The position numbers and the translations under genes were made by a program. 64,000 nucleotides of DNA, taken from positions 3,044,973 through 3,108,972 of the forward strand of contig NZ_PDJD01000001.1 in NCBI RefSeq assembly GCF_002563925.1, read 5' to 3'. How positions within the stretch are numbered: the stretch's first letter is position 1; each line of letters starts with the position of its first letter. Below the pieces are notes generated by a model. That model ran no database searches, was not told where the DNA came from, and worked only from the letters and a program-made list of their open reading frames with translations. Source of the DNA: Serinibacter salmoneus (GTDB lineage Bacteria > Actinomycetota > Actinomycetes > Actinomycetales > Beutenbergiaceae). Shown here one piece after another: positions 1-64,000 of this stretch.

Positions 1-2
1 GC

Positions 3-158
3 CTCCGATGGGGAAACACGCGCGCCGCAGCACTCCGAGCCGCCCACGACGCCGGCACCACCTAGGGAGCCATCGCCGGAGCACTCGGCATCACCGACGC
101 CCGCGTCATCGCCATGAGCCGCCCCGCAGACAAGCGCCGCGCAGCCCGCACCCGATAA
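3..158 (+). pseudogene. 3' remnant of an HTH-type DNA-binding protein gene, interrupted by an amber codon
   Basis: One frame running in from the left edge encodes a helix-turn-helix-like stretch (AAALRAAHDAGTT, stop, GAIAGALGITDARVIAMSRP) and ends at TAA 156-158. An in-frame TAG at 63-65 splits it. Both sides have ordinary GC-rich coding character in the same frame, so I read this as the decayed end of a regulator or excisionase-like gene whose 5' part lies outside the window. It abuts a tRNA 3' fragment, which fits a mobile-element remnant. It could also be two unrelated fragments. The exact family cannot be named. Confidence 0.35.
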
Positions 159-194
159 CCCCTGCCCCCCGCACCCATCCGGGAATCTCAACCG

Positions 195-231
195 CGGGAG
201 CGTGTGGGTTCAACTCCCCCCTTGCGCACCA
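195..231 (+). other. tRNA-Leu 3'-end fragment, candidate attachment-site remnant
   Basis: Positions 209-215 read TTCAACT, a standard T-loop, flanked by GTGGG and CCCCC. They are followed by a 7-nt acceptor-like strand (CTTGCGC), a discriminator A and an encoded CCA ending at 231. This matches the 3' end of actinobacterial tRNA-Leu genes, but no D-arm, anticodon arm or 5' acceptor strand precedes it. The T-stem also has one mismatched pair. A factor-independent terminator follows directly, as it would behind a real tRNA gene. Integrative elements commonly recombine at tRNA 3' ends and leave such a fragment. Confidence 0.45.
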
Positions 232-238
232 CACACGA

Positions 239-274
239 ACGGCGGAATCCCAACGAAAACTGGGGTTCCGCCGT
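239..274 (+). terminator. Hairpin terminator behind the tRNA fragment
   Basis: A 13-nt arm (ACGGCGGAATCCC, 239-251) pairs with 262-274 across a 10-nt loop with one mismatch. The position just after the tRNA fragment suggests it was the terminator of the original tRNA gene. No clear T-tract follows, which is usual in this GC range. Confidence 0.6.
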
Positions 275-337
275 CGTCGTTCCCGGGGTGATGTACCAAT
301 CCGATGCGCCCTGCGCGCACCGCCCCGCCGGCGCGAC

Positions 338-706
338 CTAGTGCTGTGCCCACACCCCGAGCTCGTTGCCGCTGGGGTCGGTGAAGTGGAACCTGCGACC
401 ACCGGGGAAGGTATAAGGCTCCCGAAGGATCGCGCCACCGGCCGCGAGGATGGCACTCCGGGTGGCGTCCAGGTCCGCGGAGTAGAGCAGCACGAACGGC
501 CCACCGAGCGGCCGCGGTTCCTCGGCCAGCAGGAGCCCCCCGACCTCGCTCCCGTCCCCGCGCGGGGAGGCGATCCCCGCGTAGCCGGGACCGTAGTCGA
601 CGAACACCCAGCCGAATGCGTCGGTGTAGAACCGCTTGGCGGCCTCGAGGTCGGTGACGACCAACTCGACGTAGTCGATGGAGTGGTGCAACGGTGAACT
701 CGCCAT
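338..706 (-). CDS. VOC (glyoxalase/bleomycin-resistance) superfamily protein
   Basis: The 122-residue product is a single vicinal-oxygen-chelate module. It opens with the typical strand SIDYVELVVTDLEAAKRFY, has a central GGLLL strand, and ends with the characteristic FTDPSGNELGVWAQ. Members include glyoxalases, dioxygenases and antibiotic-binding proteins, so the substrate cannot be assigned. ATG 706 is preferred over ATG 733 because AAGGGAG lies five bases upstream of it. The gene is monocistronic, with no obvious functional partner nearby. Confidence 0.85.
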   Translation of the reverse strand: MASSPLHHSIDYVELVVTDLEAAKRFYTDAFGWVFVDYGPGYAGIASPRGDGSEVGGLLLAEEPRPLGGPFVLLYSADLDATRSAILAAGGAILREPYTFPGGRRFHFTDPSGNELGVWAQH

Positions 707-891
707 TCGAACTCCCTTTTCGCGGATGGACACGTGACGGGGACGGAACCGGGCAACCCTGCGCCGGTTCCGCCCTCAGTCATAGCATCGGAGAGGTCGT
801 GGCACGCCGTCGAGGCGCACAAATTTTAGTATTGCTCGAATGACACCCGCCCGAAGGTGTGGGGAAACCCCCACGGTGGCACGCCGCGGCC

Positions 892-904
892 TAGGCTCGG
901 GGTA
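892..904 (+). promoter_or_regulatory. Candidate -10 element for leaderless expression of the Lsr2-like gene
   Basis: TAGGCT (892-897) fits the TANNNT -10 consensus and ends six bases before ATG 904. A transcript starting seven bases after the -10 would begin at the start codon. No ribosome-binding site precedes that ATG. Leaderless mRNAs are common in Actinobacteria. Confidence 0.4.
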
Positions 905-1086
905 TGGCTACCCGCACCGTCATCGACACACTCTCCGACCTCAGTGGCGAGCCCGCCGAGCGCACGGTGACCTTCGCCGTCGGGAAGATCGCCTACGAGA
1001 TCGACCTGACCGATCAGGAGGCGCGCGAGTTCCTCGAGGTGATGCAGCCGTACGTGAAGGCCGCCCGCAGCAACGGCCGTCGCTGA
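904..1086 (+). CDS. Lsr2-like dimerization domain, stand-alone (60 aa)
   Basis: The 60-residue product matches the N-terminal oligomerization domain of the xenogeneic silencer Lsr2: a TRTVIDTLSDLSGEPAERTV strand pair, then YEIDLTDQEAREF and a closing helix. Full Lsr2 is about 110 residues and adds a C-terminal AT-hook-like DNA-binding domain with an RGR motif. Here the frame stops at TGA 1084-1086 right after the helix (AARSNGRR). The next bases lead straight into the following gene, so no hidden DNA-binding half is visible in another frame. Such a protein could pair with full-length Lsr2 and modulate it, which is inference. It lies 11 bp upstream of a lipoprotein gene, in likely operon arrangement. 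Confidence 0.75.
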   Translation: MATRTVIDTLSDLSGEPAERTVTFAVGKIAYEIDLTDQEAREFLEVMQPYVKAARSNGRR

Positions 1087-1097
1087 CCGAGGCCGCC

Positions 1098-1532
1098 ATG
1101 CGCGCGCACCTCGCGGGCATCGCCGCCGCGACGGCGCTCGTGGTGGCCGGATGCACGGGCTCCACCCCCGCGCAGACCACGAGCAGTGCCGGCGGCAGCG
1201 AGACAGCCCAGCGCCACCCCGACATCCTGGAGGTGGACCTGACCCGGACCGCACCGGAGACCTTCTCGGTCGCCGTGACAGTCTCCTCGCCCTACGACTC
1301 ACCCTCCCGGTACGCCGACGGCTGGCGGGTGCTGGACGAGGACGGGGTCGTGCTCGGGGAGCACACCCTGACCCACGACCACGCCGGGGAACAGCCCTTC
1401 ACCCGGACGCAGAGCGGCCTGACGATCCCCGACGACGTGGCCGAGGTCACCGTGGAAGGCCGGGATCAGGAGTACGGGTACGGAGGCGGGACGGTGACGG
1501 TCCCCGTCCCCCACGAGGCGACCTCCCCCTGA
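1098..1532 (+). CDS. Small secreted lipoprotein of unknown function
   Basis: The 144-residue product starts with a lipoprotein signal peptide: MRAHLAGIAAATALVVAGC, with the lipobox VAGC placing the lipidated cysteine at residue 19. A Ser/Thr-rich spacer follows, then about 100 residues of predicted beta structure containing PETFSVAVTVSSPYDSPSRY and GWRVLDEDGVVLGEHTLTHD. This pattern is reminiscent of immunoglobulin-like extracellular domains, but I do not recognise the family. It follows the Lsr2-like gene by 11 bp and is probably cotranscribed with it. ATG 1098 is the only start that gives an intact signal peptide. Confidence 0.75.
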   Translation: MRAHLAGIAAATALVVAGCTGSTPAQTTSSAGGSETAQRHPDILEVDLTRTAPETFSVAVTVSSPYDSPSRYADGWRVLDEDGVVLGEHTLTHDHAGEQPFTRTQSGLTIPDDVAEVTVEGRDQEYGYGGGTVTVPVPHEATSP

Positions 1533-1557
1533 CACCACCCCAGCCTTTGCGCTTACC

Positions 1558-2610
1558 TCACTCCTGCTGCGCCTTCACCCGGCTGCGTTCGCGCTGCCCG
1601 TGGGTCAGGCGGCGCACATCGGTGCTGTCGTCAAAGTTCGACCCGAGCGCCCCGGCCACCACGCCCATGGCCGCCGCCAGCACGGCGAGGCGGATGTAGG
1701 ACGTCGCGGCCGGCACCTCACCCAGGACCTGCTCCATGAACGAGGCGTCGATCACCAGCAGCGCGGCCAGGAGGATGGCCACCACCATCACCGCGTACAG
1801 CGCCATGACGGCCAGCATGAGGGTCACCACGGTGGAGAGGTTGTACAGCAGCAGCACCGTGCTGCGGCGGGAGGTGACGGCCCTGTCCCACAGGCCGTTG
1901 GCCACGATGAGCCAGGTCACCATCACCAAGACGGCCATCACCGCAATCACACCGAGCCGCCACGGCGGAAGGCTGGAGGCCATCTGCCACGTCGAGCTGT
2001 AGAACACCCCGAACGCTCCCGTGGCCATCGCCGCCGCGAGCGCCCCGGACAGTCGTGGGATGGTCCGGGCGGGCTCGTTCGCCGCCACCATGCCCAGCAC
2101 CAGGCGTGGGGCCCCGGTCAGGGTGTTGGCGCGCAGCATCGTGGAGCCGCGGTCCTCCCGGTCCCGCCACCCACTCCATCGCCGTTCGAAGTCCGAGGTG
2201 TCGGGGGCCGGTCGATCGGGCACGAGGCGGACCACGGTGGAGACCAGCACCTCTCGGATGCGGGTGTGCGTGGCCCAGGCGCCCAACGTGGGGCAGGAGA
2301 CCACACCGACCCCCTCGGCCGGGAAGGCCTCGGCAATGAGGGGCTTGCCCTGTGAACGGCGCGGCACCTCGGTGAGCAGCAGCAGGGCGTCGCACCGTTC
2401 GTAGTGCTGGAGGAGCTCCTGTGCCGCGGGCGTATCGATGTCGCCGTGCGGCAACAGGCCCACGGGTTGTTCGGTCAGGCGTACGCTGACCGGCTCCCCG
2501 TACAGGTCGGTCAGCGTGGTCTCGAGATCCTCGCGCAGGGCGTGCGCGCGCCGCGCCGGGAGTCCCGGATCGGCGTCGATGATGACGGTGAGTGGGCTGG
2601 TCTCGGACAC
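1558..2610 (-). CDS. Membrane protein of unknown function with N-terminal soluble domain
   Basis: The product has 350 residues. Residues 1 to about 160 form a soluble alpha/beta-looking domain beginning SETSPLTVIIDADPGLPARR, with the strand-like stretches CDALLLLTEVPRR and GVGVVSCPTLGAWAT. Residues from about 165 onward hold four or five hydrophobic helices, including VIAVMAVLVMVTWLIVANGL and MALYAVMVVAILLAALLVID, and a basic C-terminal tail. GTG 2610 has GGAG seven bases upstream. I do not recognise a named family. The soluble part sits before the first membrane segment and is probably cytoplasmic. It is transcribed alone and converges with the lipoprotein gene. Confidence 0.7.
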   Translation of the reverse strand: MSETSPLTVIIDADPGLPARRAHALREDLETTLTDLYGEPVSVRLTEQPVGLLPHGDIDTPAAQELLQHYERCDALLLLTEVPRRSQGKPLIAEAFPAEGVGVVSCPTLGAWATHTRIREVLVSTVVRLVPDRPAPDTSDFERRWSGWRDREDRGSTMLRANTLTGAPRLVLGMVAANEPARTIPRLSGALAAAMATGAFGVFYSSTWQMASSLPPWRLGVIAVMAVLVMVTWLIVANGLWDRAVTSRRSTVLLLYNLSTVVTLMLAVMALYAVMVVAILLAALLVIDASFMEQVLGEVPAATSYIRLAVLAAAMGVVAGALGSNFDDSTDVRRLTHGQRERSRVKAQQE

Positions 2611-3105
2611 GGCGGTCTCCTCGCGGGGGGTCGAGGTGGCGCACGGGTGCGCGGGCGAATGTCACCGACCGTAGGCACGCGCGGGCGGTCGTGTCACCCC
2701 GGTGGCGCGAGATCGGCCGCGTCTCGCGGGCGCCGCCCGCAGCCCGAAGCCGCGACTCCGTGATCCGCGGCCTCGCTCTCGGCGGGGTGCCCCTCGCTGA
2801 GGGCGGTCCACCCGACCCTCATGGTGACGCTCCCATGCATCGCCGCAGGTCAAGTACGTACACCCCGCGGTCGCGATTCGGCGCCGGGACACGGTCCACC
2901 GCCCTCAGCGAGGGGTTCACCGCCCGTAGCGAGGACCGCCGATGCGTGCTGCGCCGAGGCGGACCGACGACTTCTCACCGAGGTCGATGCCACCACGCTG
3001 ATCGTCAGCGGCGCCGCGCCCGGAGCGGCGCCCTTGAGTCGCTCCGCTCACACCGAGCGACCGACCACCCGTCCGCTGAACAGGCAGCCGCCGAGGAACG
3101 TGCCC
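2611..3105. other. Gene-free stretch
   Basis: Frames across this GC-rich interval have no recognisable domain and no ribosome-binding site at a plausible start. It probably holds the promoter of the upstream minus-strand gene and the eroded 5' part of the EamA transporter that follows. Confidence 0.5.
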
Positions 3106-3645
3106 GCCCCCGCGCCGGATGCGGTGGGGAACGTGATCGCGCGGCAGGCCGGCGACGCCCGCGGCCCCGGGCGCCGTGGCGTGCTGTCGCTGACCGTGTG
3201 GCCCGCGCTAGTGGTGCCGCTGCCAGCCCTCGGACTCTCGCTGCTGCTGGAGGGCGGCGACGTCGTAGCCGCCGGGATCCGCGCGTTCGGCTGGCAGGCG
3301 GGGCTGTCCACCGCCTACACCGCGCTGCTTTGCACGCTGGTCGGGTACGCGATCTTCAACACCCTGCTGGGCCGCCACCCCTCCGCGGCAGTGGTCCCGT
3401 GGGTGCTGCTGGCCCCGGTGGTGGCGATGGCCGGCGCCTCCCTGCTCCTGGCGCAGCGGCCCACGGCGGGCGAGGTCCTCGGCGGCGTGATCCTCCTGGT
3501 CGGTGTGCTGATCGCGACCCGCCCCGCGCGGCGCACCCGCACCCAGCCACCAGAGAGTCCCGTACCCACGAGAGAGTCTCCCGAGCAGACTCTTTCGCGC
3601 GAATCGGACTCTCTCGCCATCCGCCCCTCAGGAGTGCCACTCTGA
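3106..3645 (+). pseudogene. 5'-truncated EamA/DMT-family transporter
   Basis: The encoded segment from about GNVIARQAGD to VLIATRP matches the second EamA repeat of drug/metabolite transporters. It has four or five membrane helices, the typical FGWQAGLSTAYTALLCTLV, the motif GYAIFNTLLGRHPSAAVVPW, and a final helix GGVILLVGVLIAT. EamA proteins normally have two such repeats and ten helices. Upstream in-frame sequence is non-hydrophobic and unrelated, so the N-terminal half is missing. A Ser/Glu/Arg-rich tail with GAGAGTC repeats follows. I read this as a decaying gene. A short expressed half-transporter is possible but less likely. Confidence 0.6.
3553..3613. repeat. Inverted/direct repeats of GAGAGTC
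   Basis: GAGAGTC occurs at 3553-3559 and 3572-3578, with inverted partners GACTCT at 3588-3593 and GACTCTC at 3607-3613, all inside the tail of the EamA remnant. The arms could form alternative hairpins upstream of the PIN-domain gene. Function unknown. Confidence 0.5.
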
Positions 3646-3648
3646 GCC

Positions 3649-4071
3649 ATGCGCTTCGCGATCGACGCACCCACCGCCCTACGGATCCTGCAGACCGGGG
3701 CGAGGCCCGCCGTCGGGCATCAGCTGGTCGGCGCCGCGGCGCTGCGCTCCCAGGTCATGGCGATCCTCTACCGGCGGGTACGCGCAGGCGAGATGGACGA
3801 CGGCGCAGCCCGGGAAGCGCTGGAGTCCCTCGCCTCCCTGAAGGTCAGGTTGCTCGGGGACCGGGTCTCCCGCGCCCGCGCCTGGAACCTGGCGCGCACC
3901 CTTGACCTCGCTGATCCGGCCGATCTGGCCACAGCGGAGATCGTCGCCGTCGCCCTCCTGCAGGCCGATGTGCTGGTGACCGACGACAGTGCGCTCGCCG
4001 ACCTCGCCCGCGCGGCCGAGGTCGAGGTGCTCGGGTGGGAGGGTTTCGTCAGCGCGTCACGCGCCGCATGA
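3649..4071 (+). CDS. PIN-domain protein (VapC-like)
   Basis: The 140-residue product looks like a PIN-domain endoribonuclease. An early acidic residue sits in MRFAIDAPTALRIL, a helix LRSQVMAILYRR occupies the place where a conserved Glu is usual, and acidic residues follow in LDLADPADLATAEIVAVA and VLVTDDSALADLA. The LRSQV position carries Gln rather than Glu, so catalytic competence is uncertain. VapC toxins normally follow a small antitoxin gene. Here the gene starts three bases after the EamA remnant and no antitoxin is visible, so it may be an orphan or act outside a toxin-antitoxin pair. Confidence 0.65.
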   Translation: MRFAIDAPTALRILQTGARPAVGHQLVGAAALRSQVMAILYRRVRAGEMDDGAAREALESLASLKVRLLGDRVSRARAWNLARTLDLADPADLATAEIVAVALLQADVLVTDDSALADLARAAEVEVLGWEGFVSASRAA

Positions 4072-4506
4072 GTGCTGCGGAGGCTCGCTGGACTCGGCGC
4101 GCCATCCGTCGCCGCACTGCCAGGAGGACGGCTGTGGCCACGATCGCGATGAAGACGACGGCAGCGATCGATGGGCGGCGGCAGAAACGCCCGCACCCGG
4201 AAACGCATCTCCCCGGCGCGACATGGTCGCCGACGTCATGACCCCAGTGGCGGGCGGAATCGGCGCCGCGAGGTGCGCTGACGATGAGGTCCTCCCACCG
4301 AACAAATCAGGTTCGACTCTCGAATTCGCGAGAAGCCGCCACGATAGAGACTCGCTCGCACACCGAACTGGGCGCGCGCCACGGAGCCCTACCACGTAGG
4401 ATCGCAATTGTGGGAGGACAGTTTCCGTTGTGACTGCGCTCGACGGTCACCGCAGCCATCAGGTCGGGACCACCGTGCGTTCACACCCGGACGAATTGGG
4501 GATGCA
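4072..4506. other. Gene-free stretch between the PIN gene and a small unknown gene
   Basis: No frame here shows a recognisable domain or a credible start. Local composition is less GC-rich around 4290-4440. The 3' part must hold the promoter of the 4507 gene. A T-loop-like sequence near 4310 was examined and discarded. Confidence 0.4.
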
Positions 4507-4782
4507 ATGAGCGTGTGGACCATGGGCCAGATCGTCGAGGTCACCCAGGAGGGCAGCCCCCTCGTGCAACGTGGACGCATTACCCGGGTCGGTGTGCGGC
4601 GTATGAGCGTCGCGTTGATCGACCAGGACGGCCACGCCCTCGGCTCCTATCACTACCGCGTGACCGACGGACGGGAGGCGGGCGCACGACGCCACTTCCC
4701 GCTGCGGCGCGTTCGCCCTATCGGGGGTGCGTTCATCTCGCCGGCTCTCACGCGCGATCACCAGACGATCGCGGTTCGCTGA
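4507..4782 (+). CDS. Small basic protein of unknown function (91 aa)
   Basis: ATG 4507 is preceded by a purine-rich GGGGAT eight bases upstream. The product begins MSVWTMGQIVEVTQEGSPLV and continues with alternating strands (RGRITRVGVRRMSVALIDQD, GSYHYRVTDG) rich in Arg. This suggests a small SH3-like or OB-like beta barrel, but I do not recognise the family. No signal peptide or membrane helix is present. It stands alone between gene-free intervals, and the coding call rests on coherent beta-strand patterning and the start context. Confidence 0.5.
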   Translation: MSVWTMGQIVEVTQEGSPLVQRGRITRVGVRRMSVALIDQDGHALGSYHYRVTDGREAGARRHFPLRRVRPIGGAFISPALTRDHQTIAVR

Positions 4783-4889
4783 CCACCGCTTCACAGGATC
4801 ACCACCAACGCGCGCCGACTCCAGACGCCTACCGCGTCATAAAACGGTCGATAACCATTCAGGATGCGCTCATGCCCGCTCCGTTCTAT

Positions 4890-4924
4890 CCTGACGCCCT
4901 GGCATGACGCGACCTGGCGTCAGG
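4890..4924. promoter_or_regulatory. Perfect 9-bp inverted repeat upstream of the beta-helix gene
   Basis: CCTGACGCC (4890-4898) and GGCGTCAGG (4916-4924) are exact inverted copies 17 bp apart, 44 bp before the start of the secreted beta-helix gene. They may be an operator for that gene or a terminator for the small upstream gene. The spacing favours a protein-binding site. Confidence 0.4.
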
Positions 4925-4967
4925 CCAGGGGGCAATCGATCAGGGGGCCCGAACCTGGGAGCCCCCC

Positions 4968-7118
4968 ATGTCCAGCATCATTCGCACCCTCGCCACCCTC
5001 GCCGTCGCCGCCCTCGTCTCGGCCGCGCCGGCACCCCCCACCGCGGCCGTCACGACTGCTGCGATCACGAAGACGACAGTCTCCACCAGCGAGACGTCCC
5101 CCAACGACAGATTGAGACCCTGGACCCTCGCGGCCGGCGCAATCGAGCACGAGCGCGGACCCGACGGTTCCCACATCCTCACCGTGGATCTCGGTCGCAT
5201 CCGCCCCGTCGTCGGCGTGGCCCTCGAGCCGAGCGACCTCGCCACCGACCTCCCCCTCGCCCAGTGGTCGGTGGAGGTGTCCTGGAGCGGGAAGACCTGG
5301 CACGAGGTCGACTCCGGAACTGGCCCCACCCTCAGGATCGACGCCTCCTTCCCCGACCGATGGGTCCAGTTCGTCCGCATCATCCTCCCCCAGGACGCCG
5401 ATCCCGCATGGAGCGGCGCATCCGTTGACGTATTCCGCCCGGCGCGCCTCGGGACTCTCGACCCGGCCCCGCAGCCCCAACCGCACATCACACCCACACC
5501 CGAACCGGAACCGGAACCCAGTCAACAGGTGGGTTCCCTTCCCGTGGGTCAGGCCCGGTACCCCGTCCCTGCCGGCGCGATCTACGCCGTCGCCGACGGC
5601 GCCCAGACGGGGACCGGCACCAAGCAGCACCCCTACGGTTCCCTGCAGTACGCGATCGATCGGGCCTCCTCTGGTGACACGGTGGTGCTCCGAGCCGGGC
5701 ACTATCACGAGACCACCCGTATCCCCTTCAACAAGGCCCTCACCATCCAGAACTACCCCGGCGAGGCGGTCTGGATCGACGGTAGTGAGCAACTCACCGG
5801 TTGGTCCCGCACCGGGGCCACGTGGTCGGTGCCCTGGGACCACGCCTTCGACACCCGCGTCTCACACACCTCGGGCAGGGACGAGACCAGCCGGTTCCTC
5901 GACCCGCGCTATCCCGCAGCCAATCTCCCGGAGGGTGTCTGGGTGAACGGGACAGCCCTGGAGCAGGTCACCTCACTCGGTGCCGTGGGCAGTGACACCT
6001 TCTACGTGGACCGCTCCGCCGGCAGGCTCCACATCGGCCGCAACCCCTCCGGTGTCACCATCGAGGCCACCACGTTGGCCAAGGCGCTGACGATCCACGG
6101 TGAGGGCTCGGTGATCCGCGGCATCGGCGTGCAGCGGTATGCCAACCACCTCGCGCTCATGGGGGCGGTCACTGCCGAGGTGAAGGACATCCGCATCGAG
6201 AACGTCGTGGTCCGCGACACCGCCACGGTCGGCCTGTACGGCTGGAACACCGGCAAGGTCTTCGACCGCGTGACCGTCAGCGGTAACGGCATGCTCGGCA
6301 TGGGACTGAACGACTCCGACGGCGCCCTCATCACCGGGGTGCTGGCCACCGGGAACAACGCCGAGCGGTTCAAGGCCGAGCCGGTGGCGGGCGGCGCCAA
6401 GTTCACCACCAGCGACGACATGCTGATCCGGGACAGTTCGTTCAGCGAGAACGTCCACGCCGGCCTCTGGCTCGACGAGTTCGCGAACGACAGCGTGATC
6501 GTGCGCAACACGATCGAGGGGAACACGGGCACCGGCGTGCAGGTCGAACTGCTCACCGACGCGCTGCTCGCGGGCAACAGCGTCCACGACAACGGTGCCT
6601 ACGGGGTCTCGATCGTGGACGCCTCGGACGTGACGATGTGGAACTCCACGGTGGTGTTCAACGGGAAGGGTCCGGTGCGCATGGCCCAGGACTCCCGATA
6701 CTCCAGCGCCACCGACTGGTTCACGCGGGGGATCACGGTCCGCAACACCGTGCTCGGCCTGTCAGGTTCCTCGGCGCTGTGCCCGATCGTCTACGACGAC
6801 CAGACCCGGTCACTGTTCCGCGCCGACCTGAGCCTGGACTTCGACCACAATCTCCTGCACCGGGACTCCGCGACCGCTCCGGAACGGATCACGTGCCTAC
6901 CCAACGGCGCCAGTGGCCTCCAGGCCACTCGCACCCTCAGCCAGTTGCGGAGCATCGGGTGGGAGGCGAATGGCCACCTCGCCCACGGCAGTGAGGTCAC
7001 CCTGGTACGGGGCGAGGCCGTCCCGACGGCGGTGGGCACGGCCCTGCCCGCGGACGTGGCCGAGATGATCGGCGCCGAACCGGGATCCACGATCGTGGGG
7101 GTGCCCTGGAGAAGCTGA
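4968..7118 (+). CDS. Secreted right-handed parallel beta-helix protein with discoidin-like N-terminal domain
   Basis: The 716-residue product begins with a Sec signal peptide (MSSIIRTLATLAVAALVSAA). Residues about 45-155 resemble a coagulation-factor-5/8 (discoidin) carbohydrate-binding domain, with ILTVDLGRIRPVVGVALEP and WSVEVSWSGKTWHEVDSGTG. A Pro/Glu linker (PEPEPEPS) follows near residue 180. The remainder starts with a DUF1565-like entry (TGTGTKQHPYGSLQYAIDRA) and continues as right-handed parallel beta-helix coils, for example VVRDTATVGLYGWNTGKV and TGVQVELLTDALLAGNSVHD. Such proteins are polysaccharide lyases, epimerases or glycan hydrolases. No catalytic triad can be assigned by eye. 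A perfect terminator follows. It is monocistronic. Confidence 0.8.
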   Translation: MSSIIRTLATLAVAALVSAAPAPPTAAVTTAAITKTTVSTSETSPNDRLRPWTLAAGAIEHERGPDGSHILTVDLGRIRPVVGVALEPSDLATDLPLAQWSVEVSWSGKTWHEVDSGTGPTLRIDASFPDRWVQFVRIILPQDADPAWSGASVDVFRPARLGTLDPAPQPQPHITPTPEPEPEPSQQVGSLPVGQARYPVPAGAIYAVADGAQTGTGTKQHPYGSLQYAIDRASSGDTVVLRAGHYHETTRIPFNKALTIQNYPGEAVWIDGSEQLTGWSRTGATWSVPWDHAFDTRVSHTSGRDETSRFLDPRYPAANLPEGVWVNGTALEQVTSLGAVGSDTFYVDRSAGRLHIGRNPSGVTIEATTLAKALTIHGEGSVIRGIGVQRYANHLALMGAVTAEVKDIRIENVVVRDTATVGLYGWNTGKVFDRVTVSGNGMLGMGLNDSDGALITGVLATGNNAERFKAEPVAGGAKFTTSDDMLIRDSSFSENVHAGLWLDEFANDSVIVRNTIEGNTGTGVQVELLTDALLAGNSVHDNGAYGVSIVDASDVTMWNSTVVFNGKGPVRMAQDSRYSSATDWFTRGITVRNTVLGLSGSSALCPIVYDDQTRSLFRADLSLDFDHNLLHRDSATAPERITCLPNGASGLQATRTLSQLRSIGWEANGHLAHGSEVTLVRGEAVPTAVGTALPADVAEMIGAEPGSTIVGVPWRS

Positions 7119-7137
7119 CCCGATCGACCCGAGGCGA

Positions 7138-7174
7138 ACTGACGCGCCGCGGAGATCCTCCGCGGCGCGTCAGT
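7138..7174. terminator. Perfect 17-bp bidirectional terminator
   Basis: ACTGACGCGCCGCGGAG (7138-7154) pairs exactly with 7158-7174 around a 3-nt loop. It sits between two convergent genes and can serve both. Confidence 0.85.
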
Positions 7175-7191
7175 CCCGCGCCACGTCCCTC

Positions 7192-8151
7192 TCACCCAGG
7201 AGCGGATCCGGCGGCTCGTCGGCACCGTTCGGCCAGGCGGCCCATGGCCTCGCGCAACGCCCCACCCTCGAGGACCTCCACATCGGCGCCGAGCGCCATC
7301 AGCCGGCGCGCAAGCTCATCGGCATCCGACCCACCGATGGTGAACCGGCACACTGCCGGACCGAGCGCCTCTATCCCGAGCGGGAATCCGATGCGTGAGC
7401 GCACCAGCTCCGCAGAGGCGTGCACCAGCACGACGGCGTGACAGGCCCAGGTGCCGCGGATCACGCTGCGGGTGACGTACTCGGCGGCATCGCCCCCGGG
7501 TACGGGGCGCGCGATGAACGTCGCACCGGTGGGCGCCGGGCGCGCCGCGCGATCCACCCGGAAGATGCGCCAGTCGTCCCGGTCGAGGTCCCACGCGAGC
7601 AGATACCACAGTTTTTCCCATCGGATGAGGCGATGTGGCTCCACATGACGCCCTCGCGTCTCCTCGTGCGGGCGGGTGTAGTCGAACCGGGTCCGCTCCC
7701 GTCCCCTGACGGCAGAGGCGAGGACACCGAGTGCGGGTAGGTCGATCCCGACGGCGGACCCACCGACCGTGCTCGTGGCGGCGCGGATCGCCGAGACGCG
7801 ATGGCGCAGACGAGAGGGCATGACCTGTTCGAGCTTCGCCAGTGCAGTCAGGGAGGGGGACTCGACATCGATCCCTCCGCCCGCTGCAATCCCCAGCCCG
7901 ATCGCCACGGCGACCGCTTCGTCGTCGTCCATCAGCAACGGCGGCATCGCGCTGCCCGCGCTCAGGCGGTAGCCACCGCCCAGACCGGGACGCGACTGAA
8001 CGGGGTACCCCAAGCTGCGCAACTTTGCGACGTCGGCCCGCACCGTTCGAGTCGTGACATCGAGACGCTCGGCCAGCTCCGCGCTCGTCCACTCCCGCGG
8101 GCGCTGCAGGACGGAGAGCAGGCTCAGGAGCCGTGCGGAGGTCGCGAGCAT
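7192..8151 (-). CDS. WYL-domain transcriptional regulator (DeoR-type HTH)
   Basis: The 319-residue product has an N-terminal winged helix (ATSARLLSLLSVLQRPREW, then AELAERLDVTTRTVRADVAK) followed by a WYL ligand-binding domain containing PHRLIRWEKLWYLLAWD and DDWRIFRVDRA, then a C-terminal dimer region. WYL regulators sense nucleic-acid or small ligands and often control the divergent neighbour. ATG 8151 puts the HTH at the extreme N-terminus, as is usual. The gene diverges from an epoxide hydrolase with only 61 bp between them, and inverted repeats lie in that gap, suggesting joint control. Confidence 0.9.
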   Translation of the reverse strand: MLATSARLLSLLSVLQRPREWTSAELAERLDVTTRTVRADVAKLRSLGYPVQSRPGLGGGYRLSAGSAMPPLLMDDDEAVAVAIGLGIAAGGGIDVESPSLTALAKLEQVMPSRLRHRVSAIRAATSTVGGSAVGIDLPALGVLASAVRGRERTRFDYTRPHEETRGRHVEPHRLIRWEKLWYLLAWDLDRDDWRIFRVDRAARPAPTGATFIARPVPGGDAAEYVTRSVIRGTWACHAVVLVHASAELVRSRIGFPLGIEALGPAVCRFTIGGSDADELARRLMALGADVEVLEGGALREAMGRLAERCRRAAGSAPG

Positions 8152-8157
8152 GCCGAC

Positions 8158-8204
8158 AGGTTCCCACACATTCAGGAACCTCCTCTTCCGCATTGCGTGG
8201 GAAC
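8158..8204. promoter_or_regulatory. Nested inverted repeats in the WYL regulator / epoxide hydrolase divergent promoter
   Basis: AGGTTCC (8158-8164) is mirrored by GGAACCT (8175-8181), and GTTCCCAC (8160-8167) by GTGGGAAC (8197-8204). The two repeats share their left arm, so they could form mutually exclusive or cooperative sites for the WYL regulator. Inference from position and symmetry. Confidence 0.5.
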
Positions 8205-8212
8205 GTGACCCC

Positions 8213-9334
8213 ATGAGCCACCCCACGACGACACCCTTCCGCATCCAGATCCCCCAGGCCGCGCTGGACGACCTGCGCAATCGACTGGCGGCGACCCGAT
8301 GGCCGCACCCGGTCCCGGGACGCGAGGACCGCACCGACTTCAGCCGCGGCATCCCACCGGCATACGTGCGCGAGCTCGCCGAGTACTGGAACCACGACTT
8401 CGACTGGCGCGCACAGGAGGAACGGCTCAACGAGCTCGCCCAGGTCACCACCACCGTCCAGGGGCAGAGCTTCCACGCCGTGCACGCGCGCTCGGCCAAC
8501 CCCGCGGCCACGCCGCTCCTGCTCGTCCACGGATGGCCCGGATCGTTCGTGGAGTACCAGCGACTCCTGCCGCTGCTGACCGACGACTTCCACGTGGTGA
8601 TCCCCTCACCACCGGGCTTCGCCTTCTCCACACCCCTGAGCTCCACCGGATGGGACCTGGCCCGCACAGCCGGCGCGTACGCGGACATCATGACCCGCCT
8701 GGGGTATCCCACGTTCGCCGCCCACGCCACGGACATGGGCACGGGAATCCTCGGCGAGCTCGCAACAGCACACCCGGAGCGGGTTTTCGCCGCCCATTAC
8801 GCCGCTGAACAGCGCATCCTCGGCCTGGTGGGGACGATCTTCCCGGCCCCCACGGATCTGTCCGATCCCGAGCGTGAGGTCCTCGCCGGTAAGAACACCG
8901 AGGCGGCCGCCGATGCCGGCTATCTCGCGATGCAGCAGCACCGGCCGGACACGATCGGCGTCGCACTCACCGACTCCCCGGTCGCGCAGCTCGCGTGGAT
9001 CGCCGAGAAGTTCCGGGCCCGTACGGCCGCCACGCCGGATGAGACGGTGAACCGGGACCAGCTCCTCACCCTGGTGAGCCTGTACTGGTTCACCCGCAGC
9101 GGGGAGTCGAGCGCACAGTTCTACTACGAGTCGGTCCACTCGGGCCGCCCCCCGAGCATGGGCGCTCCGGTGCGCACGGGATGGGCCGTCTTCGACTCCC
9201 ACCCGCTGGTGCGACGCGTGATGGACCCCGCCGGCGCCGTCGACCACTGGAGCGACTCCACCGAGGGCGGGCACTTCCCCGCGATGGAGACCCCGGAGCT
9301 GCTCGCCCGGGACCTGCGCGACTTCCTGCGCTGA
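8213..9334 (+). CDS. Epoxide hydrolase (EHN-type, alpha/beta hydrolase)
   Basis: The 373-residue product has the N-terminal epoxide-hydrolase domain (FRIQIPQAALDDLRNRLAAT, RWPHPVPG) followed by an alpha/beta-hydrolase fold. The oxyanion-hole motif is LLLVHGWPGSFVEY, the nucleophilic aspartate lies in HATDMGTGILGEL, and the catalytic histidine in STEGGHFPAMETP. These enzymes hydrolyse epoxides to diols through an aspartyl-ester intermediate. The nucleophile elbow differs from the more common GGDWG. ATG 8213 was chosen because it removes a long extension that would overlap the divergent regulator. A strong terminator follows 10 bp downstream. Confidence 0.9.
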   Translation: MSHPTTTPFRIQIPQAALDDLRNRLAATRWPHPVPGREDRTDFSRGIPPAYVRELAEYWNHDFDWRAQEERLNELAQVTTTVQGQSFHAVHARSANPAATPLLLVHGWPGSFVEYQRLLPLLTDDFHVVIPSPPGFAFSTPLSSTGWDLARTAGAYADIMTRLGYPTFAAHATDMGTGILGELATAHPERVFAAHYAAEQRILGLVGTIFPAPTDLSDPEREVLAGKNTEAAADAGYLAMQQHRPDTIGVALTDSPVAQLAWIAEKFRARTAATPDETVNRDQLLTLVSLYWFTRSGESSAQFYYESVHSGRPPSMGAPVRTGWAVFDSHPLVRRVMDPAGAVDHWSDSTEGGHFPAMETPELLARDLRDFLR

Positions 9335-9343
9335 GCCGACAAC

Positions 9344-9382
9344 GCCGATGGGGCCGCTCCGGTGTGGAGCGGCCCCATCGGC
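9344..9382. terminator. 17-bp hairpin terminator
   Basis: GCCGATGGGGCCGCTCC (9344-9360) pairs perfectly with 9366-9382 across a 5-nt loop. It separates the epoxide hydrolase from the convergent tRNA-Ala gene and can act both ways. Confidence 0.85.
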
Positions 9383-9397
9383 ATACGATCGAGTGGG

Positions 9398-9470
9398 TGG
9401 AGCCAGCGGGACTCGAACCCGCAACCCCCTGCTTGCAAAGCAGGTGCGCTACCAATTGCGCCATGGCCCC
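9398..9470 (-). tRNA. tRNA-Ala (anticodon TGC)
   Basis: The reverse complement is a complete 73-nt cloverleaf. The acceptor is GGGGCCA/TGGCTCC, followed by a D-arm, an anticodon loop CTTTGCAAG with TGC, a T-arm with GTTCGAG, and discriminator A. CCA is not encoded. It is part of the conserved gyrA-side tRNA cluster of Actinobacteria. Confidence 0.95.
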
Positions 9471-9503
9471 TTGCCGCGATGGCTCGCGGCGGATGGGGAG
9501 AGT

Positions 9504-9626
9504 CTAGCCCTCGAGCGGATCGGTGATCTCGCGCCAGAGCTTGCGCTCCTCGCGCTCGGAGGCAGCCTCGCGAGCCACGATCACGGCGATGCCGGCGACC
9601 AGGGCGATCAGGAGAAACTTCTTCAT
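9504..9626 (-). CDS. DLW-39 family small protein (40 aa)
   Basis: The 40-residue product MKKFLLIALVAGIAVIVARE... has one N-terminal membrane helix and a charged C-terminal helix with KLWREITDP. This matches the small actinobacterial DLW-39 family, typically encoded between the tRNA-Ile and tRNA-Ala genes beside gyrA. Function unknown. The family name refers to the conserved D-L-W motif, here KLW. GGAGG lies eight bases upstream of ATG 9626, which supports translation despite the short length. Confidence 0.8.
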   Translation of the reverse strand: MKKFLLIALVAGIAVIVAREAASEREERKLWREITDPLEG

Positions 9627-9645
9627 CCGTCTACCTCCGAGAGAG

Positions 9646-9719
9646 TGGGCCTACCGCGACTCGAACGCGGGACCTCTTCCTTATCAGGGAAGCGCTCTAA
9701 CCGACTGAGCTATAGGCCC
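9646..9719 (-). tRNA. tRNA-Ile (anticodon GAT)
   Basis: The reverse complement forms a full 74-nt cloverleaf. The acceptor is GGGCCTA/TAGGCCC, the anticodon loop is CTGATAA with GAT, the T-loop is TTCGAGT, and the discriminator is A. It lies between the DUF3566 gene and the DLW-39 gene in the usual actinobacterial order. Confidence 0.95.
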
Positions 9720-9814
9720 TCATGGGTGACACCCGCGTGAGACTGGCTCGCAGGCGCCGGTCGAGATTACCTCACAACCGGCCCGGTTGCCAAAACGCGC
9801 ACCACCCGGGCGGC

Positions 9815-10477
9815 TCAGTCGTCGGTGAGGGTGAGGTGCACCCCGCCGACGAGCGCCGCCACGATGTTGTACAGGAACGCCCCGAGGGCGGACAGCGCCG
9901 TCAACAGGGCCACGTTGATGATCGCGAAGATCGTGGCGAGCGACATGATGTTGCGCATCCGCAGGTACTCCAGCACGGTGCCGAACTGCGCCATCGCGTC
10001 GAGGTCGGTCACCAGGGACTCCAGGTCCGTGAACACGCCCATCGCGTTGAGAACCTGCCACGCCACCACGGTCGCCACCACCATGACGATCCCGGCGGCC
10101 ACACTCAGCAGGAAGCCGAGCTTCATCACCGACCACGGGTCCACACGGGAGACGGACAGTCGCACCCGGCGCGCGGCGCCGGTGCTCCGCGGCGGCGGGC
10201 TCGGTTGCGTCTGTGCGGGTGCAGCGGAGCCACCGGAGGACTCGACGCGCGAACCCTGAGGCGGGATCGAGGGCGGATCCTCCTGGGCCGGCGACGCCGT
10301 GGCCGCCCAGGTCTCCTCGTTCGCCTTGCCGCTGGGTGCGCTGGGCGCCTCGCCGGACTCCTCGTCGCTGGGCACCTCGCGGCTCGGTGCCGTACCACTG
10401 CCGGCCGGGATCTTGACGGAGGTGCGCATCACAGGACGCACCGTGTTCTGGTCGTCCCCGCCTGTCGGCTCGCTCAT
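9815..10477 (-). CDS. DUF3566 membrane protein
   Basis: The product has 220 residues. The first ~110 are a disordered Pro/Ser/Glu-rich cytoplasmic segment. Two membrane helices follow ([20 protein letters not shown] and the region [20 protein letters not shown]), separated by an extracytoplasmic helix. This is the DUF3566 arrangement found immediately downstream of gyrA in Actinobacteria. Its function is unknown, though cell-division links have been proposed for relatives. ATG 10477 overlaps the gyrA stop by four bases (ATGA), so translation is probably coupled to gyrA. Confidence 0.9.
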
Positions 10478-13104
10478 GACGTCTCTTCCTCGTTCGGTGA
10501 CCCACCCTCATCGGGAGTGGCCGTAGCCTCCGACGCTACGGTATCGCCGTCCGCCGCCTCGACCTGGGCTGCGGCCTGCGCTGCCTCCTCCACGGAATCC
10601 TCACCGGTGCCACGCTCACCGAGGGCGACCGCGATGATCCGGTCACCGTTGTCGGGCTTGGCGAAGGTGACGCCCTGGGTGTTGCGGCCGGTGATACCGA
10701 CCTCCCCGACGGCGGAGCGCACCACCTTGCCGCGCTCCATGATCACGAGCACCTCGTCGTCCGGGTCGGCGACCAGGGCCCCGACCAGGGCGCCGCGGTC
10801 CTCGGTGACCTTGGCGACCTTGATGCCGTAGCCGCCTCGGCCCTGGATGCGGTACTCGCTCACCAGGGTGCGCTTGGCGAAGCCGCCGTCGGTCACCGTG
10901 AACAGGGTGGCGTCGTCGTGCACCACGTCCATCGAGAGCAGCTCATCGTCCTCGCGGAACTTCATCCCCGTCACCCCGGAGGTGCTGCGGGACATGGGCC
11001 GCAGGGCCTCGTCCGTGGCGGTGAACCGGATGGACTGCCCGAACCGGGATACCAACAGCAGATCCTGATCCGCGTTCACGAGCCGGGCGGCCACCACCTC
11101 GTCGATCTCGCCCGACTCATCGGTGCGCAGGTTGATGGCGATCACGCCCGCGGTGCGGGAGGAGTCGTACTCCGCCAGGCGGGTCTTCTTCACCAGACCG
11201 CGCTTGGTCGCCAGCACCAGGTACTCGGCCTGCGTGTAGTCCCGCAGCGCGAGCACGCTCGCAACCTCCTCACCCGGCTGGAAGGCCAGCAGGTTGGCGA
11301 TGTGCTGCCCCTTGGAGTCGCGGCCACCCTCGGGCAGCTCGTACCCCTTGAGCCGGTACACCCGCCCCAGGTTGGTGAACACCAGCAGCCAGTTGTGCGT
11401 GGTGGTCACCATGAAGGTGCTGACCACGTCGTCCCCGCGCAGACTTGCGCCGCGCACACCCTTACCGCCCCGCCTCTGCGCGCGGTAGTTGTCGGTACGG
11501 GTGCGCTTGACGTATCCACCGCGGGTCATCGTCACCACGATGTCCTCGACAGGGATGAGGTCCTCGACGTTCATCTCGCCGTCGAAGGGCAGGATCGTGG
11601 AGCGGCGTTCGTCCCCGAACTTCTCCACGATCGCCGCGAGCTCCTCCGAGACGATCGTGCGCTGCCGCGCCGGGGTGGCGAGGATGGACTGGTAGTCCGT
11701 GATCTGCGCCTCGAGCTTGTCGTGGTCGTCGATGATCCGTTGCCGCTCCAACGCCGCGAGGCGCCGCAGCTGCATGTCCAGGATGGCGGTCGCCTGGATC
11801 TCGTCGATTCCCAGCAACGCCATCAAGCCACCGCGGGCCTCCTCGGCCGAGGGGGAACGCCGGATCAGCGCGATCACCTCGTCCAGGGCATCCAGCGCCT
11901 TGAGCAGGCCGCGCAGGATGTGGATGCGCTTCTCGGCCTCGTCCAGCAGGTACTGGGTGCGCCGGACGATGACCTCGATCTGGTGGTCCACCCAGTGCCG
12001 GATGAACGCGTCCAGGCTCAGCGTGCGGGGCACACCGTCCACCAGCGCCAACATGTTCGCGCCGAAGGTGTCCTGCAGCTGGGTGTGCTTGTAGAGGTTG
12101 TTCAGTACCACCTTGGCCACGGCGTCGCGCTTGAGCACGATGACGAGGCGCTGACCGGCGCGACCGGAGGTCTCATCACGCAGGTCGGCGATGCCGGCGA
12201 TCTTGCCGTCGCGGACCAGTTCGGCGATCTTCGCGGCGAGCCGATCGGGGTTGACCTGGTACGGCAACTCGGTGACCACGAGGCACTGGCGGTTCTGGAT
12301 CTCCTCGACCTCCACCACGGCGCGCATCGTGATCGAGCCACGGCCGGTGCGGTAGGCGTCCTCGATACCGCGCACCCCGAGTATCTGGGCACCGGTGGGG
12401 AAGTCCGGTCCCTTGATCCGCTGCAGCAGCGCGGCGAGCAGCTCGGAGTTGCTCGCGTCCGGGTTCTCCAGGAACCACTGCGCACCGGCAGCCACCTCGC
12501 GCAGATTGTGCGGCGGGATGTTCGTCGCCATACCCACGGCGATGCCGGCGCTGCCGTTGACCAGCAGATTGGGGTACCGGGCGGGCAGGACCAGCGGCTC
12601 GCGGGTGCGGCCGTCGTAGTTGTCCCCGAAGTCCACCGTGTTCTTGTCGATGTCGCGGACCATCTCCATGGCCAGCGGGGCGAGCTTGCACTCGGTGTAC
12701 CGGGGGGCGGCGGCCTGATCATCACCGGCGGAGCCGAAGTTGCCCTGCCCCGTCACCAGTGGATAGCGCATCACCCAGGGCTGCACGAGCCGCACGAGGG
12801 TGTCGTAGATCGCGCTGTCGCCGTGCGGGTGGTAGTTCCCCATCACCTCGCCCACCACGCGGGTGCACTTGGAGAAGGAGGAGTCGGGGCGGTAGCCGCC
12901 GTCGAACATGGCGTACAGCACGCGGCGGTGCACCGGCTTGAGGCCGTCGCGCACCTCCGGGAGCGCGCGCCCCACGATCACGCTCATCGCGTAGTCGAGG
13001 TAGGAGCGCTGCATCTCCAACTGCAGGTCGACCTGCTCGACGCGGCCGCCGAACGCGGCACCCTCGGGCACCACGGGCTGGTTGTCGTCTGGAGGCTGAG
13101 TCAC
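10474..13104 (-). CDS. gyrA: DNA gyrase subunit A
   Basis: The 876-residue product carries the breakage-reunion domain with catalytic tyrosine 136 in AAPRYTECK and the C-terminal beta-pinwheel with GyrA box QRRGGKG. The C-terminal tail is acidic and disordered. The quinolone-resistance region reads [10 protein letters not shown] (residues 92-101) with Ser97 and Asp101, so the usual fluoroquinolone-resistance substitutions are absent. With GyrB it introduces negative supercoils. GTG 13104 has AGGA upstream. It lies 65 bp after gyrB and overlaps the DUF3566 gene, forming an operon transcribed away from oriC. Confidence 0.98.
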
Positions 13105-13169
13105 GGTGATCCTGTTCTGTCCCGGGAACGGTTGACGCTGGGGTGAGGAACTCGAGGGCTAGCCGGCGG

Positions 13170-15416
<2,247 letters not shown>

Positions 15417-15541
15417 TCAGAGCGCCAGAAACGCCCCCCAGGCGCGCAAGGAGGTGTGGATCCGGGAGGGACCGAGGGGCAGGCGCTGTGCGCCTGCCAG
15501 ATCGGCACCCAGCGCCATGCACCCATTCGCGTCAGGCGTGC

Positions 15542-16096
15542 TCAGCCGTAGGTGTCCCGGGGTCCACGGCCCTTGACCACCCGGTTCCCGTAGCGCCAGG
15601 TGGGAGCACCCGGGCCGATGATCGTGATCTCCTGGACGACGCCGTCGCCCACCTCCTCGGCGATCCGCCGCTCGATCTGGGGAAGCAGCAGGCGCAACTG
15701 CGTTGCCCACGCCGTGGAGGAGGCTCGGACCACCAGCCGGCCGTCGGTGAAGGTCTCCGGCGTGGCGTGCTCGGCGACCTCTCGGCCCACCACCTGGGGC
15801 CAGCGCGCCGTCACACCGCCGACCGAGAGCTCGCTGGACCACTCGCGGGCGGCCACCAGGCGCTTCAGGGCCTCACCCACTGCCTGCGGGTCACGGGAGC
15901 GGGTCACGGGGAACCCGGGCCCGGTCCCGGGGGTGCGTGTGGCGCGCCGGCGCCCAGGCGCGCCCGGTCGCAGACCCTTGTCTCGCGCCACAGCGCGGGC
16001 CCGCGCCAGCGCGGCGGCCGCAGCATCATCGAGGCCGCGCACCTGACCGGTGCGGGTGGAGTCTCCGGTCGGCTCGGGCTGCTCCTCACAGGACAC
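15542..16096 (-). CDS. dciA: DciA-family (DUF721) replicative-helicase loader
   Basis: The 184-residue product ends in the DUF721 domain: [39 protein letters not shown], and [20 protein letters not shown]. This is the DciA fold that loads the replicative helicase in bacteria lacking DnaC or DnaI. The first ~60 residues are basic and disordered ([12 protein letters not shown]). GTG 16096 lies inside the end of recF, an 11-bp overlap, so translation is likely coupled. The order recF–dciA–gyrB is conserved in Actinobacteria. Confidence 0.92.
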
Positions 16097-17351
16097 GCGT
16101 CACCTCACCACCCATCACGTCGAATCGTGCGCCCTCGAGCTCGGCCGGCACATCCTCGGCCACGGCGGCCGTGATGAGCACCTGCTCCGCGGGTGCCACC
16201 AGCCTCGCCAGGGCGGTGCGCCGCCGGGCGTCGAGCTCGGCGAACACGTCGTCCAGGATGAGAATGGGGTCACCACCCTGCCAACCGTCGTCGTCGCGCA
16301 GCAGTTCGAAGGCGCCCAACCGCAGTGCGAGCGCCACGGACCAGGTCTCGCCGTGGGAGGCGTAGCCCTTCACGGGCAGGCCGCCCAGGTGGAGCAGGAG
16401 GTCGTCCCGGTGCGGCCCCACCAGGCAGACCCCCCGCTCCAGTTCCTTGGCCCGCAGCCGCGCCATCGCCTCCAGGAGCTGCGCCTGGACGAGGTCGGAG
16501 CGCAGCAGTTCCTCCTCCTGTGCGGCGAGCGCGGCCGCATCACCCGTCCCGGTGGCCACACCGCCATCGACGACGTCGGGTGCGTCCTGCGGACGGGCGG
16601 CCACCAGACTGCTGCGGTAGGCGAGGGTGGCGGCGCCCTGCGCCGAACTGACCTGCTCGTAGGCGCGGGCCACGTGGGGCCGCAGCGCCTGCACCAGCCG
16701 CATCCGCGCGGCGATCAACTGCGAGCCTGCGGCCGCGAGCTGCGCGTCCCACACATCCAGGGTGCGCAACGCCGAGGAACTCGCGCCGCCCCCGTCACCA
16801 CTGGACTCGCTCCCGCCGCCACCGCGCCGGGCCCTGCGCACGGCACCTGCCGACTTCAGCAGGCTGGTGCGCTGGCGCAGCACCCGCTCGTAATCAGCCC
16901 GGACCGCACCGATCCGGGGGGAGAGCTGCACCAGGAGATCGTCCAGGAAACGACGGCGCACATCCGGATCCCCCTTGACCAGCGCCAGGTCCTCGGGTGC
17001 GAACACGACCGAGCGCACCACGCCGGCCACCTCCCGCACCCGGGAGACCGGTGCGCGGTCCAGGCGGGCGCGGTTCGCCCGACCCGCGTTCAGTTCCACC
17101 TCCACGACCGTTCCGCGCCCCTCCCGCTGCACCCGGGACTGGATCACTGCGCGTGAACACCCCTGGCGGATCAGTGGGGCATCGGAGGAGACCCGATGGG
17201 AGGAGAACGCGGCCAGGTACCCGATCGCCTCGACCAGGTTGGTCTTGCCCTGGCCGTTGGGACCCACCAGGGCCGTGATCCCTGGCGGCACCTGCACGGC
17301 GACGGACTCATAGGAGCGGAAGTCCGTCAGTGCGAGGTCACTGAGGTACAT
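16086..17351 (-). CDS. recF: DNA replication/repair protein RecF
   Basis: The 421-residue SMC-like ATPase has Walker A GPNGQGKT at residues 30-37, a signature region around [20 protein letters not shown], and Walker [12 protein letters not shown]. RecF loads RecA at gaps in recombinational repair. A Ser/Gly-rich insertion ([18 protein letters not shown]) lies near residue 185, which is longer than in most RecF proteins. ATG 17351 begins [15 protein letters not shown], the canonical RecF start. It is in an operon with dnaN upstream (49 bp) and dciA downstream. Confidence 0.96.
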
Positions 17352-17400
17352 GCCATCCCTTCTCGGCCCGCGGTCTGCGACCGCAGGTGTCAGCCGGGAC

Positions 17401-18531
17401 TCAGCCGGCGAAGCGGATCGGCTGGATCAGGTACTGGAAGGAGTCGTCCACCGCGGAGTCGGCCTCGGCCAGGCCGGTGATCACCGACGGCTTGGTCCCG
17501 TGGGTGAACGCGATCCGGGTGTAGTCCGTACCGACCGCACCCAGGGCGTCCAGCAGGTAGCCCGGGTTGTAGGCCGTGGTGATCGCCTCGCCGTCGAGCT
17601 GGGCCTCCACGGCCTCGGAGGCCTGGGCGTCCTCGCCCTGCCCGGCCTCGAGGATCGCCTGACCCTCGGAGAACTCCAACCGGATCGGGGTGTTGCGCTC
17701 GGCCACGAGGGCCACGCGGCGGGCCGCCTCGATCAGTGCAGCGGTCGGGACCACGGCGTGGGATGTGGTGCTCTCGGGGAAGAGTCGACGCACGGGTGGG
17801 TACTCGCCGTCCACGAGCAAGGAGGTGGTGCGGCGCCCGCCGGCCTCGAAGCCGACGATCTCGGTGCCGACCCCGGTGGGCAGGGACAGGCTGAGCGAAC
17901 CGGAGCTGGTGAGTGACTTCGCGACCTCGGACAGCGTGCGGGCGCGCACCAACGCGCTGGCACTCACACCGGTGGTCGCCGGGTGCCACGGGATCTCGCG
18001 CATCGCGAGCCGGTAGCGGTCGGTGGCCAGGAGGGTGAGGGTGTCGTCCTCGATCTCCAGGCGCACACCGGTCAACAGCGGGAGGGTCTCGTCCTTGCTC
18101 GCGGCGATCGTCACCTGGGCCACGGCCTGCGCGAACACCCCGGCATCGATGGTCCCCGAGGCGGGCGGCAGTGCCGGGAGCTTCGGGTAGTCCTCGATCG
18201 GCATCGTCAGGAGCGTGAAGCGACTGGATCCGCAGGTCAGCACGACCCGGGTGCCCTCGAGGCTCACCTCGACCGGCTTGGCGGGCAGCGATCGGGAGAT
18301 CTCCGCGAGCAGCCGCCCGGAGACCAGCATGGTGCCGACCTCGGTCACCTCAGCGGCGACCTCACACACCGCGGAGACCTCGTAGTCGAAAGCGGACAGG
18401 GAGAGCACACCGGAGGCGGATGCCTCCAGACGGATGCCGGCGAGGACCGGGATGCTCGGGCGGTTGGGCAGGGACCGAGCCGTCCACGTCACGGCCTCGG
18501 CGAGCACGTCACGCTCGACGGTGAACTTCAC
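17401..18531 (-). CDS. dnaN: DNA polymerase III beta sliding clamp
   Basis: The 376-residue product is made of three clamp domains. It begins with [20 protein letters not shown] and ends [14 protein letters not shown], whose hydrophobic C-terminus is typical of the peptide-binding pocket. It encircles DNA and tethers polymerase III. GTG 18531 has AGGAAGG five to six bases upstream. Longer in-frame readings run into the origin region and lack a ribosome-binding site. It is the first gene of the dnaN–recF–dciA–gyrB–gyrA run. Confidence 0.97.
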
Positions 18532-18983
18532 GGTGGTGCACCTTCCTGGGGACCTGTGGGGTTGCGTCGGCAGCGCACCGAAGTCGGCACGCGCCACCCA
18601 CACCCTAGCCGCCCGATCGGGGATCCGTGGCGCGTTCGTCCACGGTCGACCTGATGGTGACACCGCCGGCAGGGAGGATCACGATCACCGGGCAGTGGTG
18701 ATGCACAGGCATTCGTCCAGGAGATGAGTTAGTCGTAGTCGTAGGGGGTGTGGATGCTGGGGACGACCGGCATCGGCGCAGGTCGCATCGAGTGTCGGCA
18801 TGTGGAACTACAGCGGTGGAAGTTGTGGTCGAACCGGCGGCGTACGTGGATACAGGTGAATGACATGGCGTGGATTCCCCAGCCACCCCCGGGTGCCGTC
18901 CACGGGGCGCCCCCAGTTGTCCACGGCTGTCCCCAGGGTTATCCACACCTGTGCACTCAAGTGGGGGTTGAGGGTTGGCGGGG
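18532..18983. other. oriC: Putative chromosomal origin oriC (dnaA–dnaN intergenic region)
   Basis: This 452-bp gene-free interval has the usual actinobacterial oriC position. On the plus strand it contains a perfect DnaA box TTATCCACA (18939-18947), with variants TTGTCCACG (18917), CTGTCCCCA (18927) and CCGTCCACG (18896) in a row spaced 10-21 bp. Opposite-orientation near-matches are TGTGGATGC (18749), CGTGGATAC (18845) and CGTGGATTC (18869). Composition is somewhat less GC-rich around 18720-18850, a possible unwinding region. The dnaA promoter lies elsewhere. The dnaN promoter must be in the left part. Confidence 0.8.
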
Positions 18984-20492
18984 TCAGGCCTTGTTCTGCT
19001 GCTTGATCCGGTTGGTCAACTCCGTCACCTGCGTGAAGGTGGCACGGTTCTTGGCCATCAGCTCACGGATCTTGCGGTCCGCGTGCATCACGGTGGTGTG
19101 GTCACGACCCCCGAAGATCTGGCCGATCTTGGGCAGGGAGAGGTCGGTGAGCTCGCGGCACAGGTACATCGCGATCTGCCGTGCGTTCACCAGCACGCGG
19201 GTGCGGTCGGCGCTGCGCAGGGCCTCCAGGGTGACGCCGAAGTACTCCGAGGTCTGGGCCATGATCATCGCCGGGGTGATCTCCGGGTCACCGTCCTGCG
19301 TGATGAGGTCCTTGAGCACCATCTCGGCGAGGGAGAGGTCCACGGTCTGACCGTTCAGGTTCGCGAACGCCGTGACGCGGATCAGCGCACCCTCCAGTTC
19401 ACGGATGTTGGTCGAGATGCGCGAGGCAATGTAGCTGAGCACGTCGTCCGGGGCCGAGAGCTGCTCGCGGCCGGCCTTCTTGCGCAGGATCGCGATGCGG
19501 GTCTCCAGGTCCGGCGGTTGGATGTCGGTGATCAGCCCCCACTCGAAGCGGCTGCGCATCCGGTCGGCGAACCCGTCGAGGTACTTGGGTGCGACATCGG
19601 AGGTGATGACGACCTGCTTGTTGGCGTTGTGCAGCGCGTTGAAGGTGTGGAAGAACTCCTCCATCGTCTCGTTCTTGCCCTGCAGGAACTGGATGTCGTC
19701 CACCAGGAGCACGTCAACGCTGCGGTACCGGCGCTGGAAGGACTCCGCCTTGTCGTCGCGGATGGAGTTGATGAAGTCGTTGGTGAACTCCTCGGAGTTC
19801 ACGTAGCGCACCCGTACCCCTGGGTAGAGGCGTTGGGCGTAGTGCCCGATGGCGTGGAGCAGGTGGGTCTTGCCGAGCCCGGAGTCCCCGTAGATGAACA
19901 GGGGGTTGTAGGCCTTGGCAGGTGCTTCGGCCACGGCGAAGGCGGCCGCGTTGGCGAACCGGTTGCTGGCTCCCGTGACGAAGGTGTCGAACGTGTAGGC
20001 CTGGTTGAGTCGCGCGGCATCGGGTCCGTCGTTGCCGGAGTTGGCCACGGGTCCGGTGAACTGGGAGCGCCGCGACTCGGTCTGGATGTCCTGCAGCGTG
20101 GCGCCGTACTCGCTGTATCCCTCCCGTCCCGGTCCTCGCCGCTGCGGGGGTTCGGGGCGTGAGGGAGCCGGCGGGGCCTCGGCGGGTCCGGGCTCGGCCG
20201 CCGGGTCGTTCTCCAGGAGGGCGGGATCGACCGAGACGGCGAAGGTGAGCTGCTCACCGAACGCCGATTCGAGCGCCGCGTTGATCGGTTCGCGTGCCCG
20301 GGTCTCCAGGAAATCGCGCGTGAAGGTACTCGGGACCGCCACCAGCAAGGTCCCGTTGATGACGCCGAGCGGCCGGGTCTGGCGCACGAAGGCGAGCTGG
20401 GATGCGCCCAGCGACTCCGTGAGGATCTCGACGGCGGTGTCCCACCTGGTCTGTAGGGTCTCGTCGGTGGTGTCGTCGCCGTGCGCTGTCAT
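18984..20492 (-). CDS. dnaA: Chromosomal replication initiator DnaA
   Basis: The 502-residue initiator has an N-terminal DnaB/DciA-interaction domain, a Pro-rich linker (residues about 95-150), an AAA+ core with Walker A GDSGLGKT (202-209) and Walker B VLLVDDIQFLQG, and a C-terminal DNA-binding domain with the signature GGRDHTTVMHADRKI. ATG 20492 (MTAHGDDTTDETLQTRWDTA) has GAGGGGAC nine bases upstream. DnaA boxes flank the gene on both sides, so autoregulation is likely. Confidence 0.98.
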   Translation of the reverse strand: MTAHGDDTTDETLQTRWDTAVEILTESLGASQLAFVRQTRPLGVINGTLLVAVPSTFTRDFLETRAREPINAALESAFGEQLTFAVSVDPALLENDPAAEPGPAEAPPAPSRPEPPQRRGPGREGYSEYGATLQDIQTESRRSQFTGPVANSGNDGPDAARLNQAYTFDTFVTGASNRFANAAAFAVAEAPAKAYNPLFIYGDSGLGKTHLLHAIGHYAQRLYPGVRVRYVNSEEFTNDFINSIRDDKAESFQRRYRSVDVLLVDDIQFLQGKNETMEEFFHTFNALHNANKQVVITSDVAPKYLDGFADRMRSRFEWGLITDIQPPDLETRIAILRKKAGREQLSAPDDVLSYIASRISTNIRELEGALIRVTAFANLNGQTVDLSLAEMVLKDLITQDGDPEITPAMIMAQTSEYFGVTLEALRSADRTRVLVNARQIAMYLCRELTDLSLPKIGQIFGGRDHTTVMHADRKIRELMAKNRATFTQVTELTNRIKQQNKA

Positions 20493-20971
20493 CGCGCTAT
20501 TGTCCCCTCGATCCGTCCGGTTGCCCACAGCCTGTGGACAACGATGTGGGTTTCTGTCGCTCCGCACGGGCGTAGGGGTGGTCGTGTTGACCTTCCGTGG
20601 CACGTGCCAGGCCTTTCGTTGACCTGTCCCAGGGCTGAGCGGTCTGTGCGGCACGATGATATCCACAGCCTGGGGGTATCCCTGGGAATCCAGCCGGTTC
20701 GCCGACGGCGCCGCCCCCACGGTGCATGACCGCGGAGCCAGCCGGGTGTTTCCAGGCGCCGACCTCGGCGCCTGTGGCATCTCGAGTCGGCCTGAGGAGT
20801 GCCCGACTTGACCGCAGGCGCTGCTGCGCGTACCGTTTCATGGTCGCGTCGAGCGCGCCGACCTTCTGCCTGCGCACAGTGGGAAAGGTTGGACGTAGGG
20901 TTCAGGGTAGGCGCAACCCCTGACGCGACACCACCGCCGCGCCACCGAACAATCTATGAGTGGGAGTTCCC
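20493..20971. other. dnaA–rpmH divergent intergenic region with DnaA boxes
   Basis: This 479-bp gene-free interval separates divergent dnaA and rpmH. It contains TTGCCCACA (20521-20529), TGTGGACAA (20533-20541, reverse orientation) and ATATCCACA (20659-20667), which match the DnaA box at seven to eight of nine positions. The first two form an inverted pair just upstream of dnaA, where binding would repress dnaA. The right part must contain the rpmH promoter. Confidence 0.65.
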
Positions 20972-21109
20972 GTGAGCAAGCGGACCTTTCAGCCGAACAA
21001 CCGGCGACGTGCCAAGGTGCACGGTTTCCGTCTGCGCATGCGGACCCGTGCGGGTCGAGCGATCGTGAGTGCTCGTCGCCGCAAGGGCCGTGAGTCGCTG
21101 ACTGCCTGA
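20972..21109 (+). CDS. rpmH: 50S ribosomal protein L34
   Basis: The 45-residue, extremely basic product [20 protein letters not shown] and onward matches L34 over its full length, with the actinobacterial [19 protein letters not shown] ending. GTG 20972 has GGGAG upstream. It lies four bases before rnpA, the usual arrangement. It heads the plus-strand operon rpmH–rnpA–yidD–yidC–khpB–rsmG transcribed away from oriC. Confidence 0.98.
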
Positions 21110-21112
21110 GCC

Positions 21113-21487
21113 GTGCTCCCCGCGGTCCATCGGATGCGGGAGTCGAGCGACTTTCGCACCGCGATCACCCGCGGGTCCCGAGCCGGTAGCGCAACGCTCG
21201 TTGTGCACCTGATGCAGAACGCGAACCCACCCGCGCCATCGGCGCGGGTGGGTTTCGTCGTGTCCAAATCCGTCGGGAACGCCGTGGTGCGCAATCGGGT
21301 GAAGCGCAGGCTGCGGCACCTGACCGCCGCGCGACTCGGGGAGATCCCGAACGGGAGCCTCGCCGTCGTGCGCGCTCTCCCTGCGAGTGCCGCTGCCGAC
21401 AGTGCCCGACTCGGCGCCGATCTGGATTCCGCTCTCGCCCGCGCGCGCACCCGGGGCGGACACCCTCGGCAGGCGGCACGCCGATGA
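21113..21487 (+). CDS. rnpA: Ribonuclease P protein component
   Basis: The 124-residue basic protein has the RNase P core: [40 protein letters not shown], and [10 protein letters not shown]. It binds the catalytic RNA subunit in 5' tRNA maturation. The start is GTG 21113. The stop overlaps the yidD start by four bases (ATGA). Confidence 0.96.
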
Positions 21488-21828
21488 GTGGGCCGCGGCA
21501 ACCCCGGTCGGTCGGCTGGGTTGCCCGCCTGATCACGCTGCCCATCGTGGCCTACCAGAAGGTGATCTCGCCGTGGTTCCCTCAGCAATGCCGGTTCTAC
21601 CCGAGTTGCTCCAACTACGCCGTGCAGGCCATCCGGGAGCGAGGTGCTCTCATCGGGCCGGTACTCGCGGGGTACCGCGTGCTGCGGTGTAACCCGTGGG
21701 CGCGCGGTGGGGTGGACGTGCCACCCCACCGCGGTCAGCGGTGGCCGAGCTGGGATGGCGTGGTTGCACCATCGAACCTGCCCGGCCCGGACTCCTCGCC
21801 ACCTTCGGGTGCGGAGCACAACTCATGA
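21484..21828 (+). CDS. yidD: YidD membrane-protein insertion efficiency factor
   Basis: The 114-residue product carries the YidD signature [15 protein letters not shown] with its cysteines and the motif [20 protein letters not shown] before it. The C-terminal part ([13 protein letters not shown]) is also typical. It is thought to assist YidC and Sec-dependent insertion at the membrane. It is coupled to rnpA through an ATGA overlap and lies 121 bp upstream of yidC. Confidence 0.95.
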
Positions 21829-21949
21829 GTTCCGCCACCTCTACGGCGTCGGCCCCTGGCACAGCGCGGTTCCGCACCCGGGACCAGAACGCCGTACCCT
21901 CAAGGCTGGACCGCGAGGCCACACCATCTGACAGGAGTTGCACAGCGCG

Positions 21950-23056
21950 ATGAGCTGGTTCGACACGATTCTCTCGCCCATCATGTGGGTGGTCGCTTGG
22001 ATCATGGTGCTCGCGCACCGTGCCTTCGTCGCGATCGGGCTGCCCGCCAGTGGGTGGTCCTGGATCCTCTCCATCGTGGTGCTGGTGATCGTGATCCGAA
22101 TCATCCTCATCCCCCTCTTCGTGCGCCAGATCAAGGCGCAGCGCGGGATGCAGATGGTCCAACCCGAGATCCAGAAACTGCAGAAGAAGTACAAGGGGAA
22201 GACGGATCCCGCCTCTCGCCAGGCGATGCAGCAGGAGATGATGGCGATCTACCGGGAGGCCGGCACCTCACCGTTCGCCTCGTGCCTGCCGCTCCTGGCG
22301 CAGTCACCGATCTTCTTCGCGCTCTTCCGGGTGCTGTACCTGTTGCCGGACGTCGCCTCCGGCGCCCGGGGATCGATCGGCCCGCTGGACGCCACGCTCG
22401 CGGCGGAGGCCGAGAACTCCACCCTGTTCGGTGCTCCGCTCTCTGCCACCTTCATGTCCGCCGACGCCACCGCTCAGGTGCGGATCGTGACGGTGCTGCT
22501 CATCCTGGCGATGTCGGCCACCATGTTCTTCACCCAGCGCCAGCTCACGATGAAGAACATGCCGGCCTCGGCGCTGGACAACCCGATGGCGCGTCAGCAG
22601 AAGATGCTGATGTACATCTTCCCGATCATCTTCGCGGTGACCGGCGTGAATTTCCCGATCGGTGTGCTGATCTACTGGACCACGACCAACCTGTGGACGA
22701 TGGGCCAGCAGTTCTACGTGATCCGGCGCAACCCGGCCCCGGGTTCGGAGGCCGAGAAGGCGATGCTGGAGCGGCGCGCACGGCGGGCCGAGAAGCGCGG
22801 CGAGACCCTCGAGGACTCCGGCGATGTCGCCGTGATCACCGACGCGAAGCCCGCAGGCGGCCAACGTCAGCAGCCAGTGAGCGCCAAGCGAGCCAAGCGG
22901 CAGGGTCTGCCGAAGCAGCAGGGTCAGGCCGGTGCGGCTGAGGATTCGCAGGACGGTGCAGCCGATGGTGGCACGCCGGAGGTGGCCTCGGAGCAAGCCA
23001 CTGACTCCGTGCTCGAGGACCCGCCCGCTCCGGGCAAGAAGAAGCGTCAGAAGTAG
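21950..23056 (+). CDS. yidC: Membrane protein insertase YidC
   Basis: The 368-residue Oxa1-family insertase has a first helix near residues 14-35, a cytoplasmic coiled region QIKAQRGMQMVQPEIQKLQK, and four further helices, including SPFASCLPLLAQSPIFFALF and YIFPIIFAVTGVNFPIGVLI. A long Lys/Arg/Gln-rich cytoplasmic tail ends in KKKRQK. It inserts and folds inner-membrane proteins with or without SecYEG. ATG 21950 was preferred over TTG 21938 because AGGAG abuts the TTG. Confidence 0.97.
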   Translation: MSWFDTILSPIMWVVAWIMVLAHRAFVAIGLPASGWSWILSIVVLVIVIRIILIPLFVRQIKAQRGMQMVQPEIQKLQKKYKGKTDPASRQAMQQEMMAIYREAGTSPFASCLPLLAQSPIFFALFRVLYLLPDVASGARGSIGPLDATLAAEAENSTLFGAPLSATFMSADATAQVRIVTVLLILAMSATMFFTQRQLTMKNMPASALDNPMARQQKMLMYIFPIIFAVTGVNFPIGVLIYWTTTNLWTMGQQFYVIRRNPAPGSEAEKAMLERRARRAEKRGETLEDSGDVAVITDAKPAGGQRQQPVSAKRAKRQGLPKQQGQAGAAEDSQDGAADGGTPEVASEQATDSVLEDPPAPGKKKRQK

Positions 23057-23104
23057 CGACATGCACCGCCCGGATGATCGGGCGGGCAGAAGGAAGGATG
23101 TGCT

Positions 23105-23620
23105 GTGGCACAGGAAGACGTCGTGAAGCCGCAGGAGGAGGCCGGCCCCTCGCGCCTCGAGGAGGAGGGTGAGGTGGCTGCTGACTACCTGGAGGAACTC
23201 CTGGACATCGTCGATCTGGACGGCGACATCGACATCGGCGTCGAGCATGGTCGCGCCGTGGTGGACATCGTTGCGGAGGACGGATCCGACGGTTCCCTCG
23301 ATCGACTCGTCGGCCGCGACGGCGAGGTGCTGGATGCACTGCAGGAACTGACCCGGCTGGCAGTTCAGGCGCGCACGGGTGACCGTAGTCGACTGATGCT
23401 GGACGTCGGTGGGTTCCGAGCTGGGCGGCGTCAGGAGTTGACTGCGCTCGCGGAGGAGGCGATCTCCAGGGTCCGGACGAGTTCGGCGTCGGTCTCTCTG
23501 GAACCCATGAACGCCTTTGAGCGGAAGGTGGTCCACGATGCCGTGGCCGCTGCCGGTCTCGTGTCGGACTCCAGCGGGGCTGAGCCGCATCGACACGTGG
23601 TGATCCACCCCGCCTCATGA
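23105..23620 (+). CDS. khpB: KhpB/Jag-family RNA-binding protein (KH and R3H domains)
   Basis: The 171-residue product has an acidic N-terminus, a KH domain (IDIGVEHGRAVVDIVAEDGS and LVGRDGEVLDALQELTRLA) and an R3H domain with LEPMNAFERKVVHDAVA. KhpB pairs with KhpA in RNA chaperoning and cell-division control in other bacteria. The start is GTG 23105. The end overlaps rsmG by four bases. The yidC–khpB–rsmG order is conserved. Confidence 0.93.
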   Translation: MAQEDVVKPQEEAGPSRLEEEGEVAADYLEELLDIVDLDGDIDIGVEHGRAVVDIVAEDGSDGSLDRLVGRDGEVLDALQELTRLAVQARTGDRSRLMLDVGGFRAGRRQELTALAEEAISRVRTSSASVSLEPMNAFERKVVHDAVAAAGLVSDSSGAEPHRHVVIHPAS

Positions 23621-24279
23621 GTGATGCGTTGCGTGTCCTCCCGCTGCCGGACGGCGTGGAGACGTCCCCCGAACGCAGCGCGGAGATCCTCGGGGTCGGC
23701 TACGACGCGTGCCGATCGTTCGCGAGTCTCCTGCTGACGCACGGTGAGGAGCGGGGGCTCATCGGCCCGCGCGAGATCGAACGCCTGTGGACCCGCCACG
23801 TGCTGAACTCCGCGGCGGTCCTGCCGTCCTTGCCCGAGTCGGGAACCGTGGCGGACGTAGGCTCGGGTGCGGGGCTTCCCGGCATCGTCATCGCCGCATG
23901 CCGGCCGGACCTCGAGGTGCACCTGATCGAGCCCATGGACCGCCGGGTGCAATGGCTCGGCTCGGTGGCCGAGACCCTTGGCCTGTCGAATGTCTCGATC
24001 CTGCGCGGTCAGGCCCAGGAGTTCCACGATGCATGGGACTTCGACGCGGTGACCGCCCGGGCCGTTGCGGCGCTCGACAAGTTGGTGCGGATCACGTGGC
24101 CTCTCGTTCGGCCCGGGGGGTGCCTCGTGGCCATGAAGGGTGCCCGTGCGCATCAGGAGGTCGACGCCGCCGCCGGTGTGCTGCGTAAGGCACGAGCCGG
24201 GGAGGTCCGCGTCCAGGAGATGGACCTGCTCGGAGACGGCGATGTGACGCGGATCGTGACGGTTCCGCGCCGCGCCTGA
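23617..24279 (+). CDS. rsmG: 16S rRNA (guanine-N7) methyltransferase RsmG
   Basis: The 220-residue methyltransferase has the SAM-binding motif VADVGSGAGLPGIVIAACRP and acidic motif II in VHLIEPMDRRVQWL. It methylates a guanine in the 530 loop of 16S rRNA. Loss of this enzyme gives low-level streptomycin resistance in other bacteria. It is translationally coupled to khpB by ATGA overlap. In many Actinobacteria parA follows directly; here parA is about 6.9 kb further on. Confidence 0.96.
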   Translation: MSDALRVLPLPDGVETSPERSAEILGVGYDACRSFASLLLTHGEERGLIGPREIERLWTRHVLNSAAVLPSLPESGTVADVGSGAGLPGIVIAACRPDLEVHLIEPMDRRVQWLGSVAETLGLSNVSILRGQAQEFHDAWDFDAVTARAVAALDKLVRITWPLVRPGGCLVAMKGARAHQEVDAAAGVLRKARAGEVRVQEMDLLGDGDVTRIVTVPRRA

Positions 24280-24299
24280 GGCGGGGAACCGTCACGATC
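24252..24299. terminator. Bidirectional terminator overlapping the rsmG 3' end
   Basis: GATCGTGACGGTTCC (24252-24266) pairs exactly with 24285-24299. The left arm lies inside the rsmG coding sequence. It sits between convergent rsmG and the ABC ATPase gene. Confidence 0.75.
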
Positions 24300-24322
24300 T
24301 CGGCCCGGTCGATTGTTCCTCG

Positions 24323-25048
24323 TCAGTCCTTGATGTCGGCGACGGTACCGGCGCTCAGGTAGAGGCGCCGTCGGGCTCGTTGCGCCACGGCGGAGTCGTG
24401 GGTGACGGCGACCAACGTGAGTCCCTGCGTGTTGAGGCGTTCCAGCAGCAGCAGGATCTCATCGCGCATGGCCTCATCCAGGTTTCCCGTGGGTTCGTCC
24501 GCCAAGAGGACCTTCGGTCGCTTCACGATCGCCCGCGCGATGGCGACGCGTTGCTGCTGGCCGCCCGACAGTTCCACCGGTCGGTGATCGGCCCGTTGGG
24601 CGAGGCCGACGTGCTCCAGGGCCTCGGCGACCCGGGTCGCCCGTTCCACCCGCGGGAGTCGCAGCGGCTCCAAGGCCATATCGACGTTCTCTGCCGCGGT
24701 GAGAGTGGGGATGAGGTTGAATCCCTGGAACACGAACCCGATGTCGTGCGCGCGCAGCTTCTCCAATCGGGAATGGGAGGCGGTCGCCATGTCCAGGTCG
24801 CCGAGGTAGACATGCCCGCTCGTGGGCTGGTCGAGCGCTCCGAGGAGTTGAAGCAGGGTGGACTTCCCCCCACCGGTCGGGCCTTGGATGGTGACGAAAT
24901 CACCGCTGTCGATCTGCAGGTCCACACCTGCGACGGCCTGGATGGTGCGTCCCTTCTGTTGGTAGGTCCGCGTGACCGACTCCAGGCGGTAGACCCAGGA
25001 CGGTGCCGGGACTTGTGGCCGGGTCGTATCGGACGTGGTGACGGTCAT
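24323..25048 (-). CDS. MacB/LolD-type ABC transporter ATPase
   Basis: The 241-residue ATPase has Walker A GPTGGGKST (Gly instead of the usual Ser in the GSGKS core), Q-loop GFVFQGFNLIPTLTAAENV, signature VELSGGQQQRVAIARAI, Walker B VLLADEPTGNLDEA and H-loop VAVTHDSAV. These are type VII ABC ATPase features. It pairs with the FtsX-like permease 38 bp upstream. ATG 25048 has AGGAGG five to six bases upstream. The pair diverges from a two-component system and is probably its target. Confidence 0.93.
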   Translation of the reverse strand: MTVTTSDTTRPQVPAPSWVYRLESVTRTYQQKGRTIQAVAGVDLQIDSGDFVTIQGPTGGGKSTLLQLLGALDQPTSGHVYLGDLDMATASHSRLEKLRAHDIGFVFQGFNLIPTLTAAENVDMALEPLRLPRVERATRVAEALEHVGLAQRADHRPVELSGGQQQRVAIARAIVKRPKVLLADEPTGNLDEAMRDEILLLLERLNTQGLTLVAVTHDSAVAQRARRRLYLSAGTVADIKD

Positions 25049-25086
25049 CGAGACCTCCTGAGGTGGGGCTGGGTGGGTGGAGCGGT

Positions 25087-26580
25087 TCATGCGACGGATC
25101 TCAGTGCTTCCGCCGGGCTGAGCCGGGCGGCACGCCAGCCGCCGAAGGCGCCGGCGAGGAGACCACCGAGGACGGCTAGTGCCAATGCGATGCCGATTAC
25201 CCACAGGGTGATGGGTGCCTGGAGCACGATCTCCGTGGCCGCGGTGACCTCGGTACCGGAACGGAACGGGCCGGCGCCCATGCCCTGACCTATTCCGCGC
25301 ATTCCCTCGGCCGTTGCCTCGCCCGAACCACCGGCGCTGATGGTCGGACCGATGGCGTTGATCAGGGCAATGCCACCGAGTCCGAGAGCCAGGCCGACGA
25401 CACCGCCGATGAGGCTCTGGACCAGCGACTCCCCGGCTACCTGACGCACCACGCGGGAGTTGGACCATCCGATGGCCTTGAGGGTGCCGAACTCCCGGGT
25501 CCGCCGGCTGACGCCCGAGGTCGTGAACAGCACCGCAAGGGCGAGTGCGACGGCGAGCACCACGATGGAGAGCCAGGTACCGAGGTTGTTGATCAGGGTG
25601 GATGCGCTGGTCAGCGAGCCGGAGACCGACGACGCGAGATCGGCCTGGGAGCTCACGGTGACACCAGGCAGAGCCTGCTCGAGTTCCTCCTGTACCGCAC
25701 TGATCGAGTCGGACGAGGTCGCCTGGACGTAGATGGTGGAGAGCACGTCTCCCGCTCCGGAGAGCTCCTGCGCGACATCGAGCGAGAGGTAGACATTCGC
25801 TGCGGTGTCCGCCTCATCGGACGTGGAGCTGACCAGTCCGACGATCTCGAACTCCTCCCCGACGATCTCGAGGGAGTCTCCCACGGTGAGATCCGCCGTC
25901 GCGGCATAGGTGGAGTCGAGGAGTGCGACGGTTGAGCCGGCGTCGTCGGCCTCCAGGGCCCGTCCCTCGCTCACCGTGACTCCTGTCAGAGGTCCGAGAG
26001 CGTCGGCGTCCAGGTCGACCCCGAGGACGCTGAAGGAGTTCACGCCGAACGAGCCGCCGCCGAATCCGCCGCCGGCAGCAGGGGCTTCACCTTCGCCAGG
26101 CATCGTACGCCCCGGGTCTGTGGACGCATCGGCCACGTCCTCCGGCGAAGGCATCTGGGGTAGCTCGCCGGAGAAGCTCATACTGGTCAGGCTGAGAGCG
26201 CCCGTGGCGCCACTGACATTGTCGACCGCCAGGACCGTCTCCATGACGTTCGCCTCGAGAGTGGACCGTCCGATACCAGTCGTGAGGATGGACTGGCTGA
26301 GGGACGTCGTTCCCTCGTCGTCGGTGGATCCTGCGTCCTCGTCGAACTCGAACATCTGACCGGGACCTCCCTCCCCAGGCTCGGTCTGGGCGCCGGTGAT
26401 CGTGAGGTCGGTGCCGACTCCGTAGACGGAGTCCAGGGCTTGGTCCTGTGCATCCTTCACACCTGCGGCCAGAGCGTTGACAATCATGACCAGGGCGATG
26501 GCGATGGCCATACCGGCGGCGACGATGAACGTCTGCTTCTTGCGGCCGGCCAGTTCACGCCGTAGGTACCGTGCGTACAT
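25087..26580 (-). CDS. FtsX/MacB-type ABC transporter permease
   Basis: The 497-residue permease has an N-terminal helix (TFIVAAGMAIAIALVMIVNA), a large periplasmic-type domain (about residues 45-330) with Gly/Pro-rich segments such as GGGFGGGSFGV, and a C-terminal FtsX module with three helices and the motif FGTLKAIGWSNSRVVRQVAG. Such systems export peptides, lipoproteins or antibiotics, or act as mechanotransmitters. The substrate is unknown. No MacA-like membrane-fusion gene is adjacent, as is common in Actinobacteria. Confidence 0.92.
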   Translation of the reverse strand: MYARYLRRELAGRKKQTFIVAAGMAIAIALVMIVNALAAGVKDAQDQALDSVYGVGTDLTITGAQTEPGEGGPGQMFEFDEDAGSTDDEGTTSLSQSILTTGIGRSTLEANVMETVLAVDNVSGATGALSLTSMSFSGELPQMPSPEDVADASTDPGRTMPGEGEAPAAGGGFGGGSFGVNSFSVLGVDLDADALGPLTGVTVSEGRALEADDAGSTVALLDSTYAATADLTVGDSLEIVGEEFEIVGLVSSTSDEADTAANVYLSLDVAQELSGAGDVLSTIYVQATSSDSISAVQEELEQALPGVTVSSQADLASSVSGSLTSASTLINNLGTWLSIVVLAVALALAVLFTTSGVSRRTREFGTLKAIGWSNSRVVRQVAGESLVQSLIGGVVGLALGLGGIALINAIGPTISAGGSGEATAEGMRGIGQGMGAGPFRSGTEVTAATEIVLQAPITLWVIGIALALAVLGGLLAGAFGGWRAARLSPAEALRSVA

Positions 26581-26860
26581 GGGTCTCCTCCCAACGGGCC
26601 GAGTGCCCGCCGTCGGACGTCGAGGCTAGGAACCCGTGCTCTGGTTCGGGTAGGCGCCGCCTATGAGTTCGTTGTGAAGAGAGGCAACGCAGTGCGCTGG
26701 AATCGGTGAGCGTGTGTGATGATCTCGAGTCCACTCACGCGATTTGCGCTTCTTTGCCGTGGTGAAGGTGAGGTACCAGGACGGCGGGTGAGGACGATCC
26801 GCCCGCCTTCTGGGTGGCTCTCACAGGATGTTCATAGGTGATGCGTGAGAATGATTGAGT

Positions 26861-27589
26861 ATGAGCCCGACGGCATCCCCCATGATCCGGCTTGATGGCC
26901 GTCCCGTGCGTGTGCTCGTCGTGGACGACGAGCAAGTGCTGACCGATCTCTTCTCGATGGCGCTGCGCGTCGAAGGGTGGGAGGTACGCACGGCTGGATC
27001 TGGCGCTGAGGGGATTCGCCTTGCGCAGGAGTTCGATCCGGACGCGATCCTGCTGGACGTGATGATGCCGGACCTGGACGGTATGGGTGTCCTGCGGAGA
27101 CTGCGCCAGTCAGGCAATGAGGTCCCGGTCCTGTTCCTCACGGCGAAGGACTCGGTGGCCGATCGCGTAGCCGGTCTGACTGCGGGTGGTGATGACTATG
27201 TGACCAAGCCCTTCAGCCTCGAGGAGGTGGTCGCACGCCTGCGTGGACTCCTGCGGCGTTCCCGGTCCGCCGTGGCCTCGGCGCCGGAGCCCGTGCTTCG
27301 AGTCGCTGACCTCTCACTCAACGAGGACAGCCACGAGGTGGAACGTGCTGGGGTCGAGATCGCACTGACGGCCACGGAGTTCGAGCTCTTGCGCTTCCTC
27401 ATGCGCAACGAACGACGGGTCCTCTCGAAGGCGCAGATCTTGGATCGGGTCTGGAATTACGACTTCGGGGGGCGTTCCAGCGTGGTGGAGCTCTACATCT
27501 CCTACCTGCGCAAGAAGATCGACGCGAACCGGGCTCCATTGATTCACACGGTTCGCGGGTTCGGATATGTGATCAAGGCGCCCGTGTGA
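26861..27589 (+). CDS. OmpR/PhoB-family response regulator
   Basis: The 242-residue product has a receiver domain with the acidic pocket VVDDEQ, phospho-acceptor aspartate near residue 66 in LLDVMMPDLDG, and the conserved Lys in DDYVTKPFSLEE. A winged-helix output domain follows (ALTATEFELLRFLMRNERRV, SVVELYISYLRKKID, TVRGFGYVIK). ATG 26861 and ATG 26882 are both possible, and neither has a strong ribosome-binding site. The 280-bp gap before it faces the divergent permease gene and contains a GGCGGGTGAGG-type hairpin near 26780, a plausible control region. Confidence 0.93.
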   Translation: MSPTASPMIRLDGRPVRVLVVDDEQVLTDLFSMALRVEGWEVRTAGSGAEGIRLAQEFDPDAILLDVMMPDLDGMGVLRRLRQSGNEVPVLFLTAKDSVADRVAGLTAGGDDYVTKPFSLEEVVARLRGLLRRSRSAVASAPEPVLRVADLSLNEDSHEVERAGVEIALTATEFELLRFLMRNERRVLSKAQILDRVWNYDFGGRSSVVELYISYLRKKIDANRAPLIHTVRGFGYVIKAPV

Positions 27590-29103
27590 ACCGCCGAGCG
27601 GGGACCTCAGCGGCGAGGTGGCGGGTGCTGGTTCGGCCGCGGCGATGGTCCCTCCAGGCACGCTTGGTGACGACGACGGTTCTCATGGTGACGGGAGTAC
27701 TGATCGCGACAGGGCTGGCCACTGGCGCGGTACTCGGTGGGATCCTTCAGGAGAACCTTGCCGCACGGGTGCAGCAGGCTTCCGGCCAGGCGTCTGCCCG
27801 GGTGATGGGGCTGGAGGGCGGCGCACCCGGTGCCACGAGTGCTTCCGCCGCTCTGGAGGAGGGGGGCCTCCTGGCAGGCGCGTTGCTGGTGGTGTGGAGC
27901 CCCGATGGTGAGGTCAGCGGCGCGTACGCGGATGATGGGCGCACGGTTGTCCCGCTGTCGGACCAGCAGGTCGGCAGCGTGGTGGAGTCTGAGCTCGGGC
28001 CGACCGGCGGGACCATTGAGATACCGGGGCTCGGTGCGTACCGGGTGGCCGCTCGCCCAGCGGCCGGTCACATCGTGGTAGCGGGTCTGCCCGATTCCGA
28101 GGTCACCGACACCGTCCGCGCGATTGCCGCAGCCGCGGCCGTGGTTACCGGAATCGGGCTGGTGGCCCTTGCGTTGGTGGTCGGTGGGGTGATCAGGCAC
28201 TCGCTCGCCCCGCTACGCTCGGTCGTCACGACTGCCGAACGGGTGGCCCGTCAACCCCTTGCCACCGGGACGGTGGCGATCACGGACCGCGTTCCCGAAC
28301 GTGGTCTGGACGCCGACACCGAGGTGGGGCGGGTGGGGATGGCCCTGAATCTCCTGCTGGATCACGTCGACTCCTCGCTGTCGGCCCGCGCCGACAACGA
28401 GGAACGAATGCGTCGATTCGTGGCGGACGCCAGCCATGAGTTGCGGACCCCCCTCGCATCGATCAGGGGATTCTCCGAGCTGGGACTGAGAGCTCTCCGG
28501 GATCAGGGGCCAACGGAGGCAACGAACCAGACCGCGGAATCACTGACTCGGATCGAGTCACAGTCCAAACGCATGACCGCGCTGGTTGAGGACCTCTTGT
28601 TGCTGGCACGCCTTGACGAGGGGCGGGAACTGAGCCTGGAGCGGGTTGATCTTGTACGACTGGCCGTCGAGTGCGTCGTGGATGCCAGGCCCGTAGGGAC
28701 GGAGCATCACTGGCGTTTGGAGGTGCCGGAGCACGCTCTGGAGGTTCTTGCGGACGCGTCAAGAATCAGTCAAGTTATGACCAATCTGGTGGCGAACGCA
28801 CGAATCCACACACCGCCCGGGACGACGGTGGTGGTAACAGTGGCGGACATCGGCACCGGCGTCGAGATCCGTGTACAGGACGATGGCCCGGGTGTGGAGC
28901 CTCAGATGGTGGACAGGGTGTTCGAGCGGTTCGCAAGGGCTGATGCCTCCAGGACACGTCGCACTGGGGGTACCGGCCTCGGCCTCTCGATCGCTGCGGC
29001 AATAGTGGAGGCACACCAGGGCAGGATCAGCCTGGACAGTCGGCCGGGGTGCACGACCTTCACTGTGTGGCTGCCGAACGGACCACTGGATCGCACTGAA
29101 TAG
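27586..29103 (+). CDS. Sensor histidine kinase
   Basis: The 505-residue kinase has two membrane helices (about residues 27-52 and 172-198) flanking an extracytoplasmic sensor domain of roughly 120 residues. A HAMP domain follows (IRHSLAPLRSVVTTAERVAR), then HisKA with the phospho-acceptor His near residue 284 in ADASHELRTPLAS, and a HATPase with NLVANARIHTPPG, DDGPGVEP and TGGTGLGLSIAAAIVEAH. The GTG start overlaps the response-regulator stop, so the two are coupled. The divergent exporter is the likely regulon. Confidence 0.94.
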   Translation: MNRRAGTSAARWRVLVRPRRWSLQARLVTTTVLMVTGVLIATGLATGAVLGGILQENLAARVQQASGQASARVMGLEGGAPGATSASAALEEGGLLAGALLVVWSPDGEVSGAYADDGRTVVPLSDQQVGSVVESELGPTGGTIEIPGLGAYRVAARPAAGHIVVAGLPDSEVTDTVRAIAAAAAVVTGIGLVALALVVGGVIRHSLAPLRSVVTTAERVARQPLATGTVAITDRVPERGLDADTEVGRVGMALNLLLDHVDSSLSARADNEERMRRFVADASHELRTPLASIRGFSELGLRALRDQGPTEATNQTAESLTRIESQSKRMTALVEDLLLLARLDEGRELSLERVDLVRLAVECVVDARPVGTEHHWRLEVPEHALEVLADASRISQVMTNLVANARIHTPPGTTVVVTVADIGTGVEIRVQDDGPGVEPQMVDRVFERFARADASRTRRTGGTGLGLSIAAAIVEAHQGRISLDSRPGCTTFTVWLPNGPLDRTE

Positions 29104-29311
29104 TACATACGTTGCATACGCGGGCTCTCAATGTACACAGAGTGTGCCGGCGGGTCGACGCCCGGGGCGCAGTGCTTGACTGACCGACCAACGCACACAC
29201 TGACGCGCGCATCGCTGTCAACCGTCCGGCTGTCCACCACCCGGCATCTTCATCCCGACGACGGCGGCACCGCCTCCCGTCCTCACCGAAGACGTCCAGC
29301 GCTATCGTTGC

Positions 29312-29327
29312 TGTTCCACGTGAAACA
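29312..29327. other. parS: parS site
   Basis: TGTTCCACGTGAAACA differs from the palindromic consensus at one base. It is the reverse complement of the variant used in the tandem array (GTTTCACGTGGAAC). Confidence 0.85.
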
Positions 29328-29459
29328 TCCCGCCCGACCTTCCTTGGCATGGGAGCCGCACTCGGACGTGGGGAGATCCAGCGATCTCGGGCTGCATGAC
29401 CACTCTGTTGACCCGACCGCACTCCCGCCTGGCGCCAGGTGCGGTGTGGCTCCTGCATC

Positions 29460-29473
29460 GATCCACGTGAAAC
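29460..29473. other. parS: parS site, degenerate
   Basis: GATCCACGTGAAAC keeps the CACGTG core and the AAAC arm but has two changes in the left arm. Probably a weaker ParB site. Confidence 0.6.
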
Positions 29474-29634
29474 GCCATTCATTCGCGCGGAGCCGTAGCC
29501 CCGAGGCGGCATCTCTCTGCGTACGTTCGCCATGCGCCCGACCGCCAACAGCGAGCGTTGCTGCTGAAGTCGAACCCGTGCCACGCACGTCGACATGGTG
29601 TTCCTTCCCGTGACGCATCGCCCACGGGCCTGCG

Positions 29635-29648
29635 GTTTCACGTGAAAC
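29635..29648. other. parS: parS site, perfect palindrome
   Basis: GTTTCACGTGAAAC is the fully symmetric 14-bp core of the bacterial parS consensus, and the only fully symmetric copy in the window. Confidence 0.9.
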
Positions 29649-30400
29649 GTCAGGTCGCGCGAGTGTCCCTCATTCTCTCGCCGGCGTAGGCCTCCGTGCC
29701 GACCGGTATCCGAGAGACATGGGCTCGGGTGCGGTCCGCCGATAACAACGGCTGGCAGCGAGCCTGGCCGCCTCAACGCGAGAGGAAGCACAGGTCGTTC
29801 TTCTTCGGAATCTGTCTCATCTGAAGAACTGGGGCGCGACGCATGGGCTGTGAGTCTGTTCCACAGTGCCGTATGCGTGACGGCAGACGAGCCGATTCTG
29901 TTCGCCTTGAACAGTGCACCGATCGTGGTGGGGCGGCGTGTCGCCAGATCCAGATGCGAAGGATCGATGCCCCGTGGGCCACGAGTGAATCGTCTGTGTG
30001 AAATCTCAGTCAGTGTTAGGACAGACCAGCCGGGACGGGCTGCCGGTGGCGCCACACCGGCCGGCGCACTGGGTAAGTCTCATCGCAGCTTCACGTGTCA
30101 GGTGCGCACGCCACGGTTGAGCGCGGACGGCCTCTCTGTTCAGGTAGAAGGCGGTCTATCCGGCACAGGCCGTCGTGGTCGTGCCTTCGCAGATGAGGCA
30201 GGCCGCGCAGTCGCGAAGGGTTCACTGAGCGTTGCCCGAGAGCACAATGATGAACTGAAGCAGCTTCCCGACATCGTGACGTCTATGAGGTACCGCCGTC
30301 CTGCAATGAACGGCGATGTGGTGTCTAGTCGACCGTGGTCGTGAGGACACTGGCTCCAGTGAGGGCCTCACTGCGGCTGCATCAGGCGACGGTCTCACTG

Positions 30401-30568
30401 CTGTGTTTCACGTGGAACGGTGCCCGTGCTGTGTTTCACGTGGAACGGTGCCCGTGCTGTGTTTCACGTGGAACGGTGCCCGTGCTGTGTTTCACGTGGA
30501 ACGGTGCCCGTGCTGTGTTTCACGTGGAACGGTGCCCGTGCTGTGTTTCACGTGGAACGGTGCCCGTG
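30401..30568. repeat. parS: Tandem array of six identical 28-bp repeats, each containing a parS site
   Basis: Units begin at 30401, 30429, 30457, 30485, 30513 and 30541 and are identical over all 28 bases. Each carries GTTTCACGTGGAAC, one base off the symmetric parS core, followed by a constant GGTGCCCGTG spacer. The array is direct and uninterrupted. ParB binds parS and loads CTP-dependent sliding clamps, so this block would be a very dense loading site. Exact identity between units implies recent expansion or strong homogenisation. Translated frames over it repeat CFTWNGARAVFHVERCP, an artefact of the DNA repeat. Confidence 0.93.
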
Positions 30569-30759
30569 CTGGTCTCGTCCTGGCGCTATACGCGTTCGTC
30601 GCGCGCCCCGCTTCTCGTAGGATCGCGGCGGTCGAGGGTGTGGGCTCGACCGTGCGCACGCGAGACGTCCTACTGAGCTGCGGCGCATCTGGGGGCCTCA
30701 GCGTACTTCGTGGTGTGCTGTGCGCCTCGGGCGCCCAACCCACGGAAGCACGCCGAACT

Positions 30760-30773
30760 GTTTCACGTGGAAC
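30760..30773. other. parS: parS site
   Basis: GTTTCACGTGGAAC, identical to the core of the tandem array and in the same orientation, 191 bp downstream of it. Confidence 0.88.
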
Positions 30774-30925
30774 CACGCACGGACTGAACCTGCTGTGTAC
30801 GTCAACCTGTTGTGCGCGTGGCCAGGCACGCGCCGGCGGCAGGGTCGAACTGCCCAAGTTCGACGTGGTCTACCGGGCGTGGACACTCCGCACGGAAGAT
30901 GGGCTTGCCGCACTACCATTGCGCG

Positions 30926-30939
30926 GTTTCACGTGGAAC
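30926..30939. other. parS: parS site
   Basis: GTTTCACGTGGAAC, identical to the array core and in the same orientation. It is the site closest to parA, about 200 bp upstream of the start codon. Confidence 0.88.
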
Positions 30940-31130
30940 ATCACCCCGGGCTCGGGTAGGTCCACGCTCTCTGGGCCGACGTGGGCGAGAGCCGGCGATT
31001 GCCGCGATGAGGCCCGCGAGCAAACACGCCCGCTCTGGTGCAAGGGCTCCTGCGCGCCCGTGCGCTCTCTATGCGCGGGTGATGTGGTGCGATGTGGCGT
31101 GTAGCTCCGGTGCCGACGCTGCCGACGACG

Positions 31131-31143
31131 TATCCTGGTCGGG
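31131..31143 (+). promoter_or_regulatory. Candidate -10 element for a leaderless parAB transcript
   Basis: TATCCT (31131-31136) fits the TANNNT consensus and ends six bases before the GTG 31143 proposed as the parA start. No ribosome-binding site precedes that codon, which fits a leaderless mRNA. No good -35 is seen. Confidence 0.4.
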
Positions 31144-32144
31144 TGCCACATGAGACCGAGCAGCAGGCGGCAGCCAAGCCGGATTCCCTGAGTGACGCCG
31201 AGCGCCGGCAGGCGCTCATCTCGTCCCTCCCGACCGCCGACGAGGACAGCCCCCTGGCTGCGCAGCTGATCAGGGACACTCAGCGGCGGGTCACATTGAG
31301 TGAACGAACGTTCGAGAAACCACGATCTACACGCGTGTTTACTGTGGCGAACCAGAAAGGCGGCGTCGGCAAGACGACGACGACCGTGAACATCGCCGCA
31401 GCACTGGCGCGCTCAGGCCTCGAAGTCCTCGTGATCGACAACGACCCGCAGGGGAATGCCTCGACGGCGCTCGGCGTGGAGCACCCCTCCGGTACGGTGT
31501 CCACGTACGACGTGCTGCTCGGCGAGGTGCCGATGCAGGACGCCGTGACGGTCTCGGGAGCCCTCGAGAGCCTGTGGTGCGTGCCGGCGACAGTCGATCT
31601 CTCCGGTGCCGAGATCGAACTCGTCTCCTTGGAGGGTCGCGAGTATCGCCTCCGTACAGCTCTCGCCGAGTACCTGCGGTGGCGTGACGAGCAGGGCCTC
31701 CCACGCCTGGACTACGTGTTCATCGACTGCCCGCCCAGCCTCGGGTTGCTGACCGTCAACGCGTTCACCGCTGCCGCGGAGGTCCTCATCCCGATCCAGT
31801 GCGAGTACTACGCGCTGGAGGGTCTGAGCCAGTTGCTGAACAACATCGAGCTCATCAAGGGGCACCTCAACCCCGAACTGACGGTGTCGACGATCCTCCT
31901 CACCATGAGCGACACCCGCACGAACCTGGCCCGCGAGGTCGCGGGAGAGGTCCGTGGCCACTTCCCGAACGAGACGCTCAGCGCCGTCATCCCTCGGTCC
32001 GTGCGGATCTCGGAAGCACCGAGCTACGGCCAGACTGTGATGACGTACGACCCCTCCTCCTCCGGGGCGCTCGCCTACCTGCAGGCTGCCCGAGAACTCA
32101 GCGACCGCGGCGCCGCAGCCGCGACTACGGAGAGCCACCGATGA
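31143..32144 (+). CDS. parA: Chromosome-partitioning ATPase ParA
   Basis: The 333-residue product is a deviant-Walker ATPase with [17 protein letters not shown] (Walker A near residues 72-80), [17 protein letters not shown], and the switch region [17 protein letters not shown] 60-residue N-terminal extension ([20 protein letters not shown] onward) precedes the ATPase core. ParA forms nucleoid gradients that move ParB–parS complexes. GTG 31143 is favoured because it follows a -10 element; ATG 31092 is the alternative. The stop overlaps the parB start by four bases. Confidence 0.95.
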
Positions 32145-33391
32145 GTGACAAGCGACGCACCGGCCTGGGCCGCGGCCTGGGGGCGCTCATTCCGAACGGT
32201 CCCGCGACGAATCGGCCCGTCGACGTGTTCTTTCCTCGCACCGTTGCCGCGCCCTCGGAGACCGCCACGGACGGCCCAACCAAAGTGGTCGAATCCTCCG
32301 ATGGGACAACTTCCCAGGACTCGAGCGCCCAGGCGGCGGTCGCGGGCCACTATCCCGCGACCGACCTGACGACCGATCGCGCCCGACGACTCGATGGGGT
32401 GGGACCCGAGCACTACGAGGCGGCGAACGCCGACCTGCGCTCGGCAGTGGACACCGAGTCGGAGGGCATCGCCCTCTCCCACGCCCCGATCGAGCATCCG
32501 GCCCCGAGGCGCTCGCCGGACGATGTGCGGGAGAACCAGACCGTGGAGTTGGCGCCGGTCCCGGGAGCGTCCTTCGCCGAACTGCCGCTGGACTCGATCG
32601 TCCCGAACCCGCACCAGCCGCGCACAGTCTTCGACGAGGACGACCTCGCCGAACTCGCCGCCTCGATCCGCGAGGTCGGAGTGCTGCAACCCGTCGTCGT
32701 CCGCGCCGGCGCCACGGGCTATGAACTCATCATGGGTGAGCGCCGATGGCGCGCCAGTCGCCTTGCGGGTGCGACGACCGTCCCCGCCATCATCCGGGAG
32801 ACCACCGACACCGACCTCCTGCGCGATGCCCTCTTGGAGAACCTTCACCGGGCGCAGTTGAACCCGTTGGAGGAGGCTGCCGCCTATGCGCAGCTCCTCG
32901 AGGACTTCGGATGCACCCATGAGGAACTGGCGCGCCGCATCGCTCGCTCCCGGCCCCAGATCTCCAACACGCTACGTCTGCTGCGGCTGCCGCCGGCAGT
33001 ACAGCGACGCGTTGCAGCGGGCGTTCTCTCCTCGGGTCACGCTCGGGCGCTGCTCGGACTGACCGACCCGACCTCGATGGAGAACCTGGCCCACCGGATC
33101 GTGGCCGAGGGCCTCAGCGTGCGGGCCACCGAGGAGATCGTGGCGCTGGGTGACGATGACCCCGTGCGTCCGGAACTCCGGCGGCGTCCTCGGGTGGGTG
33201 CACACACCGAAGCGCTCGCCGGCCTTGGACGGCGGCTCTCGGACCGCTGGGACACCAAGGTCCAGGTCAATCTGGGGCAGCGCAAGGGCAAGATCTCGAT
33301 CGAGTTCGCGAACCTCGACGATCTGACCAGGATCATGGACGCGCTCGCACCCGAGGAGACCCAACGCCTGAACCAGGACACCGGCGCCTGA
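32141..33391 (+). CDS. parB: Chromosome-partitioning protein ParB
   Basis: The 416-residue protein starts with the ParA-stimulating motif [13 protein letters not shown], then has an unusually long low-complexity linker (residues about 20-145). The CTP-binding core follows with [30 protein letters not shown] and GERRWRA (199-205), then the parS-binding HTH ([20 protein letters not shown]) and a C-terminal dimerization domain. It binds the parS sites upstream of parA and spreads as a clamp. It is coupled to parA by ATGA overlap and followed by a terminator. Confidence 0.96.
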
Positions 33392-33404
33392 CACACGCAC
33401 CGCC

Positions 33405-33437
33405 GCCGTGCGCTGCCACGAGGTGGCACCGCACGGC
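33405..33437. terminator. Bidirectional terminator between parB and ddl
   Basis: GCCGTGCGCTGCCAC (33405-33419) pairs with 33423-33437 with one mismatch across a 3-nt loop, between two convergent genes. Confidence 0.75.
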
Positions 33438-33457
33438 CGGCGGTCTCCCGCTGTTGC

Positions 33458-34405
33458 TCAGGGGTGCGCGGCCCGAGCCATCCTCAAGTACAGCTCAGGG
33501 AGCCGATAGCCGGCGGTCTCCGCGGCGAGCGGGAACAGAGACGTCTCCGTCATCCCAGGCGCACTGTTGACGTCGATGAACCAGGCCGTCCCCGCGTCGT
33601 CGAGGATCAGGTCGGTGCGCGAGAGGCCACGCAGTCCGAGCGAGCGATGTGCGGTGACGGCGACCCGCCCGGCCTCCCGAGCGGCCTCCGCGCTCAGACG
33701 AGCGGGTGCGAAGAACTCCGTACGCCCCGTGGTGTACCGGGCGTCGTAGTCGTTGGGACCGTCGTCCACCACGATCTCCACGGCAGGCAGTGCCTGCGGA
33801 CCGTCGCCGAGATCGACCACGGACACCGCGACCTCCACACCCGTGACGTACCGCTCGATGAGCGCGACATCGCCGTAGGAGAAGCAGGTCACCATGGCCT
33901 GTGGGAGGGAGGCGGCCTCGTGGACCACGGAGACCCCCAGCGCCGATCCGCCCTTGGCCGGCTTCACCACGAGGGGAAGGCCGAGGCGTTCCACGACCCG
34001 TTCCAGCACGGCGCGTGCCCCCACCTCCCGGAACACGGCCTGCGGCAGGCTCACCGAGGCGGGCGTGCTGATCCCCTCGCGGGCCAGCAGGGACTTCGAG
34101 ACGGGCTTGCTCCAGGCCAGGCGCGAGGCCGCGGCGTCGCTGCCCACCGCGGGCACGCCGAGCAGTTCCAACAGGTCACGCAGCGAGCCGTCCTCACCCG
34201 TCGCTCCGTGGAGCAACGGCCAGACCACATCGGGTCGAAGCGAATCGATGAGTCCAAGGATCTCCCCGTCCACGTCGCTGACGTGTACCGAGGCACCGGC
34301 GTCGATGAGGGCATCGGCTACGCGCCGTCCCGACCGGAGCGAGACCTCCCGCTCATGGGAGAGCCCACCCGCGAGGATCAGTACGTCCATGTTCGTCGCG
34401 CCCAT
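33458..34405 (-). CDS. ddl: D-alanine–D-alanine ligase-like ATP-grasp protein
   Basis: The 315-residue product has the Ddl layout. It begins DVLILAGGLSHEREVSLRSG, carries HGATGEDGSLRDLLELLGVP in the substrate region, the ATP-grasp segment PLVVKPAKGGSALGVSVV, and the metal-binding FIDVNSAPGMTETSLFP. Ddl supplies the dipeptide for peptidoglycan precursors. A second, more typical Ddl could exist elsewhere, since actinobacteria often carry this origin-linked copy. ATG 34405 shares one base with the aminotransferase stop (TGATG), favouring coupled translation; ATG 34390 is the alternative. Confidence 0.85.
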   Translation of the reverse strand: MGATNMDVLILAGGLSHEREVSLRSGRRVADALIDAGASVHVSDVDGEILGLIDSLRPDVVWPLLHGATGEDGSLRDLLELLGVPAVGSDAAASRLAWSKPVSKSLLAREGISTPASVSLPQAVFREVGARAVLERVVERLGLPLVVKPAKGGSALGVSVVHEAASLPQAMVTCFSYGDVALIERYVTGVEVAVSVVDLGDGPQALPAVEIVVDDGPNDYDARYTTGRTEFFAPARLSAEAAREAGRVAVTAHRSLGLRGLSRTDLILDDAGTAWFIDVNSAPGMTETSLFPLAAETAGYRLPELYLRMARAAHP

Positions 34406-35706
34406 CAGGTCGTCCCCGTGGCCGGGGCGTCCAGCCCGTGGGGGTGCTGCTGCGTGGAACCGAACATCGCGACCAGGTCCGCCTCGGCGTTGACCACACC
34501 GGCCAGGCGGCGCACCCCCTCCACGATGCGCTCCGGAGTCGGGTAGCAGAAGGAGAGCCGCATGTGCGTGGAGCCAGCGCCGTCGGCGAAGAACGCAGTC
34601 CCCGGCACGTACGCCACGCGTGCGGTGACCGCGCGTGGCAGCATTTCCCGGGCGTCCAATCCGGCCGGGAGTCTCACCCAGACGAAGAAGCCGCCCTCCG
34701 GGGTGGTCCAGGACGCATTCGGGATGTATTCCGCCAGCGCGGAGACCAGCGCGTCGCGCCGCTCCGCGTACATCACCCGGAAGTCCTTGATCTGGGCACG
34801 CCAGTCGAAGTTGGCGAGGTAGGCCGCCACGCTCAACTGCGACGCGTTGGACGGGCACAGGATGGCGGACTCGTTCGCCAGCACCAACCTCTCGCGGATG
34901 GCGTGCGGGGCGTGGGCCCACCCCACGCGGTACCCGGGGGCGAAGGTCTTGGAGAAGGACCCGAGGAACACCACGTCGTCCGGGGCGATGGAAGCCATGG
35001 CCGGGAGCGGTTCGCCGTCGAAGCTGAGGAGGCCGTAGGGGTCGTCCTCGAGGATCAGCACCCCGTGGCGCCGCGCGACCTCGATCACGGCATGACGCCG
35101 CGCCAGTGACATCGTGACGCCCCCGGGATTCTGGAAGTTCGGGATCGTGTACAACACCTTCACCCGGCGACCCTCGCGTTTCAGCCGCGAGAGGGTCTCC
35201 TCGAACGCCTCCGGCACCAACCCCTCGTCGTCCATCGGGGTGTGGACCACGTCCGCCTCGTAGGCACGGAACACACCGAGTGCGCCCACGTAACTCGGGG
35301 CCTCGGCGACCACCACGTCACCCGGATCCAGGAAGATCCGCGCCAGTAGGTCGAGTGCCTGCTGGGACCCCGTGGTCACCACCACGTCGTCCGGGTGGGC
35401 GTTGACGGCCTCCAGGGACATCACCTCGGTGATGCGCTCACGCAGTTCCACCTCGCCCTGGCCCGAGCCGTACTGCAGCGCGCGGCTCCCGTGCATGCGC
35501 AGCATCTGCGCGATCGTGTCGGCGTAGCGCTCCATCGGCAGGTCCGCCAGGTTGGGCATCCCGCCGGCAAGCGACACCACCTCGGGGCGGTTCGCGACGG
35601 CGAACAGCGAGCGGATCTCGGAGGCTCGCATACCCTGGGTGCGGGCCGCATAGGAGCCGTGCCAGGGGTCCAGGCGTGTGCCGCGGGGGGACTCGGTCAC
35701 GCTCAC
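34405..35706 (-). CDS. PLP-dependent aminotransferase (class I, LysN/MocR-like fold)
   Basis: The 433-residue enzyme has the fold-type I features SLAGGMPNLADLP, VTTGSQQALDLLARIFLDPG, ILEDDPYGLLSFDG with the PLP-ring aspartate, and the Schiff-base lysine in LGSFSKTFAPGYRVGWAHAP. It most resembles 2-aminoadipate or multi-substrate aminotransferases. The amino donor and acceptor are not decidable from sequence. GTG 35706 overlaps the trxA stop (GTGA) and the stop overlaps ddl, so trxA–aminotransferase–ddl form one coupled unit. Confidence 0.9.
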   Translation of the reverse strand: MSVTESPRGTRLDPWHGSYAARTQGMRASEIRSLFAVANRPEVVSLAGGMPNLADLPMERYADTIAQMLRMHGSRALQYGSGQGEVELRERITEVMSLEAVNAHPDDVVVTTGSQQALDLLARIFLDPGDVVVAEAPSYVGALGVFRAYEADVVHTPMDDEGLVPEAFEETLSRLKREGRRVKVLYTIPNFQNPGGVTMSLARRHAVIEVARRHGVLILEDDPYGLLSFDGEPLPAMASIAPDDVVFLGSFSKTFAPGYRVGWAHAPHAIRERLVLANESAILCPSNASQLSVAAYLANFDWRAQIKDFRVMYAERRDALVSALAEYIPNASWTTPEGGFFVWVRLPAGLDAREMLPRAVTARVAYVPGTAFFADGAGSTHMRLSFCYPTPERIVEGVRRLAGVVNAEADLVAMFGSTQQHPHGLDAPATGTT

Positions 35707-36029
35707 ACCGCCGCGTACTCTTGGAGCGCGTCGCGGATGGCGGCCTTGGGTCGGGCGCCGACGAGAGTCTTCACCAACTCCCCGCGGGAGTAGATCAGCA
35801 GCGTGGGGATCGAGGTGATCTGCAGCGACGCGGTGGCGCCGGGGTTGTCATCCGTGTTCAGTTTCGCCACGGTCACGCCGGTCAGCTCGCGCGAGAGCTC
35901 CTCGATCACCGGCTCCATCTGGCGGCACGGGCCACACCATGGCGCCCACAGGTCCACGAGCACCACTCCGGGTGCCTGCAGGACCAACTCGTCGAACGTG
36001 TCGTCTGTGACCTGGAGAACGCTACTCAC
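35703..36029 (-). CDS. trxA: Thioredoxin
   Basis: The 108-residue thioredoxin fold has the active site DLWAPWCGPCRQMEPVIEEL and the cis-proline motif SIPTLLIYSRGE. It reduces disulphides in target proteins, with electrons supplied by the TrxB encoded 49 bp upstream. GTG 36029 has GAGGAGAG just upstream. It overlaps the aminotransferase gene by four bases. Confidence 0.96.
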   Translation of the reverse strand: MSSVLQVTDDTFDELVLQAPGVVLVDLWAPWCGPCRQMEPVIEELSRELTGVTVAKLNTDDNPGATASLQITSIPTLLIYSRGELVKTLVGARPKAAIRDALQEYAAV

Positions 36030-36078
36030 AACTCTCCTCAGAGGGGCATGGGAACGGTGCGGGCCGGACCGCAAGCCC

Positions 36079-37089
36079 TCAGACTACGCCGGTCAGCGAC
36101 TCCTCGCGTCCACTGGTCGCCGCGGGAGTGTCCCCGACGGGGGTGGCGTGGTGGGTGGCGAGGTAGCGTTCGGCGTCCAGGGCGGCGGAGCAGCCGGTGC
36201 CGGCGGCGGTGATGGCTTGGCGGTAGGTGTGGTCCACGACGTCGCCGGCGGCGAAGACGCCGGGCAGGTTGGTCTGGGTGGTGGGGTGGGCCACGGTGAT
36301 GTAGCCCTCCTCGTCCAGGTCGACCTGGCCGTGCAGGAGTTCGGTGCGCGGTAGGTGCCCGATGGCTTCGAACAGGCCGGTGACCGCGAGGTGGCGGGTG
36401 GCGCCGGTGGTGGTGTCGCGCAGGGTGAGGCCGGTGAGTTTCTCGGTGCCGTGGATGGCGATGATCTCGCTGTTCCAGGCCATCTCGATCTTGGGGTCGG
36501 CCAGGGCGCGTTCGGTCATGATCTGGGAGGCGCGCAGTTCGTCGCGGCGGTGGATGAGGGTGACCTTGGAGGCGAAGCGGGTCAGGAAGGTGGCCTCCTC
36601 CACGGCGGAGTCGCCACCGCCGACCACGGCGATCTCCTGGTCGCGGAAGAAGAACCCGTCGCAGGTGGCGCACCAGGAGACCCCACGCCCCGACAGGGTC
36701 TTCTCCTCGGGTAGGCCCAGTTCGCGGTAGGCCGATCCGGTGGTCAGGATGACCGCGCGGGCCTTGATGGTGCCGGACTCACTCGTGGTGAGGGTCTTGA
36801 TATCGCTGGTGAGGTCGAGGGACTCCACGTCCTCGAAGCGGATGTCGGCGCCGAACTTCTCGGCCTGGGCGGCCATGTTCTCCATCAGGTCCGGGCCCTG
36901 AATGCCCTCGGGGAACCCGGGGAAGTTCTCCACCTCGGTGGTGTTCATCAACGCGCCACCAGCCGTCACGCTCCCGGCGAACACGATCGGCGCCAACCGC
37001 GCCCGCGCCGCGTACACCGCCGCGGTATACCCCGCCGGACCCGACCCCACAATCACCAGGTCATGGATCTGTTCGGTCTGCGTGGTCAT
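36079..37089 (-). CDS. trxB: Thioredoxin reductase
   Basis: The 336-residue flavoprotein has an N-terminal FAD motif [19 protein letters not shown], the redox-active motif [14 protein letters not shown], an NADPH motif [15 protein letters not shown] and the closing FAD motif [19 protein letters not shown]. It transfers electrons from NADPH to thioredoxin. The trxB–trxA order is conserved near the actinobacterial origin. ATG 37089 begins [17 protein letters not shown]. Confidence 0.96.
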
Positions 37090-37213
37090 GGCCTCACTCC
37101 TTGGTAGTCAGTGCTCGCGGGGGACAACCCCGGATGTGGCGGTCTTGTTCCCGCCTCCCGGTTCACGCCGCCCACGGGATGCGACCCGGGTGGAACGGGG
37201 TGCCCGGAGGTGA

Positions 37214-40200
37214 TCAGGAGAACAGGAATGGCGGGATGTCACCCGGGGCGGGTAGCGCATCGTGGGCGTCGCCCTGTTCCCCGGCCTGTGGCTCGGTGGG
37301 GTCCACCTGCACGCTCGAGGCGGGCGCCGAGTCGGCCTGCCCCGTGCGTGCCGCATCCACCAGCGAGCCGATCGCGGCCCACAGCACCCACAGCACACCG
37401 ACAGCCACGATCAGCAGCACCCAGGGTGTCGCGTTCACGGCGCCCCAGGGGCGGTCCATCTCGTCGGCGTCCTGGTGCTCCGGCAGTCGAGGTTCCTCCA
37501 CGACCTCCTCGGCGCGCGCGGGCGGTGGGTAGGACGCGGGCTGTGGCGTCACGTTCTCGGCGACTGCCGGAGCCGGGTCGCTGGGTGTGGTGTGGTCCGG
37601 TTCCGCGGGATCGGCGGCGTCGCCCGGCGCCGAGTCGATCCCCGGCGCAACGGCCGTGTCCAGCGCGGGAGCCATGGGCGCGCCCGACGCCGGGGAGGGT
37701 GCGGCACCCTCCTCCTCGCCCGATGAGGAGGAGCGGCGGGCGCCATCGATCAGGCCGCCGGCAACCGCGGCGACGGCCGAGATGCCCTCCCCGGAGGTGT
37801 GTCGCGCAGGAGCGGCCTCCACCTCGTGGTCGCCGAACGCTGCCTCGGCGAACCCGGGTGCCGCCGCGAACGAGGCGGGTGCGGGCACCGTCCACCGGGA
37901 GGTGTCCGGGGCGTGGGGCGTCTCCTGCTGGGAGCCGGGAGTGGCGTCCTGTGCGGCATCGGGCTCCGTGTCGTCCACCGCGGCGGGTGACTGCGTGCCC
38001 CCGTACCCCAGCTCACGATCGGCCGCCGGGATCACGGCGTCGAGGCGTCGCCAGAAGCCCGTCGCGGGTATGGACCCCGACGTCTCCGGAGCCACGGTTC
38101 CTGCGCCGTCCGCAGTGCTCCCGGGCTCTCGTGCGGCTGCCTCGTCGGCCCCATCGGCCTCGTCGGCCCCGTCGGCCTCATCGGCACCGTCGGAGAGGGT
38201 CGCGGTGCCGATCACGTCGTCGAACGCCGCCGGCGGCTCGGTGATCTCCTGCAGCGGTGGTCGCCACGTCGGCGCGATCGCGCTGAGCTCGCCGGTGTCG
38301 GCGATCAGGTCACGCTCGACCGCCTCGGCGACCTCCTCGTCCTCCAGCCACGTATCGCGTCGCTGCTCGGTCCGGTCCTCCCCGGCCGCTTCCGATTCCG
38401 CCGCTGCCTCCGCGCTCGGTGCGGCCGACCCGGATGAGTCTGCGGCCGAGTCGGAGGGCTCGGGATCCTGATTCTCCCTCCCCGGCTCGGCGTCGGTACC
38501 CAGGAGGTGTGCGAGGTCCGGCACGGGGTGCCACGGGGCCAAGGCGACCACGATCTGTGAGCAGGTGCGTGGATGCTCGGGGAGGGTCGCGAGCAACGCC
38601 TGCGCCTCGTCGTCGGGCTGCGCACCGAGCATCTCGCGCAGCAGGGCGATGACCGCAGCCGCATCGAACGCCGAGGCGTCGATCCCACCGGGAGCAGTGG
38701 TCTGACCGGCGGCCACGCTGTCCACACCGAGGCCCGCCACCCGCACCGCGCCGGCGCTGGTGAGGGCCACCTTGTGCGTGTCCAGGGCCAGGTGGTGCAC
38801 ACCGCGGCGACGCCCGGCCTCCAGCGCGCCGGCGACCTCCCCGGCGATGGAGCGAGCGACGGCGGTGCTGAGTGGTCCCTGCTCGAGGATCTGCGCCAGT
38901 GTGGTCCCGGGGGTGGGGTCGGTGACGATGTAGCCCGTGCCGTCGAACTCGCCGACGCGCATGATGCGTGGGAGGCGGGCGTCCGAGACCAGTGCGGCGC
39001 GGCGCGCGGAGTCCAACACGTTCGCGGTGTGCGGGCCGGAGACGGACAGCACATCGGTGGGCCGTTCCAGGATGGTGTCGCGACCGCGCCACCGGCGCAC
39101 ACCGGAGGCACCGGTGCCGACCTCCTGACCGACGCGGTAGCGATCGGCCAGGAGCATCCCGGTCTCTACCGAGTCGGTGGAACCCAACCGGTCCCCTCCC
39201 TGCTGTGTGGTGCCACGCGCGCTGGTACGCGCTCCCGGGATCATGGTAAGCACCCGCGCCAGTAGAGGGCGGCCAATGGAGGCCAGACGCGCCATGAGCA
39301 CGTGCGTCTCCTCGATGCGCAGCAGCCGCGCCGTCCACAGGTAGAGCGCCAGCATGAGGATCATGACGACGGCGAGCCGCGTCATGCTGACCACGAGGCT
39401 CCAGGGCCCGATGACCCAGATCATCAGGGGCAGGCCGACCATGAATGCAGGTACGGTCGCCAGGAGCAGGCGTAGGTGGGTGCGCAGCACCCGGCGGCCG
39501 TCCACCCGCCCCAGTCGGCGACGCAGGCGGCGGTAGCCCAGGACGGCACCGACCGCGTAGGACACGCTGATGCCGAGACCCGCCCAGGCCACCCAGACCT
39601 CCGGGGGGAGGAAGAACGGGCCGACGGCCACGATGGCGACCTGCACCACCGCCATCGGGATCTGCAGCATGAAGACGGCGCGTGCGTCCTGGTAGGACAG
39701 GTGCACGCGTTGCACCACGGTCCAGAAGCCCAGGAACGGCAGTCCGATCGCCAGGGTCGCGACGACGATTCCGGCCAGCGCGTCGGTCTCGACGGTCTGC
39801 ACGGCCAGGGTCATCACGCGAGCTACTCCGGTGCCGGTGACCATCAGGATGACCGCGGCCGGCACGGTGAAGACCGCAACGGTGCGCAGGGCGAGGGAGA
39901 GGTCACCACGGACACCGGCGGCGTCCGCCGCGGCCGCCTTCTCCGACATCCTGGTGAACATCGCGGTGACGAGTGAGACCACGATGAGCGATTGCGGGAG
40001 CATCACCACCAGGAACGCGAGGTCGTAGACGGCCTTGCCGGCGACGTAGCGGTCGATGTCCGGGTCGGTGTAGGCGCCGGCGGCGTTGACCACGTTGGAG
40101 ACCACGAGGAAGGCGAGCTGCCCCACCACGAGCTGCGCGAAGGACCACATGGCGACCCGGCTGGCGGTGCCCAGACCCTCGAAGCCCCACGCCGGGCGAT

Positions 40201-40891
40201 ACCGGAAGCCGGAGCGGTACAACGGGATGATGAGAATCAAGGCCTGGAGCGCGACCCCCAGCGTGGCCGTTCCCCCCAGGAGGAGGATCCGGTCCGCCCC
40301 GAACTCACCGGCGGCGATCAGCTCGGGTGGCATGCGTCCGAACGTGGCGAGGTAGACGGCGAGCCCGGCGATGGCGACGACGTTGTTCAGCGCCGGGGCC
40401 CACATGTACGGCCCGAACACCTTCCGGGCGTTGAGCACCTGGCCAAGCAGCGTGTACAGGCCGTAGAAGAACACCTGCGGGAGACACCAGTACGCGAACG
40501 CGTACGCGACGGGGAGCCATGCGGGGTCGAATCGCAGGGCGTAGAGGTCCACGAGGAGGGCGGCACCCAGGGTGAGGATCACCGTGACCACGGCGAGGGC
40601 GACCCCCGCCACGGTGAGCAGCCGGTTGGTGTAGTCCTGACCGCCGTCCGGCAGCCGCGCCGCGCGGACCAGCTGCGGGACGATGACCGCGTTCAGCACG
40701 CCGGTGGCCAGCAGCATGGAGACCACGTTGGGCAGGGTGTTGGCCACCGCGAAACTGTTCGCGGCACCACCGATGGTGGTCAGGGCGGCCGCCAGGAGCG
40801 CGGTGCGCACGAAACCCAGGGCGCGGCTGACCGCCGTCCCGGAGAACATGGTGGCGCTCGCGCCGACGATCCCCCCACGTGAGCCGGCCAT
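37214..40891 (-). CDS. murJ: MurJ lipid II flippase fused to a pseudokinase domain
   Basis: The 1225-residue product has an N-terminal MurJ domain of about 14 helices (residues 1 to ~530), starting AGSRGGIVGASATMFSGTAV. A kinase-like domain follows at roughly 578-850 (LADRYRVGQEVGTGASGVRR). Its catalytic loop reads HHLALDTHKVAL instead of HRD-x4-N, so it is a pseudokinase. Then comes a long acidic, Pro/Ala-rich linker with tandem DGADEA units, a final helix (WVLLIVAVGVLWVLWAAIGS) and a short extracellular tail. In mycobacteria the analogous domain is regulated by PknB and FhaA. ATG 40891 overlaps the DUF6049 stop (TGATG). Confidence 0.93.
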   Translation of the reverse strand: MAGSRGGIVGASATMFSGTAVSRALGFVRTALLAAALTTIGGAANSFAVANTLPNVVSMLLATGVLNAVIVPQLVRAARLPDGGQDYTNRLLTVAGVALAVVTVILTLGAALLVDLYALRFDPAWLPVAYAFAYWCLPQVFFYGLYTLLGQVLNARKVFGPYMWAPALNNVVAIAGLAVYLATFGRMPPELIAAGEFGADRILLLGGTATLGVALQALILIIPLYRSGFRYRPAWGFEGLGTASRVAMWSFAQLVVGQLAFLVVSNVVNAAGAYTDPDIDRYVAGKAVYDLAFLVVMLPQSLIVVSLVTAMFTRMSEKAAAADAAGVRGDLSLALRTVAVFTVPAAVILMVTGTGVARVMTLAVQTVETDALAGIVVATLAIGLPFLGFWTVVQRVHLSYQDARAVFMLQIPMAVVQVAIVAVGPFFLPPEVWVAWAGLGISVSYAVGAVLGYRRLRRRLGRVDGRRVLRTHLRLLLATVPAFMVGLPLMIWVIGPWSLVVSMTRLAVVMILMLALYLWTARLLRIEETHVLMARLASIGRPLLARVLTMIPGARTSARGTTQQGGDRLGSTDSVETGMLLADRYRVGQEVGTGASGVRRWRGRDTILERPTDVLSVSGPHTANVLDSARRAALVSDARLPRIMRVGEFDGTGYIVTDPTPGTTLAQILEQGPLSTAVARSIAGEVAGALEAGRRRGVHHLALDTHKVALTSAGAVRVAGLGVDSVAAGQTTAPGGIDASAFDAAAVIALLREMLGAQPDDEAQALLATLPEHPRTCSQIVVALAPWHPVPDLAHLLGTDAEPGRENQDPEPSDSAADSSGSAAPSAEAAAESEAAGEDRTEQRRDTWLEDEEVAEAVERDLIADTGELSAIAPTWRPPLQEITEPPAAFDDVIGTATLSDGADEADGADEADGADEAAAREPGSTADGAGTVAPETSGSIPATGFWRRLDAVIPAADRELGYGGTQSPAAVDDTEPDAAQDATPGSQQETPHAPDTSRWTVPAPASFAAAPGFAEAAFGDHEVEAAPARHTSGEGISAVAAVAGGLIDGARRSSSSGEEEGAAPSPASGAPMAPALDTAVAPGIDSAPGDAADPAEPDHTTPSDPAPAVAENVTPQPASYPPPARAEEVVEEPRLPEHQDADEMDRPWGAVNATPWVLLIVAVGVLWVLWAAIGSLVDAARTGQADSAPASSVQVDPTEPQAGEQGDAHDALPAPGDIPPFLFS

Positions 40892-43506
40892 CAGGTCTTC
40901 CTTCCTGCCCGCCGCGGCGGGACGTGTCCATCGGCGCGGCGGCGTCCTCGACGGGCGGCGCGCAGGATGCCGATCACCAGCAGGACCCCGAACACGGCAG
41001 CCACGATGCCGATCCCGAGGCTCTCCCACTCGGCCCGCACGCGGATCTCAAAGGTCTCCGCCTGACCCAGGCGAAGACCGTCCGGGGTGTAGAGGCTGAC
41101 ATCGACCAGGGTCGTGCCGTTCGCGATCGCGACGACCGGCACGCGCACCGTGGTGGTCGCACCCGGCGCGAGCGTGACCTGCGGCTCCTCCGGAGCGCGC
41201 AGCGACTGCTCCTCGGGGTCGACGACGATGCGCGCCGTGAGCGTGACGTCCAGGTCGTTGATGACGACCACGGGCACGGCGCTCTCTTCGGCGAGCAGGT
41301 TCACCTGGCTCTCCGGGACGCTCACGCTCACCCGGGAGGTGAGGGTGTCCACCACGCCGTTCGCCGCCTCCAACGCGTCGGTTCCGCTCTGCCCGGCCAC
41401 CCGCCATGCCGCCGCGCTCGCCGCTGTGGCCCAGGTGGCCGGCGGGGTCAGCACGTCGGCGGGTTCCAGTGCGGAGGCGAGGGAGGAGAGATCGCTGCGA
41501 GTGTGCTCGATGCCGGAGGCCAGGGCGCGGAACGCGGTGACGTCCACGGTGGTGGTCTCGGGCAGCGTGACGGTGCGGACGGACGGCGCGTCGGTGGATC
41601 CCGGGGTCGTCGGCTCACCCCCGGTCGCCTGCGAGGCCTCCGGTGTGGGCTCGGTCGCACCGGCGGCGCCGTCCTGTAGGGCCTCGGCGACGCCGGAGGA
41701 GGTGATCCACGGCGCCTCGAACAAGTGGGTCACAGCATCCGCCAACGATCGGGCGTCCTCAGGGGTCATCGCGCCGGCCGTCGATCGCTCGAGCGCCGCG
41801 AGCACGACCTGAGGCTCGCGGTCCTCCCGCGTGATGACGGCGGTCTGCGCGAGCAGGAGTTGCCGCTGGGCCAGTTCTGCTGTGGTGCCCGCGGCGACGG
41901 CGTCCTGCACCTCCCCGGCCATCACCTCACCGATCCAGGCGTCGGCGACCAGCACGGGAACCTGGCCGCCTGAGGTCTCGACGGTCCCCAATGCCGTGGG
42001 TGTCGAGGCCGGTGGGGTGTCGCTCGTATCGGCGCTCGCGGCCCCCGCTTCGGGGCCCACGATCGGATCCAGCATCGGTTCCTCCACCATGCTCCCGGTC
42101 AGGACCGCGCCGGTCGAGCCGGCGGTATCCCCGAGCAGGTCCGCGGTGACGCCCTCGGGCGCCGGCCACACCACGGAGGTGGCCTCCAGGTCCACGTCCG
42201 CCATCTGCTCGCGGGCACGGGTGATCGCCTGCGAGAGCACGGTGCTGCCCGAGCCGCCGGAGAGCCCGAAGGCGGTCAGGTCCGCATCGGCCCACGGCAG
42301 GGCGATGACCTCGCGCGTCCCGGCGCCGAGGATCAACGTCTCTGTCAGCAACTCACCCGGCGTGGGCGGGGGCACGTCGGGTACCGGCCCCTGCTCTGTG
42401 GGCGAGGGGGTCTCGTCGGCCGGTTCAGGCGCACCCGAACTCGTGGGCGCCGGCGTGCCAGGGGTCGAGGAACCGGGGTCAGCCGGGGAGGTGCTGCTCT
42501 CGGTCGCGGACGGCTCCAGCGCGGGCGCGGTGGACTCGCCCGCTCCGGGACCCGAGTCCGTGCCCTGCGGGGTGGAGGGCTGCGTCGTGGAGGGCTGCGG
42601 GGAGGGGGCTGCGCCGTCGGCTTCGCTCTCGGCCGCGCTCCCGACACCGCCGGGGCCCGTGACCTGACTGTCCGCGATCTCCTGCGCGCTGAGCAGCAGC
42701 GGGTCCAGACCCCACGTGACGCCGGGTACCTCGGCCAGTGCGGTGAGCCGCTCGGCGGCGATCTCCGCCACCGCGGTGCCCTCCTCGATGGACGTGCGCC
42801 ACTCTGCGGCGCTGGCGGTGATCGGCAGCAGCGTGACGAGGTCGAGATCGGGCTCCAGCACGTCCTCGTCCGGGTAGAAGGTGCCCATGGTGCGGGCTGA
42901 GGCGTACCGGTCCCCGGACACCACGGCCACCTCGATGCCCCGCGCGCCCCAGTTGTCGTATCGGATCGGGAACCCGAGTTCGTCCACGCCCACCACGATC
43001 GCGGTGGTCACGCTGCTGCCCGCGGGTACCTCCACCTCGAAGGTCTCCGCGTGCACCGGGCGGGCGGAGGCCGGCAGATCCGGGTCGAACCACTGCTGAA
43101 GCGCCGTCCGCGTGGTCGGCACCTCCTGCTGCACCCGGAAGATCACCTCCGAGGTGGTCAGGTCCTGCGCCGTGGTGTTGATGAGGGTCACCTCGAGCCG
43201 CAGGGTGTCACCGGGCCTCGCGACGGCCGGGGCGAGATCGGCGATGGTGAGGCTCAGGGAGTCCGCGGCTGCGTCGTCGGGAACCTCACCAGCGCCCGCC
43301 GCGGGCTCCTCGACCGGCGGTGACACGCTCGGCGAGGGGGTCGGCGTGGCGGTCGGTGTCGCAGTGGCCCCGGCCGCCCAGGGCAGCGTCACGGCTGCCA
43401 GCAAGGCGGCGAGGCCGGTGCGCCCGAGCGGTCTGACTGGGCGGCGCGGGCGAGTCGCATCCCTGCCCGTCCCGCGAACGCGAGAGCGGCCGAGGGATCG
43501 GTTCAC
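40891..43506 (-). CDS. DUF6049 family large secreted/membrane-anchored protein
   Basis: The 871-residue protein has an Arg-rich start, a signal helix (TGLAALLAAVTLPWAAGATA), a Thr/Pro/Ser spacer, and a large extracellular region with beta-sandwich stretches (LSLTIADLAPAVARPGDTLR). A long Pro/Ser/Thr-rich disordered segment follows (around residues 295-385), then a C-terminal membrane helix (LGIGIVAAVFGVLLVIGILR) and a basic tail. DUF6049 genes sit beside murJ in Micrococcales. An envelope role is inferred from context only. GTG 43506 overlaps the NUDIX stop (GTGA) and its stop overlaps murJ. Confidence 0.85.
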   Translation of the reverse strand: MNRSLGRSRVRGTGRDATRPRRPVRPLGRTGLAALLAAVTLPWAAGATATPTATPTPSPSVSPPVEEPAAGAGEVPDDAAADSLSLTIADLAPAVARPGDTLRLEVTLINTTAQDLTTSEVIFRVQQEVPTTRTALQQWFDPDLPASARPVHAETFEVEVPAGSSVTTAIVVGVDELGFPIRYDNWGARGIEVAVVSGDRYASARTMGTFYPDEDVLEPDLDLVTLLPITASAAEWRTSIEEGTAVAEIAAERLTALAEVPGVTWGLDPLLLSAQEIADSQVTGPGGVGSAAESEADGAAPSPQPSTTQPSTPQGTDSGPGAGESTAPALEPSATESSTSPADPGSSTPGTPAPTSSGAPEPADETPSPTEQGPVPDVPPPTPGELLTETLILGAGTREVIALPWADADLTAFGLSGGSGSTVLSQAITRAREQMADVDLEATSVVWPAPEGVTADLLGDTAGSTGAVLTGSMVEEPMLDPIVGPEAGAASADTSDTPPASTPTALGTVETSGGQVPVLVADAWIGEVMAGEVQDAVAAGTTAELAQRQLLLAQTAVITREDREPQVVLAALERSTAGAMTPEDARSLADAVTHLFEAPWITSSGVAEALQDGAAGATEPTPEASQATGGEPTTPGSTDAPSVRTVTLPETTTVDVTAFRALASGIEHTRSDLSSLASALEPADVLTPPATWATAASAAAWRVAGQSGTDALEAANGVVDTLTSRVSVSVPESQVNLLAEESAVPVVVINDLDVTLTARIVVDPEEQSLRAPEEPQVTLAPGATTTVRVPVVAIANGTTLVDVSLYTPDGLRLGQAETFEIRVRAEWESLGIGIVAAVFGVLLVIGILRAARRGRRRADGHVPPRRAGRKT

Positions 43507-44027
43507 GCGTCACCGACGAGGATCTGGCGCGCCATGGCCACGATGCGGCGCTCGTTCGGGTAGGCGAGTCGGCCCGGCAGGTCCTCCAACGCGATCCAGG
43601 CGACGTCCTCCGCCTCGTGGTCCGGGTCGTTCTCGATCGTCAACTCGCCGCCCAGTGCCGCGAGCAGGTAATGGTGCACCACCTTGTGCACGCGGCGATC
43701 GTGTCCGGAGAACCAGTAGTCGATCGTGGCGAGATGGCGCACCACCTGACTGGTGATGCCGGTCTCCTCCGCGACCTCACGCACGGCTGCCTCGGGTGCC
43801 GTCTCCGCGCCCTCCAGGTGGCCCTTCGGCAGGCACCACTCCAGGCGTCCGGCACGGTTGCGCCGCGCGATGATGGCGCAGAAGGCTCGACCCTGCACCA
43901 CGTCCACCACCAGACCCCCGGCGGAGGTCTCGTCGACCACCGGGAGCGTGCTGGCGGATCGAACCGGGCGCGGTGTCGGCGGCCCCGGTCGACCCGGCAC
44001 GCGCGGGGCCGGGGACGGAACGGACAT
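43503..44027 (-). CDS. NUDIX hydrolase
   Basis: The 174-residue product has an intact Nudix box, GHLEGAETAPEAAVREVAEE followed by TG, in a fold opening SAGGLVVDVVQGRAFCAIIA. It hydrolyses nucleoside-diphosphate-linked compounds; the substrate is unknown. The first ~40 residues are Pro/Arg-rich. ATG 44027 is preferred because a TATGGT -10 (44040-44035 on this strand) would place the transcript start there; ATG 44039 is the alternative. It heads the NUDIX–DUF6049–murJ operon and diverges from cca. Confidence 0.9.
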   Translation of the reverse strand: MSVPSPAPRVPGRPGPPTPRPVRSASTLPVVDETSAGGLVVDVVQGRAFCAIIARRNRAGRLEWCLPKGHLEGAETAPEAAVREVAEETGITSQVVRHLATIDYWFSGHDRRVHKVVHHYLLAALGGELTIENDPDHEAEDVAWIALEDLPGRLAYPNERRIVAMARQILVGDA

Positions 44028-44034
44028 GGTGACC

Positions 44035-44040
44035 ACCATA
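44035..44040 (-). promoter_or_regulatory. Candidate -10 element for the NUDIX–DUF6049–murJ operon
   Basis: On the minus strand TATGGT lies seven bases before ATG 44027, which predicts a leaderless transcript. No convincing -35 is visible. Confidence 0.35.
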
Positions 44041-44077
44041 GGTCAGCGGACGTGGGAACCTGGGGAGCATGAGCGCC

Positions 44078-45523
44078 ATGCCCCCAACTCACCCCGCGGA
44101 ACTGATGCGGACGGCCCTGTCGGTCCTCACTCAGGTGGCCGCGGATCTCGCCCCCCTGGGGGACATGTTTGCCGCTGACGGGCATGAATTGGCGCTGGTG
44201 GGCGGCCCAGTGCGGGACGCCTTCCTCGGGCGGCGCAGCGACGACCACGACTTCGCCACCTCCGCGCCCCCGGAGGTCACCGAGCGGATCCTGCGCGCCT
44301 GGGGGGAGGCCACCTGGGACATGGGCCGGGAGTTCGGCACGATCGGGGCCCGCCGGGGCGAGGCGATCGTGGAGGTCACCACCTACCGCACCGAGGAGTA
44401 CGACCCGACCTCACGCAAGCCCACCGTCGCCTTCGGTGACACCCTCGAGGGCGACCTCTCCCGCCGCGACTTCCGCGTGAACGCGATGGCGGTGCGCCTG
44501 CCGGACCTGACGTTCGTGGACCCGTTCTCCGGACTTTCCGATCTCGCCGACGGTGTGCTGCGCACGCCCTCCTCCCCACAGCAGTCCTTCGAGGACGACC
44601 CGCTGCGGATGATGCGCGCGGCGAGGTTCGCTTCCACCCTGGGGCTGGATGTGGCGCCCGAGGTGATGGCCGCGATGAGCGAACTCGCGCCGCGGCTGGC
44701 CATCGTCTCGGCCGAACGGGTGCAGGGCGAACTCGTCAAGACCCTGATGGCGCCCGCACCGCGGCGCGGGATCGAGCTGCTGGTGGAGACCGGACTGGCC
44801 GATGTGGTGCTGCCGGAACTGCCCGCGATGCAGTTGGAGATCGACGAGCACCACCGGCACAAGGATGTCTACGCCCACTCCCTCACGGTGCTGGAGCAGG
44901 CGATCGACCTGGAGACCGGCCCTGACGGCGCGGTCCCCGGCCCCGACCTGGTGCTGCGGATCGCGGCGCTGCTGCACGACATCGGCAAGCCCGCCACCCG
45001 GCGCAACGAGCCCGGCGGGCGGGTGTCCTTCCATCACCACGAGATCGTCGGCGCGAAGATGGCGCGCAAGCGGATGCGGGCGCTCGCGTTCGACAAGGCC
45101 ACCACGGCGGCGGTGACCGACCTGATCGCGCTGCACCTGCGCTTCCACGGGTACGGCGAGGCGGCGTGGACCGACTCGGCGGTGCGTCGGTACGTGACCG
45201 ACGCCGGCCCGCAGTTGGAGCGTCTGCACCGGCTGACGCGCGCGGACTGCACCACCCGGAACCGCAAGAAGGCCGAGCGGCTCTCGCACGCCTACGACGA
45301 CCTCGAGGCGCGGATCGCCGAACTGCGCGAGCAGGAGGAACTGGATGCGGTGCGCCCGGACCTCGACGGCAACCAGATCATGGAGATCCTCGGGATCGGC
45401 CCCTCGCGGGAGGTCGGCCTGGCCTACAAGCACCTGCTGGCGCTGCGCATGGAGGAGGGTCCCCTCGGGCCGGAGCGCGCGACGGCGGAGCTGCGGGCCT
45501 GGTGGGAGGCGAACCGCCCGTAG
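44078..45523 (+). CDS. cca: CCA-adding tRNA nucleotidyltransferase
   Basis: The 481-residue product has the class II nucleotidyltransferase head (ALVGGPVRDAFLGRRSDDHD and DFATSAPPE), the RRDFRVNAMA motif, a neck domain with DDPLRMMRAARFASTLGL, and a C-terminal HD domain with IAALLHDIGKPATR. It adds or repairs the CCA end, needed here because the tRNA-Ala and tRNA-Ile genes lack encoded CCA. ATG 44078 has GGGGAG ten bases upstream; ATG 44069 is too close to it. Confidence 0.95.
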   Translation: MPPTHPAELMRTALSVLTQVAADLAPLGDMFAADGHELALVGGPVRDAFLGRRSDDHDFATSAPPEVTERILRAWGEATWDMGREFGTIGARRGEAIVEVTTYRTEEYDPTSRKPTVAFGDTLEGDLSRRDFRVNAMAVRLPDLTFVDPFSGLSDLADGVLRTPSSPQQSFEDDPLRMMRAARFASTLGLDVAPEVMAAMSELAPRLAIVSAERVQGELVKTLMAPAPRRGIELLVETGLADVVLPELPAMQLEIDEHHRHKDVYAHSLTVLEQAIDLETGPDGAVPGPDLVLRIAALLHDIGKPATRRNEPGGRVSFHHHEIVGAKMARKRMRALAFDKATTAAVTDLIALHLRFHGYGEAAWTDSAVRRYVTDAGPQLERLHRLTRADCTTRNRKKAERLSHAYDDLEARIAELREQEELDAVRPDLDGNQIMEILGIGPSREVGLAYKHLLALRMEEGPLGPERATAELRAWWEANRP

Positions 45524-45541
45524 CGGTCACCCGCGCGCCCG

Positions 45542-45647
45542 CATCCGCCGAGCGTGTGGTTGCGCCGCCCCTCTCTCGCCGAGCGTGCGGTTGCGCCGAC
45601 GTTTCGCGCCGTGGGGCTGCGCAGGCACCCGCTCGGCGGGGGTGGGG
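45542..45647. repeat. Duplicated intergenic palindromic element, copy A
   Basis: About 106 bp related to copy B at 47158-47262. It contains two direct units of the type CCGCCGAGCG...GGTTGCGCCG and one inverted unit (CGCAGGCACCCGCTCGGCGG) that pairs with a direct unit at 18 of 21 positions. The last 42 bp (45606-45647) are identical to copy B. It lies between cca and the fdhA terminator. Confidence 0.8.
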
Positions 45648-45683
45648 CGTGCGCAAGAGGACGTTCGCCGTCGGACACCGGCA

Positions 45684-45728
45684 TCCGGGTGCCCGTGCGA
45701 CACGCGATGCGTCGAACGGGCACCCGGA
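45684..45728. terminator. 13-bp hairpin terminator between cca and fdhA
   Basis: TCCGGGTGCCCGT (45684-45696) pairs exactly with 45716-45728 across a 19-nt loop, 16 bp beyond the fdhA stop codon, between convergent genes. Confidence 0.7.
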
Positions 45729-45743
45729 CCTCAGCCGTGCCGG

Positions 45744-46955
45744 TCAGGCGACCATGCCGTGAGGGTCGATGACGAACTTCTGGGCAGCCCCGGCGTCGAA
45801 CTGCTTGTACCCGCTGGGGGCGTCCTCGAGGCTGATCGTGGTGGCGTTCACGGCCTTCCCGATCGGGGCGCGCCCCGCGAGGATGAGGTTCATCAGTTTG
45901 CGGTTGTACTTCTTCACGGGGCACTGACCCGTCACGAAGCTGTGGGACTTGGCCCAGCCGAGCCCGAGCCGCACACCGATCTGGCCGTGCTTGGCCTCCT
46001 CGTTCACCGCGCCCGGGTCCCCGGTCACGTACAGCCCCGGGATGCCCAGCGCCGCGCCGGCGCGCGCAATGCTCATGACGTCGTTGAGCACCGTCGCCGG
46101 CGCCTCCGCCGCACCCTCTCCGTGACCACGGGCCTCGAAACCGACGGCGTCCACCGCGGCGTCCACCTCCGGCTCACCCACGATGTCGGCCACCATGTCC
46201 GCCAGCGAGTCACCGGAGGCCAGGTTCACCGTGGAGCACCCGAAGCTCTCGGCCTGCTTCAGCCGGGCGTCGAGCATGTCGCCGACGATCACGTGCGAGG
46301 CACCCAGCAGCTGCGCCGAGAACGCGGCGGCCAAGCCCACCGGACCCGCGCCGGCCACGTAGACGGTCGATCCGGTGGTCACACCGGCCGAGACCGCGCC
46401 GTGATACCCGGTCGGGAAGATGTCCGAGAGCATCGTCAGATCGAGGATGTGCTCGAGGGCCGCGTCCCGGTCCGGGAACTTCAACAGGTTGAAGTCGGCG
46501 TAGGGGATCATCACGTACTCGGCCTGGCCACCGAGCCAGCCGCCCATGTCCACGTAGCCGTACGCAGCGCCGGCGCGCGCTGGGTTCACGTTGAGGCAGA
46601 TACCCGTCTTGCCCTCGTTGCACATCCGACAGCGACCGCAGGCGATGTTGAACGGCACTGAACAGATGTCCCCGGGCTTGTGGAAGAGGACGTCGTCGCC
46701 GATCTCGACCACCTCCCCGGTGATCTCGTGACCCAGCGTCTGACCGATCGGGGCCGTGGTGCGGCCGCGGACCATGTGCTGGTCGCTGCCGCAGATGTTC
46801 GTGGTGACGAGCTTGAGGATCACGGCGTGTGGGGCGGCCTGTTTGATGCCGAACGCGTCCGCCACTTCCTGCGGGATCTCGAGCTTCGGGTACGCAAAGG
46901 ACTCGACCGCGACCTCTCCCGGTCCCTTGTACACCACTGTCTTGTTGCCGCTCAT
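45744..46955 (-). CDS. fdhA: Glutathione-independent formaldehyde dehydrogenase
   Basis: The 403-residue zinc-dependent dehydrogenase matches the Pseudomonas FdhA type along its length. Catalytic zinc ligands include Cys55 and His76-Glu77 (NICGSDQHM, GHEITGE). Structural zinc cysteines are 106, 109, 112 and 120 (ACGRCRMCNEGKTGIC), with the NAD motif VAGAGPVGLAAAF. The marker segments NPARAGAAYGYVDMG and GLGWAKSHSF are conserved. It oxidises formaldehyde, often as a dismutase with tightly bound NAD. ATG 46955 has GGAGGGGAG upstream. It is flanked by both copies of the duplicated element. Confidence 0.93.
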   Translation of the reverse strand: MSGNKTVVYKGPGEVAVESFAYPKLEIPQEVADAFGIKQAAPHAVILKLVTTNICGSDQHMVRGRTTAPIGQTLGHEITGEVVEIGDDVLFHKPGDICSVPFNIACGRCRMCNEGKTGICLNVNPARAGAAYGYVDMGGWLGGQAEYVMIPYADFNLLKFPDRDAALEHILDLTMLSDIFPTGYHGAVSAGVTTGSTVYVAGAGPVGLAAAFSAQLLGASHVIVGDMLDARLKQAESFGCSTVNLASGDSLADMVADIVGEPEVDAAVDAVGFEARGHGEGAAEAPATVLNDVMSIARAGAALGIPGLYVTGDPGAVNEEAKHGQIGVRLGLGWAKSHSFVTGQCPVKKYNRKLMNLILAGRAPIGKAVNATTISLEDAPSGYKQFDAGAAQKFVIDPHGMVA

Positions 46956-47157
46956 GCGGGACTCCCCTCCCATGTGCGTGTACGGGCCTCGCTGCCCGCG
47001 CCGACACCTCGCTGTGCCGGTGCCTTCGCACGCTACGCGCGCGCGTTCATGGCGAGCAAGGGTGGGAACGATCCGAACGGTCGGATTGCACGAACGTGCA
47101 CGGGGCACGGGTCGCGCGCAACAAGCACCGTGCCGCATGCAGTTGCGTGTGGCCCCC

Positions 47158-47262
47158 ATCCGCCGAGTGCGCGGTTGCGCCGCGCCGCATCCGCCGAGTG
47201 TGCGGTTGCGCCGCCTCGCGGCGCCGTGGGGCTGCGCAGGCACCCGCTCGGCGGGGGTGGGG
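47158..47262. repeat. Duplicated intergenic palindromic element, copy B
   Basis: This has the same design as copy A: two direct CCGCCGAGTG...GGTTGCGCCG units and one inverted unit, with 42 bp (47221-47262) identical to copy A. In this copy an additional 11-bp perfect hairpin forms between CGCAGGCACCC (47235-47245) and 47260-47270. It lies 60 bp beyond the ohyA stop, so it may serve as the ohyA terminator. Confidence 0.8.
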
Positions 47263-47329
47263 TGCCTGCGGGGTGGTACAGGGGGTGAACCGGCGGCGCG
47301 GGGGCAACCCACGCCGCCGGACCCGTTGC

Positions 47330-49096
47330 TCAGTCCTCGAGGATCCCGAACTGCGCGAGCAGCTGCCCGATCTCGGTCTTGTCGACCTTCTTGTGCAGCA
47401 TGTGCTTGCCCAGGCGCCCGCCCGGAACCTTCAGGGGCTCGTTGTCGCGCATCCGGTGCATGGCGTTGAGCAGGTAACGCACGTCGTAGGTGGAACCGAA
47501 CACCTCCGGCACCCCGCGCTCGATGTCCAGCAGCGTGTAGACGGCCTCCATCGGGGTGCGCACCGAGTACTCGGTGGTGAAGATGCAGTCACGTTCCTTC
47601 GACTCGGCGAACTGGCCGATGAAGGCGAGGTTCACGGAGCCCTGCGGCACCACATCGGGTCGGTCGCCCTTCTGCCGAGGCATGAAGAACGCCGTCACGT
47701 ACGGCATCATCACCGGCACGGTCTTGGCGCCGGTGGCCGCGAGCTCGGGGATATCCGCCTCCGGGACACCCAGGTGGTAGAGCCACTCCTGGGTGATCTC
47801 CTCACCCGTGGACTCCTGGATCGTCTTGCCGGTGTAGTCACCGGGCGTATCGGTCATCAGGGCGTACACCCAGACCACGATCTGGTCCGCCGGCTGCTGC
47901 TTGAAGTGGGGCTGGCGGTTCACGGTCCAGGACATCAGCCACGAGGAGTCCTTCGCGGTGACGATGCCACCGGTCACGACCTTGCCGCTGAAGGGGTCGC
48001 GGCCGCAGATCGTCTGGATGTACTCCGGGATCCGGGCATCCAGGGTGGTGACGGTCGCCGACTCCCACTTGGTCTCCGGAATGTGCGCACCGAACACGTC
48101 GGGTCGGCCGAAGGCGGGGTCCTTCGCGGCGATGGTGCGCCACAGGTCCCACGCCGGTGCGGGGCCGGTGTTCAGGCGCGCCGGCGTGTGGTGGTCGCCC
48201 TCGTCGGAGTTCTCCGTCAGGGAGCCGATCGTCACGAAGACCAGGTCGTTCGCCGTGAGATCAACCCCCCCGGCCTCGCCCTCGCGCACCCAGTCGATGC
48301 GGGTGGCCTGCTTGCGCTCGCCGTCGACCTGCACACCGACGTCGGTCACCTCGGTGGAGAAGTGGAAGGTGACGCCCTGGTCCAGCAGCCAGCGGTACAG
48401 CGGCAGCACGAGCGACTCGTACTGGTTGTACTTGGTGAACTTGAGGGAGGAGAGGTCAGGCAGGCCCCCGATGTGCTGGATGAAGCGGTGCAGGTAGAGC
48501 TTGAACTCCAGGGCGGAGTGCCACTCCTCGAACGCGAACATCGTGCGCCAGTAGAGCCAGAAGTTGCTGTCGAGGAACTCCTGGGTGAAGACCTCGTTGA
48601 TGCGCTTGTTCTCCATGTCCTCACGGGTGGCGAGGAACACGTGGGCGATCTCGTTCTGGACGCCCTGGGAGAGCGCGAACTTGCCGTCGGTGTGCGCGTC
48701 CTGGCCGCGGTTCACGGTGGCGCGGCGGTGGGAGACGTTCGGGTCGTCCTTGTTCAGCCAGTAGAACTCGTCCAGCACGGAGGCGCCGTCGATCTCCAGT
48801 GAGGGGATCGAGCGGTACAGGTCCCACAGGCACTCGAAGTGCTCCTCCATCTCCCGCCCGCCACGGATCACAAAGCCCTTCTTGGGTTCCTTGATCCCGT
48901 CCAGCGCGCCACCGGGCAGGGCGAGCCGCTCCAGCACCGTGATCTTCTCGCCGCTCATCTGCCCGTCGCGGATGAGGAAGGCGGCGCCGGCGAGGGAGGC
49001 CAGGCCTGCACCGACGAACCACGCGGACTTCTCCTCCACCCCCTTCGGTTTGCGGGGGCGGGCGAAGGCTTCGTAGTTTCCAGCGCTGTAGTGCAC
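47330..49096 (-). CDS. ohyA: Oleate hydratase
   Basis: The 588-residue FAD protein belongs to the oleate hydratase (myosin-cross-reactive antigen) family. It has the N-terminal HYSAGNYEAFARPRKPKGV, the FAD motif FVGAGLASLAGAAFLIRDG, and conserved GFVIRGGREMEEHFECLWDL. It hydrates cis-9 double bonds of oleate to 10-hydroxystearate and can protect against toxic fatty acids. GTG 49096 is chosen over ATG 49105: it reproduces the family N-terminus and has GAGGAG nine bases upstream, whereas that sequence abuts the ATG. Confidence 0.95.
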   Translation of the reverse strand: MHYSAGNYEAFARPRKPKGVEEKSAWFVGAGLASLAGAAFLIRDGQMSGEKITVLERLALPGGALDGIKEPKKGFVIRGGREMEEHFECLWDLYRSIPSLEIDGASVLDEFYWLNKDDPNVSHRRATVNRGQDAHTDGKFALSQGVQNEIAHVFLATREDMENKRINEVFTQEFLDSNFWLYWRTMFAFEEWHSALEFKLYLHRFIQHIGGLPDLSSLKFTKYNQYESLVLPLYRWLLDQGVTFHFSTEVTDVGVQVDGERKQATRIDWVREGEAGGVDLTANDLVFVTIGSLTENSDEGDHHTPARLNTGPAPAWDLWRTIAAKDPAFGRPDVFGAHIPETKWESATVTTLDARIPEYIQTICGRDPFSGKVVTGGIVTAKDSSWLMSWTVNRQPHFKQQPADQIVVWVYALMTDTPGDYTGKTIQESTGEEITQEWLYHLGVPEADIPELAATGAKTVPVMMPYVTAFFMPRQKGDRPDVVPQGSVNLAFIGQFAESKERDCIFTTEYSVRTPMEAVYTLLDIERGVPEVFGSTYDVRYLLNAMHRMRDNEPLKVPGGRLGKHMLHKKVDKTEIGQLLAQFGILED

Positions 49097-49242
49097 GATC
49101 GTCATCTCCTCGACGGTGCTGCGGCATTGGGGGAAGGCCGGGCGACCCGCAGCCGGTCGTCCGGTATCGAGCCTAATGACGCCATCTGAAAGTGCACGGT
49201 GAGGAGGAGGTGAGCGCCTGGGTGATTCCGCGAGTCAATAGC

Positions 49243-49271
49243 GAAGGCCCCGGGGGAACCCCGGGGCCTTC
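49243..49271. terminator. 13-bp terminator behind ino1
   Basis: GAAGGCCCCGGGG (49243-49255) pairs exactly with 49259-49271 across a 3-nt loop, 17 bp past the ino1 stop codon. Confidence 0.85.
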
Positions 49272-49287
49272 ACATGGAGGGATTTGC

Positions 49288-50382
49288 TCAGCGCTCGGCG
49301 GTGCCGGCGATGAACCCCTCGACCTTCTCGCGGGCGAGCGGGTCGGGCATCTGCTCCGGCGGCGACTTCATGAAGTACGCCGAGGCGGAGGTGATCGGGC
49401 CGCCGATTCCGCGGTCCTTCGCGATCTTCGCGGCGCGCACGGCATCGATGATGATGCCGGCCGAGTTCGGGGAGTCCCACACCTCGAGCTTGTACTCCAG
49501 GTTCAGCGGCACCTCGCCGAAGGCGCGACCCTCGAGGCGCACGTACGCCCACTTGCGGTCGTCCAGCCAGGCCACGTAGTCGCTCGGGCCGATGTGCACG
49601 TTGCGGTCGGACTTCTTGCCCGAGAGAGGACCGTTGTCGATGTTCGAGGTCACGGCCTGGGTCTTGGAGAGCTTCTTGGACTCCAGTCGGTCGCGCTCGA
49701 GCATGTTCTTGAAGTCCATGTTGCCGCCCACGTTGAGCTGGTAGGTGCGGTCCAGCACCACGCCGCGTTCCTCGAACAGGCGGGCCAGCACGCGGTGGGT
49801 GATGGTGGCGCCGACCTGGGACTTGATGTCGTCGCCCACGATCGGCACGCCGGCGGCGGTGAACTTGTCGGCCCACTCCTTGGTGCCGGCGATGAAGACC
49901 GGGAGAGCGTTGACGAACGCCACACCGGCGTCGATCGCGGCCTGGGCGTAGTACTTCGCGGCGTCCTCGGAGCCGACCGGCAGGTAGCAGACCAGCACGT
50001 CGGCCTTGGCGGCCTTGAGGGCGGCGACGACGTCGACCGGCTCGTCCGTGGCCTCCTCGATGGTCTCGAGGTAGTACTTACCCAGGCCGTCCAGGGTCGG
50101 GCCGCGCTGCACGTTCACGCCGGTGGGCGGCACGTCGGCGATCTTGATGGTGTTGTTCTCGCTGGCCACGATGGCGGCCGACAGGTCCTGGCCCACCTTC
50201 TTGGCGTCGACGTCGAACGCGGCGACGAACTCCAGGTCGCTCACGTGGTAGTCGCCGAACTGGACGTGCATCAATCCGGGCACGGAGTCGGCGGGGTCGG
50301 CGTTCTTGTAGAACTCCACCCCCTGCACGAGCGAGCTGGCGCAGTTACCGACACCGGCAATCGCAACGCGGATGGAACTCAT
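49288..50382 (-). CDS. ino1: Inositol-1-phosphate (myo-inositol-3-phosphate) synthase
   Basis: The 364-residue actinobacterial-type enzyme has the NAD motif [40 protein letters not shown], the catalytic lysine region [17 protein letters not shown], and [17 protein letters not shown]. It converts glucose-6-phosphate to inositol-phosphate, the precursor of mycothiol and phosphatidylinositol. ATG 50382 overlaps the padR stop by four bases, so synthesis is coupled to its presumed regulator. Confidence 0.96.
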
Positions 50383-50978
50383 GGAATCTCCTTCTCGGGG
50401 TGGGGTTCGTACGTGTCAGTCGGCTCGCCCTGATGGGCGCGCTCGGTGGCAATGAGGTCCTCGAGCCAGCCGACCTCGCGGTCCAGCAGCTCCAGGCCGT
50501 GACGTTGCAACTCGGAGGTGTAGTCGTCCCAACGCTCGCGGTTCTTCGCGGCGCTGGCGCGCAGTGCCTCGCGCCGCTCGATCATGCGGGCGTGCCGACC
50601 CTCGAGGATCCGCAGCCGGATGTGTGGGTCGGTGTCGGCGAACATGGAGAACCGGACGTCGAACACATCATCGTCCCAGGCGGCCGGGTCGCTGGCCGCG
50701 AGGGTGTCCGCCAGGTGCTCCTTGCCGGCGGGGGTGATCGCGTAGACGATCCGGGAGCGGCGACCCGCCAGCGCGTGCGGCAACTCCCCGGAATCGCTCA
50801 TCACGAGCCAGCCCGCGGACTCCAGCGCGCGCAGCCGCGGGTAGAGGGACCCGAACGAGAGTGTGCGGAACACGCCCAGGCTCGCGACCAACCGCTTGCG
50901 CAACTCGTAGCCGTGCAGCGGGCCGTCGGCCAGTCGCCCGAGGATCGCGAGGTCGAGCATGGCACTGCGTGCGGACAT
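50379..50978 (-). CDS. PadR-family transcriptional regulator
   Basis: The 199-residue product has a PadR winged helix ([39 protein letters not shown], then a wing with [16 protein letters not shown]) and a C-terminal coiled region for dimerization. PadR proteins usually repress, and often autoregulate through inverted repeats of ATGTATC type. Such a repeat lies 20 bp upstream of ATG 50978, which itself has GGAGAGG. Coupling to ino1 suggests control of inositol production. The ligand is unknown. Confidence 0.93.
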
Positions 50979-50997
50979 GGTGACCTCTCCTTCCTCG

Positions 50998-51016
50998 ATG
51001 TATCGCATTGATACAT
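50998..51016. promoter_or_regulatory. Putative PadR operator
   Basis: ATGTATC (50998-51004) and GATACAT (51010-51016) form a perfect 7-bp inverted repeat with a 5-bp spacer. This is the classic PadR-type symmetry, just upstream of the padR–ino1 operon and facing the divergent PBP gene. Confidence 0.75.
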
Positions 51017-51266
51017 CGGTTCGGTGTGTCGGGTCAAGTGCACCGCGCGGAACCCGACTGCCGCAGCCGCGCGAAGATCGTGTGCCGATGTGGTGAAGTG
51101 GGCCCCCCGGCCTCCCCGCGGGGGTGGGAGGGCGGTCATACTGGGCGCGCACCCGAGTACGCGCGCGCCCGGCCGCGCCGTCCTCCGCGGCACCCGCAGG
51201 CACGTGGCCGGTCGGCCCGCCCGCCAACACGACCCGTGCACCCGAGACGAGCTGGAGTCCCCACCC

Positions 51267-53669
51267 GTGGCAGAGAAGTCCCACCGTTCCCGGCGTTCCG
51301 CCGCCGCCTCGCAATCCCGAGGCAAGGCCCGCGGCACGGCCCAGCGCAAGAAGGGCTGGAACTACCCGCGCGCCGGACTCGGCCCCGTTCGGCGGTGGCT
51401 GCCGAGTTGGCGGGTGGTGCTCGGCGTCCTGCTCACGGGGCTCGCTGCTGCCGCCGGCCTGTTCGCCTGGGCGTATGCCACCACCGATCTGCCCGAGGTG
51501 GACGAGATGGCGCTCGCGGAGTCCTCCACGATCTACTTCGCCGACGGTGAGACGGAGATGGGCACGCTCGCGGAGATCAACCGGAACGTCGTGGACACCA
51601 CCGCGTTGCCCGACTACGTCGGGGATGCGGTGGTCGCCTCCGAGGACCGCCGCTTCTACTCCAACTCCGGTATCGACCCGATCGGTATCGCGCGGGCGTT
51701 CTGGAACAACGTGACGGGCGGTAGCCAGCAGGGCGCCTCCACGCTGACCCAGCAGTACGTGGACAACTACTACCTCGGTCAGACCCAGAGCTATGCCGAC
51801 AAGGCACGCGAGGCGATCCTCGCGATCAAGGTCGAGCAGGAGATGACCAAGGACGAGATCCTCGACGCCTACCTCAACGTCATCTACTTCGGCCGCGGGG
51901 CCTACGGGATCGACGCCGCAGCCCAGGCCTACTTCGGCATCCCCGCCAGTGAACTCACCCTGTCCCAGTCCGCCCTCCTGGCGGGGATCATCCCGGCCCC
52001 CAGCGCCTGGGATCCGGCCATCAGCCCCGAGCAGGCGGAGTACCGCTGGGAGCGCACGCTGACCTTCATGCTCGAGGACGGCATGATCACGCAGCAGGAG
52101 TTCGACGACGCCACCTACCCGGAGACGATCGAGAGTGCCCGATCGGACCGGTTCGCCGGGACGAACGGCTACCTCATGCAGATGGTGATCGCCGAGCTCA
52201 CCTCCGGGGAGGAGGCGCCGTTCACCGAGGACGAACTGAACCGCCTGGGCCTGACGATCGTCTCCACCGTCGATGCGCAGTGGCAGGCCGAGGCCGTGGA
52301 GACCATCGAGGGCCAGGTGCCCGAGGATGCCCCGGAGGGCTTCAAGGCGACCCTGGTCTCCATCGATCCGGCCACCGGTGGGGTGAAGGCGCTCTACGGC
52401 GGTGAGGACTACCTGACCGAATCGCTCAACCGCGCCACCCAGGCCCGCTACCAGGGCGGCTCCACGTTCAAGCCGTTCGCGCTGATCGCGGCGCTGTCCG
52501 AGGGGATCTCCCTGGAGCAGCAGCTGCCGTCCTACACCGGCATGGATGTGGACGGGTACGTGGTGAACAACTACGACAGCATCGACCGTGGCTATGTGAA
52601 TCTCGTGGAGGGCCTGGAGTACTCCATCAACTCGACCTACGTGGCCCTGAACGCGATGGTCGGACCGGAGAACACCATGGAGACGGCCATCGCCGCGGGT
52701 CTTCCGGAGGACACCCTCGGCCTGAACGCGAACCTGTCCAACGTGCTCGGGAACGCCTCCCCGCACGCCATCGACATGGCACGCGTGTTCGCGACCTACG
52801 CCGCTCAGGGTGTGCGCCACGACACCCACATCGTGGAACGGGTCACCGACTCCGGCGGGGTCGAGCTCTACACCGGGCCCACCGAGGGTGAGCGGGTGTT
52901 CGAGGCCGATGTGATGGCCGATGCGACCTACGCCATGACCCAGGTGGTCGAGGTCGGGACCGGGCGTACCGCGAGCGCGCTCGGCCGTCCGGTGGCGGGC
53001 AAGACCGGCTCGGCGAACGAGTACCGGGGGTCCTCGTTCGGGGGCTACATCCCGCAACTGGCCACCGTGGTGGCCGCCTATCAGACCGGGCCCGACGGCG
53101 AGGAGGTGCCGATCGATCCGTTCGGTGGCTACTCCGTGCTCGCCGGGGGATCGCTTCCGACCGATCTGTGGCTCTACTACATGACGCAGGTGACCGAGGG
53201 AATGCCGATCGAGGACTTCCCGCCTCGGGCGAACGTGGGCGAGATCGCCACCCCGGCCGCACCCGAGACAACCGAGCCGGAAATGGTTGCGGTGCCGGAC
53301 GTGGCGGGCATGAGCGAGGAGGCGGCGCGGGCGGCGATCATCGCGGCCGGGTTCTCCGTGGCCGCCGGCAGCGAGCCGAGCGAGACGGTCGAGGAGGGCA
53401 TCGTGATCCGCGCCGAACCGGGCGGGGAGGCCGAGGCCGGGTCCTTGATCACGATCGTGGTCTCCACGGGGCCGGCCGAGCCCACCGAGGAGCCGACGAC
53501 GCCGGAGCCGACCACGCCGGAGCCGACCACGCCGGAGCCGACCACGCCGGAACCGACCACGCCGGAACCGACCACACCGCAGCCCTCGCCCTCGGTAACG
53601 GCCACACCGAGTCCGCAGCCGACGGAGGGCGGCGGGCAGCCGTCGCCGCCGTCCACACCGGAGAACTGA
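51267..53669 (+). CDS. Class A penicillin-binding protein with PASTA domain
   Basis: The 800-residue bifunctional enzyme has a basic cytoplasmic start and one membrane helix (residues ~49-71). A GT51 glycosyltransferase domain carries the catalytic Glu126 in ASEDRRFYSNSGIDPIG and GGSQQGASTLTQQYVDNYY. The transpeptidase has SxxK in GGSTFKPFALIAAL (near residue 398), SxN in EYSINSTYVAL and KTG in VAGKTGSANEYRG. One PASTA domain (about 672-735) and a Thr/Pro/Glu repeat tail close it. It polymerises and cross-links peptidoglycan. GTG 51267 was chosen because upstream codons have no envelope-protein character. Confidence 0.94.
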   Translation: MAEKSHRSRRSAAASQSRGKARGTAQRKKGWNYPRAGLGPVRRWLPSWRVVLGVLLTGLAAAAGLFAWAYATTDLPEVDEMALAESSTIYFADGETEMGTLAEINRNVVDTTALPDYVGDAVVASEDRRFYSNSGIDPIGIARAFWNNVTGGSQQGASTLTQQYVDNYYLGQTQSYADKAREAILAIKVEQEMTKDEILDAYLNVIYFGRGAYGIDAAAQAYFGIPASELTLSQSALLAGIIPAPSAWDPAISPEQAEYRWERTLTFMLEDGMITQQEFDDATYPETIESARSDRFAGTNGYLMQMVIAELTSGEEAPFTEDELNRLGLTIVSTVDAQWQAEAVETIEGQVPEDAPEGFKATLVSIDPATGGVKALYGGEDYLTESLNRATQARYQGGSTFKPFALIAALSEGISLEQQLPSYTGMDVDGYVVNNYDSIDRGYVNLVEGLEYSINSTYVALNAMVGPENTMETAIAAGLPEDTLGLNANLSNVLGNASPHAIDMARVFATYAAQGVRHDTHIVERVTDSGGVELYTGPTEGERVFEADVMADATYAMTQVVEVGTGRTASALGRPVAGKTGSANEYRGSSFGGYIPQLATVVAAYQTGPDGEEVPIDPFGGYSVLAGGSLPTDLWLYYMTQVTEGMPIEDFPPRANVGEIATPAAPETTEPEMVAVPDVAGMSEEAARAAIIAAGFSVAAGSEPSETVEEGIVIRAEPGGEAEAGSLITIVVSTGPAEPTEEPTTPEPTTPEPTTPEPTTPEPTTPEPTTPQPSPSVTATPSPQPTEGGGQPSPPSTPEN
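53493..53582 (+). repeat. Six tandem 15-bp repeats in the PBP tail
   Basis: Six near-identical 15-bp units (CCGACCACGCCGGAG type) encode repeated PTTPE units. Internal units differ by single bases. Copy number is likely to vary between strains. The tail probably crosses the cell wall as an extended spacer. Confidence 0.85.
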
Positions 53670-53772
53670 GCGGTCGTGACGTTCTCGCGGTTCCGGTAGG
53701 ATGTCGTGTTTGGGTGCCCGTTCCGCACAGTCCGACCTGGATCGTTCGGGCAGGTACCCGTGAACGCATCAC

Positions 53773-53815
53773 CCTCCTGTCACGGAAAGTCCGTGACCGC
53801 CCAGTCCAAAGGAGG
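53773..53815 (+). promoter_or_regulatory. Structured rpsF leader that can sequester the ribosome-binding site
   Basis: CCTCCT (53773-53778) is exactly complementary to the rpsF Shine-Dalgarno AGGAGG (53810-53815). Between them an 8-bp hairpin forms: GTCACGGA (53779-53786) with TCCGTGAC (53790-53797), followed by an ACCG stretch. This resembles the S6:S18 autoregulatory leader found before rpsF in many bacteria. Assignment to that family is inference. Confidence 0.45.
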
Positions 53816-53826
53816 TGGGTATCCGC

Positions 53827-54117
53827 ATGCGTCAGTACGAATTGATGCTGATCCTCGAGCCCGAGGTCGATGAGCGCACGGTTGCACCGTCGCTCGAGAA
53901 GCTTCTGTCCGTGATCACCCAGGGTGGCGGCTCCGTCGACAAGATCGACATCTGGGGCAAGCGCCGCCTGGCATACGAGATCGCCAAGCGCTCCGAGGGC
54001 CTGTACGCCGTGGTCAACATGACCGCGACACCGGCCCTCGCCCAGGAGCTCGACCGCCAGCTGGGCCTCAATGAGGCCGTGCTGCGCACGAAGCTGCTGC
54101 GCGCCGACGCCAACTGA
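53827..54117 (+). CDS. rpsF: 30S ribosomal protein S6
   Basis: The 96-residue protein begins [19 protein letters not shown] and contains [20 protein letters not shown], both hallmark S6 segments. It binds 16S rRNA with S18, encoded two genes downstream. AAAGGAGGT lies ten bases before ATG 53827. It heads rpsF–ssb–rpsR–rplI, and its leader may be the operon's control point. Confidence 0.97.
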
Positions 54118-54150
54118 CCTCACACACCACCGACCGAGCAGGAGCACTCC

Positions 54151-54693
54151 ATGGCAGGCGAGACCGTCATCACCGTGATCGGGAACCTCACGGCCGACCC
54201 GGAGCTGCGGTTCACCCCCTCCGGCGCAGCCGTTGCGAACTTCACGATCGCTTCGACCCCGCGCACGTTCGACCGTCAGTCGAACGAGTGGAAGGACGGG
54301 GAGACCCTGTTCATGCGCTGCTCGATCTGGCGCGAGGCGGCCGAGAACGTCGCGGAGTCCCTGACCAAGGGGATGCGCGTCGTGGCTCAGGGGCGTCTCG
54401 TCCAGCGGTCCTTCGAGACCCGCGAGGGTGAGAAGCGCACCGTGGTCGAGCTCCAGGTGGACGAGATCGGTCCGTCGCTGCGCTACGCCTCCGCCAAGGT
54501 CACCCGCGCCCAGCGCGGCGGTGGCGGCGGCGGTGGTTTCAGCGGTGGCGGCGGCTACGGCGATTCCGGCGCTCGCTCCGGTGGGGGCGGCGGCTACGGC
54601 GACTCGGGTCAGCGCGGCGGGGGCTCTGCTCCCCGCAACGACGACCCGTGGGCTGCCGGGGCCGGCTCCTACTCCGACGAGCCGCCGTTCTAG
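54151..54693 (+). CDS. ssb: Single-stranded DNA-binding protein
   Basis: The 180-residue protein has an OB fold ([40 protein letters not shown]), a Gly-rich linker with two repeats (GGGYGDSG type), and the acidic SSB C-terminal tip DEPPF that recruits replication and repair proteins. The start has AGCAGGAG upstream. It lies in the ribosomal-protein operon as in most Actinobacteria. Confidence 0.97.
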
Positions 54694-54726
54694 ATCACAG
54701 ACTGAAGAACGCAGAAGGAGAACATC

Positions 54727-54966
54727 ATGGCGAAGCCCGCACTTCGCAAGCCCAAGAAGAAGGTCGGTCCGGTCAAGACCGCCAAGATCGAGGGCGAGAT
54801 CGACTACAAGGACACCGTCATGCTGCGGAAGTTCATCTCGGACCGCGGCAAGATCCGCGCGCGCCGCGTGACCGGTGTCTCCGTGCAGGATCAGCGCAAG
54901 ATCGCTCGGGCCGTGAAGAACGCCCGTGAGATGGCGCTGCTGCCCTACTCGAGCTCCGCTCGCTGA
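54727..54966 (+). CDS. rpsR: 30S ribosomal protein S18
   Basis: The 79-residue basic protein contains the S18 core [20 protein letters not shown], the rRNA-binding [20 protein letters not shown], and the closing ALLPYSSS. It has no zinc-binding cysteines, so it is the zinc-independent paralogue form. AGAAGGAG lies upstream of ATG 54727. It pairs with S6. Confidence 0.97.
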
Positions 54967-54982
54967 TCGGGAGGCACGAACG

Positions 54983-55432
54983 ATGACGAAGCTCATCCTC
55001 ACGCACGAGGTCTCCGGCCTCGGCGCCCCGGGTGACGTGGTGGAGGTCAAGGACGGGTACGCCCGCAACTACCTCGTGCCGCGTGGCATGGCCACCACCT
55101 GGACCAAGGGTGCCGCCAAGCAGGTCGAGGCGATCCAGGCCGCCCGCGCGAAGAAGGCGCACGACTCGGTCGAGGCCGCTGCCGCGGTCCGCGACAAGAT
55201 CGAGGCGACCCGCTTCACCGTGACGGCCAACTCCGGCGCCGGTGGCCGCCTGTTCGGCACCGTCACCAGCAAGGACATCGCTGCCGCGGTGGCCGAGCAG
55301 GGTGGCCCCTCGATCGACCGCCGGTCCATCGAGATCAAGCAGCACATCAAGACGACCGGCGCTCACATGGTCGTGGTGCACCTCCACGAGGGCATCACCG
55401 CCAAGCTGGCGCTGGACGTCGTCGCCGCCTGA
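54983..55432 (+). CDS. rplI: 50S ribosomal protein L9
   Basis: The 149-residue protein has the L9 N-domain with TKLILTHEVSGLGAPGDVVE and VKDGYARNYLVPRGMA, a long connecting helix, and a C-domain with GRLFGTVTSKDIAAAVAEQ. ATG 54983 has GGGAGG upstream. It is the last gene of the operon, and a perfect terminator follows. Confidence 0.97.
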   Translation: MTKLILTHEVSGLGAPGDVVEVKDGYARNYLVPRGMATTWTKGAAKQVEAIQAARAKKAHDSVEAAAAVRDKIEATRFTVTANSGAGGRLFGTVTSKDIAAAVAEQGGPSIDRRSIEIKQHIKTTGAHMVVVHLHEGITAKLALDVVAA

Positions 55433-55460
55433 GTCGCGGCCGACGCCCACACCGGGTAGG

Positions 55461-55498
55461 CAGCGGGCCCGCACTCCTTCGGGAGGGCGGGCCCGCTG
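55461..55498 (+). terminator. Terminator of the rpsF–rplI operon
   Basis: CAGCGGGCCCGC (55461-55472) pairs exactly with 55487-55498, and an inner ACTCC/GGAG pair extends the stem. A short TCGTT tract follows. Confidence 0.85.
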
Positions 55499-55594
55499 TC
55501 GTTCCCTCGAATCTGTGAGGCTGCGCTCCGTGCGAGGGTGCGCACCGTGGCCGCTCCCCTGGTGAACGCGCGATGAATATCATGGATTCTGGCC

Positions 55595-55623
55595 TTGCGG
55601 GGAATTCATTCCTTCCCTAGTCT
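55595..55623 (+). promoter_or_regulatory. Candidate sigma-70-type promoter of the polysaccharide-modification operon
   Basis: TTGCGG (55595-55600) and TAGTCT (55618-55623) are separated by 17 bp in a locally AT-richer stretch, about 45 bp upstream of the PIG-L start. It is the best promoter-like sequence between the rplI terminator and the four-gene operon. Confidence 0.55.
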
Positions 55624-55667
55624 GGGCGTGGCGTCACTCGGGGAAGAATGGCGCTATCTGCGAATAC

Positions 55668-56657
55668 ATGCAGATACTCAGAGGTCCGGGGGGGCTTGTG
55701 ATCGCCGCAGGAATTGGCGCGTTGCTGTCGTGCGCCTTGCTCGCATACGCATTTTCGTGGCGCGTTCGTGGCGCGATTCAGAATCGAATTGCACATGCCG
55801 ACGCCGTGTGGGGCGTCGTCATCGCCGGGGCCGCGGCCGCGTGCCTCATCTGTCTGGCGGTCCTGGCCATCGCGGCCACCTCCGGTACCTGGACCACCCG
55901 CCCCACCGCATACCTCGGGCTCCTGGTGCTCGTGTTCATCAGCGCGATCCCGGTGGTACTGGTCGAGTTCGGGCTGCGCCCGGGCGCTGCCGCCGACACC
56001 GCGCCGGTGCGGGCGACGCAGGGCCCGGAGGCGTCCCGCCTGCTGGTGGTCTCCGCGCATCCCGACGATCTCGAACTGGCCTGTGGCGGGACGGTGGCGC
56101 GCCTCGCGGCGCAGGGCAGCCACGTGAAGGTGCTCGTGATGAGCTCCGGCACGGTCGGCGGCGATCCGGCCGCCCGGCGCCGGGAGGCGGTCGCCGGCGC
56201 CGCGGTCCTCGGGGTGCACGACGTGACCGTGCTGGACTTTGCCGACACCCGCCTGGCCGACCACTCGAGGGAGCTGATCGAGGCGATCGAGGCGGTCGCC
56301 GTCGCGTTCCGCCCCACGGTCGTGCTCACCCACTCCGAGCACGATCAGCACCAGGACCATCACGCCGTCAATCGCGCGGTGGTGCGCGCGTGCCGCCAGG
56401 CGCCGACAATCCTCGGATTCGAGTCGCCGTCGGCCACCCGCGCCTTCAACCCCTCCGTCTTCGTCGACATCGACGGATTCCTGGACCTCAAGGTGCGCGC
56501 CGTCGCCAGTCACGTGGACCAGGCCGGGAAGCCGTACATGACGGCGGCCCGCGTGCGGGGTGTCGCCGCATTCCGGGGGACGCAGGCCAAACGCGTCCAC
56601 GCCGAGGGATTCGAACCCGTTCGCTACACCACCAGCCTCCAGGAGGCGTCGCTGTGA
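55668..56657 (+). CDS. Membrane-anchored PIG-L/LmbE-family deacetylase
   Basis: The 329-residue product has three N-terminal membrane helices (about residues 8-29, 47-70 and 81-102), then a PIG-L N-acetylglucosamine deacetylase domain. That domain has the zinc motif VVSAHPDDLELACGGT (residues ~127-142) and HSEHDQHQDHHAV. The basic loop after helix 1 (WRVRGAIQNR) suggests the catalytic domain faces the cytoplasm. PIG-L enzymes remove acetyl groups from GlcNAc conjugates such as mycothiol intermediates. MshB and Mca lack such membrane helices, so another substrate is likely. The stop overlaps the ATP-grasp start. Confidence 0.85.
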   Translation: MQILRGPGGLVIAAGIGALLSCALLAYAFSWRVRGAIQNRIAHADAVWGVVIAGAAAACLICLAVLAIAATSGTWTTRPTAYLGLLVLVFISAIPVVLVEFGLRPGAAADTAPVRATQGPEASRLLVVSAHPDDLELACGGTVARLAAQGSHVKVLVMSSGTVGGDPAARRREAVAGAAVLGVHDVTVLDFADTRLADHSRELIEAIEAVAVAFRPTVVLTHSEHDQHQDHHAVNRAVVRACRQAPTILGFESPSATRAFNPSVFVDIDGFLDLKVRAVASHVDQAGKPYMTAARVRGVAAFRGTQAKRVHAEGFEPVRYTTSLQEASL

Positions 56658-57637
56658 CCATCACCGCCCCCACCCGTCCCGACACCCTGGCGGACCCGGC
56701 CCGGGTCCCCACCGTCGTCGTCACCGGCGCGAAGGGTCCGGCCGGCCGGGCGCTGGCCCGGCAGTTCGAGGTGCTCCGCGCAGCGGGCCTGGCGTTGCGG
56801 ACCGTGGGAGCCGACATGCTCCCCGGCGCCGACCCGGCCTGGGACTCCACCGCGGTGCTGCCCGCGGTGCACGACGCCGAGTACCTGGCGAGCCTGCGCC
56901 GGCTCCTGGAGCGGGTCGAGGCCGATCTCCTGATCCCCACGGTCGCCGAGGAGCTGCCCATCCTCGCCCAGACCGGGCAGTCGCTCGCACCCGACTCCTC
57001 CTGCGCCGTCGTCCTCTCGGGGGCCGGTCCGAGCGCGGCCTGTGCGGACAAGTTGCTGACGATGTGGGCCCTGGACGCCGCCGGGGTGTCCATCCCGCGC
57101 TACCGCGCCATCACGGTGGGGGATGACGCCGCCGGCCTGATCGCGTGGGCGGAGGGACCCGTGGTGGTCAAGCCCCGGGTCTCGCGAGGCGGCCGCGGTG
57201 TGCACCTCGTGGAGCACCGCGACGACCCGGTCCACACCGCCGGTTCCTGGATCGCGCAGTCCTTCGCCCCCGGCACGGAGTACTGCCCGCAGGTCTACCG
57301 CTCCCCGCACACGGGCGAGGTGAGAGTGGTCGTCGTCGAGAAGACCGAACTCAAGCAGGGGCGCGTCGGCAACGCCGCCCACGCCCGCAGGCTCCCCGAG
57401 GGTGAGGCGGTGGATGTCGCCTGGCTCGCCGAGTGCGCGGTGACCGCGCTGGACCTGGTGGGGCCGGTGGACCTCGACATCCGCCGCGACGAGCAGGGGG
57501 TGCCGGTGGTGCTCGAGGTGAACGCGCGGTTCGGCGCGAACTCCCACCTCGCTCCCGAACTGCTGCATGCGGTGCTGCGCGACTGGGACCTCACGTCCGC
57601 GGTCGCCCGTCCGGGCGCCACCGGCGTCCACGCGTGA
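56654..57637 (+). CDS. ATP-grasp ligase (CarB-like)
   Basis: The 327-residue product has a Rossmann-like pre-ATP-grasp domain (TVVVTGAKGPAGRALARQFE), the ATP-binding GPVVVKPRVSRGGRGVHLVE, and the metal-binding strand VVLEVNARFGANSHLAPELL. ATP-grasp enzymes form acyl-phosphates and join carboxylates to amines or thiols. A natural hypothesis is ligation to the amine freed by the adjacent deacetylase. GTG 56654 overlaps the PIG-L stop by four bases and has AGGAGG eight bases upstream. It closely abuts the GT2 gene. Confidence 0.85.
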   Translation: MTITAPTRPDTLADPARVPTVVVTGAKGPAGRALARQFEVLRAAGLALRTVGADMLPGADPAWDSTAVLPAVHDAEYLASLRRLLERVEADLLIPTVAEELPILAQTGQSLAPDSSCAVVLSGAGPSAACADKLLTMWALDAAGVSIPRYRAITVGDDAAGLIAWAEGPVVVKPRVSRGGRGVHLVEHRDDPVHTAGSWIAQSFAPGTEYCPQVYRSPHTGEVRVVVVEKTELKQGRVGNAAHARRLPEGEAVDVAWLAECAVTALDLVGPVDLDIRRDEQGVPVVLEVNARFGANSHLAPELLHAVLRDWDLTSAVARPGATGVHA

Positions 57638-57649
57638 GGGGAGCGGGCG

Positions 57650-58918
57650 CTGCCATCCTGGGCTGAGACCACCCTGATCGTCCTGGGCAGCATCATCCTG
57701 CTGCTCGGGCTCCTGAAGGTGGCCATGGGGCCGCTCGCGGTCTGGTTCGAGGTGCTGGCCGCGCGTGCCCGCCGGCGCGCGCGCCACCGGTCGATCTTCG
57801 CCGAGCCGCCGAGCGTGAGCGTGGTGGTGCCGGGGTACAACGAGGGCCGCGTGCTGCGCGCCTGCGTCGCCTCTCTGCTGACCAGCAGTTACCCCGATCT
57901 CGAGGTGATCCTCGTGGACGACGGTTCCAGCGACGACACCCTCGCCGTGATGCGCTCGATGGAGCACGACCCGCGGGTGCGGGTCCTCACCAAGCCCAAC
58001 GGCGGCAAGGGTTCGGCCCTGAACCTCGGGATCGCGCACGCCCGTGGCGAGGTGCTCGTGCTCAGCGACTCCGACGGCGTGTTCGGACGCCGCACGATCC
58101 ACCACCTGATCGCGGGCTTCTCCGATCCCGCGATCGGGGCGGTGTGCGGCGATGACCGACCGGTGAACCTCGACCGGGTGCAGACCCGCTTCCTCTCCCT
58201 CATCAGTCACCTCGGGACCGGGCTCATGCGCCGGGGCCTGCACCTGCTGCGCTGCCTCCCGGTGGTCTCCGGCAACATCGGGGCCTTCCGGCGCGACGTG
58301 TTGGAGCAGACCGGGCCCCTGGACGAGGACACCCTCGGGGAGGACCTCGAACTGACGTGGCGGGTCTACCGCGCCGGGTACCGGGTGGCGTTCGCCCCCC
58401 GTGCGCTCGTGTACGCCGAGAGCCCCTCCACCGTGCGGGGACTGTGGCGGCAGCGGGTGAGGTGGACCCGCGGCCTGGTGCAGACCGTCACCACGCACCG
58501 CGACATGGTCGGCAACCCCCGGTTCGGGATCTTCGGCCCCTCCCTGGTGCTGGTGGTCCTGACCGGGCTGGTGGTGCCGGTCCTGCAGGTCATCACCCTC
58601 GCCCTGGTCGCCTGGGCGGTGGCGTCGGGGGACACGACGGCGCTGGGCAGCTCCGCCTGGGACGTGCTGCTGTGGCTCGGGCTGCCGGTGGCGCTGGTCA
58701 TGCTGGTGCTCGCGATCGCGCTGAACGGAGCCTGGCGGGACCTGCGATTCGTGCCGACCCTGCTGCTGTGGCCGGTGTACTCCGTGGTGCTCACCGCCGT
58801 CACCTGGCACGCCCTCGCGCTGGAGATCAAGGGCGCCCCACGCGCCTGGAACAAGCTCGAGCGCACGGGTGTGGTCTCCATCAGGGACGAGGACCGCGTG
58901 CTCGTCGAGGCATCCTGA
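57650..58918 (+). CDS. Processive family-2 glycosyltransferase (PgaC/hyaluronan-synthase-like)
   Basis: The GT-A domain has VVPGYNEGRVLRACVASLL, LVDDGSSDDT, the DxD-like SDSDG, the TLGEDLELTWRVYRAGY catalytic region and QRVRW (a variant of the QxxRW processivity motif). C-terminal helices follow (VLVVLTGLVVPVLQVITLAL, VLLWLGLPVALVMLVLAIAL). An N-terminal helix (TTLIVLGSIILLLGLLKVAM) is encoded upstream of the first GTG (57719). The only plausible start before it is CTG 57650, with GAGGGGAG six bases upstream. GTG 57719 lacks any ribosome-binding site. It probably polymerises a hexosamine-containing polymer. Confidence 0.87.
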   Translation: MPSWAETTLIVLGSIILLLGLLKVAMGPLAVWFEVLAARARRRARHRSIFAEPPSVSVVVPGYNEGRVLRACVASLLTSSYPDLEVILVDDGSSDDTLAVMRSMEHDPRVRVLTKPNGGKGSALNLGIAHARGEVLVLSDSDGVFGRRTIHHLIAGFSDPAIGAVCGDDRPVNLDRVQTRFLSLISHLGTGLMRRGLHLLRCLPVVSGNIGAFRRDVLEQTGPLDEDTLGEDLELTWRVYRAGYRVAFAPRALVYAESPSTVRGLWRQRVRWTRGLVQTVTTHRDMVGNPRFGIFGPSLVLVVLTGLVVPVLQVITLALVAWAVASGDTTALGSSAWDVLLWLGLPVALVMLVLAIALNGAWRDLRFVPTLLLWPVYSVVLTAVTWHALALEIKGAPRAWNKLERTGVVSIRDEDRVLVEAS

Positions 58919-60108
58919 GCGCGCGACGGCGCGGGGGCTGGGCCGTGCTCGTGGCCACCGGACTCGCACTGGCCACCGCCTGCACCCCGCCCGACGACGC
59001 CACGCACCGGGCCGTGAGCCTCGGCTTCGAGGACGTGGCCGGGCAGGACCGACCCGACCTGACGCAGATCGCCGACGAACTCGCCGCGGTCGAGGCCACC
59101 GCCGTGCACCTGGCCGCCGGGCGGGTGGAGTGGACCACCTTCCCGTGGCCGGACCACCCCGAGGCATGGTCGGCGGCCGTCTCCGAGGCGATCGAGGAGG
59201 GCGGGTCCGGGGACCTGCTCGGGGAGGCGATCACGCACCTCGCCGGCGGGGGCCTCGAGACGCAGGACGCCTCACCCGGCGGACCCGAGCGCGAGGTGGT
59301 CCTCACGATCGACGCCCTGGTGCCCAGCCTGATCGCGCAGGATGCGACCCTTGCCGGGGTTACCGCAAACGGCGAGGCCTCCGACCTGTTCGCCTCCGCC
59401 GCAGCGTTGGCCGAGGGTGAGGTGGGCGACCGGCTCGTGGCGATGGCCGAGCACCTCGCACGCACCTACCGGCCCGAGGCGATCACCGTGACCGAGCTGA
59501 TGTTCGACGACGCCACCTTCTCCGAGCAGGACCTCGCCCTGTACCGGCGCATGACGGGCGAGTCGGACTGGCCGCGCGACGACGGCGGCGCGATCGACGA
59601 GGAGGCGGCGGAGATCGGCGCGTGGCGCTCGCAGGTGCTGGCTGACCTGCTCACGCGGATGCGGGAGCGGGTGGCCCCGCACGGGGTGGCGCTCGCCGTC
59701 GACGTGCGGGCGGACTGGGAGGATCCCGTGCGCGGGCGCGCCCAGAGCGGGCACGACCTGACCATCCTGGGCGACGCCGTCGACCGCTTCATCCTGTGGA
59801 ACTACCCGGGGCTGGTGGGACGCACCGGGGCGGAGTCCGCCGACCTCACGGCGGGACTGGCGGCCGGCGGCGTCGATCCCGATCGAGTGACGGTCTCGGT
59901 GGGGCTCTGGGCGGCGCAGGGGGAGGGCGCCGGCGTGGACGCCGACCTGGCCTCGAGCCAGAGCGGCGATGGTGTGCTGCCGGTGGCGCAGTTCGCCGAC
60001 GCCGTGGCGGCCTCCGCCACCTCGGGGGTGACCGCGGTGGCCGTCACCCCGCGCTCGCTGATGACGCCCGGGCACTGGGAGGCGCTGCGGGGGCTCTGGG
60101 CTCCGTAG
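58915..60108 (+). CDS. Lipoprotein with glycosidase-like TIM-barrel features
   Basis: Starting at CTG 58915, which overlaps the GT2 stop (CTGA), the product has 397 residues. Its lipoprotein signal is SARRRGGWAVLVATGLALAT with the lipidated Cys at 23. The mature part has alternating helices and strands, including ITVTELMFDDATFSEQDLAL, VALAVDVRADWEDPVRGR and DRFILWNYPGLVGRTGAES. This resembles glycoside-hydrolase TIM barrels of the PgaB C-terminal type, with acidic residues at strand ends. No conventional start gives an intact signal. GTG 58945 would leave a 12-residue signal without basic residues. Family assignment is tentative. Confidence 0.7.
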   Translation: MSARRRGGWAVLVATGLALATACTPPDDATHRAVSLGFEDVAGQDRPDLTQIADELAAVEATAVHLAAGRVEWTTFPWPDHPEAWSAAVSEAIEEGGSGDLLGEAITHLAGGGLETQDASPGGPEREVVLTIDALVPSLIAQDATLAGVTANGEASDLFASAAALAEGEVGDRLVAMAEHLARTYRPEAITVTELMFDDATFSEQDLALYRRMTGESDWPRDDGGAIDEEAAEIGAWRSQVLADLLTRMRERVAPHGVALAVDVRADWEDPVRGRAQSGHDLTILGDAVDRFILWNYPGLVGRTGAESADLTAGLAAGGVDPDRVTVSVGLWAAQGEGAGVDADLASSQSGDGVLPVAQFADAVAASATSGVTAVAVTPRSLMTPGHWEALRGLWAP

Positions 60109-60126
60109 CGACCCTGGTGGTGCGTG

Positions 60127-62664
60127 TCAGTCGGCGGCGAGCGCGGCCACCGGCGGCACCCGCACCGCACCCCGGGCCGGCAGCACCGAGGCCGCCACCC
60201 CGGCCGCGAGCGCCACGCCCAGCACCGCGGCCACCGCGCCCCAGGGCACCGACAGTGCCCCGAGCGTGAGTCCGGTGGTGGGCCCGAGCAGCAGCAGGCC
60301 GCCGATCCAGCCGTAGACCAGGCCGAGCACGAGGCCCACCAGCGCGCCGACGACGGCGAGCAGCACGCCCTCGACGGCGAGCGTTGCCCGCAGCTGGGCC
60401 CGGGTCAGGCCCAGGGCGCGCAGCAGCGCGTTCTCCCGCCGCCGCTCCAGGACCGACAACGACAGGGTGTTGGCCACCCCGATCAGCGCGATCACCACCG
60501 CCACAGCGAGCAGCCCGAGCACCACGGCGAGCATGGTGTCGATCACCTGCGCCACGGCGGCACGGTCGACGGCGCCGCCCCCCACGCTCAGTGCGGCACC
60601 CCCGGCCGTGGTGTCGCTGACGGTGGTGTCGCTGACCGCGTCCCGCACGGCATTCGCCAGGCCCACGGCGTCGGCGTCGCTCGCGACGGCGAGCCACAGG
60701 GTCTCCTCGATCGGCTGCACGTCCAGGCGCGCGGCGTCCTCGGCCGCCAGGATGATCGAGTACGCCGGCAGCCCCGGGGTCGGTAGCGCCGCGAACTCGA
60801 TACCGTCCACCGTCACCGTTGCGGACTCATCCGCATCGGCCGGTGAGACGAGCGCGATCCCAGGGCCCCAGTTCTGCGGCGCGGTGGCGAGCACCGGGGC
60901 GAGGGCATCGGGGTCGACGGCGAGGGCGGTCACCTGCGTCTCACCGTCGCCCGTCTCGAGCGTCACCTGGTGCCCCGCGAGCAGCGCGGAGGCGGTCACG
61001 CCGTCCAGCGCCTCGACGGCCTCCCGGGTGGCGGGTGAGACCTCCGTGCCGCTGACCATGAGGTCAATGGCGTACTGCTCGGCGAGCTCGGCGTCCAGTT
61101 GGTCTCGGGCCATGCCGGCGCCGGTGGCCATCATCGTCACCAGCGTGACGCCCACCAGCAGAGCGGTGGCGGTGGAGGTGATGCGGCGTGGGTTGCGGAC
61201 CGCGTTCGTGGCCGCCAGCCGCGCCGGGACCCCTCCCAACCGCGTGACGCCACGGGCCAGCAGCCGACCGATGGCGGGCACGATCTGGATCGCGGCCATC
61301 ACCACGCCCACCACCGTGATGACACCACCGAGCACCCCGAGGGCGAGGGCCGGCCCGAAGGACGCGGCGGCATCACCCGACTGCGCGAGGGCGAGCGCCC
61401 CGGCCATCACCGCGAACCCGATCGCCACGAGCACCCACCCGGCGATCGGCCGAGCGCGGCGACTACGGGCGCTGATCAGGGTGTCGACCGGCCGCATCGC
61501 GGCCAGGGGTGAGACGGAGGTCGCCAGGCGAGCGGCGCCGTCGGCCGCTACCACGGTGACCAGGATTCCGGCCGCCAGAGGCACGAGGAAGGTCGCCGCG
61601 TCCACCGGCACCACCGCTGGAGCGGGCACGCCGGCGCCGTACCGGCGGATCGCGAGCAGCGCCGCCTGCCCGAGTGCGAGGCCCAGGGCGATCCCGGCGA
61701 GGGAGGCGACGGCGCCCAGCACCAGGGCCTCCTGTCGCACCGAGCGCTTGACCTGGGATCGGGTGGCGCCGACGCACCGCAGCAGTGCGAGGCTCTGGGT
61801 GCGTTGGGCGATCAGCACCGTGAACGTGTTCGCGATGACGATGCCGGCCACGGCCATCGCCACGGCGGCGAAGCCGAGGATGAGGCCGCGGAAGACGTTG
61901 ATGCCGCCGGTGAGCTGGGCGGCGCGCTCCGCCGCGCGCTCGGACGCGGTCTGGACGATCAGACCCTCGCCACCGTCGTCCAGGCTCGCCTCCTGCACGG
62001 CGCTCGCGACCTGGGCGGGATCCGTGCCGTCGGTGACCAGGGTGACGGTGCCGACCGGAAGCGTTTCATCGGCGAAGCCCTCGGAGGCCCACGCGTTCAG
62101 GTCCTGCGGGGTGGCGAGGGAGGCGCCGAGGCTTGCGCCGAGGCCAGTCGTGTCCTCCAGCAGCCCCACCAAACGGACGATCTCGCCCGGTCGGGCGCCC
62201 TCCGCAGCGCTCCGCGAGGCGACCTCGTCGCCCAGGGCGACCCCGAGTCGCTCCGCGGTGCCGCGGGGCAGGGCGATCTCGCCGCTCGCCGTCGGGAGCT
62301 TTCCCTCGGCGAGGGTAGCCGGGGACAATCGCGGGTTCGCGGCCGGGGCGTTGAGCAGCACGACCTCGCGCCCACCGCCGGCAGCGACCTCGCGCACCAC
62401 GTTCTGCCAGGCGTAGGTCTCCGCCACCCCCGGTGTGTCAGCGAGCGCGGCGATGTCCTCACCGGTCAGGTCGTAGGAGGGGTCGGTGATCACGACGTCC
62501 GGGTCGCCGAGGGAGGCGCCGGCGGCCGCCAACGCCGTGTCCTCGATGGCGTTGGTCGCCACGTAGGTGGCGGTGACGAAGCCGGTACCCAGGGCGATCG
62601 CGATCCCGACGGCAACCAGGCGGCCGAGGTTGCGGCGCATCTGGGCACGAGTGAGGCGCCACAT
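60127..62664 (-). CDS. FtsX-type ABC exporter permease with two FtsX modules
   Basis: The 845-residue permease has an N-terminal helix (LVAVGIAIALGTGFVTATYV), a first extracytoplasmic domain, an FtsX module (near residues 260-380) ending in two further helices, a second extracytoplasmic domain, and a C-terminal FtsX module with NALLRALGLTRAQLRATLAV. This two-module layout is the actinobacterial macrolide or peptide exporter type. ATG 62664 overlaps the ATPase stop (TGATG), so the two are coupled. It converges with the glycosidase-like lipoprotein gene 18 bp away. Substrate unknown. Confidence 0.92.
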   Translation of the reverse strand: MWRLTRAQMRRNLGRLVAVGIAIALGTGFVTATYVATNAIEDTALAAAGASLGDPDVVITDPSYDLTGEDIAALADTPGVAETYAWQNVVREVAAGGGREVVLLNAPAANPRLSPATLAEGKLPTASGEIALPRGTAERLGVALGDEVASRSAAEGARPGEIVRLVGLLEDTTGLGASLGASLATPQDLNAWASEGFADETLPVGTVTLVTDGTDPAQVASAVQEASLDDGGEGLIVQTASERAAERAAQLTGGINVFRGLILGFAAVAMAVAGIVIANTFTVLIAQRTQSLALLRCVGATRSQVKRSVRQEALVLGAVASLAGIALGLALGQAALLAIRRYGAGVPAPAVVPVDAATFLVPLAAGILVTVVAADGAARLATSVSPLAAMRPVDTLISARSRRARPIAGWVLVAIGFAVMAGALALAQSGDAAASFGPALALGVLGGVITVVGVVMAAIQIVPAIGRLLARGVTRLGGVPARLAATNAVRNPRRITSTATALLVGVTLVTMMATGAGMARDQLDAELAEQYAIDLMVSGTEVSPATREAVEALDGVTASALLAGHQVTLETGDGETQVTALAVDPDALAPVLATAPQNWGPGIALVSPADADESATVTVDGIEFAALPTPGLPAYSIILAAEDAARLDVQPIEETLWLAVASDADAVGLANAVRDAVSDTTVSDTTAGGAALSVGGGAVDRAAVAQVIDTMLAVVLGLLAVAVVIALIGVANTLSLSVLERRRENALLRALGLTRAQLRATLAVEGVLLAVVGALVGLVLGLVYGWIGGLLLLGPTTGLTLGALSVPWGAVAAVLGVALAAGVAASVLPARGAVRVPPVAALAAD

Positions 62665-63518
62665 CAGCGGGCCTCGAGGCTCGCGCCGTGCAGGATTTCT
62701 GCGCCGCGCAGGCCGCCTGAGCTCCGCGGCGAGTCGGCACTGCGCAGGGCGTCCAGCGCGACCTGCACCCGCTCGGGGGTGGGGTCGCTGAGGTCACCGG
62801 CGATACGCCCGTCGGCCACGAGCACCACGCGGTCGGCGTAGGAGGCGGCCTGCGCGTCGTGGGTGACCATCACCACCGTCTGACCGAGCTCGCGCACGCA
62901 GGTGCGCAGGAAGGACAGCACCTCCGCGCCGGAGCGGGAGTCCAGGTTGCCGGTGGGTTCGTCGGCGAACACGACGTCGGGCTGGGTGAGCAGGGCGCGG
63001 GCGATCGCGACGCGCTGCTGCTGACCGCCGGAGAGCTCACTCGGTCGGTGGGTGAGGCGGTCCCGCAGGCCGAGCGTGGCCACGAGGCGGTCCAGCCAGG
63101 CACGGTGCTCCGCATTCATCCGGGCACCGGCGAGCTCCAGGGGCAGCGTGATGTTCTGCTCGGCCGTGAGCATCGGCAGCAGGTTGAACGCCTGGAACAC
63201 GAAGCCGACGCGTTCGCGGCGCAGCACGGTGAGGGCGTCGTCGTCCAGGGCGGTGAGGTCGGTCCCGCCCAGGTGCACGGTGCCGGAGGTCGCGGAGTCC
63301 AGGCCCGCGAGCAGGTGCAGCAGGGTGGACTTGCCCGAGCCGGAGGCGCCCATGATCGCGGTGAAGTGGCCGCGGTGCAGGGCGAGGCTGACGCCGTCCA
63401 GCGCGTGGACGGCGGTCTCGCCGCGTCCGTAGGTCTTGCGCAGGTCGCTGGCGGTGACGGCGGGGGACGGTGTCGTGGCCTGGATGGCGACCGGGTTCGA
63501 GGTCGGTGGTGTGGTCAT
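62664..63518 (-). CDS. ABC exporter ATPase
   Basis: The 284-residue ATPase has Walker A IMGASGSGKSTLLHLLAGLD, Q-loop VGFVFQAFNLLPMLTAEQNI, signature SELSGGQQQRVAIARALL, Walker B VVFADEPTGNLDSRSGAEVL and H-loop VMVTHDAQAASYADRV. It energises the permease encoded downstream. ATG 63518 begins TTPPTSNPVAIQATTPSP. No clear ribosome-binding site precedes it, so a leaderless start is possible. Confidence 0.92.
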   Translation of the reverse strand: MTTPPTSNPVAIQATTPSPAVTASDLRKTYGRGETAVHALDGVSLALHRGHFTAIMGASGSGKSTLLHLLAGLDSATSGTVHLGGTDLTALDDDALTVLRRERVGFVFQAFNLLPMLTAEQNITLPLELAGARMNAEHRAWLDRLVATLGLRDRLTHRPSELSGGQQQRVAIARALLTQPDVVFADEPTGNLDSRSGAEVLSFLRTCVRELGQTVVMVTHDAQAASYADRVVLVADGRIAGDLSDPTPERVQVALDALRSADSPRSSGGLRGAEILHGASLEAR

Positions 63519-63644
63519 GGTGTCGACGGTAGGAAGCGGGGCCTCGTCGGCGCGTCGTCCCACGGGTGCTCTTGGCCGCGGTGCGTCATCCCGTGGGTGG
63601 AGGCCGACCCCGAGGGCGGTCTCACCGCTGGCTGCAGGTGGGGC

Positions 63645-64000
63645 CTACCGGTCGGCGCCCAGCACCGCCCAGCCGTCTCCTCGGGAGCGCAGGTAGGTGG
63701 CGCCCCCGCGCGCGAGCATGAACGCGACGGCGAACGCGAGCCACAGCCACACCACGGCCTCGGCCTCGTGGCCGGCGCCCGTCGGGGCCCAGGCGCGCAC
63801 CATCCACAGGAACGGCAGGTAGGCGAGCAGGCTGATCACGCCCGCCCACGCGAGGAACCGGGCATCGCCCGCGCCGATGAGCACGCCGTCCAGCACGAAC
63901 ACCACCCCGGCCAGCGGCATCGCCACCGCGATCACGTACAGACCGGCAACCGCCGCCTCCCGCACCGCCTGATCGGGGGTGAACAGGCTCGCCAGCGGCC
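63645..64000 (-). CDS. MATE-family (DinF-like) efflux transporter, C-terminal part
   Basis: The gene runs off the right edge of the window. The visible 117 residues begin LASLFTPDQAVREAAVAGLY and continue through three membrane helices with IGAGDARFLAWAGVISLLAY, the C-terminal third of DinF-type MATE transporters. These export cationic drugs or small metabolites using ion gradients. The 126 bp before the ABC ATPase start hold no other gene. Confidence 0.85.
   Translation of the reverse strand, partial: PLASLFTPDQAVREAAVAGLYVIAVAMPLAGVVFVLDGVLIGAGDARFLAWAGVISLLAYLPFLWMVRAWAPTGAGHEAEAVVWLWLAFAVAFMLARGGATYLRSRGDGWAVLGADR

What the first reader, a model, noticed from the sequence alone, without database searches (positions are those of the whole stretch)
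55668..60108. Four-gene operon: membrane PIG-L deacetylase, ATP-grasp ligase, processive GT2 and glycosidase-like lipoprotein
Seen: four co-directional genes, three of the junctions overlapping or nearly so, behind one good promoter. Known: PgaB/PgaC-type systems combine a GT2 with a deacetylase and a glycosidase domain to make partially deacetylated poly-GlcNAc. An ATP-grasp ligase is not part of those systems. Inference: a hexosamine polymer or lipid-linked sugar is deacetylated, and the free amine is then acylated or aminoacylated by the ATP-grasp enzyme.
Basis: partly seen in the sequence, partly recalled or inferred. Interest (0 to 1): 0.65.

Follow-up and report, generated by a model that had tools for sequence, protein, structure and literature searches.

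The report
Re-wired amino-sugar polymer operon
Four neighbouring genes that recur together in many soil actinobacteria look like a surface-sugar factory related to the biofilm polymer PNAG, but with the deacetylating step apparently moved inside the cell, an added ligase that could re-decorate the exposed amine, and, in sister systems, a phosphorylation switch fused to the deacetylase.

Summary
The operon is real and is a recurring unit: PIG-L deacetylase (three predicted N-terminal membrane helices), ATP-grasp ligase, PgaC-like GT2 and a lipoprotein, head to tail. Of 31 distinct loci that carry the lipoprotein, 29 hold all four genes. In this genome the cassette sits between rplI and an ABC transporter, a place where 5 of 7 relatives have the flanks without it. 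The deacetylase is therefore very probably cytoplasmic, unlike PgaB/IcaB, so the amine would be made, and perhaps re-acylated by the ATP-grasp enzyme, on a cytoplasmic precursor before polymerisation and export. Substrates are untested. The 'good promoter' was not confirmed. New variant of a known kind; interest 0.62.

The parts
55668..56657 (+). Membrane-anchored PIG-L (LmbE-like) deacetylase, 329 aa; three hydrophobic segments in residues 1-110, PIG-L domain 126-242 with AHPDD and HQDHH metal motifs
56654..57637 (+). ATP-grasp ligase (ATP-grasp_3; PRK12767-like), 327 aa; catalytic E288/N290 kept; model nearest to 2pn1, PylC and L-amino-acid ligases
57650..58918 (+). PgaC-like processive-type GT2 with membrane helices; DDG, DSDG, GEDLE and QRVRW motifs; probable CTG start (first ATG/GTG/TTG: GTG 57719)
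57637..57643 (+). AGGGGAG, likely ribosome-binding site for the GT2 (by eye)
58915..60108 (+). Lipoprotein with a TIM barrel of PgaB GH153-like fold; probable CTG start overlapping the GT2 stop (or GTG 58945); lipobox LATAC read by eye; strand-4 end T170-E171 (model numbering) invariant in 31 of 31

Best explanation
A synthase-dependent amino-sugar polymer system of monoderm actinobacteria. The GT2 polymerises an activated hexosamine (most likely UDP-GlcNAc-derived) and passes the chain through the membrane. The PIG-L enzyme removes an N-acetyl group on the cytoplasmic side, from the nucleotide sugar or another cytoplasmic or inner-leaflet precursor, and the ATP-grasp enzyme couples a carboxylate, probably an amino acid, to the freed amine. 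The surface-anchored GH153-like lipoprotein trims or releases the exported chain; it is an accessory, since 5 of 11 core genomes lack it. In the sister type the deacetylase is gated by a histidine kinase through its fused receiver domain. Shown by computation: gene unit, families, intact motifs, predicted folds, receiver fusion and kinase. Inferred: location of PIG-L in the window's type, polymer as product, sugar identity, order of steps, the ligase's substrates.
For: All four genes in 29 of 31 distinct lipoprotein loci; correlated distance matrices among the four proteins in 28 loci, r 0.81-0.94, 0 of 2000 permutations as high (shared ancestry alone would also give correlation). Cassette present between rplI and FtsX/ABC here, absent there in 5 of 7 relatives with those flanks, while one of them (G008) carries the cassette a megabase away. 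GT2 motifs DDGS, DxDG, GEDLE, QRVRW in 35 of 35 type A/B loci; PgaC_IcaA best NCBIfam model. Lipoprotein model pLDDT 92.4; top hits PgaB/BpsB hydrolase domain, Foldseek E 5.5e-11, Z 28.0, 3.2 A over 321 residues. ATP-grasp model nearest to 2pn1 (Z 26.5), PylC (23.0); L-amino-acid ligases 3vot and 4wd3 rank 2 and 3 in Foldseek. Receiver-PIG-L fusion in 15 of 15 type B loci (14 distinct) and 3 of 3 type C; kinase in 15 of 15 type B. In the ATP-grasp-only loci two of three have lost E288 or N290, as expected if the ligase's job depends on its partners.
Against: No chemistry was tested. Profile-sequence comparison of the lipoprotein family with E. coli PgaB is not significant (E 0.16), GHL13/PF14883 does not ring in this genome, and non-PgaB TIM barrels follow closely (Cwp19 Z 25.9, GH42 24.0). 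The GT2 fails the PgaC_IcaA equivalog cut-off, and its best solved relative is an archaeal GT2, 6yv7, so lipid glycosylation is possible. The type C operon has a PHP-domain gene where types A/B have none, not explained by the model. Cytoplasmic UDP-GlcNAc deacetylation by PIG-L has no precedent that I found (0 papers).
Confidence: 0.48

Rival explanations
1. Glycolipid pathway: the GT2 puts a single GlcNAc on a membrane lipid on the inner leaflet, PIG-L deacetylates it (as in GPI and hopanoid-glucosamine synthesis), the ATP-grasp enzyme aminoacylates the glucosamine, and the lipoprotein acts on the flipped glycolipid or is unrelated to it.
For: PIG-L enzymes with known substrates act on GlcNAc-lipids or small conjugates (recalled; solved relatives BshB, MshB and teicoplanin deacetylase); membrane anchoring of PIG-L in type A; GT2 also matches HpnI (57 bits) and its best solved relative is 6yv7.
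Against: Processive-type QRVRW motif in 35 of 35, and a GH153-like long-groove hydrolase partner; best family model PgaC_IcaA.
Confidence: 0.27
2. PgaB/IcaB-like order: the polymer is exported as poly-GlcNAc and deacetylated outside by PIG-L, with the ATP-grasp enzyme serving something else.
For: Overall resemblance to the pga and ica systems; window PIG-L is membrane-anchored.
Against: In 14 of 29 loci the PIG-L is a receiver-domain fusion with no membrane segment of note and its own kinase; in the window's type the charge pattern read by eye is N-out/C-in; ATP needed by the ligase is not available outside.
Confidence: 0.08
3. Small-molecule pathway of mycothiol type (sugar transfer, PIG-L deacetylation, amino-acid ligation) that happens to share an operon with a surface hydrolase.
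For: Same logic of steps as MshA/MshB/MshC (recalled); ATP-grasp model near amino-acid ligases.
Against: Membrane GT2 of the PgaC/hyaluronan/cellulose synthase kind and an exported glycosidase-like partner with correlated divergence.
Confidence: 0.1

Closest known systems
pgaABCD (PNAG synthesis, E. coli/Bordetella)
   Same: PgaC-like GT2; GH153-fold lipoprotein-type hydrolase; a GlcNAc deacetylase in the unit.
   Different: Deacetylase is PIG-L, not CE4, and predicted cytoplasmic; hydrolase is not fused to a deacetylase; ATP-grasp ligase added; no PgaA or PgaD seen in the operon; GT2 below the PgaC_IcaA cut-off. The survey PMC7112194 (passages seen) says the hydrolase domain is exclusive to Gram-negative pga operons, and then names two Gram-positive dual-domain exceptions; it mentions neither ATP-grasp nor PIG-L.
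icaADBC (staphylococcal PNAG)
   Same: Monoderm setting, GT2 of the IcaA kind.
   Different: No CE4 IcaB-type or IcaC-type gene in the four-gene unit; hydrolase, PIG-L and ATP-grasp instead. Ica gene contents recalled and from passages.
Mycothiol/bacillithiol pathways (MshA-MshB-MshC; BshA-B-C)
   Same: Glycosyl transfer, PIG-L deacetylation, then ligation of an amino acid to the amine (recalled). PIG-L here matches BshB1 (83.5 bits, cut-off 182.5) best in NCBIfam.
   Different: Membrane GT2, ATP-grasp ligase instead of the MshC-type ligase, and an exported hydrolase.
PRK12767-type ATP-grasp proteins (2pn1) and L-amino-acid ligases/PylC
   Same: Fold and catalytic E..N motif.
   Different: Acceptor unknown; fixed partnership with PIG-L and GT2.

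Membership tests
PNAG system (pga/ica) | GT2 over the PgaC_IcaA equivalog cut-off | tested here: not met
   179.5 bits against 422.3; still the best NCBIfam model, and 33% identity to E. coli PgaC over 231 aa
PNAG system (pga/ica) | CE4 (NodB-type) extracytoplasmic deacetylase | tested here: not met
   none of the four proteins matches a CE4 model; the deacetylase is PIG-L. Only the operon's genes were scanned, not the genome
GH153 (PgaB hydrolase domain) | sequence match to GHL13/PF14883 | tested here: not met
   no match for P0003 at E<=1; 0 of 24 family genomes incl. own, while the E. coli control rings; profile against E. coli PgaB E 0.16
GH153 (PgaB hydrolase domain) | closest fold is the PgaB C-terminal domain | tested here: met
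   Foldseek ranks 1-5; VIA Z 26.0-28.0, next Cwp19 25.9 and GH42 24.0, so the margin is small
GH153 (PgaB hydrolase domain) | acid at the end of strand 4 (D474 in B. bronchiseptica PgaB) and DxD in strand 1 (D326/D328) | tested here: inconclusive
   invariant E171 follows strand 166-170 in 31 of 31; strand 1 reads VSLGF against IDLDY in E. coli PgaB. Matched by strand order, not by a residue-level superposition
PIG-L deacetylases | PIG-L domain over Pfam cut-off with AHPDD and HxDH metal motifs | tested here: met
   104.4 bits against 28.2; motifs in 38 of 39 PIG-L reads, the other (L065) cut by a contig end
ATP-grasp ligases | ATP-grasp domain over cut-off with E..N metal ligands | tested here: met
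   ATP-grasp_3 49.6 bits against 23.2; E288 and N290 in 34 of 36 aligned, all 33 that stand with PIG-L and GT2 genes or with GT2
Response regulators with enzyme output (sister type B/C) | receiver domain with phospho-acceptor Asp, Thr and Lys next to a histidine kinase | tested here: met
   Pfam REC and HisKA/HATPase in L035; conserved D, TA and KP in 18 of 18; kinase in 15 of 15 type B
Any of these | measured chemistry or product | not testable with these tools
   -

The most novel reading that the evidence does not exclude
A third way to make a modified poly-hexosamine: N-acetyl removal and re-acylation (aminoacylation) of the building block happen in the cytoplasm before polymerisation, with the deacetylase itself serving as the phosphorylation-gated output of a two-component system in the sister type, so that a sensor sets polymer chemistry directly, without a transcription step. 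The PgaB-like hydrolase lacks the strand-1 DxD that in PgaB is proposed to hold a charged glucosamine, as expected if the amine is capped.
Probability: 0.3. Interest if true: 0.83.

Novelty: new variant of a known kind. Interest (0 to 1): 0.62.

Why it matters
If right, it shows a PNAG-like pathway re-ordered so that amine chemistry is set inside the cell, a new role for ATP-grasp ligases, and a response regulator whose output is a sugar deacetylase. It would name a candidate matrix polymer for many soil actinobacteria (Arthrobacter, Cellulomonas, Isoptericola, Pseudoclavibacter, Mumia) whose biofilm polymers are little known, and give an unassigned glycosidase-like family a place.

Tried and rejected
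Sequence-only assignment of the lipoprotein failed: no Pfam/NCBIfam match; PDB by sequence gave only chance-level hits; of 31 members scanned, GHL10 in 3 (best E 7.6e-4), GHL6 and DUF4015 in 1 each; profile against E. coli PgaB not significant.

Rejected: chance neighbourhood; fixed species-wide housekeeping role (lipoprotein in 3 of 149 relatives, 1 of 396 phylum genomes at E<=1e-8, and full-length in 6 of 396 order genomes; three further short matches at E 9e-5 to 8e-4 were dropped). The ATP-grasp search gave 119 of 396 genomes at E<=0.001, most of them weak; I used the 14 at 35% identity or more and E<=3.3e-36 as the near family. Of these, 11 have PIG-L and GT2 beside it; G327, G103 and G340 do not, and have no such GT2 at E<=1e-20 anywhere. 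More distant ATP-grasp loci L047 and L050 gave no PIG-L or GT2 match nearby.

Literature: searches. No listed paper held PIG-L, ATP-grasp and response regulator together (49 papers hold two of three; 20 listed, terms-first order), none held PIG-L with ATP-grasp, glycosyltransferase and operon. Open-licence library only. PMC5933820, PMC13366581 and PMC7112194 were seen as passages only. An ATP-grasp amidoligase survey of 2009 that I recall is not held.
Full report
Observation. Four genes run head to tail at 55668-60108. Pfam gives PIG-L (E 8.3e-30), ATP-grasp_3 (6.1e-13) and Glyco_tranf_2_3 (3.4e-33), and nothing for the fourth protein, a lipoprotein by its N-terminus (lipobox read by eye). PIG-L and ATP-grasp overlap by 4 bases. 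The other junctions are tight only if the GT2 and the lipoprotein start at CTG (57650, 58915); with ordinary starts the gaps are 81 and 26 bases. The promoter scan found nothing.

A unit. The best ATP-grasp matches in 396 order genomes led to 18 fetched regions. tblastn with the four window proteins showed the same gene set in relatives. A profile of six lipoproteins found 27 named loci. All four genes are within the fetched stretch in 29. L071, a 7.3-kb contig, lacks PIG-L and has a second lipoprotein copy; L072 has the lipoprotein alone. In L065 the PIG-L is cut by the contig end. Distance matrices of the four proteins over 28 loci correlate (r 0.81-0.94; 0 of 2000 permutations reach the observed value). 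Shared descent alone would also give correlation, so this shows co-inheritance and not function.

Position. In 5 of 7 relatives fetched around rplI (G009, G008, G013, G017, G004) the order is rplI, about 0.8-1.7 kb, FtsX permease, ABC ATPase, MATE, with none of the four genes; the other two (G006, G002) have rplI and MATE but no FtsX/ABC match there. In the window 4.7 kb with the four genes fill that gap. G008 has the four genes elsewhere on the same contig.

Two main types. Type A (15 of 29, window included): PIG-L, ATP-grasp, GT2, lipoprotein on one strand. Type B (14 of 29): ATP-grasp, GT2, lipoprotein on one strand and, facing them, PIG-L followed by a histidine kinase. The type B PIG-L of L035 is a receiver-PIG-L fusion by Pfam (REC 14-122, PIG-L 142-255). 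Of 39 PIG-L reads, counting the two duplicate genomes twice, 18 match the L035 receiver region (15 type B, 3 type C) and the 21 type A reads (five of them without lipoprotein) do not; of those 21, 20 have two or three hydrophobic segments before the PIG-L domain and L065 cannot be judged. Two type B reads have one segment just over the threshold inside the receiver. The phospho-acceptor Asp, the TA and the KP are the same in all 18 receivers. The kinase is found in 15 of 15 type B loci and in none of 20 type A loci within the fetched flanks; in the window the only match is a kinase at 28363-29049, 27 kb away (35% identity). Type C: the window's own genome has a paralogous operon, kinase, receiver-PIG-L, ATP-grasp, PHP protein, GT2 (G000:C1 2.822-2.829 Mb, locus L048), also seen in L049 and L051. 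In 246 class genomes the full receiver-PIG-L fusion was found in 5, G000 included; in three of the other four the ATP-grasp is next to it, while L101 shows none within its 4 kb.

Meaning for location. A receiver-domain fusion with a cytoplasmic kinase partner must be cytoplasmic. In type A the charges around the first helix (RVR...NR after it in the window, by eye) put the PIG-L domain inside as well. ATP-grasp needs cytoplasmic ATP. So both amine steps act before export, unlike PgaB and IcaB.

The lipoprotein. With 31 sequences the model has pLDDT 92.4, pTM 0.91. Foldseek's first five PDB hits are PgaB/BpsB hydrolase domains (E 5.5e-11 to 2.6e-10), then Cwp19 and GH20 enzymes; VIA gives Z 28.0 (4p7l, 3.2 A over 321), 26.0 for BpsB, 25.9 for Cwp19, 24.0 for a GH42. 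PMC5933820 (passages) reports that PgaB itself resembles GH42, GH35, GH14, GH18 and GH20 with Z 19-24, and that D474 is the probable catalytic acid, with D326, D328 and D364 proposed to bind the charged glucosamine. In the lipoprotein an invariant Glu (E171, 31 of 31) follows strand 4, and strand 1 reads VSLGF where E. coli PgaB has IDLDY. This matching is by strand order only. Sequence methods do not see the link.

The GT2 and the ligase. The GT2 keeps DDGS, DxDG, GEDLE and QRVRW in 35 of 35 type A/B loci; PgaC_IcaA is its best NCBIfam model but below cut-off; solved relatives include 6yv7, chondroitin, hyaluronan and cellulose synthases. The ATP-grasp model (pLDDT 91.5) is nearest to 2pn1, whose function I do not know, then PylC in VIA and L-amino-acid ligases in Foldseek. 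E288 and N290 are kept in 34 of 36; the two departures, L045 and L046, are ATP-grasp loci without PIG-L and GT2, while the third such locus, L041, keeps them.

Core and accessory. Among 396 order genomes 11 have the PIG-L/ATP-grasp/GT2 core and 6 of these also the lipoprotein. Neighbours differ: LPXTG-type Ig proteins upstream in L038 and an Ig protein in L040, sigma/zinc-finger proteins upstream in L039, L041 and L045.

Reading. Best supported: a PNAG-like synthase system whose building block is deacetylated and re-acylated in the cytoplasm. That the four genes form a unit I hold at about 0.95; the polymer reading at 0.48; a glycolipid at 0.27. No substrate was tested. Searches of the open-licence library found no description of this gene set.

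Noticed in passing
locus L048 (G000:C1 about 2822423-2828990), same genome as the window: Paralogous operon: histidine kinase, receiver-PIG-L fusion, ATP-grasp, PHP-domain protein, GT2. The PHP protein's role is unexplained.
   Followed up: partly
window 57650 and 58915: Two consecutive genes appear to start at CTG, one overlapping the previous stop as CTGA; unusual and worth proteomic N-terminus mapping.
   Followed up: no
L041 (7881-8828), L045 (7767-8849), L046 (7169-8227): Related ATP-grasp genes without PIG-L and GT2; in L041 and L045 they follow a sigma-70/zinc-finger fusion-like protein; L045 and L046 have lost a metal-binding residue, perhaps turned into a non-catalytic role.
   Followed up: partly
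L038:4830-6170, L040:5768-6886: Big_8/collagen-binding-like Ig proteins directly upstream of the PIG-L gene; a possible surface partner.
   Followed up: no
L077, L079, L080, L082 around 10400-11400: A second ATP-grasp relative (38-40% identity) about 2.5 kb beyond the lipoprotein in four Arthrobacter loci.
   Followed up: no
L103, L104: PIG-L next to a GT2 with no ATP-grasp match in the 3.6 kb held, in other families of the class.
   Followed up: no
window 49288-50382 (-), 51288-53669 (+), 53815-55432 (+): Ordinary neighbours: myo-inositol-1-phosphate synthase, PASTA penicillin-binding protein, rpsF, ssb, rplI.
   Followed up: partly
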